Source: Xiphophorus maculatus (Eukaryota; Chordata; Actinopteri; Cyprinodontiformes; Poeciliidae). Taken from it: 64,000 nucleotides of DNA. Positions 1 to 64,000 of this stretch are shown here, piece by piece. The DNA is taken from assembly GCF_002775205.1 (NCBI RefSeq), contig NC_036456.1, forward strand, positions 23,945,968-24,009,967. The letters are read 5' to 3'. Position 1 is the stretch's first letter, and every line of letters begins with the position of its first letter. Under the pieces are notes generated by a model that saw only the letters and a program-made list of their open reading frames with translations, was not told the DNA's origin and did no database searches. Position numbers and translations under genes: made by a program.

Positions 1-3
1 TAG

Positions 4-799
4 CAGGGGCTTACCGGGGCTGCAGCCCGGGGCCCCGGCATTTCGGAGGCCCCGAAGGAAGTTATATATTTTTGTGAATGGATAGTGTCAGAATTTAATC
101 AATGACTACGATGATTTTGACAGCACCGATGAAAAATGTTCCAATTTGTTCTGGCAAACGTCCATCTTGAATGCTTGCTTGTTATTGGTCTACTTTTGAC
201 GCATCTTACGCATTGGGGAGGAGGAGCGTCAAGGGAATATTATTTTACAATGGCGGACAACAGAAAATATGACAACGGAGCGCAGAAAAGAAGGAAGAGA
301 AAAGAAAAAGAGCATCGCGCCAAAGAGGCGACAAACAAAATGCCTAAACTGACAGGCTTTTTTAAACCTGTTAGCGGAGATGGAGCAGAAACATCATTAT
401 CCCCCGCTTACCAAGAACTTTAAAACCAAAGAAAAAGTTTGAGTTTTGATATATTCCACTTGTACTTATATGGACTTGTAAATGCTGGGGATATTTGTAT
501 AAATATTGTTTTACTCGCTTTGCTTTGTAAAAGTATATTTGAGCATTGCACTTTCTTGCACTCAATCTGTTTTATAGTTTGTGTTGAAGTCCAGGCAACA
601 ATAACTATTCAGTGATTTTATTTTGTGATGCAAGCATCATATTCTAGTTTCAACCCCGACATGTGGTTTAGTCTTTCTAGAAAAGAGTTCAGAGTTGTCT
701 GTAGTTTGTGACAACTGGCTTATTAAAGTTGTAAGTTGTCAAAACTTACTGTTCGGTCATTTTCTGCTCATCCTCTAAAACAAAACAAACACATACAAA

Positions 800-832
<33 letters not shown>

Positions 833-903
833 TTTGACTCTAGCCCAGGGGCCCCCATCCTGACTCCAGCCCAGAGGCCCCCATCCTCCTAAATCCGGCC
901 CTG
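4..903 (+). mobile_element. Non-autonomous hAT-family DNA transposon (deletion derivative)
   Basis: The left end begins CAGGGGCTTA and the right end finishes ATCCGGCCCTG, short imperfect terminal inverted repeats of hAT type. The eight bases after the right end are ATTATAAG. Only three bases (TAG) precede the left end in the window, so the target-site duplication cannot be checked. The element keeps a transposase 5' exon (250-423) but no zinc-finger or catalytic region. Near the right end a GGCCCCCATCCT-type motif is repeated in tandem after a TA/T-rich run (805-835). The boundaries are inferred from the ends. Confidence 0.6.
250..423 (+). pseudogene. Remnant of hAT (ZMYM/TTF-type) transposase N-terminus
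   Basis: An ATG at 250 opens 57 codons. It gives a basic leader with GAQKRRKRKEKE followed by PKLTGFFKP. The arrangement of a Lys/Arg-rich segment and then a K-L-x-x-F-F motif is typical of the start of fish and mammalian hAT transposases of the ZMYM/TTF-type group. The reading frame stops at 423 and no TTF zinc finger, RNase-H-like domain or hATC dimerisation domain follows before the element ends, so it cannot encode an active enzyme. Family assignment is by remembered pattern. An in-frame ATG at 136 exists but its extra residues do not look conserved. Confidence 0.5.
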
Positions 904-1688
904 ATTATAAGTAATTCATTTTGGTTCTTAAAATATCTAAATTTCCACTTAACTTTATATTCCGTCTGCATGATGATGTCATTTTTAAATATTTAATGAT
1001 TTGATCAGTCATCAGTACTTTAGTAAACTTTTTTACCAAATCCATTTTACCCTTTTAACTTTTACTTCAGTGAAAATACATTGAAGTAGTGCTACTTTTA
1101 CCTAAGTACAGTTTTTGGCTGCTCTATCCACCTGTCCCTAAATTAAGATTTGATCATCATTTGTTCTTGTTTCAACATGTTTAAAAGATCCCAGAGTTTT
1201 ATGAATTAAACATCTATTTTAGCAAAGCCAAAAGAGAAGATGAGGATCAAAGCCTGAAGTAAAAATCAATCAAACAGACCTTTATGTTACCACATAAAGG
1301 TCTGTAAAGGTTAAAGCCGCCGACTGATTCCGTCACGTTTCCAGTTTAAAAACCCATGACTGGCGATTAGTCAACACTTAAAATGTCAACACCTACAGAA
1401 AAAAATAATCAACAAAGGAGGTTACAAAAACACTGAATGTAAAAATAGTTTATGGTTATTGGCCATTAGAGCAACATTAATATCAATAGAGGCATCAGCC
1501 CAACATTTCATCATATCGGTGCATCTGTAAATGATAGAAATTTCATTTAGTCTATTATTCATTCAACTGGAAGGAAAATAAATAAATTAAAACTTTCTCT
1601 GCATAAAAGAGTAAAACAAATGTAAGAAATAACAACAAATAAGCAAACGAGGCGAAACAAAATCTAAAAACAATGAATTAGGGACTGA
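904..1688. other. Intergenic: reverse hAT-like repeat and a short hairpin
   Basis: About 925-1140 is a reverse-complement copy of the repeat seen at 9685. Both share the stretch around AAAAGTAGCACTACTTCAA. At 1275-1304 there is a perfect 13-bp stem (CAGACCTTTATGT and its complement) with a 4-base loop. No gene is visible in the rest. Confidence 0.5.
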
Positions 1689-2105
1689 CAGGTCTGTCAC
1701 GATAACGTTTAACTGGACGATAAATCGTCCCAGAAGTTATCACGATAAACGATAATTTTGTTGTTTTGAGACCAATTTCAGGTAATATAATCGTAACGGT
1801 ATAAAAATGAAAGGACACATTCTCAAAGATCAATAAACTTTGCATTTTAACCAAAATTTAACACCGAAACCGGAAAATATTTTAAATATACAAAACAAAA
1901 AACAAATTAAATGAATTAAGTCTCTGTAAACAAAATGATCCTTCAAAAAAAGGCTAGTTGAGGCCAAAACACCAGGCTGAAGTTTTTATCATCCAGTTTT
2001 TAGTAGAAAGAGAGAAAAACGATAAATCGCACAAATCAAAATTATTGACTTTGTGATTAATTGATTTATTGCTGATTGTGACAAGCTTATGATTTTTAAA
2101 GTCAA
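1689..2105. repeat. Dispersed interspersed repeat (copy 1)
   Basis: Shares order and wording with 39212-39380: a CTGTCACGATAA-like start, GGACGATAAATCG, then a stretch about a hundred bases later around CACATTCTCAAAGATCA and TTTTAAATATACAAA. Two copies in one window show that it is a dispersed repeat. The class is not recognised, although a non-autonomous DNA transposon is plausible. Confidence 0.55.
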
Positions 2106-2136
2106 GGTCAACATGATGAAAGTTGACTAGTCGCCA

Positions 2137-2144
2137 TGACGTCA
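2137..2144. promoter_or_regulatory. Palindromic CRE motif
   Basis: TGACGTCA lies 165 bp upstream of a candidate start codon in a YY1-like context (2309). Matching the CRE consensus shows potential only. Confidence 0.3.
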
Positions 2145-2308
2145 TAGAAACGCAACATCTGGGTGGCTTTACGTCAACCTACAGGTTTTGTTAGCTGTAT
2201 TAAACTCTGACATTTCAGTACTTCTTTGTTAAAATACTTTATATTTAAATATAATTCAAACTATCTGACAAACTCACCAGAAGGGGATTTTTTTTCTTTC
2301 TCCTAAAA

Positions 2309-2350
2309 ATGGCGGCTGAGACAGGAGACGGAGCAGAAAGAGGAGAAAAG
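2309..2350 (+). other. Candidate short first coding exon (MAAETGDG...)
   Basis: AAAATGGCGGC matches a YY1-type start-site context and opens fourteen codons rich in Ala, Glu and Gly. They end at AAAAG followed by GTTTAA, a weak donor. A possible continuation lies after CTTTAACTAG near 2480 and adds fourteen basic codons before a stop. No protein family is recognised. It could be a micro-peptide gene, the 5' end of something larger, or chance. Confidence 0.2.
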
Positions 2351-2729
2351 GTTTAAATATGTTCAAATTTGACGTTACAAAACTAAAAGATAAAGCGGTT
2401 GTGTTGTCGGGCTCCTGCTTATAACTTTTTCTTGTAAAAATCTTTATTTTTTATTTGATTAAATCTTTAACTAGATTAAGAAGATGACAAAAAAAGGATT
2501 CAAGATGGAGCGACAGTAAATGCACCGAGTGAAGGCCAGTTTCAGAGCCGCTCAGTTCAGGATGCAGCAGTTAAATTTGGACAACAGATTCACTTTAAAA
2601 TTAAAAAGAACATGTTGAATTAAAGTAGCTTAAACAAAAAACAAGTGGATAAACTAAACACAAAATAAGATAAATGTGAAATATGATAAATTCACAGGAA
2701 TGTGTTCTATAAATTAGGATCTTCTAAGT

Positions 2730-3313
2730 CAGGGTGTCAAACTCATTTTGGTCCATATCAAAAATCAGAATGTTCTTAAAGGGCCGGTTGAGCCAGAATC
2801 TATTGATAAAACCCATTAAATAGTTAAAATACCAATAAGTAGTTGTTTCAGTAAGAGTTTCTTAAAATGAAATAATATTGAACATCTTTTCACACGGATC
2901 AGTCCAACCAAGATTTTGTGATTATTTTCTGTTTTTTTTGCAATCAAAATGTTAGATTTTGGTTGCGATGATCAGTGATCATGATTTGTGGTTCTAATTT
3001 AAAAATATTTTTATATTTGTGCTAATGTATGACGTTAAACATGACTTTTTTTATCAATCGCCATATCAATCCTGGGCTGTAGCTTCACATGAAGGGAGGC
3101 TGAGGCAGCAGCAGTCACTGAAACCAAAAGGTTTTGAGAAAAATTTGCAGTAAAAATCAGAAAGAAATGTGGGAATTTGAAGATGGTGTGAATTTTGTTT
3201 GAGTTTTGCAGATTTGTTGAAAATCTGGAGGGACTTGTTGATGTAATTTGGAGTCTGGAGGGCCACATAAAAAGCCACGTTTGGCCCCCAGACCCCGAGT
3301 TTGACACGTGTTG
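2730..3313. mobile_element. hAT-like MITE with GTGTCAAACTC ends
   Basis: The left end CAGGGTGTCAAACTC and the right end GAGTTTGACACGTGTTG are imperfect inverted repeats of a very common fish non-autonomous element. The bases TAAGT lie directly outside both ends, possibly part of an eroded target-site duplication. No coding capacity is seen. Confidence 0.6.
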
Positions 3314-4624
3314 TAAGTAGACACAGCCGTTTCTGAGTTTCCTGAAAGCTCCTCCACATGGAAGATGAAACTTTTTTCTTTAAAGTTCCTTTGAAAAAAA
3401 TGTACATGTGTAGCAAATATTATTGTTAAATAATTAAATGTAGCTTTTAGTCCACATGAAAAAGGTTTGTCACGTGTTACAGACGCCCTGTAATGCCTGA
3501 GCATCACACAGGCACAAATTTTAAAAACATCAGATAAAGTCCGGGATTTAATGTGTATATTAGTTATTAGTTAAATAGTTGCAGTTTAAGGGATAAAGAG
3601 TCAGATTTAGTAAAAAGTCGATATTTCTCCTCTGTTTAATTTCTCACTAGTTTGCTCAGATTAAATCTCTCTGTAAAACACATCAGTCTGCCTGCTAAAT
3701 ATTGGATCCATGTGGGTCAAAACTACATAAAAACACAGAGAAAACAGCTGGAATAACTTTAATTTGGACTATTTTCTCAATGGGAAGCCAACGCCATGAC
3801 TTAATATCTTAAGACGTGTAAGAACTCGGGTTGGTGTTTGTTGTCTCGTGTGTATAAATGAAAGTTAAACAATGACGTCTACAGAATCTGCTTTTACTAC
3901 ATATAATATCTGTACTTTGCTTAGTAAATGACTTCATTTTTCATTAATATCAAATAAAATATAGGTTAAAACTGATGTTTTAAATATAAAGTGTGATAGT
4001 TTGCAAATTATTGATAAAATAAAAAACAAGTTTCTACTTTTCTAATCACACTTTCCTTTATTAAAACTATTTGGATAGAAAACCTCACTGGATCTGGTTT
4101 CTATTTGTTTACTATTTACTACTAACAATAAAAACCAACAGAGTTTAAGTTTTGAGCAAAGATCTTCATCTTTAAGTTCATAAAGGAACAGATGATGATG
4201 GAGTATCGAGTTTGCTCTGTTTTTCTCAATGAAAGGATCTGCACGTGTTTCCTATTAGAGGAGAAATTAATGTCGTTTCTCTTCACTATTTCATCTTAAA
4301 CTCGATTAAAATCATCTTCTGTCTTCATATTTATTCGCACACAAACAGTAGAGAGAACTTTTGAACACTTTGCAACATCATTTATCGATGGATGACGCGG
4401 CATTTCATGCACTCAGATAAAGTAGTTCCTATTTCCCTTCTAATCACGCAGCTTACTGAGCATCTATCCTGCCTTTCAAAACTAACAGAGATGCTTTAAA
4501 TGCGCCAGAACGATAATAATGTTTTCAGTCTGCAGCTGCACCGCGTCTAATACTTGCAATTAAAGTGTTTAAAATTTACTTTTGGAGGGTTTTAAGATGA
4601 GGAAGTAGATATTTCCAGTCTTAC
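3314..4624. other. Intergenic, no feature recognised
   Basis: AT-rich single-copy-looking DNA. No convincing exon, RNA gene or element end was found on either strand. Confidence 0.4.
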
Positions 4625-4706
4625 CTCCTGAGCGAGACGCAGTCAGGAGGGAAATGATGGAGATGATTCTGCAGCGGGTCGCGGAATCTCCGACAGAAAC
4701 TAAGAA
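4625..4706 (-). other. Exon-like segment with strong splice donor
   Basis: Read on the minus strand, a GC- and CpG-rich segment ends at CAGGAG followed by GTAAGA, a good donor. An acceptor-like ATTTTCTTAG lies at the other side. One frame stays open (SVGDSATRC...). The 2.1 kb composite repeat sits immediately upstream, between this segment and the CpG-rich DNA at 6.9 kb. That repeat may therefore have separated a promoter from its first exon. No protein match is recognised. Confidence 0.25.
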
Positions 4707-4724
4707 AATAAAAAATAAATTAAA

Positions 4725-6856
4725 GCTGCAAGCAGCCTCGGGCGGCCCTCGCAGCAAGCGCCGCTCCGGCCTATTGGCCACCGCGGGGGTTCCAGCCACC
4801 GCAGAAGGTCTCGCACGATTTCCAGAGCCGCAGCCAACTCCCGACCGCAGAAGCTCCGCCGCAGTTTTCAGCACCGCCGCCCGCTAGCCACCGCAGAAGC
4901 TGTCGCGCATTTTCCCCGCCCGTCCACCAGGCGACACGCGTGAATGCGTTCGGCAGCGCTCCCCGACGACTGTCAAAAAATGTGGCGCAGATCGGTCGAT
5001 GCGTCGAGGAGATACAACCCATGTATTAACTTAGGGGGCGCAGTGGAGCCAAATTACATTTCAAACCCGTTGGGCTCTTTAGAGGTGAACAAAGGTCATA
5101 CAGATCCAGTTTGGCGCCAATCGGATGATCTATGCCTGAATAAGAGCCAAACGTATGCATATGGCGAGGGACTGATATTCGCCATTTGGCCACGCCCACA
5201 CGGTTCAGCCAGCAGCGAGCATTGACAGAGTTTATCATCCGAATCATCGTGATTAGGTCAAGAGAGCCATAAACAGAGCTTTCCAAGGAAAAAAATGGCA
5301 CTTCCTGTTGTGAGGGGGCGGGGCTTAGATGACGTCATAATGTGATGACGTAGGATCGACGGGCATACCACCAGGATTACTCAGGCAAAGTTTGATGCAG
5401 CTCGGTCAAAATATGTGGAATGTAGAGGCAAACGTATACGAACGGCGTTGCCGCCATTGAAAACACTTGGGACTTTAAAGCAAGCGAGACCAACTTCCTA
5501 TCTGTCATCCAACACAGAATCAACTTGATTAGGTCAAGAGAGCCATAAACAGAGCTTTCCAAGGAAAAAAACGGCACTTCCGGTTCCGAGGGGGCGGGGC
5601 TTAGATGACGTCATAATGTGATGACGTAGGATTGACGGGCAAGCCTCCAGGATCACTCAGGCCAAGTTTGATGCAGCTCGGTCAAAATATGTGGAATGTA
5701 GAGGCAAACGTATACGAACGGCGTTGCCGCCATTGAAAACTCTTGGCACTTTAAAGCAAGCGAGATCAACTTCCTATCTGTCATCCAACACAGAATCAAC
5801 TTGATTAGGTCAAGAGAGCCATAAACAGAGCTTTCCAAGGAAAAAAACGGCACTTCCGGTTCCCAGGGGGCGGGGCTTAGATGACGTCATAATGTGATGA
5901 CTTAGGATTGACGGGCAAGCCTCCAGGATCACTCAGGCCAAGTTTGATGCAGCTCGGTCGAAACATGTGGAATCTAGAAGCAAACGTATGGCATCGGCGT
6001 TACAGGTCACTTCGCCACGCCGCCACGCCCAGCTGCTATCTCAAAGCCGGTCGGGGTTGGAATCCTCAACACACCAACATGTCTTCTGTGTCTGGACACA
6101 GTTTCATGTTGATTAGGTCAAAGGGCTAAGAGAGCGACCGTTCACAGTAAAACATGACACTTCCTGTTCTCAGGGGGCGTGGCCTAAGTGATGTCATCAT
6201 TTGACCATATGGTATTGTAAGCCACCTGATGTCGATCAATCACTGAAAGTTTGGTCCCTCTATGTGCTTTTGTATAGGAAATATAAGAGTTTCGTGTTTC
6301 ATGGCGAGTAGGTGAACTTTGACCCCTGCTAACCCCCCTTCAACATGCTCCAAAACTCACCAATTTGATAACTTTAAATCAAACATGCCTTATGATCAGA
6401 CTGACCAAGTTTGAAGTCGATCAATCGAAATCCCTAGGAGGAGTTCGATCAAATACGAAGGCTGTAAACGTCAAAATCGAGGTAAAAAATGGACGTTCAA
6501 TACAAAATGGCCGACTTCCTGTGATAGTTGGCTTATAACATTAAATGTAAGTTCTGAGTCTTTTGGTGAGCTCTACATGTGTACCAAATTTCATGTCTCT
6601 ACGATGAAGTACGTTCATACCATTGTGTCAACAGAAAATTGCTAGTTGCTGCCGTTCAGCAATTTTTTTTGCGATTTTTGCGACAACCTTAAAATTCAAA
6701 ATTTTTAAATTTTCTAGTCGCCACCGCCAAGTTTGGTGAGTTTTTGAATATGATAAAGCCCCCAAAAAGGCTCCTCTTTAGGGGGGCAGAATCGTAATAA
6801 TAATAAGAAACAGTACAGAAACAATAGGCCTTCGCAGCGCTTTGCTGCTCGGGCCT
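4725..6856. mobile_element. Composite interspersed element with internal tandem repeats
   Basis: It begins GCTGCAAGCAGCCTCGG and ends GCTTTGCTGCTCGGGCCT, flanked by the direct repeat AATTAAA (4718-4724 and 6857-6863), which looks like a target-site duplication. Inside are three 276-bp tandem units plus a diverged 308-bp one, then a unique segment and a (TAA)n-AGAAACAGTAC tail. No open frame encodes a recognisable protein. Similar sequences are common in fish genomes, but I cannot name the class. Helitron-like ends are possible (see the findings). Confidence 0.6.
5251..6110. repeat. 276-bp tandem repeat units
   Basis: The anchor GATTAGGTCAAGAGAGCC recurs at 5251, 5527 and 5803, exactly 276 bp apart, and in diverged form at 6111. 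Each intact unit carries CACTTCC(G/T)G, GGGGGCGGGGC and TGACGTCA (at 5330, 5606 and 5882) within about 60 bp. The short antisense reading frames that recur at the same period are a by-product of the repeat. Confidence 0.85.
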
Positions 6857-6863
6857 AATTAAA

Positions 6864-7252
6864 AAAGCATCGGGTAATGCCAACGGTGCCTTCAACCCGC
6901 TCGCCATCACCACCGGAGAGGCACGTACGACCCGTCAGCCAATCGGAGCCGAGCATTTACGAAATCCTCTCGCGGATTCTTAGAAGAAGAAAAAAAAATG
7001 AGGCGCGCGCTGAAAGCCAGAAAAGGCGGAAGTGAATCAGGGAAAGTCCGATTGGGCATCACTTCAGTTTAATTCATTCAAAAGCGGCACCGCAACACAA
7101 ACAGCTTCACAGATAAACGCACTAAAACAAGCAGAAGTGGATGAAGTCGCGCAGCTTTTTCTTTATATGTTTCCTAATATTTCTCACAATATTAGGAAAT
7201 ATTGTGAGAAATGTGAGCGGAGTGGAGACGTGACAGATTCCCACGGTCACGG
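6864..7252. promoter_or_regulatory. CpG-rich presumptive bidirectional promoter
   Basis: A CpG-dense stretch in otherwise AT-rich DNA. On the plus strand a transcript could end its first exon at 7251 (CACG then GTGAGT, a full-consensus donor). On the minus strand an ATG near 6913 opens MVMASGLKAPLALP before running into the composite repeat. Both exons are inferred from splice-like signals only. Confidence 0.3.
7170..7212. repeat. Two overlapping palindromes
   Basis: TTTCCTAATATT pairs with AATATTAGGAAA (7170-7181 and 7188-7199). ATTTCTCACAATAT pairs with ATATTGTGAGAAAT (7179-7192 and 7199-7212). The two stems share their middle bases, so only one can form at a time. Confidence 0.7.
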
Positions 7253-8958
7253 TGAGTGGAGAAGGAGCCGCTGTTTACGTAATTGAAAACTTGAAACTCT
7301 CATATATTCCAAGTCTGGCTCCTGCTGAATCATAAAAGTCTGAAACGAGACACCTGGATGTGCAGAACCTTTCAAAAGTATTCAGACACCTTGGACTTTC
7401 TCCACATTGCTCACTTTTAATGGGGAAGATTTTCAGTGATACACCAACTCAAAACCATCAAGTTATATTTGCAGAATTGGAAGTGAAAAAAATAAACTCT
7501 AGTTCAACCAAATGGCTTTAATTAGTAAACAGGTAATTACTGTGTAATTAAACCTCATTATAAATGTTGTGTGAAGGTCTCAGATTACAGATCATCGTTT
7601 ATTCTACAGGAAGGAAGAAAACTGGATCAGTTTAAAACGACGTTCCACAGCAGAAGAGTTCAAAGTTCACTCTGGGGCAATTCAATCTTAGTCTTAGAAT
7701 AAGGCAAATATAGTTTGTTTCATAGGTGGTGAAAGTCAGAATGACACTTTTTTTTTTTTACAGACAAATAACATTAACACTTAAAAATGTTTAAAGTAAA
7801 ATAAGTTTCCATTTATGAATGAAGATTTTGCATTTATCTTAATTTTGGATGAACTAGACTAACAAACATTGACTTAATTTTAATAAAAAGCTAATTTTAT
7901 AGCACAACCAACCCCACAAATGTAGAAAATAGTGCAATCTTGCTATAACTTTTTATGATTTGTATCTACATACAATGGTTTTTAATGGTCTATAATGGTT
8001 TTAACTTAATGATTTTCGCCCGTGTGGGAAAAAGTTTGGATAATCCTGCTCATTTTCCAAATTATATCTCAATATTTTAACATTTTAATCCCATCATAAC
8101 TGAAACATTATACCCAAATCTTTTCTGCAGACATAACATTCACTACGAATGCAGTTAAATGGAGTCCCTCAAGTCTCATTTCATGGCCCATCTCTATTTT
8201 TATTGTAGTTTCTATACTAAAAGTCATTTTTTAGTAGATTTAATAAAAGTGATACTTTAAAACTCCATCAATTAAAACTCAAACATTTGTCTGCTTGCAT
8301 CTCCAGATGATCACATTAGATCTCCTGTGGAAAAGTTTGGTGCCGTTTTGCACAAATCCAAGTTTACTCTTTCCTAACAGATAAATAGATATTTGTTTCT
8401 TCATCTCACCTGCATTACTGCACATTCTTTTATTCGTGATTTAGAAATGTTTTCTGTGGGCAGAAGTTACCAACGTGCTGCTCATGTGAACTGAAATGTC
8501 TCTGTGGTGCAGGACTTTTAGGCCTCACACCGCTGCCTTCAGGTTTGCTGATTTTATCTCCAAATTGTCAGAATAATCTGACTCCACTGCAAAAACTAAA
8601 TGTTCTAAAACATGAACACAGCAGCAGAAATAATCACATATTTGCAGTCGTAGATGTAACTTACAGGAAGCCAAATCTGCTGTTGACACAAGTAAAGTTT
8701 GATATTTAAATTTTGCCTAATGAGTGTTTTATTTTTTAAGCTTTCCTCGTAACACCTAAAAACAACTTTGCTCTGTTTTTATTGTGTTTACTTTGACTGC
8801 AAACTGACACAACAGTGGATCCGCCTTGAACAAACTTCCAGACAAAAGCCTGTTGTTAGTCTGAAACCCGTGGCAGGAGTCGGTTCGTCACCTATAGAGA
8901 TATCTGGATTTAGACGATGTTACATCCCCAGGGCAGTCTAAGGGTTTTGGAGGGGGGC
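7253..8958. other. Intergenic; Tc1-like terminal remnant
   Basis: About 7362-7480 (AAAAGTATTCAGACACCTT, TTTCTCCACATT) resembles the end of a common fish Tc1-like non-autonomous element. A remnant of the same kind appears at about 21860. The rest is AT-rich with no convincing exon. A 30-base segment at 8514-8543, flanked by TGGTGCAG and GTTTGC, is exon-like but unsupported. Confidence 0.35.
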
Positions 8959-9634
8959 TGTAACAATAGATAAACCAGGTAAAAATGAAGAGACAAAACC
9001 AGGAGGGTAAAGTTAAAGGGTTTATTCTTTAAGTGGGACCGGAAGAAGTCTCAAAGGTGAAAATGAGAACCTAAAAGAAAAGAAAGGGGAGAATAACAAC
9101 AAAAACCGAGGTTTCTAGTAGACAAATCCTCCATCACAGCACCACAAAGCTGCAGCACACATGAGGCTCTGAAAGTCAGTTTCCCAGCTAGTCTTATTCT
9201 CCATACTTATCAGGTCAAACCACATAGTGCAATACCATATCACTGGTCAATCTATCCGCCAAATTCTTATATTTTTTTTGTGTTGTATTTATATTTACTT
9301 ATATTCTTATATTCTATATTCTTATTCCTTGTTTCTTGCATAATTTAAGGTTTTGGTTACTCACATTTGGTGTGTACCTTAGTATTTAATTTGTATTTTT
9401 GTATTCTTTTGCACTTTTGCTTACTGTGTGTTATCTTTGTTTTTTGCCTGGGAGCTGCTGGTAACTTCAATTTCCTGAGGGAGTCTTCCCAAAGGATCAA
9501 TAAAGTACAAGTCTAAGTCTAAGTCTAAGTCTAAGTCTCTGCTAATGAAGAGGCAGAGTGACACCAGCTGAGCCTGTTTAACCCACCGGAGCTCAGCAGC
9601 AACCTGAACTGGAGGGGAAATCCCACATGTAACA
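8959..9634 (-). mobile_element. Possible solo LTR, interrupted by a LINE tail
   Basis: On the minus strand the segment begins TGTTACATGTGGG and ends TTGTTACA, with AATAAA near the 3' end (plus-strand TTTATT near 9022), the layout of an LTR. A 270-bp LINE 3' end (9271-9540) is embedded in it. No matching flanking duplication was found, so this is tentative. Confidence 0.3.
9271..9540 (+). mobile_element. LINE 3' untranslated end with (TCTAAG)n tail
   Basis: T-rich sequence leads to GGGAGCTGCTGGTAACTT, CAATTTCCTGAGGGAGTC, AGGATCAATAAAGTA and then four to five copies of TCTAAG. A conserved 3' end followed by a short tandem tail is the signature of a 5'-truncated L2/Rex-type non-LTR retrotransposon. 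No coding part is present. Confidence 0.7.
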
Positions 9635-9684
9635 GACGACCATAAAAACGCTGTAAAAATGTTTTAAAATGAAGATTTGTTACT

Positions 9685-10560
9685 ATCAGAGGTGAGTAGC
9701 CAAAAATTCAACTCAAGTAAGAGTAGCACTACTTCAACATACTTTTACTAAAGTAAAAGTAAAAAGTAGCCGTCCAAGAAATTAGTCAGTTAAGAGTTAA
9801 AAGTATTTGGTAGGAAGTCTAATCAAGTAACTGATCAAATTATCAATCATTTACTAATCAGATGGCCCAAAATATAAAGCTATGTGGAAATTTTGGTATT
9901 TTAAAAACCAAAATGACAATAATGTCAACAATTCATATAAATAGCTTGATTTGAAATGATGTTCAGTGATTTGTGATTTTTACATCAGTGACTTGAACCA
10001 GTTTCCTCAAAAAATCTGATATTTCACCCAATATTCAAAGTTTAAAATAGATTCATGTTAAAAAAAATGCTCACAATAATTCGCTCCACTCATTCTGCCT
10101 TAAAGAGAAACTGTCTCTGTTTTTCCACACTTTGCATGTATGTGCATGAGCTGAGCTGCAGCCAATCAAACTACACAGATTTTACTTTTTAAAAAAATCT
10201 GTTTGCAAAGCTAGTTTTTTTTTTTTATTTGCTTAACCTACAAATAACCCAACAAAAACCAAAGTGCCACAGAGAAGAGAAGCACAGATGGCGACGGAAC
10301 ATCAAAGCAAAACGAAGACTTGGCCCCGCTGTAAACACTCTGGTTATTACTCAGTAATAACCACAGGCGGCACCAAGTCATCGCTTTGCAAGTGACCTGT
10401 GAAATGATGCGACTGTGTCTCTTCTGGTCATTAAATCAAACCAAGGTAACTTAAGGTTGTGAGCTGAACTGGTGCCTCCATCTTGAATTTTCCCTCCATT
10501 GTTTTAATGCTAACTGCCAGTTTTAAACGGCGCAACTGAGGTTATGTGGAGTGAAATATG
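9685..10560. repeat. hAT-like dispersed repeat and associated sequence
   Basis: The start (GAGGTGAGTAGCCAAAAATT ... AAAGTAAAAAGTA) is the forward version of the repeat at 925-1140. The right part includes a short ATGGCGACGG frame of 35 codons and a TGGTTATTAC hairpin (10341-10363). The right edge is uncertain. Confidence 0.45.
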
Positions 10561-10653
10561 AAAACATTGAAAACCCGCCATCCTCTGCTAATTTCTTTCA
10601 TGCGCCTCTGGGCTTTTGCACATTAACGGTGGAGCAAGTTGCTAAACTCTTAC

Positions 10654-10863
10654 CTCGCTGACTCATTTACAGAGCATCGTCTGCACTGCAGCTAATTGGA
10701 AGTGGCAGAATTCAGAGACGAATTCTGAGAAAAGAAAGGTGGGTGAGTGAGTGAGTGGGTGAGTGAGTGAAACCCAAACTGAACCACACAGACGCCCTCG
10801 GGCTGAGATGGGCGTCCACAGATCTGAGATCAGGAGGAAGATAAGCAATAAGATCTTCTTCAT
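10654..10863 (-). other. Orphan signal-peptide-like ORF with splice signals
   Basis: An ATG at 10863 opens MKKILLLIFLLISDLW, an ideal secretory signal, followed by TPISARG. Downstream on the same strand are a polypyrimidine-rich acceptor (CTTTTCTCAG) and then CAGCGAG with GTAAGAG, a strong donor, at 10654. A GTGA-rich simple repeat (10740-10770) lies between. This looks like the first exons of a secreted or type I membrane protein gene, but no further exons were found to the left, so it may be a gene relic. Confidence 0.3.
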
Positions 10864-11569
10864 CTTCAACTGACTGTTTTCTGTTTGTTCTTTTTCAAAC
10901 ATTTCAGTTTTATGGATGAGGGCTAGGAAGAATCACAACATTTTAACTAAAATGATCAATTCGTACAGAATAAGATTGAATTAACCTTTGAAAACAGGAA
11001 AAATGTGAAGCTCTGGATGTCAGGTGACACAAAGCGAATGATGTCCGCTATAATTTGGAGTTAGTTGCAGTTTCCTCCAAAATAGGTCAAGTTTGTTTTT
11101 ATAGCAAAATTCATTTCATTCTTTGATAAAATCATCATGTAAATGAACATCAAATATGTTGATCAGAGATCCAGTTACCAAAAGCAACTTTAACCTGCTG
11201 GGTTTTTAGTCTAGATTTACAGGAACTCAGTGTTTCAGCAGTTTTGCGGTTTTGTGGAAGTTTGTTCCAGATTTGTGTTGTACATTTGGTGGCTCGGTTT
11301 TCTTTCAGTTTGAAGGTTTTGAGTTTTCTGCATGTTTTCCCTGAATGCTCAGTCCAAACACAGGACAGTTAGGTCAGTTTAATACTCTACATAACCATAC
11401 ACTGTAAAAACACAACATCTTGCCAAGTATGGTTATGTTTTTAACCCAGGCTGTTTGATCATTTAACTGAATGTGGTTGTGGGTTTGAAAACCAGACTTC
11501 CTTTTCTGTACTGACTGAAATGTACCTCAGTCTGAAAAAATGTTCAAAATGCATTCTAGTTCAGGAAAA
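10864..11569. other. Intergenic with one hairpin
   Basis: ACATAACCATAC (11389-11400) pairs with GTATGGTTATGT (11427-11438). The loop contains a fragment resembling the end of the MITE at 11570. Nothing else was recognised. Confidence 0.4.
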
Positions 11570-11928
11570 CACTGCAAAAACACAACATTTTAGCCAGTTT
11601 TTTTGGTCTAATTTATTGTGCAAATATCTTATTAAACTTGAAATAAAAGAAAAATAACTTTTCAGCGAGATAAAGCAGCTTGCTGATAATAATTCCTTAA
11701 AGTTGATGAAAAAGTTCCCACACTGGCAGATTATTTCACTATTGGGAAAAATGTTTTGTTGTAAGTGAGATAAAATGCCAGTGTTGGATTTTTTTCATCA
11801 ATATTAAGGAATTGTTTCTTAAAACAAGCTGCTACATCTTGCTGAAAAGTTATTTTAGTTCATTTTGTCTTATTTCAATCATGCTAAGATATTTGCACTA
11901 GAAACCATATTGTTGTGTTTTTTCAGTG
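11570..11928. mobile_element. Long-palindrome MITE (CACTGCAAAAACAC ends), copy 1
   Basis: The ends CACTGCAAAAACACAAC and GTTGTGTTTTTTCAGTG are inverted repeats, and the whole 359 bp folds back on itself (for example TTTCAGC...AGCAGCTTG against AAGCTGCTAC...GCTGAAAAG). A second copy lies at 20969-21303. This is a common fish non-autonomous DNA element. Confidence 0.75.
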
Positions 11929-13530
11929 TAAGGTGGAGATAGGCACCAACTCCAACATTTATTTATTACATGGAGTAGAAACACTTTTCCTTGCACAATG
12001 AAAAACTTCCTTTGCTGTTTGCAAGAGAAACAACCTGACAAACCTCACAGTGGGTAGAAAGAGCTAATAAATGAAATTGTTCTGGATGATTTATGAAACT
12101 GCGGTTTTTACTCTTGGGTGTGTCTCAGCATGTTTTTATGTTTGCAAAGAAAAACTCCACGTCAACCACAGCCTGGTTTTATCAGCTCCTCTGGTTTGAT
12201 TTCTGGCTTCTCTCCGTTTCATGGAAGCAGATGAAGCAGAAACTGTTGGGGACAATGAACCGTCCTCCATGCTGACCTCTCTGAGGTTACATGAGGTTAA
12301 AACAAAAACAACGTGGGAATTTTTTTTTCTAGTACAGCTATTTGTGTATGAAATGATCAACAACAGGGGAACAGCAGTGGTTAGCCGCCCTCCCTCCCTC
12401 GCTGAGGCGCGTTTTTTTTTCTTTCTTTTAACTTTGTAGTAAAGCCTCGACCACAGGGAGCTGCAGATGGAGAGGCAGATGAAACTCCGGGGCACGAAGC
12501 AGAAAACGAAAGACGCTGTTGTCATGGTTACCTAGAGGCGGACGCTACGCAGCCGCAGTGAGCTGCTATCAACCCGCAAAACGTCCACCCGATAAAACAC
12601 CGTCCTTAGAAATAAAACCTCTGGCGGGAAGAAACAGGCTGAACAACCACAGTGACGTTTAATAGGAGCATTAAAATAAATGCGTGGCGATATTCAGTGG
12701 GTTTGATACCAGACAGAATGGATCCGGAGAGGAACCGCAGACCCGTCAGAACCTAAAGAACCTAAAGAACCAGAACTTCATCCCTCAGTCATTTCCTGAG
12801 ACCGAAAAATAATATAGATGGCAAATTAAAGAACAAATCATACAAATAGAATAGAGTAATAAATAAATCAATAAATATTGTGAAGAGAAACCGTTTATTT
12901 TTTCAACATTAAAAACGTTTGTGTAGGAAAAATGTTGATATCTTTTATAAATTCAATGTTTTGTGGTCAATATTATGTCTCCATTTTATTAACGTGGGTT
13001 GCCAGTTTGGATCAGGCGTCATATCAAGCTAAGGATGCTAGAAAACATGCTAACAAAAAGCCTCAGACCTGCAGAGGCGATTCTAGACTAACAGAAGCGG
13101 CTCTTTGGCTCAAATGTATTAAATAATGAAATATTGTCCTGTTTGAATGAGAATGACAATCTGTGCAACTGAAACGTCTTTGTGTCCGGAGATTTATTAG
13201 ACTGATGTGCTGATGAAGTTAAATGATTATAAACTAAATATAGTTTCTTTAAAACAGGGAATTGTGTTTGAACGATGAAAATGTTTCTAAATGTACAGAA
13301 ATGTTTAACAGAACTGAGAGAACCTGAACTTATTCTAGAAAACTTAAAGTAACACAAGAAAGTCTTAAATTGTTTTTAAAATATTCATTCAGTCCCGTTT
13401 TGATCGGTTTAAATGTTTTAAATTATGAGTCAAAGCGGATCGAGTCAGGAATATTTGATGCTTTAAGTTTTGTAAACGCGTAAAAGAAAATATCTGATCA
13501 TTTCTGCCTCGTAATATTTCATCCAAACAG
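11929..13530. other. Intergenic with a CpG-enriched, X-box-like segment
   Basis: 12380-12640 is CpG-enriched and carries GTAACCATGACAAC on the minus strand (12518-12531), one base away from the RFX X-box consensus. A minus-strand frame of 129 codons overlaps it, but its composition (a Lys/Arg run, low complexity) gives no reason to believe it. Confidence 0.3.
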
Positions 13531-13919
13531 ATGATTCCGTCTCAGCAGGCGAAGTTTCCTGAACACGAGAGGAAAACGTCACAGTTAAACCTGCGCCGCA
13601 GTGACTGCGGTGTTTTGCAGACACACAGGCGCAGAGCAGGTTTTAAATACGCAGCAGCAGCTTTGCAGCATCGCGCTCTGTGCGTAAAATGCGCAGCGTG
13701 GAAATGGACGCACCGGGCCGCTTCGCGTCTCCTGCCGTGGATCTGTGGGTGACAGAAACTGGAAGTGGAGTGATTTCTGTTTCAGCAGCAGAAGTTATGA
13801 CATTATCTGCTAGTTCAGCAAAAATAATAATAAAAACGGAGGAATCAACAGTTTCTACGGTTTTTACAGTTTGTAGCTTTAAAGACAGACTGGATTTTTA
13901 TGCAATGGACAGAAAATAG
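13531..13919 (+). other. CpG-rich candidate first exon (MDAPGRF...)
   Basis: A TTTAAATA motif near 13641 is followed by CpG-rich DNA and an ATG in frame with MRSVEMDAPGRFASPAVDLW. The frame continues to 13919 with weaker-looking sequence, and a GTGACA after DLW is a poor donor. The resemblance to a promoter plus first exon is suggestive only. Confidence 0.2.
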
Positions 13920-14523
13920 TGACCGAATAAACAAAACTAGATTTAATTTGTTGAACAGATTAAATGAAAAAAACTTACCTGATTTAATTTCTGACGCTTT
14001 TTTTTCTGAGCAGCTTAAAACTTTCTGACGACGTTTCAGTTTTATCTCATTATTAGTAATATTAGTATATTATCAGGAGATGATCGATATCTTAAAGAAA
14101 TGTCTTTAAAAATCTCAACACAGAACCAGAAATTTCTCTGACTGTTTTTGAATGTCAACTTTTCAGCTAATTGTTTGTTGGTTTTTAGAAAATTATCCTC
14201 TGATTGAGGATATTTATAAAGAAGTTCGATTATTAATGATAATCGTCACGTTCAGCAGCTTCTTCTACCACGTGGTTTAAATTATAGGTGAAATTAAGCC
14301 TGAATAATAAAAGTGGGGAAGAAAATCAGCCAAAGTCGTTAAGATTTTCAGAAAAGTCCAGAAATCTGGGAAACAATTGAAGAAAACTATTTTTAAAGAG
14401 AGTTTGGCCTTTTGTGGAGGTTTAGATTATATTTTAACTATAAAAACTGAAGAGGCATAAAGCAGCTTGGAGGGAAATGACGTTTAAAGTGCGAAAGAAT
14501 TTGCTAACGGTGTTTGATCCTCG

Positions 14524-14538
14524 CCAGCAGAGGGCGCT
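14524..14538 (+). promoter_or_regulatory. CTCF-like motif
   Basis: CCAGCAGAGGGCGCT fits the CTCF core CCASYAGRKGGCR at every position. Confidence 0.5.
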
Positions 14539-14749
14539 AATGATCACTATATGGTTTATGAAATAACTCGATCGCTTTCAGCAAATGTTTATTCACAGTT
14601 ACGTTGGTTTTATTTTATTTTTTCATTTATTTTGCACATTTTCTGTTGTAAAAGGAAGGCAAGTCTAGTTCTGCATCAACCATCTGTGATGGACAAGTAG
14701 AGATTTCTCTTTCTTTGGTCGCCCCTTGTTTATACAGTCATGGTGTTTT

Positions 14750-14764
14750 ACTGCCCTCTAGTGG
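14750..14764 (-). promoter_or_regulatory. CTCF-like motif, opposite orientation
   Basis: Read on the minus strand, CCACTAGAGGGCAGT fits the same core at every position. With the motif at 14524 it forms a convergent pair 226 bp apart. Confidence 0.5.
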
Positions 14765-15092
14765 ACATTTAAACTAATAAACTTCATAATAAAGCTGCAC
14801 TTTGTACATAAATATACCAGAAGAGGATTAAGGAGACTAAAAAAAAATAATAATTCTGACTTTAATCTCAGAATTTTAATCTATTAAAATCAGATTTTTT
14901 TCCCAGTGAACCTAATCCTGTTCCAGATAAATACATAACAGACAGGTTAATAAAAACAAACCAGCAAACCAGATTTGTTAATGAAGACAAATCAGAGCAG
15001 AGAAGAGGAGGAGTTTTACTGGGAGCAGACTGGTCTGATCACTGGTGGCTGTGGGAACGAATGAGAATCTGCCGCGTTCTGTTCTCATCCAA

Positions 15093-15216
15093 TCACAGGA
15101 CGAGCTGCTTCAGGTCATAATGCAGGAAGAAGAACTGATGGTCCAGTTGGACCAGTTCAGCTTCATTCTGGTCCAGTTCCACCTCAGAACTGGTGTCTCT
15201 CATCACCAGCTCTAAA
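15093..15216 (-). other. Candidate terminal coding exon of an unidentified gene
   Basis: After an acceptor-like TTATTAATAG the minus strand reads an open frame of about 40 codons (LELVMRDTSS..., ELDQNEAELVQLDHQ..., HYDLKQLVL) to TGA at 15093. Hydrophobic residues recur at heptad-like spacing and CTG is the favoured Leu codon, as in real coding sequence. A second exon-like segment lies at about 15780-15850 on the same strand. No family is recognised and no complete gene could be assembled. Confidence 0.3.
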
Positions 15217-15229
15217 CTATTAATAAACA

Positions 15230-16931
15230 TGTCAGTTTAAATATTTATGGATGAAAAATAAATGTTGGTGTGATAAAAATAAACCCTGATGGTTCATTCC
15301 TGCTGGCTGCTGTCAGAGAGACAAAGGGAAGAACTGCAGAACCAGTCAGACCGCTTCACTGCTGATCCCTCCTTTAAAAAAAAACCTCTGATCTGAGGTC
15401 AGATTTAAAACTGCTGCTGCTTTAAGCCGATCCGGTTACAGAGGAACAAACAGAACAAGTGAGTTAAAACAGGATTAAAACACTTTTCAATGAGAAAAAT
15501 CTCTGATTTCTCTAAGTTCCTTTGTGGTTTGATACATTTCAGGGTCACAATAACAAGATTTTCTTGATGTGATAAAGTATATAAATTGTGGCCTTTATTC
15601 TTTAGTAGCTGGACAGGAAGCAAAGCATAAAGAAAAAGGGAAAGTATGCAGTTAATGGATCAGGTGGATCAGGTTGCTTTCAGGAAGGTTAAGAATTTTT
15701 AACATAAATAGAAAGAAAGTCGTCTCAAATCAAGTTTCATTTCAGGAGAAACATTAACCCAGAGGATGATCTTTTGTTATGTTTCGTGTTTCCACCTTTG
15801 GAGTCGATGGCCACTCCTCTGATGTTCTTGGCTGCAGCCCAGCGGCATGCAGCTAACAGCAGAAAATTAAACTCTGAATAAAAACCTGCTGGACCAGATT
15901 CACCTCCGAACGAGGAACAGAGACGTCGATGTTTCACACCCTATCAGGAAGTTATTTTCATCTTGACTTTCTGATGAGAACATTCGGTTCGTCTAAAGCC
16001 TGGCTCAGCAAACTGCAGGATACAAAAAGTATTTTAACGCTTCAAAATCAAAAATAGTCTTAAATGCACATTTTTTTCTGTATAAAAGCAAAAAAAATGC
16101 ATAAAAAGTTATTATGATGCACACATAAGTTTAGATCATTGCAATTTAATGTGAGTCTGAGTTATTTTATTAAAAATCATAAAATATTTGACCTAATATG
16201 TCGAAACTAAATGTCCTTAAACTATCCATCTTTAAAAATAGCATGAAATTATTTAGATTTTCTGCACAAAAAAGAAAAAGAAGTAGAAAAAAGAGATTTT
16301 TTGCTTTTTTTTTCCATGTTTCAAAAGTCAAAAAACTTAAAAACAAAATGCAAACTCATTTTTCTGTTTGCATTTTAAAAAATATGAACTTTGGGATGAA
16401 CTGGAGACCAAACTATTAGAAATGAACAGATCAGGATTTTGTGTTATTTTAGGTTAAATTCACAAGGAGTGCAGATGAGCTGCACTGAAAGGTTTCATCC
16501 TTTTAAAAATGTGTTAAAACTTTAATAACGATAACTTCTTCCAATAAAAACTTAACAACTTAATTTCCTCAAGGAGTTTTATTTTTACAGCACAAATCAA
16601 ATATTTACATTGATTTCTTGCAACACAACCGATTCAGACTGAAACAAAAAATTAAAAGGAAGAAAGTTTAACAAAGTAAAACAGCAAACAAAGAAAAAAA
16701 AATCAATCAAAGTAACATTTAGTTGGATTAAAATCGTCATAAATGAAAAACAGACAGATATAAAATAACGATGACACATTTTTTTACCCAAAACCTTCAA
16801 CCAACATTTGATTCTTTAAAACCCTAAAATAAAAAGAAACTAGAGAAAAGCTCAGAAACAGAAACATCAGACTTGAGTAAATATGAGAAGAACCCATGAA
16901 ACATTCAGAAAGGTGAATGAACTCATGAAGA
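15230..16931. other. Intergenic, no firm feature
   Basis: AT-rich. Apart from the exon-like stretch near 15.8 kb (minus strand, RWAAAKNIRG...) nothing is supported. Confidence 0.3.
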
Positions 16932-16962
16932 GCTTTTATTGGTCGTGCCGACCAATAAAAGC
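16932..16962. repeat. Perfect 14-bp hairpin containing CCAAT
   Basis: GCTTTTATTGGTCG and CGACCAATAAAAGC are separated by TGC. Confidence 0.75.
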
Positions 16963-16999
16963 GCTTTATGCTGCAGCCTCACTCACCTGTTGCATCTGT

Positions 17000-17110
17000 G
17001 TCTGAGTGAATGACTGGAGGACTGAATGTAGTGCAAAGTGCTTTGGAGGTCTCTGAACTTGATAGTGGAGAATACCACTACAGGGATTTACCAGTCATTT
17101 CACACAATCG
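17000..17110 (+). repeat. SINE/LINE tail remnant
   Basis: GCAAAGTGCTTTGGAGG ... ATTTACCAGTCATTT matches, in degraded form, the conserved 3' tail (AAAGCGCTTTG ... CATTTACC) of fish retroposons. The frame through it only superficially resembles an Ig motif. Confidence 0.45.
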
Positions 17111-17283
17111 GAGCAACCTGCTCTTAGTGCCTTGCTTTTTTTTTTTTTTTCCAAAGTTGAAAAACTTCAGAATAAAAGTTGGTTGGCCCATCTGGCCTGC
17201 AGTCATAGTAAAAAGAACTGTACGTTTGGGGAGAGATATCGGTTTATTCCTCTTTCCTGTGTCACTTCTTTCCATTGAGGATG

Positions 17284-17322
17284 ATGAAGATGTCAGACAC
17301 CTTTCATGTCTGACATCTTCAT
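17284..17322. repeat. Perfect 16-bp hairpin
   Basis: ATGAAGATGTCAGACA pairs with TGTCTGACATCTTCAT around a 7-base loop. Confidence 0.75.
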
Positions 17323-17329
17323 GGAGTTA

Positions 17330-18622
17330 AATTACCAGCCTAAACTACCATGACTTTGTCTTTGTCTTTAAGACCACAATTTTTTTCCTTTTTGCATTTT
17401 TGCTAAACTAGTCTTGTATTCTTTAGTAAAACATCTCAACTTGTGGCTCAATTAACACTTGCTTAGTGTTCTTGTCCTGTCATGAACTTTGACATTTAAC
17501 ATGCTTATTGAGGTCTGTAGCGTCTGAGATGAAGCTCTTGGGTATTTTGCCGTTTCTCTAAGGGCGCCGACATGTTTCACCCAAAGCCAAACAGTCGAAG
17601 CGCAGTCACGTGGTTTCGACACGTTTGTATTCGCGCACACCTTCCATACAACAGCGCAGACTCTCTTCAGCTTTTACAAAACGGTCACAGAAAGAGCCAC
17701 ACTTTCTGCAGACAGCCTCCTTTTTGTCTAGATTGCAGAACAGCAACGTTCTCTTTTCTGAGATCACTGCTGATATTTTTCCATGTTTGCAACATGTTTG
17801 TTTACTAAATATTGACATATGAACCCTGTTGTGTTTGTGCACAGTAGCAGTTAGATTTAAATGAGATCAGATATATGTTTTTATCATGTTCTCACATATC
17901 AAGCCCTAAAACTGAAAGTGGGTGTACTTTCCTTTTACCATGACTGCATCTCGTTTTGACCAGAAATGTGCAATTATGCATCACTTGTAGGTCTGACTTT
18001 TTTTTTCTTTTGCATCCACTTGAAATGTCGCTGTTGAGTGATCACGTAAATGTGAATTTACGACCCTTCTTAGGCACAATAAGTTGAACAAAGTGTTTTT
18101 TCCCAAGAATAAAGTGCAAAATCACTACAATTTGTAGGTTAAAATACTGTTTTCTTGGTTGAGTGTGTAAAACACTTTGAAAGTACTTCTTCCCAACGCT
18201 TTGTGGGTGTCAGTAGAACCGTAGCTACATAAAATACTGTGCTTGAACATCACATGAATACTTGTGCAGGTTGCAGTTTTTATTCCGTGGAATAAATAAT
18301 GCATTCTCTGTATTGCTATAAGAAGCCAGAGATTGAGCTTATTTTTCTACTAAGCTGTTGGCTTTATGCCATTTTTAGCTGCTGAGAATCAGTCAGACTA
18401 TGGACACTGAGTGCTTGAAACCCCATGAAAATGGGAAGAAAAATGGTTTTCATTAAAACCATAGAGAGAAACATGGTTCGTAAACCATAAACATATCAAA
18501 CAGTAACCACCACTACAGCTGTTTGAACATTGAGTGAGGTAGTTGCACAGCTGAAGTGGTTAGGTGCCGTGAAGCTACGCTGGCTGCTGTGTGCGAAACC
18601 TGCGAGCTCACTGCTTGAATAC
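17330..18622. other. Intergenic, downstream of the Ig-domain gene
   Basis: No gene recognised. The minus-strand frame 17606-17842 has a CxxC pair (VCRKCG) but nothing else that identifies a domain. Confidence 0.35.
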
Positions 18623-21600
18623 TTAGTTTTTCTGAGATAAGTTGTCTCTCAGACAACTTATCTCAACCGGGATCAACCGGGTAAAGTTGCAAAATGTAAT
18701 GATGTTGCCCAAGTAAAGGCAAACTATTATCACTGCAAGTAAACCAACGGCCATATACAACCCAATCCTTTCCCGTTCTGTTGGCTTTGAAGGTTCTTCC
18801 TGAGTTTGAGACATGACAGCTGCAAAAAGATGAAACAAGAATGAATTCATCATTGCAGTTTTTACCAGACACACAGATTGTTTTTACCAGGAGACTTAAG
18901 AACAAAAAGGTGCTGAAACCATATTGACCTTCAGCAACTCCAAAAAAATGGCTCAACCCTGCAGAAAATTAGATTTGTTGACAAAATGTAAAATCGTTCA
19001 GGTGTTTGCAATAAACAAATCCAGCAAGAACTCCAATATTAAACTGATTTGATCTAAATTAGTGAATTAATTCTGCTTTCAATGGCAGCTGCGGCTTTGA
19101 ACTAAGTTAACCTCCTGAGCGTAAGAGCCTGCTTCTGTGAACAATATGTTGCCGAGGGCAACCAGCCATCAGGTGGCTGAGAAACAACAACTCACATACC
19201 TGGGTGTGGCAAGAGGAACTATTTTACAGCAGGTCAGTAAAAACCATCGACTGACTGCAGCAAGACAAAGAAATAAATGCTGAAGGGATCAATGTCTGAA
19301 CATTAAGTTTAACACCAGTAAAGACCCAAAGGCACAACTTATTTTATAGTCTTGCTCAAACTATAAAATAAGTCAAAGAGCTGTAGGGGTTGGGTGCTGT
19401 GAAGCCTCCTGATGCTCAGGCATTGGAAAGCAAGATGGAGGCATTTAAATAGAAAATCCAACCTTAACCTAAACAAGCTTATCTCAAAGTCCACAAAGGA
19501 CAGAAAATAAAGCATGACTTAAAAGAAATTTAACTTTGCAATTCAGTGGCTTGAAATTGGGCCTCTGTCTCTTTAAGAAGCTCCTGCTCTTTCAGACACT
19601 TCGCCTTCGTCATCACAACATGGATCCTCTATAAAGTATGTCAGTCAATCTCATGTACACACTGCTAAATGTTCTAATGGCGGAGGAACAACTCTTTGGT
19701 ACAGGAAAACCATTCATCTCTCGTCATTGGTGGCTATGCTAACTAGCCTTAGCACTCACAACAGTCTATGCTAGCTGCATCGTAGCAGCGAGCAAGGCGG
19801 AATGAACAACACCACCCAGGTCATTGACAGCAGTAAGACCCGCCTCCTGGCTCTGATGGGATGTTTCTAGTTGGCACTGAGAGCACTGGGAGGAGGCAGT
19901 GTTCCCAGTGTCTTCCATCTCATACCATACTGTCACAACATGGTGGCAGTTCCAACAAATATGTAAAAAAATCATTTATAAAAGTTAGATTAACCCTTTA
20001 AAGACATTTTTATCAGCGAGCTCAGCAGATACGCAATTCCACTGGGTGTTTGCTAACAGCTACTGGCTAGTCTGAAGGAGCTGCTTTGATCAGTTTTGTT
20101 TAATTCATTTTTTGCAGACAGCTGATAGTTTTTTTCTCTGCCAAACAAAAATGGAGTATTTGTTCATTAATTCAGGTTTTACCTGTATATTGTGACATTA
20201 TCTGTTACATGCATGAGTTTGTTTCCAAAAAGCAGAATTAAAACCAGATTAAAGATTTTTAAATGTATCTTTTGTTTGCAGGTGAATATAATACTGGTTT
20301 ATATTGGTCACACTTTGATTTGCATGTGTCAGTTTTTTTAAGCTTACCTCTGACTACAAGCTCCAGTTTTGTGAGGTTACTTCTTCCTTTAGTGGCAACA
20401 ATCCACTGATACCGTCCTGCGTCGCTCAGCCTCAGGTCAGACAGGAGACACTCAACCATCCCGTTCCTGAGCTGGGGGTCGCACTGGAGTCGACCTTTGA
20501 ACTGATCATCTGTGTGCGGGTCAGGCTGAAATCTGCTGTCATACAGATAAATACTCCTCAGTGGCTCCACGATCATCAGATCGATGTTCAGCCAGTCAGA
20601 GGAAGAGTTAACTGGACACAAAACCGTCAGTGTGACATTCGAGTGTTCGTCTGCTTGGTATTGTTGCTGAGTGTCGTTCACATCGAGTGGAGGTCTTCCT
20701 GCAGGAGTCAGAATGAAAAGATAAAGTCAGCTCTCATCAATATATTTGAAAAACTCTCTTTAAAGACGAGGAGAAACTGACTTAAAACCTAAACAACAAA
20801 CCCAAAGTGACCACCAAGCTCTCTGGCTTCATGCTGGTGCAACACAATTTATGTGGTGCTTAATAGTGAAGTGCACTGGCAGAAAAACTCCAAAACAAGC
20901 ATTTCAGAGTTTCAGTAAAATCTGAAATCTTTACTCTGATTCCCATTAATAAAATCAGTAGACTGGCACACTGCAAAAACACAAAATCTTACCAAGTATT
21001 TTTGGTCTTAGTGCATTTGAAACAAGACAAAATTAACTTACTAATAACTTTCCAGCAATGTAGGAGCTTATTTTTAGTAAATAAATCCTTAATATCAATT
21101 AAAAGAAAAGTACTAGTTCCACTGCCAAATTATTTCATTTACAGCAAGACATTTTTCTCATAAATGAAATAATGTGCCCTTGCAACTAGAACCTTTTTCA
21201 TCCATATTAGGGAAGCATTGATTTAAAAAGCTTCAACGTCTTACTGAAAAGTTGCTTGTAAGTTAGTTTTGTCTTGTTTTAAGTGTATTAAGATATTTGC
21301 AGAAACGTGGAAGACGATCAGATGAGACTCATCCAAAGTGGTGAAATAGCCTCTCATTGTTGCAGACATGTGACAAAAATTGCGTCATTTTGTTCGCAGT
21401 GTCATTCGTGTCTACTTCTCAACGCCAGGACCGGGTCCAACTATTTCAACAGAGATTTGTGCCAAAGTGTTGTGCGATTGGTCAGAGGTTTGTTGCCATG
21501 TTTTATGCAGAAATGTTCATATTTCTCCTCTACTCATTCGCTTCCACTATCCGTTTTTTGTATCCGCAGGAGACCTGAATACTTTCTGAGGAATGTTTAT

Positions 21601-22352
21601 CTGACACGATGAGGAATTATGTACATTTGTACGATTCTTGACTAAATAACCACAAAGACTGTTAACAGGCTCAAACTTTCTGGATGGAAGTTGCAACCTC
21701 TTTGTCCATGGAGGAGGCAGTCTGTCAAAAGACTCTTTGCATCCAATCTGAGTGAGATTAAGCTATTTTAGGATGAAATTCTTCAGTGTCTGGATGTGTA
21801 AAAACACACAGACATCCTGTAAAATACTGGTAGCTTAGCTGCAGTGAAAAGTAAGTGAAAACTTTGTCACAAAACACCTAAATATCATTTTTACCACTTC
21901 ACAATTATTCACCACTTGATGTTGGTCTAGTCACATAAAATCCCAATAAAATTCAACAGTTTGTGTTTGCAATGAAGAAAAATGTGAAGAAGTTCAACAT
22001 GTTCCTGGGGCCTTTAGCATGGAGCTCACATTACAGACACTACTTGTCTCTATATGAACTTTGCCATTGGAGACGATAATGAGGCCATATCAGCGTTTAG
22101 TTCACATTTCCTCACTTTTTCATAATAATTTATGCTTAAGGTTGGTTAAACTTCCTCAGAAAACAAAATTAACTAGATTTTTATAAACATTTCCTTATAA
22201 AGCACTTTGCGATGCTTATAAGGGTGTTTTATAAATAAAAGTGATTGATTGATTGATTTTAAAAGCAAATCAGAAGAAATCAGTTCCTCACCCTGTGCAG
22301 CAGGACACAGAGCTCCGATCAGCACCGATAACAACGGGACAATTCTCCACAT
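18623..22352 (-). CDS. Single Ig-domain type I membrane protein (B7/butyrophilin-like teleost family)
   Basis: Three coding exons read in phase: 22352-22292, 20698-20348 and 18819-18623, giving 202 residues. Exon 1 is a signal peptide (MWRIVPLLSVLIGALCPAAQ) and ends at a GTGAGG donor. Exon 2 is a V-type Ig domain with four N-glycosylation sequons (N28, N41, N51, N128), Cys48, the B7-like QFKGR, a Cys93/Cys104 pair and LSDAGRY. Exon 3 has a short stalk, a transmembrane helix at about 156-179 and a 23-residue tail. Both internal joins are phase 1, the usual Ig-superfamily phase. The canonical second Cys of Y-x-C is Trp119, so bonding probably uses other cysteines. A surface receptor or ligand is likely; the exact family is not certain. 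The tail ends inside a hairpin (18633-18665), so the true stop may differ. The second intron holds a common dispersed repeat (about 19560-19975). Confidence 0.7.
18633..18665. repeat. Perfect 15-bp hairpin in the last Ig-gene exon
   Basis: TGAGATAAGTTGTCT and its complement are separated by CTC. The stem spans the last codons of the predicted cytoplasmic tail. Confidence 0.8.
20969..21303. mobile_element. Long-palindrome MITE, copy 2 (in Ig-gene intron 1)
   Basis: It begins CACTGCAAAAACACAAAATC and follows the order of the copy at 11570 (ACTTTCCAGCAATGTAGGAGC, a central ATTATTTCATTTACAGC, AAAAGCTTCAACGTCTTACT). The right terminal CAGTG has been lost after ATATTTGCA. Confidence 0.7.
21860..22258. 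repeat. Tc1-like remnant and LINE tail with (TGAT)n
   Basis: 21880-21990 (TTGGTCTAGTCACATAAAATC, AAATGTGAAGAAGTTCAAC) is a degraded Tc1-like non-autonomous element. 22195-22258 (AAAGCACTTTGCGATGC, TTATAAATAAAAGTGATTGA repeated) is an L2-type LINE or SINE 3' end with its TGAT tail. Both lie in intron 1 of the Ig-domain gene. Confidence 0.5.
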
Positions 22353-22848
22353 TTTTTTATTTACCTGTAAACAAGAAATTAGATGTTAATTTTATTCACT
22401 TTAAATCGTGTTTAAAAACCTGCTTCCATTTCATCTGTCATTAAAACGACTAAATGTTGAGTTCAGTTTCACTTTTACGTTTTCACTCGGATCAGGTCTA
22501 GAAATGATGAATATATTATGAGCTGCACATTAAATAACATTTTTTTTAAAAACACGTAACCAAAATGAAAATAATTACTCCTTTAAAAAATTTAATTACC
22601 AAAAATACAAATAAAACAACATTAAACAAGCAGCGAGTTAAAAACATCACAAACATTTTATCATCAGTTATGACGAACATTAAAACAGACAAATCCAGGA
22701 GAGAAAATTTTAACCTTTTCACAGACATGAAGATTTTCTTGCAGATTGTTTACATAAAGGTCGATTCGGCGCAAAGACAGCTGCGCAACAACTCGCGTAA
22801 AATTACGCAGAGAAAAATTTCCAAATTTTCTTACGTGACTCTGCTCAC

Positions 22849-22930
22849 CTTCAACGCTTAGTTAGTTTAGTTCGTTACTTTTCAGGAGTTTCCTCTTAAT
22901 CACAGAATCAAAACGAACTGCTCCGTCCCT
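22849..22930 (-). other. Probable 5' untranslated exon of the Ig-domain gene
   Basis: On the minus strand GTTGAAG is followed by GTGAGC, a good donor, at 22849. The first coding exon is preceded by TTGTTTACAG, a good acceptor, about 15 bases before the ATG. A leader exon here would complete the gene; its 5' end is not determined. Confidence 0.4.
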
Positions 22931-24905
22931 CGGTGCTGATCTTCAAAAGAGAAATCTTTAGACTGATCCTTACTTTGACTGAGCCGAAGCCACACCTTCC
23001 GCCTCAGGAATGATCCGCCTTGTTGTGACTAAAACTGTCAGATTAAACCACAGAATCACTTCCTGAACAAATAAAAATCCACTTTACTGAGCAGATTTTA
23101 CACAGATTCTGCAGCAGTGAAGGTTAGTTTTAGGCTAGAAAAGTCTGAGATTTTAAGATGGCAAACATTTAATTAAGTTTATACATTCTGATCTTTTTAA
23201 AGGAAATCAAAATGTTCATAGACGTAGTTCAAGCAGAACTAGGGATTTATAATCTCAGAGCGCCACCATCTGGTCAAATTAAGCAAAATGTTACTGAAGA
23301 AACAAAAATAAGAAGTCAAAACATAAAAAAGATACATTTTCTGAGATCATTTGTTAATGAATATAGATTGGTTGAAACTGATCACAGCTGTTGCAGCATT
23401 AAGGTCAATCTTTCCTCGACTGTGATGAGGAAGTCAAAGGTCATCATCCTTCTTGACATGATATGACAGGTCCAGTAATCCACTGTATCTCAAGAACTAC
23501 AGTACAAGGCTCGTCTGAATGGTTCTGGAATCAAAATAAAGTAACAAATACTCTAGTGATCTAAAAATCAACACACTTTTCAGAGTGAGAGCCAATAAAT
23601 TTGGCACACAGTGAAAAATGGGATGTATATGAAACATGGTTTTAATGCAACAATGTTGTAAATGTGAAGTTTGTCCAAATGTGTTTATTTGTTCTTTGAC
23701 TTTATTTTTTTATATGTCATTTATTGGTGACATATTGGTTTTGTCATGTTGCTCTTGGCGGTGGGTGGTTACCATAGTAACCGGTAACTGACAGCTCGTC
23801 TCCTTTCTCTGTTGATGTCCGTTAACTGTGGCGTCTATTAGAACAAGCTCTGTGTTTTCTTCACAAATATCACATTTTACAATATATTTTTGGACAAATG
23901 TGATAGTGTGCAGTGTTTCTTCAGTAAACTTGTTATGTTTTGTGTATATTTTTAAATGTCATCATTGTTAATGTTGCCCATTTGAGCTTGTTTAATTGTG
24001 CAAACGTTACCTGCTATTAATTACCAAGCAGTGATCGGTGATTTTCACTCAAACAGCTCCTTATTAATTATTGCAAGAACAGCAAAAAGACATGATCAGT
24101 GTTTTTTCTGTCTCATCTGTTCTAACTCACCACTACAGGAAGAAGAATTTGGTTACAGAAAAGAATTTAAACAGGGGAACAGATAGTCAATAAATGTGGT
24201 TAATATATTAAGGAAGGATCTATTAAGCTTCCTTAATAGATTAGCTAGATATTATTGCACTACTCTATGATGATGTATTCAATGCTAGATATCTAGCACC
24301 TATATATCTAGCATATCTAGATATAATATGCTAGAATTAAATATAAAATAGATATAATTTAATCTATTATAAACTATAGATGAAGAGGAGTTTAAAAGTA
24401 GAACAAAAGTAAATACAGTAGTGCAATAAATTACCTTTCTAAAGTATGATGATGATGATGATGATGTATTCAAAAACACTTATTTGCTTAACTCAAATTA
24501 GCTCAAATTTCTTAACATTGAGGTAAAATAATTTCCAAGCCTATATGTTGCAGTAGAAATGTTTTTATGAATTAGTCTGATGTTCTTTTCTTAAATGTAA
24601 TGTTTTCATTAGTTGATCTGAAATAAAGACTTTTAAGCATCAGTTAACGTGTGTGCCTGATCATGTGGTTCTGACGAACTGAGTTACTGAGCTAAATAAA
24701 CCTTTCAATAATTCTCTAATTTATTGAATCGCCTTTATTGCACTGAAGGCGAGTCAGTGCAGATGGGAGAATTCAAAGTGGAACCAAAAGTAGTTAAATT
24801 TGTTCAGCGGAGCAAATTTAGAGAGAAAAGAGAAAAAAAAGATGGAAGAGTTGGCTTTTATTTTGCTAGAAGGAAATTAAGATGGATGATCAGCGCAGAC
24901 CGCTT
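22931..24905. other. Intergenic with palindromes and an X-box
   Basis: No gene seen. It contains GTTACCATAGTAAC at 23768, a cluster of AT-rich palindromes at 24190-24380 (including the perfect TGCTAGATATCTAGCA at 24283-24298) and (GAT)n near 24450. The 84-codon plus-strand frame at 23212 shows no recognisable feature. Confidence 0.4.
23768..23781. promoter_or_regulatory. RFX X-box consensus
   Basis: GTTACCATAGTAAC fits GTNRCC-N2-RGYAAC at every position. It lies about 0.9 kb upstream of the presumed start of the Ig-domain gene. Confidence 0.4.
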
Positions 24906-24995
24906 TATTTATTTATATATACTGTATATATAAATACAGTATATATATATATATATATATACATATATATACACACATATATATACATATACAAT

Positions 24996-25032
<37 letters not shown>

Positions 25033-25035
25033 ATG
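24906..25035. repeat. TA/CA microsatellite
   Basis: Alternating TA, TATATACA and CA runs. Tyr/Ile-rich frames through it are meaningless. Confidence 0.9.
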
Positions 25036-25202
25036 TTTTCATACAGATGTTGGTAATTATGCAGCTTATTTTTGTTTTATATTTAAATCAGTTTGATGAT
25101 TTAAATATTTCACTGAGTCAAAAACAAACTGACAAAGCCAGCCTGCTTTGAAGGAGGGATAGCAACATTTTAATAAACAGTATTGTGGAAAAGAATAATC
25201 AA

Positions 25203-25560
25203 TGTTGTAAGGTAAAGGTAATTCTATTTATATAGCAGACTTTCAGCAACAAGGCAGTACAAAGTGCTTTACAGGAATTAAAAGGAAATACAAACAAAAT
25301 AACAAACCAAAGGAAAGAGAAGAAAAAAAAGGAGAGAAAAAGAATCTAATGTTGATCTAAAGTATGTAAGCTAGTTGCTCCTGTTCAGGGCTGCTAAGTA
25401 TCATCTGGTCTAATTTCAGTTCTGGGTTGGAAGAACAGGAGTCTAAAAATTAGTCTTGATCCAAAAGTGTCCTCTGGGCTTCTGGTCTCTGCAGTTAAAT
25501 AGTTTCTTTACAGTTTTTGTAAAAATAAGCTGAAGAGTGACCAAGTCTGTCTGCCAGTCT
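25203..25560 (-). mobile_element. Retroelement 3' fragment (reverse copy)
   Basis: 25203-25392 is the reverse complement of 34887-35065 (AAGGCAGTACAAAGTGCTTTACAGG etc. in one, its complement in the other). Wording in 25390-25560 (ACAGGAGTCTAAAAA, AATAAGCTGAAGAGTGACC) recurs at 59793-60330. It ends a few bases from the stop codon of the 397-residue gene. Confidence 0.6.
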
Positions 25561-25564
25561 GTAA

Positions 25565-26758
25565 CTAGCGCCAAAGACGACTTTTTGTCAGTTTTAGGAG
25601 CCCACCTACCAGTAGTGGGATCACCAGAACGGTTGCCAGGCCCACTTTAGGAGACGGCATCACAGCTCTTCCAAAGATAGATGCAGTATATTCATCAATT
25701 TTGTGATAAACTCTTCCTGCCTTTTGCTTGAAAGACCCAATAAAAGTGGTGCAATAAACCTGTTGATCCACATCGGTGGTGGAAGAACGTTCTGTAAAAA
25801 CACGGTCAGGTGAAACTTCTGCTCCCAGAGTTTCTGTCGCCTCAGTCAAGGCTCGATGACTGATATGAGCGATTAATTCCCTCATCTCGTCAGAATAAAA
25901 ATCCAACCTTACGGTGATTAAAGGATTTCTTTCTGGTATTTCAATCAAAACAGGATCTGCTAAAGTTAATGGGGTGCTTGCATAAAACTTCCTGAGTCCT
26001 GCAAATGTTTTACTAGTGCTGATAACATCATCGCTGGTCAGTGTCTCACCTTTTGGTATGGCTTCAATATAAGAACTTGTACTAGGAATCGGTAGGGTCT
26101 CTTCAGTAGTTGGTTCTGTTTCTGTCGGGGTTCTGAGGTCCTGTGGTTGGTCCAACCTGAGGTCCTGTGGTTGGTCCACCCTGAGGTCCTGTGGTTGGTC
26201 CACCCTGCGGTCCTGTGGTTGGTCCACCCTGAGGTCCTCTGGTTGGTCCACTCTGCGGTCCTCTGGTTGGTCCACCCTGAGGTCCTCTGGTTGGTCCACT
26301 CTGCGGTCCTCTGGTTGGTCCACCCTGAGGTCCTCTGGTTGGTCCACCCTGAGGTCCTGTGGTTGGTCCACCCTGAGGTCCTCTGGTTGGTCCACTCTGC
26401 GGTCCTCTGGTTGGTCCACCCTGAGGTCCTCTGGTTGGTCCACCCTGAGGTCCTCTGGTTGGTCCACCCTGCGGTCTTGTTGTTGCCTGTGGAAAAAGCA
26501 GAACCAACCTCCTCCACAGTAGACACAGTCAGCTTGATCTTTGGGAATATAAATTCCCATATCTCGAAGAGTTTCTCTAAGGAAGCGATCCATTTTCAGT
26601 TTTTGAAATGCAGTGGTCGGTCTGTTGCGTCTCACCGTGAGGTCCGGTTCTTGGTGGAAGAAGCAGAACCAACCGTCTCCACAGTATAAACAATCAGCTT
26701 GATCTTTGGGAATATAAATTCCCATGTCTCGAAGACTATCGTAAACAAAGCGATTCAT
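25565..26758 (-). CDS. Unrecognised membrane-anchored protein with duplicated Cys/His motif and octapeptide repeats
   Basis: One uninterrupted frame of 397 residues. The ATG at 26758 is the first in frame, after an upstream TGA, and has A at -3. Residues 1-35 and 56-90 are near-identical copies of a motif ending in DC-x2-C-x5-C-x2-H (YCGxGWFCFFH), which could bind a metal. Residues 95-206 are fourteen 8-residue units of the type DLRVDQPE. Residues 207-370 are mixed, starting with a Thr/Glu/Pro-rich stretch and including [20 protein letters not shown]. Residues 372-388 form one hydrophobic helix followed by a short basic end (LTKSRLWR), the layout of a tail-anchored protein. No signal peptide is present. 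I recognise no family. An RFX X-box lies 119 bp upstream of the ATG. The long intact frame and motif conservation argue for a real gene. Confidence 0.7.
26141..26476 (-). repeat. In-frame 24-bp coding minisatellite, 14 units
   Basis: Fourteen 24-bp units, each encoding D(L/R)R(V/L)DQP(E/Q). The variant positions are few, so the array is young or homogenised. Because 24 is a multiple of three and the unit lacks stops, other frames also stay open; those frames are not genes. Confidence 0.9.
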
Positions 26759-26876
26759 TTTGAGAGGATTTCTAAAAGATTTCTCTTTGTGCTTCTCTGA
26801 CAAACAGATTCAGCGTAAATGGAAGAGATGGAACGCTCGCCGCCTGTTATCTCACAGCTGATCAAAGCACTTTGAC

Positions 26877-26889
26877 GTTACCTAGCAAC
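26877..26889. promoter_or_regulatory. RFX X-box upstream of the 397-residue gene
   Basis: GTTACCTAGCAAC fits GTNRCC-N1-RGYAAC perfectly and is joined to TTTGACGT, a CRE half site. It lies 119-131 bp before the start codon, where promoter X-boxes of RFX target genes usually sit. Confidence 0.5.
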
Positions 26890-27747
26890 AGGTGATAACA
26901 TTAACACTGCTCACTGTCAAGCCTCATGGTATAATTTCAAAATAAGAGAATTTTAAACTGAGCATATCTGATCTGACACAATCAACTGATCCAACTGAAG
27001 AAGAAAATGATCTGCAGTGTGTTGGATGATTGTTGACCTTCCTAACTAGCTAAGTTACAGCTGAACTAAATCAAATTAGAAGGCAGGCTTAGTATACGTT
27101 ATATCCTGACAGATCTGGTTCACTGTTACCGTTTTCCACCTGAGACTCCTGAGGAAATTATGTTAGAACAGTTTTCTAAAAAGAAACACCATTATTTTAG
27201 GAAGCCTTTTGAATATAATCTTCAAGTTTAAGTATTAAACATACCTTTCATTAAACTCATTATTTGGTGTTAAAATAATTCAGTCTCAGAGATCATAGAA
27301 ACATCTTCAAGAGATCAAACGCATGAAATACAAGCTTTTGTGCTTGAAAAATGAATTAACTCAATTAGTTTTGCAGAATTAACTGCATAGCTGAAACAAT
27401 GCAGTTGTAGTATCATGTTCCTGTCAATAGGTGGCAGCAGGAAAGCACTTCCATTTCAGGCCTGCAGATAAGAGACACCCATCGTTTTCTGCTGCTGGAG
27501 GTTAATAATTCAACAGAAACCCATCACTAGTTTTTTTTTCTAAACCGTCCAATTGAAGTTAAAAGTAAACAACAAAAATTGTTTAAGAAAAAGGAGCTGG
27601 CAGGGAGAGATTACAAATTTATAAAAGTTAAAGTTTACTACACCTCCATTAGTTCTCCACCAGATGGCATCAGGGAGCACAGTTGGGGGATCTGCATCTT
27701 CGGGCCTCATCAGCAGGGTGTAAGAGACGGTTAACACTCCAACACCA
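26890..27747. other. Intergenic with a CTCF-like site and a hairpin
   Basis: CCACCAGATGGCATC at 27657-27671 fits the CTCF core at every position. GGTTAACACTC (27729-27739) pairs with GAGTGTTAACC (27748-27758). No gene recognised. Confidence 0.4.
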
Positions 27748-28515
27748 GAGTGTTAACCATTGTGGTAACCCCTAGCCTCCCACAACATCTTGTTTTCCTT
27801 TAAGTGATCACTGGTTGTTTACCAGTGTTTTTGTACTTACCCTTTAAGGTCTCCCAGATCGACGCCTGGACTCCGGCTCTAGTCATTTTCCACACATTGG
27901 ATCAGTTGCTGTAGACGAAACGTCTGGACAAGTTCCTTTCTGGCTGGCAAGCCTGGATTGTCTCGATCCTGTTGTTACTTCGCCGTGCCCGAACCTGCTC
28001 AGCTCTCCTCGATGCTCCTGGTCAGTAAACCAGACGAACTCATTATCCAAACGCCATCTGGTTCATCTGCAGGGTTGGCTCCTGTCACTTTCACCTGATC
28101 CTGCTCACCTCTTCCAGGCTGAAAGCCTTGCTCCTTTAAAGCAGTGTTTCCCAACCCTGGTCCTCAAGGCTCACTGCCCTGCATGTTTTAGGTATTTCCT
28201 TGCTTCAGTCCAGCTGATTTCAATTGATGACTGATTAACAGGCGTTTGTTGAACTGCACTCAGTTGAATCAGGCACATTAAAGCAGGAAAACCTCTAAAA
28301 CATGTAGGACAGTGAGCCTTGAGGACCAGGATTAGGAAACACTGCTTTAAAGTAAGCATCTCCTGCAATATCCTGGTTCCCCACTGTGGTCTTCTGGTCA
28401 TCCCCGCTGCAACCTCTACATTTGCACATTTCATTTTGTAAATAAACATTTAAAATCATATCCTTGCCTGAGTTTATCTGCATGTGGGTCAGAAGCATCA
28501 CTAAAACCATGACAC
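27748..28515 (+). mobile_element. LTR-like retroelement fragment hosting a MITE
   Basis: Moderately GC-rich sequence with AATAAA at 28440 and a 3' part (CTGAGTTTATCTGCATG, TGGGTCAGAAGCATCAC, ACCATGACA) that resembles fish LTR ends. No coding part and no clear target duplication were found, so the class is a guess. The MITE at 28142 interrupts it. Confidence 0.3.
28142..28344. mobile_element. hAT MITE with perfect 8-bp target duplication
   Basis: It begins CAGTGTTTCCCAACCC and ends GGATTAGGAAACACTG, inverted to each other. CTTTAAAG stands directly on both sides (28134-28141 and 28345-28352), the 8-bp duplication expected of hAT insertion. Confidence 0.9.
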
Positions 28516-28816
28516 AACTAAAATGAGGGAAAAAAGACCATCATTATGGAAATTTAACTTTAATATTTAAGAACAATACAGCAACATTTTTTTTTAGTAC
28601 TCACTTTTCTATATCATCAATACATTTTCTGGTATCCTAAAATATAAACCACAACCATAAAACTGTGTTACAGATTTAGAAAATATAGGTAAAAAAAAAA
28701 AAACAACAGTTTTTTATTTAAAAAAATGTTTAAACTTGGACATCACTGTTTAGATGTTCTGGTACCGTCAGATTGTCAACTCCCGAAACAACACAAGAAA
28801 GACAAACTCGTAAAAG

Positions 28817-28819
<3 letters not shown>

Positions 28820-28892
<73 letters not shown>
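28820..28892. repeat. (TA)n microsatellite
   Basis: About 36 TA dinucleotides in a row, close to the 3' end of the first zinc-finger gene. Confidence 0.95.
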
Positions 28893-28895
<3 letters not shown>

Positions 28896-29473
28896 ACAAT
28901 CTCAGATTTCATCATAATTTAGTAAACCTTACATCTGTGTTGTTGCCATCATATAATCAGCAGTATTGTTGTCCTAAGTCAGAAATGAATAGAAAAAATT
29001 AAGAAAACAAATTGTAACCTACCAGCTAACATTTATCCATTAACCAAAATCATTGAAAGAAAACAAACAAACAAGGTATAAATACAACAAAGGATAAAAA
29101 CACACTAAGGGCACCAAAACCTTTACAAGTCAACTCACAGCATTTATACCCATTGATTCTCTACAATCCACCATTAAAATCTCACTTGGAAACTCCAATT
29201 TAAATGGAAAAAACAAAGACCAGAATAATGAGAATGTTCCTAAGTATTTTAGCAAAGCCTACTATTTGAAAAGTGTTTTAAATTAAGCTGTGACAGTTAT
29301 AAAAATGTGATTGTAATTACTCTTCTTTTAAACAGCAAGTTATTGAACACCTTGATGCTGGTAGTGTGGAAAGAATCCTGCATGACACTGGAGGGTTATC
29401 AACCCTTATTTAGTGATAAATTAAACTGCCTTTCTGACTGAAACCTTCCACAGGTTACATGTGAGAAAGGCTT

Positions 29474-32400
29474 CTAACGTGTGTGAGTCCTCATGTGATA
29501 ACGTAAATTAGATTTGCCTCGGAAACTTTTTCCACAAGTGGCACAAGAGAAAGGCCTCTCACCTGTGTGAATTCTTATGTGATAAGTTAAACTCTTTTTT
29601 TTACTGTAACTCTTTCCACAGGTCCCACACGAAAAGTGTTTCTCATCCGTGTGTGTTGTCATGTGAGTAGCTAAAAGAGTTGATTGACTAAAACGTTTCC
29701 CACAAGTATTACAGTTGAAAGGCCTCTCACCCATGTGACCTTTGGTGTGTGTGACTAAACCACCTTTTTGAGCAAAACCTTTCCCACAGATTACACATAC
29801 GAAAGGCTTCTCCCCTGTGTGAATTCTCATGTGATTGGTTAAAGTGTGTTTATAGGCAAATCTTTTTTCACAGGTTGTGCATGAGAAAGGCTTCTCACCT
29901 GTGTGAATTCTCATATGAATGTTTAAACAAGACTTGGTAAGGAAACGTTTTCCGCAAGCAGTGCATGAGAGAGGCTCCTCTCCGGTATGACCTTTCATGT
30001 GAATACCTAAATTACCTTTTTGAGAGAAACCTCGTCCACATGTCATGCACGAGAAAGGCTTCTCTCCTGTGTGAATTCTCATGTGAACAACTAAACTTTG
30101 GTTATTGGAAAAACTTTTTTCACAGGACGTACACGAGAAAGGCTTCCCACCCATGTGTATTCTCATGTGATTCTCTAAGATTGTTTTGTCATTGAAATTT
30201 TTTCCACAGGTGATGCACGAGAAAGGCTTCTCAACTGAGTGAGATCTCATGTGACTCTTTAAGGCACTTTTTTGATGGTGACCTTTTCCACAAGTAACAC
30301 ATTTGAATGGTTTTTCACCTGTGTGAGTTTTCATGTGATACATTAAACCACGTTTTTGACTGTAACCTTTTCCACAGGTTGAACATGTAAAAGGCTTTTT
30401 TCTTGTGTGAATTACCATGTGTTTAGTCAAGAAACTCTTTCGAGAAAAGGTTTCATCACAAATTTTACAAGAATACTTTTTTTTCTCTGGGTGAGCTTTC
30501 TTGTGCATTTTTTTTGCCACATCACTAAAAATGTCATCAGTCTCCTGTTTCAGCACAAGATGCTCTTCATCCTGACTGATGCAGAGTTGCTTCTCTTCCT
30601 CTTTGTACTCTTGATGTTCTGGTTCCTCTTGCTCCTGTTTTATCTGCAGAGGTTCTGGTTCCTCTTGCTCCTGTTTTATCTGCAGAGGTTCTGGATTATC
30701 TGGCTCCTGTTTTATCTGCAGAGGTTCTGGATTATCTGGCTCCTGTTTTATCTGCAGAGGTTCTGGATTATCTGGCTCCTGTTTTATCTGCAGAGGTTCT
30801 GGTTCCTCTTGTTCCTGTTTTATCCGCAGAGGTTCTGGATCTTCTTGATGTAAAGTGGAGTTCTCTTCCTGGTTGCTGAGCTCATTGAGAACCTCTTCCT
30901 CTTTACACACAAAGTTTTGGAGAAAATCTGGACAAAAAGACGAAACAAAAGCAATAAGGTATGGCCTGGCAAAAGGAAAATTTACTTTGGAGGGGAAAAG
31001 AGTTGTAGTTTACCAGGGTTTTGCATCGGAAGTGCTGGGTGTGTAACATGATAACTACAAAGGAGATGACAGTTGATTTCAGGAGGAACGGGATTAGATC
31101 AAACCCAATTTCCATCATGGGAGAAGAAGGTTTAGGTGGTTGAGGAATATAAATACCTTGGTTTTCATCTGGACAACAGACTGGACTGGAGATGCACCAG
31201 TGAAGCGCCTATAAGAAGAGACAGCAGGAGGACGCTAAGATCCTTCAAGGTTTGCACCAAGATGCTGCAGATCTTCTATAAGACTGTTGGTGAGAGCGTC
31301 ATCTCTTCTACTGTCATCTATTGGGGCAGCAGCACCAGAGCCAGGGACATAAAAAGGCTCAACAGTCTGATAAAGAAGCCTGGTTTTGTTCTGGTTCTGT
31401 TCTGGGGATGACTGTGGAACCTCTGGAGATGATTCTTCATAAAATGAAGAAAATTATGGGCAACCCTGAGCATCCTATCCACCAGACTGTGTTGGGAAGG
31501 CAGAGCATCTTCAGTCAGAGGCTTCTTCAGATCCGCTGTAATACAGTCTGCTACAAGAGATCTTCCCTGCCAACATCCATCACGATCTTCAATAAATCTT
31601 TGAAGAATCTAAATTAAGGAGTTACAACATTTAATGTCTCCTTGGGATTAATAAACTATTTTTGAATTTGAATTTTAATGAATACAATAACGGAAGGCAG
31701 GTTTTGACATAACAGATAAAGTTCTAGATCCCACACTCAACCAATGCTCAACTAATTTTAGGGAATCTTATGAGTGACTACAGGTGAAGCAACAAACGAC
31801 ATGGTGAGCAGAGGATTGGCAGTCAATGACAGAGTCTAGCTTGGCTGTAAATAACTATGTATTGCTTAGGGCAATTATTTATAAAATTAGTAATTTAGAT
31901 GACTCCACTGCTGTATTTTGTTGGTGAAGCAAATTGGCTCTAATTTAAGAAAGATTAATTTAGACTAATTGATAGAAGTAATGCTTTAGTAGCTTGAATT
32001 AGAAATCAACCTTTTTGAGAATTGATTCTAAAATGTAAATTATCGCATTTGAGTGCCCACAACAATACAGATCACCAGGGTTGGCTGGTAACTTTTCAAT
32101 TTAGCTATAAATGCTAAATAAATGCATACTGGTTGTATGATGTTTTTTTTTTACAAAAACATACAAAAAACCTGCAGGCACAATGCAGCAAGTATCCAGT
32201 TAAAGAAACAACTGAGCAACGTGCTGCCAGCCCGACTCCAGACGAGTTTCACAGGGGGGCAAAATTATTCTATGTAGCAATAATAATATAACTCAAGTAA
32301 AGAAAAAGATGCAGTGCAGTAAAACTACTCTTATAAATACATTTTTCCCAAAAAAGTTACTCAAGTGAAGGTAACAAGTACTACACACTTTTGAACATAG

Positions 32401-33832
32401 ACAACATCAGTAGCCTATAGGCTGCTTGTTAACAAACTTAAAGTCCTGTATTGTTATTAACTAGTCATCTTTTACTAACATAACCTGGATCCAACAGCAT
32501 TACTCAACTCACTCGGTTAGTCTGAGGAGAAAAATTGTGCAAAGTTCTTTTCGTTTTGCTGGTTTGCTGCCATGATTCTACCTGAGTAGCTCTGCACAGC
32601 AGCAGGTCTCCTTCGCTGCCGCACAGGTGTAACCCAGTCCTCATGTTGCGTTAAAAGGCGGCTCGGAAAAGTAGGTTACGACGTGTTGACAACGGATTAA
32701 ACGGTTTTAACTGCTGAAAAAAGTGACAAAAGGCACAGATATGGCAACTGCGGAAGCCGCTACTGTATCAAACCAATATATGAACAACAGAGAGTTGGCC
32801 ACTTTAAGGTAAGAACAACAAACAGCTTCCAGTCCGGGGGGGACACGGCCAACTCTGTGGGCGGGCAATGCCCCCCAATGCCCCCCAATGCTCACCCATA
32901 CCGCCGGGCCTGCATGCCATCAGTAATGCAACATTTTACAAATTGAAAACAGTAACAAGCCTCTTAACAGCCTTGTTACAAAGTGAAACATTACAGGAAG
33001 TTAAATACACATCTCAACACTGACTTTATCAAATAATGTCAAGTAAAGGAAAGATTCAAATATGTTTCCATTTCTGTTTGGATATGCATCTGAAAGCAGG
33101 TCCAAATCAACCTGCTTTCAGGTCAGGTGACGTCTATCTAAAAATACCCTAAAAACTGCCATGAGTTTCATATCCTGTTTGAAGTTTTCACAAATCCCAA
33201 ACTGCGTTTTATGCAACTGTTCAGTATGAAACTCTATAGAATGTATTGAGTTTGAGAAAACTGAAGAAATCAAACTGTATCTTATATATTCTGTGACTAA
33301 TGTAGAATAATTCAGTCCATTTTTAAGTTTTCAGGGTAATATATAGTTTCATCCTAGACAGATCACATCTAAGGTCCTGAATAAGTGGTTCTTTTTTGAG
33401 TTTCCACGAATTTAATGAAGCTTTCACAAGCTTTGTTGTACAGTTTTCAAACTGGGTGTGTAAGATTGAAATAACGCAGAAAACACAATTACCACAATTA
33501 CCAGTACTTCCTTAAACTGATAGTAAAGATATATTTACTATCTTTATCTGTAGTAAAGAAAAATGTGTTACGGATCTTAAACTGTAGTTAATATATGAAG
33601 AGCAGTAAATAGAAAAGGTCACAACTGATCACTAACTATTTCATATTTCTGGCTGGACGGGATTTGTTGTTCCAGTCTTTCGGTTGGGGGTTCAGCTTTG
33701 CCCCAAACAACTCTCTTTAACTCGTCTCATCAGTAAAACGTGAAGGTGTTTCGTACCTATCCGGTGTAAAATGATCCTCGGTATCCGGGTAAAGTCCATC
33801 AGTCTGCGCTGATCCTCCATCTCTTCCTCCAT
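29474..33832 (-). CDS. C2H2 zinc-finger protein 1 (12 fingers), ancestral start lost
   Basis: Exon 2 (30927-29474) starts after TTTTTGTCCAG with [14 protein letters not shown]. An acidic region with six 12-residue PEPLQIKQE units follows (plus-strand 30623-30838), then ISQDEEHLVLKQETD and twelve C2H2 fingers with TGEKPF linkers. It stops 2 residues after the last finger. Exon 1 (homologous stretch 33925-33757, donor ATAG then GTACGA) matches the other two genes base for base except three changes. One of these turns the start ATG into ATA. The next in-frame ATG is at 33832 (Met32 of the paralogues), and an in-frame TAA lies upstream. If used, it gives about 509 residues lacking the first 31. 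A nuclear DNA-binding regulator is expected. An L2/Rex-like LINE fragment sits in the intron. Either translation starts at Met32 or the gene is decaying. Confidence 0.75.
30623..30838 (-). repeat. In-frame 36-bp coding repeat, 6 units (IKQE motifs)
   Basis: Six units of PEPL(Q/R)IKQE(PDN/QEE). Each carries I-K-Q-E, which fits the SUMO acceptor pattern psi-K-x-E. Confidence 0.85.
31048..31680 (+). mobile_element. LINE 3' fragment (L2/Rex1-like), in intron of zinc-finger gene 1
   Basis: Broken frames encode the end of a reverse transcriptase ORF: EEYKYLGFHLDNRLDW, MLQIFYKTVGESV and IYWGSSTRARDIKRLN, then FSQRLLQIRCNTV in another frame. The fragment finishes with CTTGGGATTAATAAACTATT. 5'-truncated and frameshifted, so dead. 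It lies antisense to the host gene. Confidence 0.8.
32280..32400. repeat. hAT-like repeat remnant
   Basis: AACTCAAGTAAAG ... TTTTTCCCAAAAAAGTTACT ... GTAACAAGTACTA resembles the common fish AAGTA-rich hAT end also seen at 9685 and 48770. Confidence 0.4.
32741..32808 (+). other. Exon-like segment with start codon and donor
   Basis: An ATG opens 22 codons (MATAEAATVSNQYMN...) ending ACTTTAAG followed by GTAAGA, a strong donor. The DNA before it is moderately CpG-rich. It is antisense inside the intron of zinc-finger gene 1. It could be the first exon of a gene or part of an unrecognised element. The next stretch (32825-32915) is a C-rich, partly tandem repeat. Confidence 0.25.
32920..33756. 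other. Intron of zinc-finger gene 1, remainder
   Basis: AT-rich with no separate gene or element end recognised. Confidence 0.4.
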
Positions 33833-34009
33833 CTTAACGTTGATTTCTTTCCACTCTGTGAATGTTTCTCCAGCAGGAGTTACCTGCTCGTTGATAAACT
33901 CTCTCTGAGGCGGAACTGAAGATATTTTTACTGTAAATTATTTATCTAAAACACCAAACTCGTCTTCAAACTACCGTCTAACTAAACTAAATCTAACTAT
34001 CTGCTCTTT

Positions 34010-34110
34010 GTTTTTAGCTTCCGTGTGTTTCACTGCCGCTGCACTGAAGAAACTGTAAACGACTTTCCGTTCCGCTTTGAATTTTCGACTTTTAGTCTCG
34101 TATTTTAAAA
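34010..34110 (-). promoter_or_regulatory. Conserved 5' flank of zinc-finger gene 1
   Basis: Shares TTCACTG(C/T) ... GCTGCACTGAAGAAACTGT, AAACG and the TTCCGCT repeats with 40860-40975 and 48645-48740. The same block precedes exon 1 in all three genes, so it probably contains the transcription start and 5' leader. No TATA box is evident. Confidence 0.45.
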
Positions 34111-34886
34111 TAGTTTTATTAAATAAATTAATATAATTGAAAGTTCATTTATTTCACTCTTGTGTACGGCGCTATTCCAGTAGCTCAGTTCAAATGAAAC
34201 ACATGAATTACTCACATTAAAATGTTTTAAAACTTTTATTTCACTTTTTGGCGAGTTTATATTCAGAACAAATGAAACCAGGACATTTATAAAATATGAA
34301 ATTACATCAATTTTTTAAAAAAATAACAATTTTGACACAAAACAATTTATTTTCGAGCTGGTGAGATCTCTTCTTATTCACAGAGGAAATCCAGCCCAGT
34401 AGACATTCAGCTGATAACCTAATAGAAAACTGTTCTGACATCAGTTCTCATCTGTTTCAGGTGGAAAATGTCCACAGTGAACCAGATCTATTAACATGCA
34501 AATTAAGTAGAATAGAATATTATTGAAAGGTTCATTTATTTCAGTGAGTGAAATAAAGTATACAGAGTAATTATACACAAACTGACGTTTAAAGCCTTTT
34601 ACTTCTGTTAATTACGAGGATTACCTGTTATAAAAAGGTACTTTTTATCTTACAGAAGAACCATATTGGTATGTATTTACTCAAATTTCTTTGAGTATGA
34701 TCTATTTAGTTTGTAAAACAGTTTTTATTATTATTATTATTAAACTTCTTAGATTCATTCTTAGATTATTATGCAGAGAGACTCCTGTTACTGCAACCCA
34801 GAAAAGGAATTAGAGCAAACTTAGAATCCAGAATAAAATCTTCCAGAACAGGAACATTACATTTTTTTATTACTTATAAAAAGTAA
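34111..34886. other. Junction between duplication units 1 and 2
   Basis: 34507-34700 (AAGTAGAATAGAATAT ... AACCATATTGG) aligns by eye with 40983-41130, placing the unit boundary here and giving a period near 6.5 kb. The 34111-34500 stretch has no counterpart in the next unit and shows no recognisable element. Confidence 0.5.
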
Positions 34887-35065
34887 GTAACCCTGAACAG
34901 GAGCACCTAGCTTACATACTTTAGATCAACATTAGATTTTTTTTCTTTTGCTCTTTCCTTTGGTTTGTTATTTTGTTTGCATTTCCTTTTAATTCCTGTA
35001 AAGCACTTTGTACTGCCTTGTTGCTGAAAATGTCCTATATAAATAAAACTACTTTTTACCTTTAG
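34887..35065 (+). mobile_element. Retroelement 3' fragment (forward copy)
   Basis: Reverse complement of 25203-25392. It ends TTCCTGTAAAGCACTTTGTA ... TCCTATATAAATAAAACTAC, a typical LINE/SINE 3' end. Confidence 0.65.
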
Positions 35066-35109
35066 AATATTATTATATCAAGTTGTAGTTTTGTAGGATA
35101 TCGTTAAGT

Positions 35110-35365
35110 TTTAAAGTTAAACAGTGAATGACTACATGTGTTTTAGAGGAACACAGAGATTGAACAGTCTCATCACCCTCACTGATACGACCGACCGCAG
35201 CCGAGTCATCTGAGAACTTCTGGAGACGACAGATCTCAGTGCAACAGCTGAACTTTAATGTAATGAGCGTGAAGAGGAAGGGAGAGAGGACAAACCCTTG
35301 TGGAGCTCCTGTGTTACTGACAACACTGTCCAACACACAGTACGCAGCGATTTGTACATTCATTC
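35110..35365 (-). mobile_element. LINE reverse-transcriptase fragment
   Basis: One open minus-strand frame reads SVVSNTGAPQGFVLSPFLFT and then LQKFSDDSAAVGRIS. These are the conserved RT blocks before and at the catalytic FxDD of L2/Rex1-like elements. Only about 85 residues remain. It interrupts the duplicated 3' flank, because neither 41165-41260 nor 59000-59060 contains it. Confidence 0.8.
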
Positions 35366-35467
35366 AATAAATTAGAATTGCTTAAAAACCCATTTAGTCC
35401 AGAAATTTGCTCACTAAATCTAACACATTATATGCATAAAAACCACACAAATTAATATGTGAGAGCC

Positions 35468-35473
35468 TTTATT
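35468..35473 (-). promoter_or_regulatory. Polyadenylation signal for zinc-finger gene 2
   Basis: AATAAA on the minus strand inside a block shared with the truncated unit (same signal at 59156-59161). The block, from the signal through ATGATTTTCCATTTACA, is conserved between the two units. Confidence 0.45.
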
Positions 35474-35568
35474 TCTTTTAAATATGATGATTTTCCATTT
35501 ACAGGTAATGAAAACATGACCTTTAAAATTGTAGCATTACATCAAACCACTAAAAAAACAAATGTAAT

Positions 35569-35731
35569 GGGCGTGCCGTGGTGGCGTAGCGGATAGCGAG
35601 ACCCACGTTTGGAGGCCTTGAGTCCTCCAGGCGGCCGTCGCGGGTTCGACTCCCGGACCTGACGATATTTACCGCATGTCTTCCCCCCTTTCCTGTCAGC
35701 CTACTTTCATATAAGGGAAACTAGAGCCCAC
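35569..35731 (+). mobile_element. tRNA-derived SINE with 16-bp target duplication
   Basis: The head contains A box TGGCGTAGCGGA (35582-35593) and a perfect B box GGTTCGACTCC (35643-35653). A non-tRNA body follows (GCATGTCTTCCCCCC, CCTGTCAGCCTACTTTCAT, AAACTAGAGCCCAC). AAAAAACAAATGTAAT stands on both sides (35553-35568 and 35732-35747). Unit 3 has the uninterrupted site near 41795. Confidence 0.9.
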
Positions 35732-36189
35732 AAAAAACAAATGTAATACAGAAATGTGGGTGTTGTGCATGTTTAACGGTTGTTATTTTTTCTGTTTATT
35801 AGACTTTTGCTCCACAATGTATAATACCGTATCTTCATGCTTTTAGTGTAGTCTTTGTCATAGATTGCTGAGATACTGTACGTCTACATTCAATGTATAA
35901 TAATGCATATTTAAATTAAAATTCAGAAAATATTATTCCCAAAGCAAAATTCATTTGAGACTCTACCAGTTCACACAATAACGGCTAACCACTAACCAAA
36001 ATAATGAAACTACAAGTATAAATACAACAAAGGATAAACACGCAAGGACTCCAACAATTTTTATGGAAAACTAAAAATGTTCAAATGCATTATTCCTTTA
36101 AGACACTACAAATATCACTTTTAAAAATACATAAAAAAATTTTAAAACACTTGATTAATAGCTCACTTCAAATTAAAAAGTGTCATGGA

Positions 36190-36279
36190 AAAGTTCACAT
36201 TATGCCGTTCTTATATGAACAGTTAAGCTTCATTTTATGAGTGAAACTTTTTCCACAGGTCACATATGAGAAAGGCTCC
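36190..36279 (-). pseudogene. Decayed extra zinc finger after the stop of gene 2
   Basis: Beyond the TGA the sequence still encodes, in the shifted frame, EEPFSYVTCGKSFTHK and then runs out before the zinc-binding histidines. The linker reads CACAAGTGAGGAGCC where an intact one would read CACACAGGTGAG. A small deletion therefore shifted the frame and created the stop. The same lesion is at 59740-59760. Confidence 0.7.
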
Positions 36280-39200
36280 TCACTTGTGAATTGTCATGTG
36301 ACGATTTAAACTAAATTTGCTATGGAAGCTTTTTCCACAAGTCAGACAAGAAAAAGGTTTTTCACCTGTATGAGTTCTCATGTGACGATTTAAATTAGTT
36401 CTGCTTTGATAGCTTTTTCCACAATTCACACAAGAAAAGGGGTTTTCACCTGTGTGAGTCCTCATGTGAGACGTTAAACTAATTTTATTTAAAAAACTTT
36501 TTTCACAACTCGTGCATGAGAAAGGTTTCTCACTCATGTGAGCCACCATATGACTAGTTAACTGAGGTTTGCACCGAAAACTTTTTCCACAGGTCACACA
36601 AGAGAAAGGCTTTTCACCTGTGTGAATCCTCATGTGATAAACTAAACTGCTTCTTGCAATGTAACTCTTTCCACAGGTAATACACGTGAAAGGCCTCTCA
36701 CCTGTGTGACCTCTGACATGTTGATCTAAACAAACTTTTACAGGGAAACTTTTTCCACAGGTCTCACACAAGAAAGGCTTCTCACCTGTGTGAATCTTCA
36801 TGTGACTCAGTAACTCAAATTTGCTACGAAAACTTTTTTTACACGTCTCACATGGGAAAGGCTTCTCACCTGTGTGAATCATCATGTGACGTTTTAAATG
36901 AGACTTGGCTCTGTAGCTCTTTGCACAGGTCACACATGAGAAAGGCTTTTCACCTTTGTGAGTCCTCATGTGAGTGGCTAAAACTATTTTAGTGAAGAAT
37001 TTCTTTTCACAGCTCCCACATGAGAAACGCCTCTCAGTCGTGTGACTCCTCCTATGACAATTTAACTGAGATTTGGATGGGTAGCTCTTTCCACAAGTCA
37101 CACAAGAGAAAGGCTTCTCACCTGTGTGAGTTCTGATGTGATAAGTTAAAACAGTTCTTTGGGCAAAACGTTTTCCACAGGTCACACATGTGAAAGGCTT
37201 CTCACCTGTGTGAGTTCTGATGTGACAAGTTATACCAGATCTGTTAGTAAAACTTTTAGCACAGATAGTACATGAGAAAGGCCTCTCGCCTGTGTGACAT
37301 CTAATGTGTTGATCTAAATTATCTTTCACAGCGAAACTTTTTCCACAGGTCACACACGAGAAGGGCTTCTCACCTGTGTGAATTCTCATGTGACAAAGTA
37401 ACTTAGATTTGAATCGGAAACCTTTTCCACAGGTGCCACATAAGAAAGGCTTCTCTCCAGTGTGAATCATCATGTGGAGATTTAATCTGGGTCTACTCAT
37501 GAACCTTTTTTCACAGGTGACACACGAGTAAGGTTTCTCGCCCGTGTGAATTTTCATATGATTGTTTAAAGCTGATTGTCTACTGAAATTTCTCCCACAA
37601 TTAATGCATGAAAACATCTCCTTACCTGTGTGAGTCCTTACGTGAACATTCAAAGTACTTTTTTCAGGAAAATTTTTTCCACAGGTTGAACATGTAAACG
37701 GTTTTTCACCTGTGTGAATTCTCATGTGATAAATTAAACTGACCTTCTGAATGTAACTTTTACCACAGATTGAACATGTGAAAGGCTTCTTACCCGAATG
37801 AATTCTCATGTGTTTTGTCAGGTATCTGCTTTGAGAAAAGGTTTTATCACAAATTTTACAAGAATATAATTTTTGGTGTTGGTGAGCTTCCTTGTGTGTT
37901 TTTTGCTTTGAACTGTCAGTTTTACTTTTAGAATTTGTGGTTTTCTGACATCTCTCTTTTTGTTTCTGTTCTTCATCTCTCTTTTTTCCTGGATCTCCAG
38001 AATTGCTTCCTTCCTGATCCTGGTTCTCATCCTCAGCAGAGCCATGAGAGATGAGTTGGTTCCTCTGTGGTTCTGTTTCATTGTGGATTCTTTGCACATT
38101 AAGAGGATTCACCAAAATGTCATCAGTCTCCTGTTTCAGCAAAAGATGCTCTTCATCCTGACTGATGCCGAGTTGCTTCTCTTCCTCTTTGAACTCTTGC
38201 TCTTGTTTTATCTTCAAAACTTCTGGTTCCTCTTTTTCTAAAATGGAGTTCTCCTCCTTGGAACAATCTGTGAATTCAATCAGAACCTCCTCCTCTTTAC
38301 ACACCCAGCACTGTGGGAGATCTGCATAAAAAGACAAAACAAAAACTTTTAAATGTGAGTAAAAGAATGAGTCCTTCCCTTTAATCACTTGAAGCCTTTT
38401 CAAGAAATTCAAAGACTAAAATGACAAATTTATGAGTATGGAAATTAACTTAACCAATTTAGTCCTTCTGAACAGAAGGGAACTTCATGTCAGTCAATAT
38501 ATACTTTGGACCTTATGGTGAGGAAACAAAATGGCGACAGATAACCTAGTGGCTCCCCAACAGAAATATTCCAAACAGCAGCTTGATTTAATAATGTTAT
38601 AGTACCTTAGAGTCTTACACATAGTTCTACACTAAAAACCTTTTATGAACAGAACAGTTTGTTTTCTAGTGCACCTTAAAAAAAGATAAAATGAGCGTTT
38701 TAAATCCTGTTGATGCTTTTGGTAGGTTTCATGTCTCCATTCCAATCCTCTGCATAAAACATCTGTGGTTTGTTACTGAAACAATTCAAATTAAAGTTGT
38801 AAGCAACCTCAAATAGCCCTCGCAGCTCAGCAACGCTCTGGAGCATGTTGCAACTGCCAACATGTCACCGATCCACGAACTCCAACTCCACCAATCAATT
38901 CTACATATCGTCACTAAGCAATACATCGACAAAGACTCTATATTATGTTCAGTCAGGCTCAGCTTAGCTCCAAAAAGGAGCATTCAAAATTTGGCAGACA
39001 CCAAACCTTCTTGATGGAAGTTGTAGCCACTTCCTGTTTGGTGGCATAGGAGTAATTAAGACTTCCTGTAGAAAATTGCATTTGAGATTATCATCTGTTT
39101 TTAGAGAAAGACTGAATGTTCTGAAATATTTACCTAAGATGATGACATGGAGGGTCATTCACCACAGAAACCTGCGGCTTTTTTCTCAGTGGGTGATGTT

Positions 39201-40783
39201 AGGACTGTCACTATAAGTTTTGCTGGACGATGAATTGTCTCAGAATTTATTGCAATACACAAAATAGTAACAATATAATGCAAGAACACATTCTGAAAGA
39301 TCAGCAAACTTTAAATTCTAAGAAATACTTAACGGCATTTTAAATATACAAAGTAAATAAAACAACAGAAACAACAAATCGTTTCAGAGTTCACTTCAGA
39401 CGGACCGAGTCCCAGGTTTTTAGGCGGTACAGAGTTCACTTTTTTAGTCCGTTTTGGAATTCAAGTTTGCATTCACACTCCCCAAATGAATCAGACTTTC
39501 TCGACAAACGAATTAGAGTCTAATTGAAGCGGACTAATCAGGGCTGGTGTGGACGCACGCTAGCATAACCTGCAACAGCATTACTCAACTCACTCTGTTA
39601 CCTTGGAAACCTGTGGAAAGTTTTCCAAAGGCCGGTTTGTTGCTGTGTGTGAAACACGTTACAGGTCAACATTATGTTAAACTCTAGTCTGTTACTGTTA
39701 TTCATTACATGTGATTACAAAAACACTCACTGTGTGGTTACATATAGTAACTGTTAAAACTAATATTACTATTATGCCGTTTATAAAAACAGTTAAATCA
39801 TGATGGGTCCTCATGTGTACATCAGATATACTATTTCATTTCTTAAGCAGTTTGTTTAATTAATCTTCCTTCTCGTTATACATTGGAAGAGGGAAAGATT
39901 TCACATATTTTAACACGTGGAATCCATTTTTATTTTCACTGTATTTATGTAACATCCCTGATTAACTCTAGAGACCTTTTTTAACATACAGAAGTAATGA
40001 ACCTTATTAAAATAGATGCATTCATTTGAGATTTGGTTTCTGTTGACACATTTTTTGCAAAATGATTAACAGATTTTCATTTCAAAACTGTATACATTTT
40101 AAAAAGTCAGCTGTTTGTGCTCTTGTCTAGAATATTGATGTTAAAACTTTACATTTTTGTTCACTAGTCATTTTTATTTCCAGGTATGTTGTTGGTTTTT
40201 GTCGCTATTGGCTTTGGAATGAGAAAACTATAGGTTATCGGTTTTATAAACAAGAAAAAGGATCATGTCTTATTATTTTTTTAGTTTAGACCTTGTGTCT
40301 GAACTTTAATTTTAAATCTGCACATGACGTAATAAAACACAAAATTTAACCAGTACTTCCTTAAACTGGTTCGGTAGACATAAGGGCGCCGCGGATCACA
40401 AACTGTAATTGTCATATTATATGATGAATAATAATTCAGGTAGCAGTTGATGATTTTTAAGCATTTAATGTTTACAGATGCAGTGAATTTGTTATTACAG
40501 ACTTTCAGTTTGGTGTAAAAGCTCTTTGAGCTCCGTAACCAGTCTGTTACTCTTTAATATATATCCAACTTTACTCAACCTGATTAATCAATAAAACATG
40601 AAGGTGTTTCGTACCTATCCGGTGTAAGATGATCCTCGGTATCCGGGTAAAATCCATCAGTCTGCGCTGATCCTCCATCTCTTCCTCCATCTTAACGTTG
40701 ATTTCTTTCCACTCTGTGAATGTTTCTCCAGCAGGAGTTACCTGCTCGTTGATAAACTCTCTCTGAGGCGGAACTGAAGACAT
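36280..40783 (-). CDS. C2H2 zinc-finger protein 2 (19 fingers)
   Basis: Exon 1 (40783-40615) encodes [17 protein letters not shown]..., a fish-type N-terminal module with the Glu-rich [16 protein letters not shown]. Exon 2 (38321-36280) follows in phase, joining HRI to [14 protein letters not shown], for 736 residues. An acidic linker ([32 protein letters not shown]) and a Lys/Glu-rich stretch lead to nineteen C2H2 fingers, mostly with TGEKPF linkers. Upstream ATGs in the exon-2 frame lie in the intron and are not used. Tandem fingers of this number imply sequence-specific DNA binding in the nucleus; the target is unknown. The frame ends at a TGA made by a small linker deletion. Of the three complete genes this one has the fullest linker and most fingers. 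Confidence 0.85.
38413..40560. other. Intron of zinc-finger gene 2
   Basis: Contains fish dispersed repeats: 38790-38990, the second copy of the 1689 repeat at 39212-39380, and 39385-39560 (GTTCACTTCAGACGGACC, TTAGTCCGTTTTGGAA). No gene is seen. Confidence 0.45.
39212..39380. repeat. Dispersed interspersed repeat (copy 2)
   Basis: Collinear with 1689-1900: CTGTCACTATAA, GGACGATGAATTGTC, ACACATTCTGAAAGATCAGC, TTTTAAATATACAAA. Shortened on the right. Confidence 0.6.
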
Positions 40784-40859
40784 TTTCACTGGAAACACGG
40801 AAATATTTACCGAAAACACCAAACCTGTTTTAAGCTGCCTTCTAACAAAAGAACAGCTA

Positions 40860-40975
40860 ATGCTACCTCTTTTGCTATGTACATTTCCGTGTGTTTCACT
40901 TTGGCTGCACTGAAGAAACTGTAAACGTGTTTTTTGTTCCGCTCTGAATGTTCCGCTTTTTGCCACCTTTTAAGA
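40860..40975 (-). promoter_or_regulatory. Conserved 5' flank of zinc-finger gene 2
   Basis: Same block as 34010-34110 and 48645-48740 (GTGTTTCACTTTGGCTGCAC, TGAAGAAACTGTAAACG). Confidence 0.45.
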
Positions 40976-42349
40976 TGTAAAATAAGTAGAATAGAATATT
41001 TTTGAAAGGTTCGTTAATTTCAGCCGAGTGAAGCTCAGTATAAAGAATAATTACACAAAGACTGATTTTTAAATTAATTATGAGCATTATGTTATTCTTA
41101 CAGAAAAAACATATTAGACGTGTATTCTAATTTTTTTGAGTATAATCTTTTTAGTTTATAAACCAGAGTCTAATATTGTTACACCATGTTGTAGTTTTGA
41201 TTCAGTTTTATAGTTAAACAGTAAATGACTACATATAAAGAAACAAAGAGATTTGTTGTTTTGGCTTGAAAAGATTGGGGATGCAATTGATTGTCTTGTG
41301 ATAAAAGCCTCATGTTGCCATAGAAAGAGGTGAAAACATGAAAGGTCACTGACCAGACAAGATGTGAGAAGAGAGGAGATCACTTTGATTAAAGTCATCA
41401 AAGCAACAAAAGTATTCTGGTTATTTTGAAAAATTCTTGGCCTGTTTTTTATGTCCGATATATTTTCATTCTCATATTCAGTTATGTATATAGAAAACAC
41501 ATGTATAACTGGTGTATAAACTTTTAATTTAATAGTACTGATATTTATTGAATGATTAGTGAAATGATAATGTAGTTATTCCAGGTGGTGATTGTAAAGA
41601 AAATACAATTAAACGCTGTCGTAATTAAATTTATTGTGAGGTGGAAAACAGAGTGCTATTAAAATGTCTGATAAAGTGATCGATCAGAGGAAAAGACCAT
41701 TTAAGACTATTAATACATTTACATGAAGACCTGCAAATAAATTTACACATAAATGTTAATTCCAACATTCAAGCAAACATCAAACCACTAAAAAAACCCA
41801 AATGTAATACAGAAATGTAGGTGTGATGAAAGATTAATGGTTGTTACTTTGTCTGAGATTGTTTTTTAATTTGACTCGTGCACCGCATCGTATGGTACGG
41901 CGTCGTTCTGCTTTTAGTCCAGGGTATGTCGTACAGCATTCTAAGAAACCTCTGCAACGTTACATAAAGTACATTCAGAAAACATTTTCTCAAAGCACAA
42001 TTCATTTCTGACTCCACCAGTGCATACAGTAAAATCTAACATGTATCCACTAACCAAAATCATGAAAATAAAACAAAGTATAAGTACAACAAAGGATAAA
42101 CACCAGGAGTCCACAAGTTTAAATCTAAAAATGTTCAAATGCATTATTCCTGAAAGCCACTACAAATATTACTTGTAAAAAAAAAAATGTGTATAAAAGA
42201 ACTAATTTAATGTAGCTGTTACAAAGATCTTTAGATGTTTTACTTAAAAACCACTTTTAAAAATATGACTACAGTTAGTGACTATGACAATCACTGAAAA
42301 ATAAATCAGTATTTTTAGCAAATCAACATTTATTAATAAGAATATTCTG
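40976..42349. other. Unit 3 3' flank (duplicated)
   Basis: 41165-42180 matches the 3' flanks of units 2 and 4 in order: ACCATGTTGTAGTTTTGAT, TTAAACAGTAAATGACTAC, AAACCACTAAAAAAA, CAACAAAGGATAAACAC, AAAATGTTCAAATGCATTAT. No separate gene. Confidence 0.6.
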
Positions 42350-43442
42350 CAGGGTTTCCCCCAGCGTATTTTAAGTCTGGCAACCCGCCATACTTTACTT
42401 GACCCCCCGCCAGGCTACGGGTTGGTTATTTTTGTTTTTAGAAAAAAATTATTGGGAAAAAAAAAATTGCTTACTTTTTATTTTTTAAGCCATATTGCAA
42501 GCGTCTCTGCTGCTCTGAGTGTTTTACTGGTCAAGCAGATTTATTTCTTAAAGATGAGTTTACAGTTGAGCCACGAAAGCAGGGCGCCGCGGATCAATCA
42601 CGCAGCTGATGCCTCTGCACATTGCTTCCTGCTCTGCAGCAGCAGAAGCAGCGCAGGAAGCAATGTGCACAGAGATCCGCACTAAAGTTTATCTCAGTGC
42701 AGATCGCGGATTTAGCTCATCATGCAGGGCTGGTCCAAGGCTGTACGAGGCCTGGAGCAAAATTTGACTTAGGGGACCTCTTGCTGCTAAAACATCAGCA
42801 TCTCTAACAGCTTCTGTGTTAGATTTAATCTGGGAGAGGGGGAGTAGTTTAATTAGCCAACCTAAAAACAATCAGTTTACTCATTTGTATTTTTGAACAA
42901 ATAGAGTTCAAACTCAAAGATTAAACTCACAGCATCTGATTGTAGCTATGGTAACAAAACAATCTAACTACGAACATTATTCTTTGAACTTTAACAAAGT
43001 AAACTTGCCAGCTCCGTAAAATCTTAAATTTAAATGTTAAATAATTTAAAATCTTTTCATTTATGTATGCTGAAACAATTAAATCAAATTTAGCAGCATT
43101 GATCATCCAAATAAATAAATGTTACATTTATGTATCTGTGATAAAACATTAGCATTTATGGGGGCGACCTGGAAGAGCCTGGGGGTCTTTATGGAGCCGC
43201 TGACATAATTTGGATTAAACAGAAGTGCAAATATTTGATATTCATTTTAATAGTAGTTTTTGTTTTTAAGACTAGTTGTGGGTATAAACAGCGTTTCATT
43301 GGCGATATTTTCCGGTAACATATAATTACCCACAAATATTTTTACATTTCCTGTCTACTTAACATCTTTTAATACAAAAACACAGTGGACCGCCTCAGTG
43401 CCCCGACCACCGGGCTAAGCCAGTTTTCTGGGTCAAGGCCTG
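42350..43442. mobile_element. hAT-like element (CAGGGTTTCCCCCAG end)
   Basis: The left end CAGGGTTTCCCCCAGCG is a familiar fish hAT-type terminus, and the right end TTTTCTGGGTCAAGGCCTG is a poor inverted match. ATTCTG stands on both sides. Inside is a 16-bp inverted repeat (42616-42631 and 42654-42669, GCACATTGCTTCCTG) around Gln/Ser-type GCAGCAGCAG. No transposase remains. Confidence 0.5.
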
Positions 43443-44029
43443 ATTCTGCTCAAAATACTGGTACATAGTTTAAGACTTTTTCAACATGTGCAAACCTTTA
43501 AATGTACAAACACGTTCTCATAGCAAATTCTAACAATGACTTCTGTGAAACAAACCTTTGGGGAAATAAAATCCTCTCTGTGGTTAGTTCTAAATAAAAA
43601 TCTGACCAGATCTCAATTATATTTACATTTTTTAAAATAAACATGACAGAGTTCTATTTACAGGGGGAAAAAAGAATATTTCAATGGTTTAATATGTAAA
43701 GAATTTTCCATCCAGTCATACATGGAAACGCCAAAAATGTAGAAAGCTAAACTCAATTATTCCACATGGTACTAAACTCAATAAAAACTGAAATGTACAA
43801 AACTTAATCCTGCCTGAATGTGTTCCCCTCTTTAACTTCAGTATCTAATGGGATACGGATGAGGATCTTAAGTACAAATACGACTGAGGATAAAACAAAA
43901 TGATTAAAGAAAACAAAAGTAGACCTTAGATCAATCTTGGTTGGACAGTGACAGACACAGTCACAGTGAAACAAAAGTGAAAGGCAAGGCCCTGTTGACA
44001 TCAATGTTTTTTAGTTGATGTGTACATCA
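43443..44029. other. 3' flank of zinc-finger gene 3
   Basis: 43650-44020 matches 60600-60930 (CATCCAGTCATACA, CTAAACTCAATTATTC, GAATGTGTTCCCCTCTTTAA, AGTATCTAATGGGATAC). It is thus duplicated sequence just beyond the stop codon, and probably 3' untranslated. Confidence 0.55.
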
Positions 44030-44250
44030 CAGGTGTCAAACTCCAGTCCTCGAGGGCCGCTGTCCTGCAGTTTTTAGATGTGCCACAAGTACAAAACACT
44101 GGAATGAAATTGCTTAATTACCTCCTCCTTGTGTAGATCAGTTCTCCAGAGCCTTAATGACCTAATTATTCTATTCAGGTGTGGTGCAGCAGAGGCACAT
44201 CTAAAAGTTGCAGGACACCGGCCCTTGAGGACTGGAGTTCGACACCCCTG
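44030..44250. mobile_element. hAT MITE private to unit 3
   Basis: CAGGTGTCAAACTCCAGTCC and GGACTGGAGTTCGACACCC are inverted ends. TGTACATCA stands on both sides (44021-44029 and 44252-44260). The homologous place in unit 5 (near 60938) has a single TTTACATCA and no insert. Confidence 0.85.
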
Positions 44251-44324
44251 GTGTACATCATCCGACCAGATTTTCCACGGGATCGGATACCAAACGGATC
44301 GGCTCTGTTTCGAGCCAAAGGCTT

Positions 44325-47300
44325 CTAGTCTGTGTGAGTCTTCATGTGATGACTTAAAATACTTCTACGACTGTAACTCTTTCCACAGGTCCCACAAGAA
44401 AAAGGCTTCTCACCAGTATGAATCCTCATGTGATCAAGTAAATTTGATTTTGTCCGGAAACCTTTTAAACAAGTATCACAAGAGAAAGGCCTCTCACCTG
44501 TGTGAATTTTCTTATGAATATTTAAACCGATTTTTTGAGAAAAACTTTTCCCACAGCTCTCACAGGAGAAAGGCCTCTCACCTGTGTGAATTCTCATGTG
44601 ACGAGCTAAAACCTGTCTTTGAATGCAACTCTTTCCACAAGTCGCACAAGAGAAAGGCTTCTCACCTGTGTGAATTCTCATATGAGCATTTAAACTGCCT
44701 CTTTCAATGAAACTCTTTCCACAGGTCCCACAAGAGAAAGGCCTCTCACCTGTGTGAATTTTCATATGAGCATTTAAACTGCCTTTTTTAGTGAAACAGT
44801 TTCCACAAGTCCCACAAGAAAAAGGCCTCTCACCTGTGTGAATTCTGATGTGATAAGTTAAACTCTGTCTTTGAATGTAACTCTTTCCACAGGTCCCACA
44901 AGAAAAAGGCTTCTCCCCTGTGTGAATTCTCATGTGAGTAGTTAAATACTTTCTTTTACTGTAACTCTTTCCACAGGTCCCACAGGAGAAAGGGCTCGCA
45001 CCTGTGTGAATTCTCATGTGATGAGTTAAACTCTGTCTATGATTGTAACTCTTTCCACAGGTCCCACAAGAGAAAGGCTTCTCATCTGTGTGAATTTTCA
45101 TATGAGCATTTAAAGTGTCTTTTCGAGTAAAACTCTTTCCACAGGTCCCACAAGAGAAAGGCTTCTCATCTGTGTGAATTTTCATATGAGCATTTAAAGT
45201 GTCTTTTCGAGTAAAACTTTTTCCACAGGTGGCACAAGAGAAAGGCTTCTCACCTGTGTGAATTCTCATGTGATGAGTTAAAAGCTTTCTTACACTGTAA
45301 CTCTTTCCACAGGTCCCACAAGAGAAAGGCTTCTCACCAGTGTGAATTTTTATATGAGTATTTAAATTGCCTTTTTCAGTGAAACTTTTTTCACAAATCC
45401 CACAAGAGAAAGGCTTCTCACCTGTGTGAATTCTCATGTGCTGAGTTAAAGTCCCTCTTTCACTGTAACTCTTTCCACAGGACCCACAGGAGAAAGGCTT
45501 CTCACCTGTGTGAATTCTCATGTGTCTCTTTAAATAGTTGGTGTCATGAAAACCTTTTCCACAGGTCACACACATGGCCAGTTTTTCACCTGTGTGAATT
45601 CTCATGTGATAAATTAAACCATGTTTTTGTCTGTAACCTTTCCCACAGGTTGAACAAGTGAAAGGTTTTACTCCTGTGTGAGTTATCATGTGTCTCATCA
45701 AGTTACTGTTTTCAGAAAAGGTTTTATCACAAATTTTACAAGAATATAATTTTTGCCCTGCGTGAGCTTTCTTGTGCTTTTTTTGTTTTGAAGTGTCAGT
45801 TCTGCCTTTCTGCTCTTTGGTTTTCTCATATTTCTCCTTTTGTTTTTGTTCTTCCTTTCTCTTTTTTCCCGGGTCTTCAGAATTGATTCCTTCCTGATTC
45901 TGGTTGTCAGTTTCTGGAGAGCCATGAGAGATGAGTTGGTTCCTCTGTAGTTCTGTTTCATTAAGAACCTCCTCCTCTTTACACCCACAACATTGTGGGA
46001 GATCTGGACAAAAAGACAAAACAAAAGCCTTTAAATGTCAATCAAACTAGAAATCCTTCACTATAATCTCTTGATGCATCAAAACAGGATTTTCTTCGGT
46101 TATTCTAAAATCGCAATCTTACAAGAATGAACATTAACTCAACCAATGAGGTTCTTCCGACCAGAATGGAACTAGATGTGAGTCAAAATATGATATTATG
46201 GACCTCCAGGTGACCAAACAAGATGGTGATAGCTTAACTTAGTGGCTTAATCTAGTGGCTTCCATTCAAATATTACAAAAAGTTTTCTTCCTCTATGTAG
46301 CTTCAGGATATATATCACATTAAAGAATGACATAAAATCTCTAAAGCAAAACTATAAAGTAATTTTTAATCTCACCCACTGATATTGTCAGACATTGCTC
46401 CACTCAGACGCTCAACACAAACTTTCAAAAGCACGACTAAATCTCAGCCTTTACTTTCCTGCAATTCGCAGCCAAATTGGTAACAGTGGGGTGATTGTTG
46501 TTAACATGCAGAAAATAATGGCAAAATGATCCTATTGAAAATATTTGACATGGATGTTGGACACTTTGGAAGATTAAATATGAAATGGACAGTGATATAA
46601 TTATTTAAAGCATTTATTTAATACACAACTTATTAAATATGTCATTACATTATTAAAATGGAAACTTAGCCGCCAATTAAGACAATTATTAAATATACAT
46701 TTAATTGTTTTGATCATTATTATTATCGCCTGGTTCCAGTTCCTGCAGTGTCACCATAAAATAATTCCCCAGTCATAGTGGAGGGCGGGGCTAACATTGA
46801 CCTTCTCTAACTTAAATTTGGGTCGTTATTCTGTCAGAATAGCTTACCTGCATTGAGTACACATGCACAATAAAAGGTCTGCAACATACAGAGGAGCTAC
46901 AGTTCAGCATATGTGACAAGATACAAGAAATATGTCAATAAATTGTTTTTAATGATAATTGGATGGATAGTAGGGCTGTTGTAAATGAATATTTTAGTAA
47001 TCGAGTAATTGGATACAATAAATTGATCAAATTAAATATTGGTAAATCTGGCATAACACCAGTGTTACTTTCAGCTATCAATATCAGTCAGCATTTTTTT
47101 GTAGTTTAGAAAATTAATCTGTAAAAATAATGTCTCACTTTCAAAGTTAACCTGAAGAAAAGTTATACAAAGATTTTAAATTATATTCAATTTAATAATA
47201 AAGAGGCAGGCTCACAAAAACACTTATAAAAAATGTCTATGCTCCATCTTTTAGTTTATGTATTCATCTTCAGTCAGTTTAATGTATGAACTCTCACCTT

Positions 47301-48557
47301 GCCCCAAACCTGTCAAGCTTTGGGTTTGAGAAAACGGGAAATGTCGGCTGGAGTTGGGGAGGAAATAGACCAGAGGACGAAAGTAAGAAAGGGGGAGCAA
47401 TACGGGATATTTACGGCACCTTCGTTCGTCACACACCGAAACTCATCGACCAGCTATGTACCGCCACGTTTGTTCAGACCGGGATGATATGAAATTTATT
47501 GTGCGGTTTGAAAACGAAAATAACGTTCATCTTTCTTTCTATTAGAACGGTTGGAACAACCGTACAGGACTCGGACTTTAGGCATTTTGATGCTGGATCA
47601 ATAAAAGTAAATGGCTGCATTCACTTCCTGCCCTCCGTCTGTATTGGGTTACGACAGCGCTACGTCATCTGATACCCAGCAATAACGTACTGATCGGTTC
47701 ATGCAGCAGAACTGAAGACTGAAAGCCTTTCTTGCGGTGGCCATCGTACTTTCTGCTACTGTATAATGTTTTCATAAGGTTTTTCCTTGTATGTTATTAT
47801 CTCGTTGGTGAAATATCTGAAGTTTTGTTCTTCTTTAGGATAGAAATGCACCACAAACCTACGAGCAAAATGTAAACGCAAAACAGGCCAAACATGGGCT
47901 TTCCATCTCCCCGCTAAAATATAAACAGAAACTTTCCCTAAGAAGGAAAGACAAAATACATCCAAACGACTTGGACTATTTCTGAGTTATTTTCAGGGGG
48001 TAATAAAGTCATGTGACAGTTTGGATTGTGTCTCTTTTGTGTTGGTTTGTCTGAATGGTTCATGAAGGGCCGTTTTCATGTGCAGCTTCATCTCAACCTC
48101 ACACAGACAAACATGAAGTGAATAAATTGACCGGTTACTTCCTTAATCTGGTTGTAGGCATAAGGGCACAAACTGTAATTGTCATATTATATGATGGATA
48201 ATAGTCCGGGTCGCAGTTTATCATTTTTAACCATTTAATATTTACAGCTGGGGCGGATTCGTCATTACAGTTTGGTGTAAAAGCTCTTTGAGTTCAGCGC
48301 TCCTTAACCAGTTTATTACTCCTTAATATACAGGATCTCCAACTTTACTCAACCTGATTAATCAGTAAAACATGAAGGTGTTTCGTACCTATCCGGTGTA
48401 AGATGATCCTCGGTATCCGGGTAAAATCCATCAGTCTGCGCTGATCCTCCATCTCTTCCTCCATCTTAACGTTGATTTCTTTCCACTCTGTGAATGTTTC
48501 TCCAGCAGGAGTTACCTGCTCGTTGATAAACTCTCTCTGAGGCGGAACTGAAGACAT
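44325..48557 (-). CDS. C2H2 zinc-finger protein 3 (17 fingers)
   Basis: Exon 1 (48557-48389) is identical in sequence to exon 1 of gene 2. Exon 2 (46003-44325) begins [20 protein letters not shown], giving 615 residues. Compared with gene 2 the acidic IKQE/ISQDEEH segment is missing and VL is joined directly to NETE-QRNQ. A Lys/Glu/Arg-rich basic stretch and seventeen C2H2 fingers follow. Fingers 7 and 8 are almost the same ([14 protein letters not shown]), an 84-bp tandem copy. The finger bodies (GTCGKSY..., GKSFTRK...) are closest to gene 4. A nuclear DNA-binding role is expected from the family. Plus-strand frames through the fingers are antisense shadows. Confidence 0.85.
46025..48380. 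other. Intron of zinc-finger gene 3
   Basis: 46025-46500 matches 62460-62922 in gene 4's intron. 46975-47110 (AGGGCTGTTGTAAATGAAT) looks like a degraded hAT remnant. 47280-47700 is CpG-enriched with a GGCAAG/GTGAGA donor on the minus strand near 47297, which could be an alternative leader exon but has no further support. Confidence 0.4.
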
Positions 48558-48644
48558 TTTCACTGGAAACACGGAAATATTTACCGAAAACACCAAACCT
48601 GTTTTCAAACTACCTTCTAAGAGGAGCTAATGCTACCTCGTGAG

Positions 48645-48740
48645 CTCCGTAGCTTTCTGTGTGTTTCACTTTGGCTGCACTGAAGAAACTGTAAACGATT
48701 TTTAGTTTCCGCTTGAATGTTCCGCTTTGAGCCTCCTCTC
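48645..48740 (-). promoter_or_regulatory. Conserved 5' flank of zinc-finger gene 3
   Basis: Third copy of the block at 34010 and 40860. Homology between units stops near its right edge. Confidence 0.45.
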
Positions 48741-48769
48741 AACATAAAGTTATATTAAATATCTTACAA

Positions 48770-49010
48770 CCAGTGTTGTATAAAGTACTGAAATCTCAGA
48801 GTCAAGTAAAAGTACAAGTACCTCTCCAAAATATGACTTTGGTAAAAGTCCAAGTCACTGACTGAAATGTTACTTGAGTTAAAGTCTTAAAGTATCTGAA
48901 ACTTCTTGTACTTAAGTATGGAAATTACTGTAAAAATGGATGTACTCAAGTAATGTAATGAAAAGTACAAGTAAAAAGTAAAACAAAGCAAATGCAGTTT
49001 GAATGACATT
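48770..49010. mobile_element. hAT-like AAGTA-rich MITE fragment
   Basis: It starts CCAGTGTTGTATAAAGTAC and continues with CTCAGAGTCAAGTAAAAGTA and CTTGTACTTAAGTATGGAAA, a well-known fish non-autonomous element. The right end is uncertain. Confidence 0.55.
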
Positions 49011-52900
<3,890 letters not shown>

Positions 52901-52904
52901 GAGA

Positions 52905-53150
52905 GTTGCCCTCCACAGGTTGCTCTCCACAGGTTGCTCTCCACAGGTTGCCCTCCACAGGTTGCTCTCCACAGGTTGCTCTCCATAGGTTGCCCTCCGC
53001 AGGTTGCTCTCCACAGGTTGCGCTCCACAGGTTGCTCTCCACAGGTTGCGCTCCACAGGTTGCTCTCCATAGGTTGCCCTCCGCAGGTTGCTCTCCACAG
53101 GTTGCTCTCCACAGGTTGCGCTCCACAGGTTGCTCTCCACAGGTTGCCCT
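52905..53150. repeat. 14-bp minisatellite, about 17 units
   Basis: Unit TTGCTCTCCACAGG with few variants (CTC/CCC, CAC/CAT/CGC). Since 14 is not a multiple of three and the unit has no stop, every frame on both strands stays open; none of these frames is a gene. Confidence 0.95.
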
Positions 53151-53550
53151 TTGCCACCAGTTTCTAGATGCAGTCAAGGTTTTTTAATGGGATCCGTTTT
53201 AGTGGCCTTAGCATCTCGTCTCTGCTTTTTGCAGATGTGATGAGGTCCTATTGGCTTCATCAGCTGTGGGCAAATAATCTTTGTCGTAGGCCTAACAAGG
53301 CGAATGCCTGAACTGGAAAAGGAGGGGCCCTTGCTGTTGCTGTTGAGCCATGTTGCATTGCTTGATAGCTAGTTGTTGCCAGGAATAAACCCAGTCCTGT
53401 TTTTTTCTTTGCAAAAGTTGTTCTCACTGTTGCTTTTGATATATTTTAAAGAAATGTTTATTGTCACAATAGAAGGAGCAAAGAGTCGGGGAGGAGACAA
53501 CAGACCAGAGGCCAGCAGCAGGACCATGATGTAGGATCTTCTCTTACCTG
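53151..53550. other. Intergenic, nothing recognised
   Basis: Between the minisatellite and the palindrome array. No feature supported. Confidence 0.4.
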
Positions 53551-53815
53551 AGAATAATTTGCTTAAGACGAGCAAATTATTACAGACACACAATTACTTA
53601 TCTTAGAGATACGTAATAATTTGCTTATTATCTTAGAGATAATTTATTTATCTCTAAGATAAGCAAATTATTACTTATTACAGATAATAATAAGCAAATT
53701 ATTACGTATCTTAGAGATACGTAATAATTTGTTTATTATCTTAGAGATAATTCACTTATCTCTAAGATAAGCAAATTATAACTTATCTTAAATATCAGTG
53801 ATAATTTGCTTATGC
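53551..53815. repeat. Interlocked palindrome array
   Basis: Two large imperfect palindromes with a 108-bp period (53613-53674 and 53721-53782) each read TAATAATTTG(C/T)TTATTATC, then a short centre, then its complement. Between them is a perfect palindrome ATTACGTATCT-TAG-AGATACGTAAT (53701-53725). CTTAGAGATA and TAAGCAAATTATTA recur throughout. It has no coding capacity. Confidence 0.85.
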
Positions 53816-55124
53816 CCTGATTTCCACACGACTCACACAAACACAACCCTAATGCGCTTCATGTAAGTGGAGCACAAAATCAACACAATGCTTATGAGCC
53901 ACACAAATGTGGACATGTTGTGTGTCTGACCCACACAAACACAAACACGCACAATGCAACACAGGCACACATATATATATTCCTACATAGCTTATTTCTT
54001 ACAAATGAAGTAAATCATAAAAATAGTAAAATAAATCCCAGCTAGTAGATATGAACGCTCCTCTTGCCGGTGCTCAGATTCTGTGTCTGTGACACCCAGA
54101 GGAGGTGAAATGATCCCATATGCCCCATTTATATTTTATTTGTAAATATTTCTGACAAACTGTTGTTGCACCAATTATTACAGTAGTTTAATTTTTAGCT
54201 TCACCGCACAGTCACATTTAGATATAGAAAAATCCATATTGGAATATTGGAATATTCCAATGTTAGCTATTGGAACAGTTAGCAGGCCATGACGGCAACA
54301 CTGTCTTTAGAAGACTGCTTGATACTGGATATTACGACATTTAATTTCTATTTACATTGAACTGAATTGGTGATTTGCTGATGCATATTGGAGCATTAAA
54401 TATTTGACCAATTCTGACATGTAGCAAGTGGTTACTGGACACTTTTGTTGTTCACACGTTGATTGATATGATTCCTTTGGAGCTGAACACAGTTCCCCGC
54501 CTGCTGCTGTTTACTCAGGATGATTTGCGTTCTCAGATCCTTTCTCAGGAATCATAAAGGTTTATGCAGGAAATTACAACACCGTCTCTGTCCTGAATTT
54601 CAAATATAGAGGCAGAGGCGAAGGATGAGACAAAGTCAGTTTTGCTTCGTTCTTTTCATATTTTTTTCAGTCACTTAAGGAACCGCAAAACTAATTTTGT
54701 GGTAAAATTCTGCAGAATTCATGTGGTTTGTTTCTAAGTCAGATCAGGATAAAAAATTCAAGCTTATGATTTTTTACTAAGTGTCCAGATGAAAAGCTAA
54801 CTGGGACTTAATGGCCAACATGGTGGAATACTTCAATAGAGGCTAAAAAGACGTTAGATAAACTGAATGCAGTTGACATAAACTTCAACTCCATGATGAT
54901 CAAAACATTTTTTTTTTTTTTGCTGATAATAAAAGAGTTAAAAAGTATTTTATTGTGATGTGATCTTCTATAAAGATCTTATCAGAAATAATTTCTTTAC
55001 CTGATGTAGAAAGATCATATGATTGTTAGAGAATAAATTCTCAGAAGGATGAAAGTTAGTCTCAGTTTGAACACAATCACACTGAAAATGTTCATGTCAA
55101 TGCAATATAATCCCGTGAGTCCAC
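53816..55124. other. Intergenic, nothing firm
   Basis: CACACAAA-rich simple sequence at 53830-53970; poly-T near 54905. The palindromic GGAATATTGGAATATTCC occurs at about 54240. No gene. Confidence 0.4.
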
Positions 55125-55908
55125 TATGAATAATTCAGCTCCTCCGGGGGAATCCCGAGGCGTTCCCAGCCCAGAGACATAGTCCCTCCAGCGTGTCCTG
55201 GGTCTTCCCCGGGGCCTCCTCCCGGTGGGACGTGCCCGGAACGCCTCACCAGGGAGGCGTCCAGGAGGCATCCTGACCAGATACCCGAGCCTCAACTGGC
55301 TCCTCTCGATGTGAAGGAGCAGCGGCTCTACTCTGAGTCCCTCCCGGATGACTGAGCTTCTCACCCTATCTCTAAGGGAGAGCCCAGACACCCTACAGAG
55401 AAAACCCATTTCGGCCGCTTGTATCCACAATCTCGTTCTTTCAGTCATGACCCAAATCTCATGACCATAGATGAGGGTGGGAACGTAGATCGACCGGTAA
55501 ATCGAGAGCTCCGCTTTTTGGCTCAGCTCTTTCTTCACCACGACGGACCGGTACAGCGCCCGCTTGACGGCAGACGCTGCGCCAATCCGCCTGTCGATCT
55601 CCAGCTCCCTTCTTCCCCCATTCGTGTACAAGATCCCAAGATACTTGAACTCCTCCACTTGGAGCAGGACACCCCCCCTGAACCGGAGAAGGCACTCTAC
55701 CCTTTTCCGGCTCAAGACCATGGCCTCGGATTTGGAGGCACTGATCCTCATCCAGGCCGCTTCACACTCGGCTGCGAACCGCTCCAGCAAGAGCTGCAGA
55801 TCACGACCTGATGAAGCCAATAGGACCACATCATCCGCAAAAAGCAGAGATGCGATCCTAAGGCCACCAAAACGGATCCCCTCAACACCTTGGTAAAAGG
55901 AGATAGGT
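55125..55908 (-). mobile_element. RTE-type LINE fragment (reverse transcriptase C-terminal half)
   Basis: An open minus-strand frame reads GIRFGGLRIASLLFADDVVL, with the catalytic FADD, then FKYLGILYTNGG, IYVPTLIYGHEIWVMTERTR and RPRGRPRTRWRDYVS. This order is typical of RTE elements of fish. Both ends are missing. The fragment abuts the Tc1-like element at 55909 without the Tc1 terminal bases, and the frame happens to run on into Tc1 sequence. This is a relic, not a host gene. Confidence 0.8.
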
Positions 55909-55938
55909 AAACACCTGGTTTTAGACCACAATAACTTA

Positions 55939-57132
55939 TTAGTATGGTGTAGGGCCTCCTTTTGCAGCCAATACAGCGTCAATTCGTCTTGGGAATGGCA
56001 TATACAAGTCCTGCACAGTGGTCAGAGGGATTTTAAGCCATTCTTCTTGCAGGATAGTGGCCAGGTCACGACGTGATGCTGGTGGAGGAAAATGTTTCCT
56101 GACTCGCTCCACCAAAACACCCCAAAGTGGCTCAATAATATTTAGATCTGGTGACTGTGCAGGCCATGGGAGATGTTCAACTTCACTTTCATGTTCATCA
56201 AACCAATCTTTCACCAGTCTCGCTGTGTGTATTGGTGCATTGTCATCCTGATACACGGCACCTCCTTCAGGATACAATGTTTGAACCATTGGATGCACAT
56301 GGTCCTCCAGAATGGTTCGGTAGTCCTTGGCAGTGACGCGCCCATCTAGCACAAGTCTGGGGCCAAGGGAATGCCATGATATGGCAGCCCAAACCATCAC
56401 TGATCCACCCCCATGCTTCACTCTGGGCATGCAACAGTCTGGGTGGTACGCTTCTTTGGGGCTTCTCCACACCGTAACTCTCCCGGATATGGGGAAAACA
56501 GTAAAGGTGGACTCATCAGAGAACAATACATGTTTCACATTGTCCACAGCCCAAGATTTGCGCTCCTTGCACCATTGAAACCAACGTTTGGCATTGGCAC
56601 GAGTGACCAAAGGTTTGGCTATAGCAGCCCGGCCGTGTATATTGACCCTGTGGAGCTACCGACGGACAGTTTGGTGGAAACAGGAGAGTTGAGGTGCACA
56701 TTTAATTCTGCCGTGATTTGGGCAGCCGTGGTTTTATGTTTTTTGGATACAATCCGGGTTAGCACCCGAACATCCCTTTCAGACAGCTTCCTCTTGCGTC
56801 CACAGTTAATCCTATTGGATGTGGTTCGTCCTTCTTGGTGGTATGCTGACATAACCCTGGATACCGTGGCTCTTGATACATCACAAAGACTTTTTAATAA
56901 TAATTCTTTATTTAATCAGGTAAACCCCGTTGAGATCTAGATCTCATTTTCAAGAGGGACCTGCTGTCTTGGTCACAGATGCGCCAGCAAGACGTGCACC
57001 AACAATTTGTCCTCTTTTGAACTCTGGTATGTCACCCATAATGTTGTGTGCATTGCAATATTTTGAGCAAAACTGGGCTCTTACCCTGCTAATTGGACCT
57101 TCACACACTGCTCTTATTGGTTCAATGTGCAA
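55939..57132 (-). pseudogene. Tc1-like transposase, disrupted
   Basis: Three broken pieces in order: an N-terminal helix-turn-helix part (57132-56950, EFKRGQIVGARLAGASVTK), a middle part (56852-56619, GRKRKLSERDVRVLTRIV) ending in a frameshift, and a long DDE part (56610-55939). The last shows the catalytic Asp in FSDESTF, the second in QDDNAPIHTA and Glu in NIIEPLWG, and ends normally. The LINE-tail insertion separates the first two pieces. No functional transposase can be made from this copy. Confidence 0.85.
56893..56961 (-). mobile_element. LINE 3' tail inserted in the Tc1 transposase
   Basis: On the minus strand GGTCCCTCTTGAAAATGAG, a GAGATCTAGATCTC palindrome, then ACGGGGTTTACCTGATTAAA and TAAAGAATTATTATT. 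This matches the short conserved 3' end of fish L2-like LINEs. The transposase reading is continuous on either side once it is ignored. Confidence 0.65.
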
Positions 57133-57226
57133 TTAATGAAGATTGGCCACCAGGCTGGTCCAATTTAGCCATGAAACCTCCCACATTAAATGAGAGGTGT
57201 ATCAGTTTCATTGTCCAACCCCTGTA

Positions 57227-58520
57227 AGTAGGGGGTGTCTCTCAGAACACCAGAAGAACAGGACAAACAATTGATGCTGAGGAGACGAGACATAGGATGA
57301 GCAAAGAGAGGTGTGTTTCAAGCTGAATACAAAGACAGGAGAAAGAATTTGATGGGGGGAGAGGAAGCAGGTTGGGTTGACCACTCAAATAGCACAGAGA
57401 CAGCTGAGGTGGCAAGTCTGATTATCCCACCAAAGAGCAGGAGGAGAAAGGTGTCTTTCAGACCAAGTACAAAGTATTGGGGGGAGAGGAAGTCTAGACC
57501 ACTAAAGAACAGCAGCCTTTCAGACTCACCAACAGTACAGGGCTGTGATAAAGAATTACAATAAGCCAATAACATCCACTCTATCTCATGACATCAAGCA
57601 CTACGACCCACAGCGGGAAGAGGTGTCAAATTCATTAACATATACAGTAAGCCCCCTCCCCCATACTCCTAATTATTCATGTTCCTATTCATAACCTGTC
57701 ATATTGCTACATTAGCTGGCTAGCATGTCGCTAGCTGCCTAGCTCAGCTAGTTTCTGTTAGCTCCCAAAAATGACTGGATTTTTAACCCTGATAGGTTTT
57801 TTAAACTGGATTCTCCCTGGGAAAGGAGGCCATAATATTAACACATTTCTAAATTCATACAATTAAATTACAAGTTTACGTTCTTCAAAGTTTCGGACAG
57901 CTCCAATGACAAAATGATCGCAATTGTGGGTAATTCTGACTTTGACTGAACTTTAGTTTGGGGAACCATAATTAAACAACCTTACCGAGAACTCAAAACA
58001 AATTTATTATTGGCATAAAATCTGTCTCAAGTGCTACTGAACAAACATACAGACATTTACAAACTTAAAGCAAGTCATGAAACAAAAACAGAAGCTACCA
58101 CTGCTGATGGACAAAAACCTTCATCAGTGTTCTTCTCTAACACGTAATTTCTCCTTTTCATGGAGCCTAAACTGTATGAATGGACATTATTTAGTTTATG
58201 TACAACTAAATGCATTTTTAAAAAACGCATTTAAAAACAAAATTTTAGGATTTTTTTTTTTTTTAGGATTTATTCATTTAGATTAAGAAACTTTTAAGAA
58301 AGTTTCTTAAAACTTTTTTAAAAAATCCTAAAATTAAGAAATTTTAGGATTTTTAGGATTGCAATACTTAAATCACACAATGTAATTTTACTTGTCTTTT
58401 AACAGAACACAATAACATAACATAGAGTTTATTATTAACATCACCAGCTTACCTGTAAATCAAAATATCTCTACTAGGAGTACAGCTACACAGCGCTCAT
58501 AAACATCAGTGTTAGCGACC
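57227..58520. other. Intergenic, unidentified G/A-rich segment and hairpins
   Basis: 57310-57570 has a 83-codon plus-strand frame with imperfect internal duplication (GGGGGGAGAGGAAG twice, about 130 bp apart). Nothing identifies a protein. 58230-58370 is a cluster of T-rich and AAGAAACTT/AAGTTTCTT inverted repeats. Confidence 0.3.
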
Positions 58521-58940
58521 GTTATCTCTTCTTCTTCTTCTTGATGAAATTTATTGGCGGTTGGCAAAAAACGTTGGGTGAGCATTACCGCCACCAACTG
58601 GTAAGGAGTGTGGACCACATGACAACACAAACAAACAAAAAAAAAACTATATCCTATTATATAACTTACTTTGTTTCAAAAAAATCAAATATAGCCTGAT
58701 ATCCTCTGCTTCCCGAGTCCTTTTGCAATAAATCAACAATATCAAATTTCATTTTCATATTACTAAGGTTTCTTATTAACTTGTTTCTCTGAAACAGATC
58801 ATTCCTGCAACTTAACATAACATGCTCCAATGTCTCATCTTCCCTGCAGTCACATTTCCCTGTCTGATGTTTCCCTATCAAAAATAGTGATCTATTTAGA
58901 CCAGTGTGTCCAATCCTAAGTCGTGATGAGAAGAACCATG
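58521..58940 (-). mobile_element. LINE 3' end with (GAA)n tail
   Basis: The frame 58881-58666 reads IGKHQTGKCDCREDETLEHV and ends in FFETK, the C-terminal Cys/His region of a fish LINE polymerase. Downstream on that strand come CCGCCAATAAATTTCATCAA and a GAAGAAGAAGA tail at 58525. 5'-truncated. Confidence 0.65.
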
Positions 58941-59792
58941 TTGGAATGTATATTGTAACTTTTTACTTTGTAAAAAAGTCTAATGTTATTATATCAGGTT
59001 ATAGTCTTTCAGGTTGAAACTCAGTTGTAAAGTTAAACACTGAATTATTATACATGTTTTAGAGTTTTAGAATTCACTTTAAAAGCTGATTTTTCTCATA
59101 ATCTGTATTACTAACACATCACATGAAATAACACATAGATGGATGTGTGAATAACTTTATTTCTGTTGAAAGATGATTTTACATTTACAAGCAATGAAAA
59201 CATGACATTTAAAATTACAACATAACATTAAACCACTAGAAAAACATATATAGTACAGAAATATATACAGAAACCAAGTCAACCATTAGACCAGAACCAT
59301 GCTTCTGGTTTAGTGTATGTCGTAGAGTTTTCTGAGACACCTCTACATCCAATGTATATAATAGTGTATATGTAGATTAAAGTCCAGGAAACATTATTGC
59401 TGAAGCAAAATTTGTCTGTGACTACACCAGTGCATACAGGAACGGCTAACAGTAATCATGAAACTAAAACAAAGTACAACAAAAAATAAACACACAAGGA
59501 CTACAAAAGTTTAAATCTAAAACTAAAAATGTTCCAATGCATTGTTCCTTTAAAACGTTACAAATACACAGTACATTATTTCAAAAACACTTGAAGATTA
59601 AAAGTTCCCTTAAAATAAAAAAAAAAAGTTTCATGGAATGATAAAACTACTTGATACTTGAGGTTCAAATGATGCCGTTCTCATATGAACATTTAAACTT
59701 AATTTCTTGAGTGAAACTTTTTCCACAGGTCACACATAAGAAAGGCTCCTCACTTGTGAATCAGCATGTGACGATTCAAACTAAATTTGCTG
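58941..59792 (-). pseudogene. Truncated zinc-finger duplication unit (unit 4)
   Basis: The 3' flank of units 2 and 3 is repeated here in order (AGGTTATAGTCTTTCAGG, TTAAACACTGAATTATTA, AAACCACTAG, GTGCATACAGGAACGGCTAA, AAAAATGTTCCAATGCATTG). It leads into the end of a finger exon: SKFSLNRHMLIHK and a TGA made by the same linker lesion as in gene 2. Homology stops at 59792, only thirteen codons before that stop. The rest of the gene is absent. Confidence 0.8.
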
Positions 59793-60330
59793 GAGGTTGG
59801 TAGATAAGTATAAGTAAGTTTCCTCTGGTCCAATTCCTTTTCTGGGCTGGACAAACAGGAGTCTAAAAAGTAATTGCTAACGTAGTTTTCTGGATTCTAA
59901 GTTTGTTCTAATCCCTGTTCTGGGTTGTTAGATAAGCATAAGTATTCTCTGGACTTTCTAAGTATGCTCTAAATTTGTAAAAGTAATGAGTACTCCTCAG
60001 TTTCTAAGTAATAATAAAAACTTAATGTTCCTGTTCTGAATGAATTTTTTCTGGACTCTAAGTTTGTTCTAATTCATTTTCTGGTTGCAGTAATAGGAGT
60101 CCATCTGCATAATAATCTAAACATTAATCTAAGAAGTATAATATTGGTCTACATAGTGAGTACTGTACAGTTCGTAAAAAAAAATAAGCTAAAGAGTGAC
60201 TAATAAACTAGAGTCTCTTGATTTCAAGTTTGTTCTAATTCCTTTTCTGGGTTAAAAGTGAGAACTCCACAGTGTCTAACAGGCAATAATCTAAAAAGTA
60301 ACTGATAAGTAGGATGAAAAGACAACATTA
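59793..60330. repeat. Low-complexity repeat with diverged internal copies
   Basis: Phrases such as TCTAAGTTTGTTCTAATTC, TTCTGGGTTG and AGGAGTCTAAAAAG recur several times. The same wording appears in 25390-25560, so this is the same retroelement family. Confidence 0.5.
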
Positions 60331-61002
60331 GGAAGGATATGGCACATATGGCAAGACAAAAAAAAAAGCTGGCAAAGACATTGAGGTCAGGGAGTGTGTG
60401 TCTGTAACTATGATGTGTTTGCAGATTAGCCCATGTCTCTCACAGCCTGTTCTCCAAATAAGTGTCTGATAAAGGTGGAATAATCAAGAGCGAATCCTTG
60501 AGAGTTCAGCCATAAGATTCCCCGGGTGACTTCAGGAGGGTGAGGAGATGGGAAGGAGACGTTTGTTTACAAAAACAAGAACATTTCACTGCTTTCATTT
60601 CTAAAGTATTTTACATCCAGTCATACACAGAAACTTCAAATAAAAGCTAAACTCAATTATTCTACATGGTACAGAACTCCATGAAAACTGAAATGCACAG
60701 AAATTAATCCTGTCTGAATGTGTTCCCCTCTTTAACTTCAGTATCTAATGGGATACTGATGGGGATCTTAAGTACAAATACGACTGAGAATTAAAACAAA
60801 AAACTGGATTAAGGAAAACAAGCTGCTAGGCAAAAGTAGACCTCAGGTTTATCTTGGTCAGACAGTGAAAGACACAATCACAGTGAATCACTAGCAGCCT
60901 GGAAGAATCTGTTGACTTTAATATGTTCAACTTGCTGTTTACATCATCTGACCAGATTTTCCATAAGATTAGATGCCAAATTGGATCGGATCTGTTTTGG
61001 AC
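60331..61002. other. 3' flank of zinc-finger gene 4
   Basis: 60600-60930 matches 43650-44020 of unit 3, and 60945-61000 matches 44262-44320. No other feature. Confidence 0.5.
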
Positions 61003-62432
61003 CTATGGCTTCTCATCAGAGTGAGTCTTCATGTGACGAGATAAATAACTTCTGTTACTGTAACTTTTTCCACAGCTCCTACATGAGAAAGGCTTCTCAC
61101 TTGTGTGAATGCTCATGTGATTAGTTAAAGTCCCTCGTTCACTGTAACTCTTTCCACAGGTCTCACATGAGAAGGGCTTCTCACCTGTGTGAATTCTCAT
61201 GTGAACATTTAAATTACCTGTTTGAGAGAAACTTTTTCCACAGATCCCACAAGAGAAAGGCTTCTCACCTGTGTGAATTCTCATGTGATGAGTTAAAGCC
61301 CCTTTTTCACTGTAACTCTTTCCACAGATCCCACAAGAGAAAGGCTTCTCACCTGTGTGAACTTTCATATGAGCATTTAAATGAGTTTTTAGGGAGAAAC
61401 CTCTTCCACAAGACCCACAAGAGAAAGGCCTCTCACCATTGTGAATTTTCATATGAACATTTAAATAATCTTTGCAAGAGAAACTTCTTCCACAAGACCC
61501 ACAATAGAAAGGCTTCTCACCTGTGTGAATTCTCATGTGAACATTTAAATGAGTTTTTAGGGAGAAACCTCTTCCACAAGACCCACAAGAGAAAGGCTTC
61601 TCATCTGTGTGAGTTATCATGTGGACATTTAGAGAGTCCTTTCGAGAGAAACTCTTTCCACAGGATCCACAAGAGAAAGGCTTCTCACCTGTGTGAATTC
61701 TCATGTGATAAGTTAAAGTCGCTCGTTCACTGTAAGTCTTTCCACAGGTCTCACATGAGAAGGGCTTCTCACCTGTGTGAATTCTCATGTGAACATTTAA
61801 ATGACATTTTTGACAGAAACGTTTTCCACACGACCCACATGAGAAAGGCTTCTCACCTGTGTGAATTCTCATGTGCCGAGTTAAAGGCCCTCTTTCACTG
61901 AAACTCTTTCCACAGGTCCTACATGAGAAGGGCTTCTCACCTGTGTGAATTCTCATGTGAACATTTAAAGTACCTTTTAGAGAGAAACGTTTTCCACACG
62001 ACCCACAGGAGAAAGGCTTCTCACCTGTGTGAATTTTCATGTGCCGAGTTAAAGTATGTTTTTCACTGTAACTCTTTCCACAAGTCCCACAAGAAAAAGG
62101 CCGCTCATCTTTGTGAATTCTTATGTGTCTCAGCAAGATATCTTTTTGAGAAAAGGTTTCATCACAAATTTTACAAGAATATAATTTTTGCCCTGCGTGA
62201 GCTTTCTTGTGCTTTTCTTGTTTTGAAGTGTCAGTTCTGCCTTCCTGCTCTTTGGTTTTCTCGTATTTCTCCTTTTGTTTCTGTTCTTCCTTTCTCTTTT
62301 TTGCTGGGTGTTCAGAATTGATTCCTTCCTGATTCTCAGTTTCTGCAGAGCCATGAGAGATGAGTTGGTTCCTCTGTGGTTCTGTTTCATTGAGAACCTC
62401 CTCCTCTTTACACACACAACATTGTGGGAGAT
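61003..62432 (-). CDS. C2H2 zinc-finger protein 4 (14 fingers), first exon outside window
   Basis: The exon starts after TTTTTGTCCAG with [20 protein letters not shown] and runs 476 codons to TAG. As in gene 3, VL joins directly to NETE-QRNQ and the acidic IKQE/ISQDEEH segment is missing. A Lys/Glu-rich stretch is followed by fourteen C2H2 fingers. Fingers 8 and 10 are nearly the same ([11 protein letters not shown]), and the [13 protein letters not shown] type alternates with a [12 protein letters not shown] type, suggesting two-finger duplications. By comparison with genes 2 and 3, exon 1 should lie 2.2-2.4 kb or more upstream, beyond 64000. A nuclear DNA-binding role is expected. Confidence 0.8.
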
Positions 62433-62922
62433 CTGGACAAAAAGACAAAACAAAAGCCTTTAAATGTCAATCAAACAAGGAATCCTTCACTTTAATCTCT
62501 TGATGCATCAAAACAGGATTTTCTTGGGTTATTCTAAAATTATAATCTTACAAGAATTAACATTAACTCAACAAATGAGGTTCTTCTGACCAGAATGTAA
62601 TTAGATGTGAGTCAAAATATGATATTATGGACCTCCAGGTGAGCAAACAAGATGGCGATAGCTTAACTTAGTGGCTTCCTGACAAATATTACAAAAAGTT
62701 TTCTTTCTCTATGTAGCTACACGATATACTGTATATGACATTAAAGAGTGACATAAAATGCCTTACGCAAAACACTAAATGGTTTTTTAATCTCAACCAT
62801 TGATATTGTCAGACATTGCTCCACTCACACACTCAACACAAACTTTCAAAAGCACGACTAAATCTCAGCCTTTACTTTCCTGCAATTCGCAGCAGAATTG
62901 GTAACAGTGGGGTGATTGTTGT
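62433..62922. other. Start of the intron of zinc-finger gene 4
   Basis: Collinear with 46004-46497 in gene 3 until GTGATTGTTGTT, where the LTR element begins. Confidence 0.7.
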
Positions 62923-64000
62923 TGTAGCAAACCCCCGCAACCCCTAAATGAAGTATTTTGGCTTGACTGATGAACAGTGAGGTTTATTGAACGTAAACCT
63001 TGAGTTTCACCATAAAAGCTGTATGCACAATCACACAAACAAAAAGACAGTGAAAGCTACAAAAACACGCTCTTACAACCAAACGTATCAACTAAAAATA
63101 ACGTTCACTACTAAAAATATTACAACAAATAAGTTGGGGTTATTTCCACTCCTGCCAAAATTATAACTAATTGGTTTACACAAGAACAGAGATAATTTTA
63201 ACAAAATAACCCATGTAGACATTACCTTAAAAACCTTCTAACAGAATAAAAACATGTCATGACTGTTCAGGTTATTTACAGTCAGGGTTTCACTATATCC
63301 ATGACTTCATAAAATCCTTAATGAAGTACCACTGAGTGACTGAAGGCATTCGGCGCACTGCTAACAGTCCTTAAACAGTCCAAGCTACATTGTGTGAAGG
63401 GAGGAGACGCTTCAAACGCTGTGCAGGTAGGTCACTCATTCTCATCCCTCTGGAGCTCTGCGAAGCCTGCGACCGATGACACACTGGCGGATAAATGAAG
63501 CAACAGTTCTGCTTATCTCAGGGATTCAATGACCAACCCATCTGATTTTCCTTATGGTGAATCCTTTTTCTTGGTGCTTTACTTTGCCGTGGTTTTGAGA
63601 TATGAAGAGTTTGCTTCGTTAATATTCCTTTGGGATCACATCTGGGTGCTTGAAGGAGTCCTTGAAAGATGGAAGTCGTCCTCCCACCTTGAGGAGACCG
63701 TCCATATCCATGACAACATCTAGTTAATGCAGTTTGTTGTGATGTGGTAGCTGGTTGCCTTTGGGTGTGGTAAGTGCAATGTTCACCCTGCATTCCTTTG
63801 TCGTGCACTTCTTCCACATCTTCAATTATATCATTCTTGTGTGCCACATAGTCCTTATTGTAACTTTCTTAATTGTTAAACCTTTGCTTTGAGTGTTTCA
63901 ATGCGATTTCTGCAGGCCTTTTATTATCTGATGGGTCTGACGTTTGTTTAAATGGAAGAGCCTTCTCACTGTGTCTTTGTTTGTTTTTCTGTACGTTTAT
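62923..64000 (-). mobile_element. Degenerate BEL/Pao-like LTR retrotransposon (runs off the window)
   Basis: On the minus strand the left edge ends GGGTTTGCTACA with AATAAA about 70 bases before it, the end of an LTR. It sits exactly where homology with unit 3's intron breaks. Further in, 63420-63690 encodes, with several stops, parts of a BEL/Pao integrase zinc-binding region (LLKVGGRL, KHPDVIPKE, HGKVKHQEKGF, SFIRQCV). The 109-codon open frame at 63518-63847 is in a different frame and is not the real one. The element is dead and internally deleted, since polymerase sequence starts within 500 bp of the LTR edge. Known members are retrotransposons. Confidence 0.55.

Follow-up and report, generated by a model that had tools for sequence, protein, structure and literature searches.

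A probable gene for a putative tail-anchored protein with a duplicated Cys/His knuckle and a minisatellite-encoded octapeptide array in Xiphophorus maculatus

A long intronless open frame on the minus strand of this locus raises the question of what it encodes, and whether it is a gene at all: a protein of an undescribed type, an ordinary fish protein that nobody has named, a chance frame stretched by a minisatellite, or something left by a mobile element. The original prediction, made from the letters of the window (the whole stretch of 64,000 nucleotides that was analysed), described a single-exon protein with a duplicated Cys/His knuckle, an octapeptide array and a tail anchor, and regarded it as the best local candidate for an undescribed protein type.

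The open frame and its coding status

The features of the frame and of its 3' flank are as follows.

25565..26758, minus strand: whole open frame, 397 amino acids and stop; ATG at 26758, stop ending at 25565
26654..26758, minus strand: knuckle copy 1, residues 1-35, with D22, C23, C26, C32 and H35
26489..26593, minus strand: knuckle copy 2, residues 56-90, with D77, C78, C81, C87 and H90
26133..26476, minus strand: 24-bp minisatellite found by TRF, 14 octapeptide units, residues 94-205
25568..26140, minus strand: C part, residues 207-397, a mixed region followed by a membrane-like helix and a basic tail; no family
25595..25645, minus strand: hydrophobic helix, residues 372-388, 17 amino acids, Kyte-Doolittle mean 2.49
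25568..25594, minus strand: C-terminal tail KLTKSRLWR, residues 389-397, net +4 by K/R minus D/E
25211..25357, no strand assigned: interspersed-repeat-like stretch in the likely 3' untranslated region, with similar sequence at about 34910-35077 (by eye)

The layout described in the original prediction holds on the minus strand, over 397 codons from 26758 to 25565. The 35-residue motif occurs twice, with DC-x2-C-x5-C-x2-H in both copies, the 14 octapeptides are present (13 with RVDQP and one with RLDQP), and a single terminal hydrophobic helix, residues 372-388, is followed by the basic end KLTKSRLWR, net +4. The term single-exon is correct as to the coding frame; an acceptor-like ctgtttgtcag directly upstream of the ATG, seen by eye, makes a spliced 5' untranslated exon possible. 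We rejected an intron removing copy 2, between the donor-like GGTGAG near 26636 and the acceptor-like TTTTTCCACAG at 26487, which would leave the remainder in another frame and without the membrane helix. A recent polyadenylated retrocopy was also rejected, no poly(A) tract adjoining the 3' end being seen by eye. Beyond the stop, AATAAA/ATTAAA signals are present at about 24.7-25.2 kb.

Upstream of the ATG the frame stays open to 26809 and measures 414 codons from stop to stop, as compared to a longest frame of 233 codons (mean 153) among 40 first-order Markov sequences of 64 kb with the neighbour frequencies of the window. The figure of 414 codons is helped by the array, since the DNA of the array is open in several frames and on both strands, and the C part alone, 191 codons, falls inside the range of the random longest frames (up to 233 codons). 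The non-repeat DNA carries stops in the other five frames, 2-7 in the N part (330 nt) and 8-14 in the C part (576 nt).

A comparison of the two knuckle copies also bears on the coding status. Residues 1-36 and 56-91 are 78% identical across 36 columns, and all four candidate ligands are kept in both copies. Over residues 9-35, a segment picked after the data had been seen, only 7 base differences separate the copies and give 2 residue changes, where the null mean is 5.2 (P 0.0065); over residues 1-35 only 15 base differences give 7 residue changes, where the null mean is 10.7 (P 0.018), and in both cases stop codons count as changes under the null, with no distinction made between transitions and transversions, which may raise the expected number. 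The dN/dS of copy 2 against copy 1 was 0.39 for the 35 residues and 0.14 for residues 9-35. With reserve as to the simple null, the comparison suggests that the protein has been under selection ever since the duplication. It is probable that the open frame is a real gene, since the copies differ at 2 positions in residues 9-35 as compared to the 5.2 expected by random substitution. Coding status and selection on the protein are supported with moderate strength.

Knuckles, array and membrane anchor

Structure prediction had been proposed as a check. AlphaFold2 run on the single sequence gave a poor model of the whole protein, with a mean pLDDT of 45.3 and a pTM of 0.23; the last helix (residues 370-395, about 52-68) and both knuckles (about 61-70) stand out in it. 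Each knuckle copy is modelled as a helix (3-11, 58-66) and two strands (21-26/29-34, 76-81/84-89), the blocks having a pLDDT of about 61-70. Residues 206-374 lie below pLDDT 50, and the C part besides the anchor is essentially unmodelled, at very low confidence. In copy 1 of this low-confidence model the first strand carries C23 and C26 and the second C32, with H35 directly following. The paired 3-Cys/1-His hairpins may form a metal-binding docking head.

The array amounts to 14.3 copies of 24 bp at 26133-26476. Its earlier description as a long spacer stands as far as the presence of the array goes; it does not extend to selection on the array, for which there was no evidence, three of the four variable codon columns altering the residue. 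As evidence of function the array is weak, being a 24-bp minisatellite confined to one gene. The 20-base core of the repeat unit, with at most one mismatch, had 11 matches in the genome, all of them inside the array, and the control had 0.

We searched the fish's own genome (704,300,149 bases in 101 contigs, the window being 23945968-24009967). The first 103 residues matched only themselves at E up to 0.001 (one candidate scored), and residues 207-397 matched only themselves at E up to 10 (two candidates scored). The DNA pattern for CxxCGxGWFC had two exact matches in 704 Mb, both inside the frame, and the reversed control had 0. Distant relatives in the genome could escape such searches, since these score the best candidates only. 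Within its own genome, the knuckle, the array and the anchor part are each found in one gene only, which makes it most likely that the array grew in place.

The hydrophobic helix near the C-terminus has nine residues beyond it, and the best 17-residue stretch ending before residue 360 reaches a mean hydropathy of only 1.02. By hydropathy alone, no hydrophobic N-terminal stretch of the kind expected of a signal peptide was found. One C-terminal membrane-like helix, a short basic tail and no comparable stretch elsewhere make a layout that supports the earlier reading of a tail-anchored protein facing the cytosol, and a membrane anchor at the C-terminus is strongly suggested as a prediction. An AKAP-type anchoring helix was considered and rejected, the strict pattern being absent from the protein.

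In the passages of PMC5450235 that concern targeting, hydrophobicity of the helix points to the ER, and a tail of strongly positive charge to peroxisomes or mitochondria. The ER example given there has a helix hydropathy of 2.4, and the ACBD5 constructs have a tail charge of +4.9 when peroxisomal and +2.9 when mitochondrial. The helix described here, 2.49, is as high as that ER example, and the tail, +4 by a simple count, falls between the two ACBD5 values of PMC5450235. The target membrane is therefore ambiguous, the hydropathy favouring the ER and the tail charge a peroxisome or mitochondrion.

Upstream region and neighbours

One feature upstream of the frame deserves comment.

26877..26889, no strand assigned: RFX X-box-like site, GTTACCTAGCAAC on the plus strand and GTTGCTAGGTAAC on the minus strand; 118 bp upstream of the ATG

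On the plus strand GTTACCTAGCAAC fits RTNRCC-N-RGYAAC, which a passage in PMC2375033 gives as the most restricted RFX consensus, and it is the sole site of that spacing in the window. The restricted consensus at that spacing is expected 0.29 times per window, and at least one was present in 23 of 100 shuffles. Across three spacings the restricted X-box has 5 distinct sites in the window as compared to about 0.85 expected, an excess, and the most degenerate consensus shows no enrichment (31 sites against 38.9 expected). PMC2375033 also cautions that the presence of an X-box ahead of an ATG has no predictive value on its own. The site at -118 hints at ciliated or germ cells, and it could be there by chance.

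A second long intronless frame of the window, 50795-52297 on the plus strand (500 amino acids, coiled coil; Pfam DMPK_coil 23.7 bits, cut-off 22), also has a restricted X-box, 200 bp upstream. That both long intronless frames should have such a site within 250 bp upstream has a P of 0.00024 under random placement, in a test set up after the data had been seen. Of 20 upstream stretches fetched for this family, an X-box-like site was present in six, those of the closest copies of the frame, and in none of the other 14. The support that this frame lends to the X-box is weak, since 14 of the 20 stretches are without the site. The family itself is very large, matching at 109 places in the genome (two in the case of some genes; the best 86 of 393 candidates were scored). 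It is clustered on several contigs; many members have open frames 400-700 codons long, and some contain stops.

Other features of the window were observed alongside. An X-box-like 15-mer at 19148-19162, GTTGCCGAGGGCAAC, fits on both strands. The sequence CCTAGCAACAGGTG we take to resemble the HLA-DRA X box; an MHC class II-type promoter was rejected, an S or Y box not being seen by eye beside CCTAGCAACAGGTG. On the minus strand, 18626-22385 may hold an immunoglobulin-type receptor gene in pieces, namely a signal-peptide-like frame at about 22176-22385 (by eye), a V-set-like frame at 20262-20726 (E 0.018, below the cut-off) and a membrane-helix-like frame at 18626-18883 (by eye). Four long C2H2 zinc-finger frames were seen by eye, all on the minus strand, at 29474-30910, 36280-38412, 44325-46019 and 61003-62448; the first of these overlaps a 36-bp repeat at 30616-30847, which codes for an EPLQIKQE-type repeat. 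Two further tandem repeats are an array of 14 bp at 52905-53147, with 17.4 copies and open in several frames, and one of 276 bp at 5241-5989, with 2.7 copies and 95% matches. Finally, a reverse-transcriptase-like remnant at 55092-55982 lies against a Tc1-type transposase-like frame at 55939-56610, both on the minus strand and seen by eye.

A possible tether, its rivals and related systems

The earlier statement that no family could be recognised is supported, in that none of the Pfam-A models reached its cut-off for the protein or its halves, and none of those in NCBIfam did so. All Pfam matches stayed below the cut-off; the array drew Cornifin and a phage trimerisation domain, and the knuckles DUF7296. 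The match to DUF7296 (PF23969) reached 22.2 bits for the whole protein and 24.9 bits for the N part, below the curated cut-off of 27 bits, and the single knuckle copies scored 17.4 and 17.3 bits. With typed probe copies, the match was lost on changing C23, C26, G27 or W30, kept at 17.2-18.4 bits on changing C32, H35 or P17, and weakened by a triple change of L9, M12 and G13 (14.1 as compared to 17.3 bits). The likeness is mainly one to the C-x2-C-G-x2-W core, since the match is independent of C32 and H35, and such a core can arise independently. Other matches of the N part below the Pfam cut-off were zf-CHCC, 13.1 bits, and BIR, 12.4 bits; the C part had no Pfam match up to E 1. The zf-3CxxC family was not among the Pfam matches of the whole protein up to E 10, or of the N and C parts up to E 1, and NCBIfam gave matches far below the cut-off only.

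No credible relative was found in PHROGs (best E 0.3) or among PDB sequences (none, or E 2.2). Pattern searches gave 12 matches in IMG/VR, 0 of them confirmed as relatives, and 88 in GTDB genomes, with no confirmed relative; the E. coli genomes gave no match. Phage and plasmid records matched within the array or at E 0.6 and weaker, among the matches listed, one of these searches giving the best 20 of 43 records. These collections say little on orthologues, since none of them is meant to hold fish. A literature search found no mention of DUF7296 and, among the titles listed, none on such a protein.

Our best explanation, which we put forward tentatively, is a real gene, present once and with no intron in its coding frame, whose product is a cytosolic tether anchored by its tail and bearing paired metal knuckles. 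The product would be made in the cytosol and inserted into an organelle membrane by its C-terminal helix, residues 372-388, everything besides this helix facing the cytosol. Each of the two N-terminal 3-Cys/1-His hairpins, with a short amphipathic helix before it, would hold a single metal ion, zinc being the likeliest, and the pair would serve as a docking head. The stalk, about 112 residues long, flexible, acidic and grown from repeats, may let the head reach a distant partner, and the role would be that of a membrane tether or adaptor. The X-box-like site in the putative promoter would suggest use in ciliated or spermatogenic cells. The metal, the membrane, the tethering, the partner, the organelle and the cell type are all parts that we infer.

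It is quite conceivable that the frame encodes an ordinary uncharacterised protein, common to other fish and already listed as hypothetical, in which case little except the lack of a name would be new, and this is compatible with the tether mechanism. The constrained N-terminal motif is what would be expected of an older family, and the only fish genome covered by the searches was the window's own. No result contradicts this reading; a well-described vertebrate family is less likely, since Pfam-A has no model above the cut-off for the protein or its halves.

A bolder version of the tether is doubtful. It would be a tail-anchored tether under RFX control, restricted to one lineage and belonging to the sperm or ciliated cells of fish; its paired 3-Cys/1-His metal knuckle would be of a new type, and the 24-bp coding minisatellite would set the length of its stalk, which would differ from one individual to another. 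Should the gene be real and limited to certain fish, its product would be an orphan membrane protein whose small metal motif is unrecognised and whose stalk can change length, and a tractable case of how a new tether originates, from a duplicated head, a minisatellite stalk grown in place and a membrane anchor. If it is common to many fish, it would be one more unnamed family.

We consider it improbable that the frame is non-functional, either a chance frame lengthened by the minisatellite or the decayed copy of some other sequence. The many open frames of the array on both strands and the modest length of the C part, within the random range, would fit, but a single frame of 414 codons runs through N part, array and C part, stops occur in the non-repeat DNA in the other frames, the residue changes between the copies are fewer than expected, and a second copy was not found in the own genome. 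There is similarly little to recommend a protein derived from a mobile element or virus: the coding frame is intronless, stands amid transposon remnants (by eye) and belongs to no recognised family, but one copy was found in the genome, the IMG/VR matches were not confirmed, and the phage and plasmid matches listed lay in the array or at E of at least 0.6. In amniote receptor transporter proteins (RTPs) the N-terminal zinc finger is followed by a variable stalk and then a membrane helix. A tail-anchored member or offshoot of the RTP zinc-finger proteins would share this order of parts, but it is very improbable, zf-3CxxC not being among the Pfam matches and the fish RTPs in the analysis excerpted from PMC8172065 being without a membrane helix.

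Compared with known systems, the tentative tether resembles each in part. With DUF7296 (PF23969) it has in common the C-x2-C-G-x2-W core, aligned in both knuckle copies with 24.9 bits for the N part, but the score stays below 27 bits and covers only half of the ligand set, C32 and H35 being irrelevant to it. The retroviral-type zinc knuckle, C-x2-C-x4-H-x4-C, is likewise a very short four-ligand metal motif, but differs in spacing and ligand order from the C-x2-C-x5-C-x2-H described here. CDGSH iron-sulphur proteins such as mitoNEET have an N-terminal anchor. They too place three Cys and one His on a membrane-anchored cytosolic protein, but the ligand spacing and the position of the anchor differ, and no such Pfam match was obtained here. 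RTP4 and the other receptor transporter proteins have an N-terminal Cys-rich finger and, in the amniote forms, a membrane helix, but zf-3CxxC was not found here and the fish RTPs in the analysis excerpted from PMC8172065 lack the helix. Judged by its sequence, the predicted protein fits the loose class of tail-anchored proteins, and falls outside DUF7296 and the RTPs. Like the members of that class treated in passages of PMC5450235, for example ACBD5, FIS1 and GDAP1, it has a single C-terminal helix, a short basic tail and a bulk predicted to be cytosolic; no sequence family common to it and these proteins was found, and what sets it apart is the duplicated Cys/His head carried on a minisatellite stalk.
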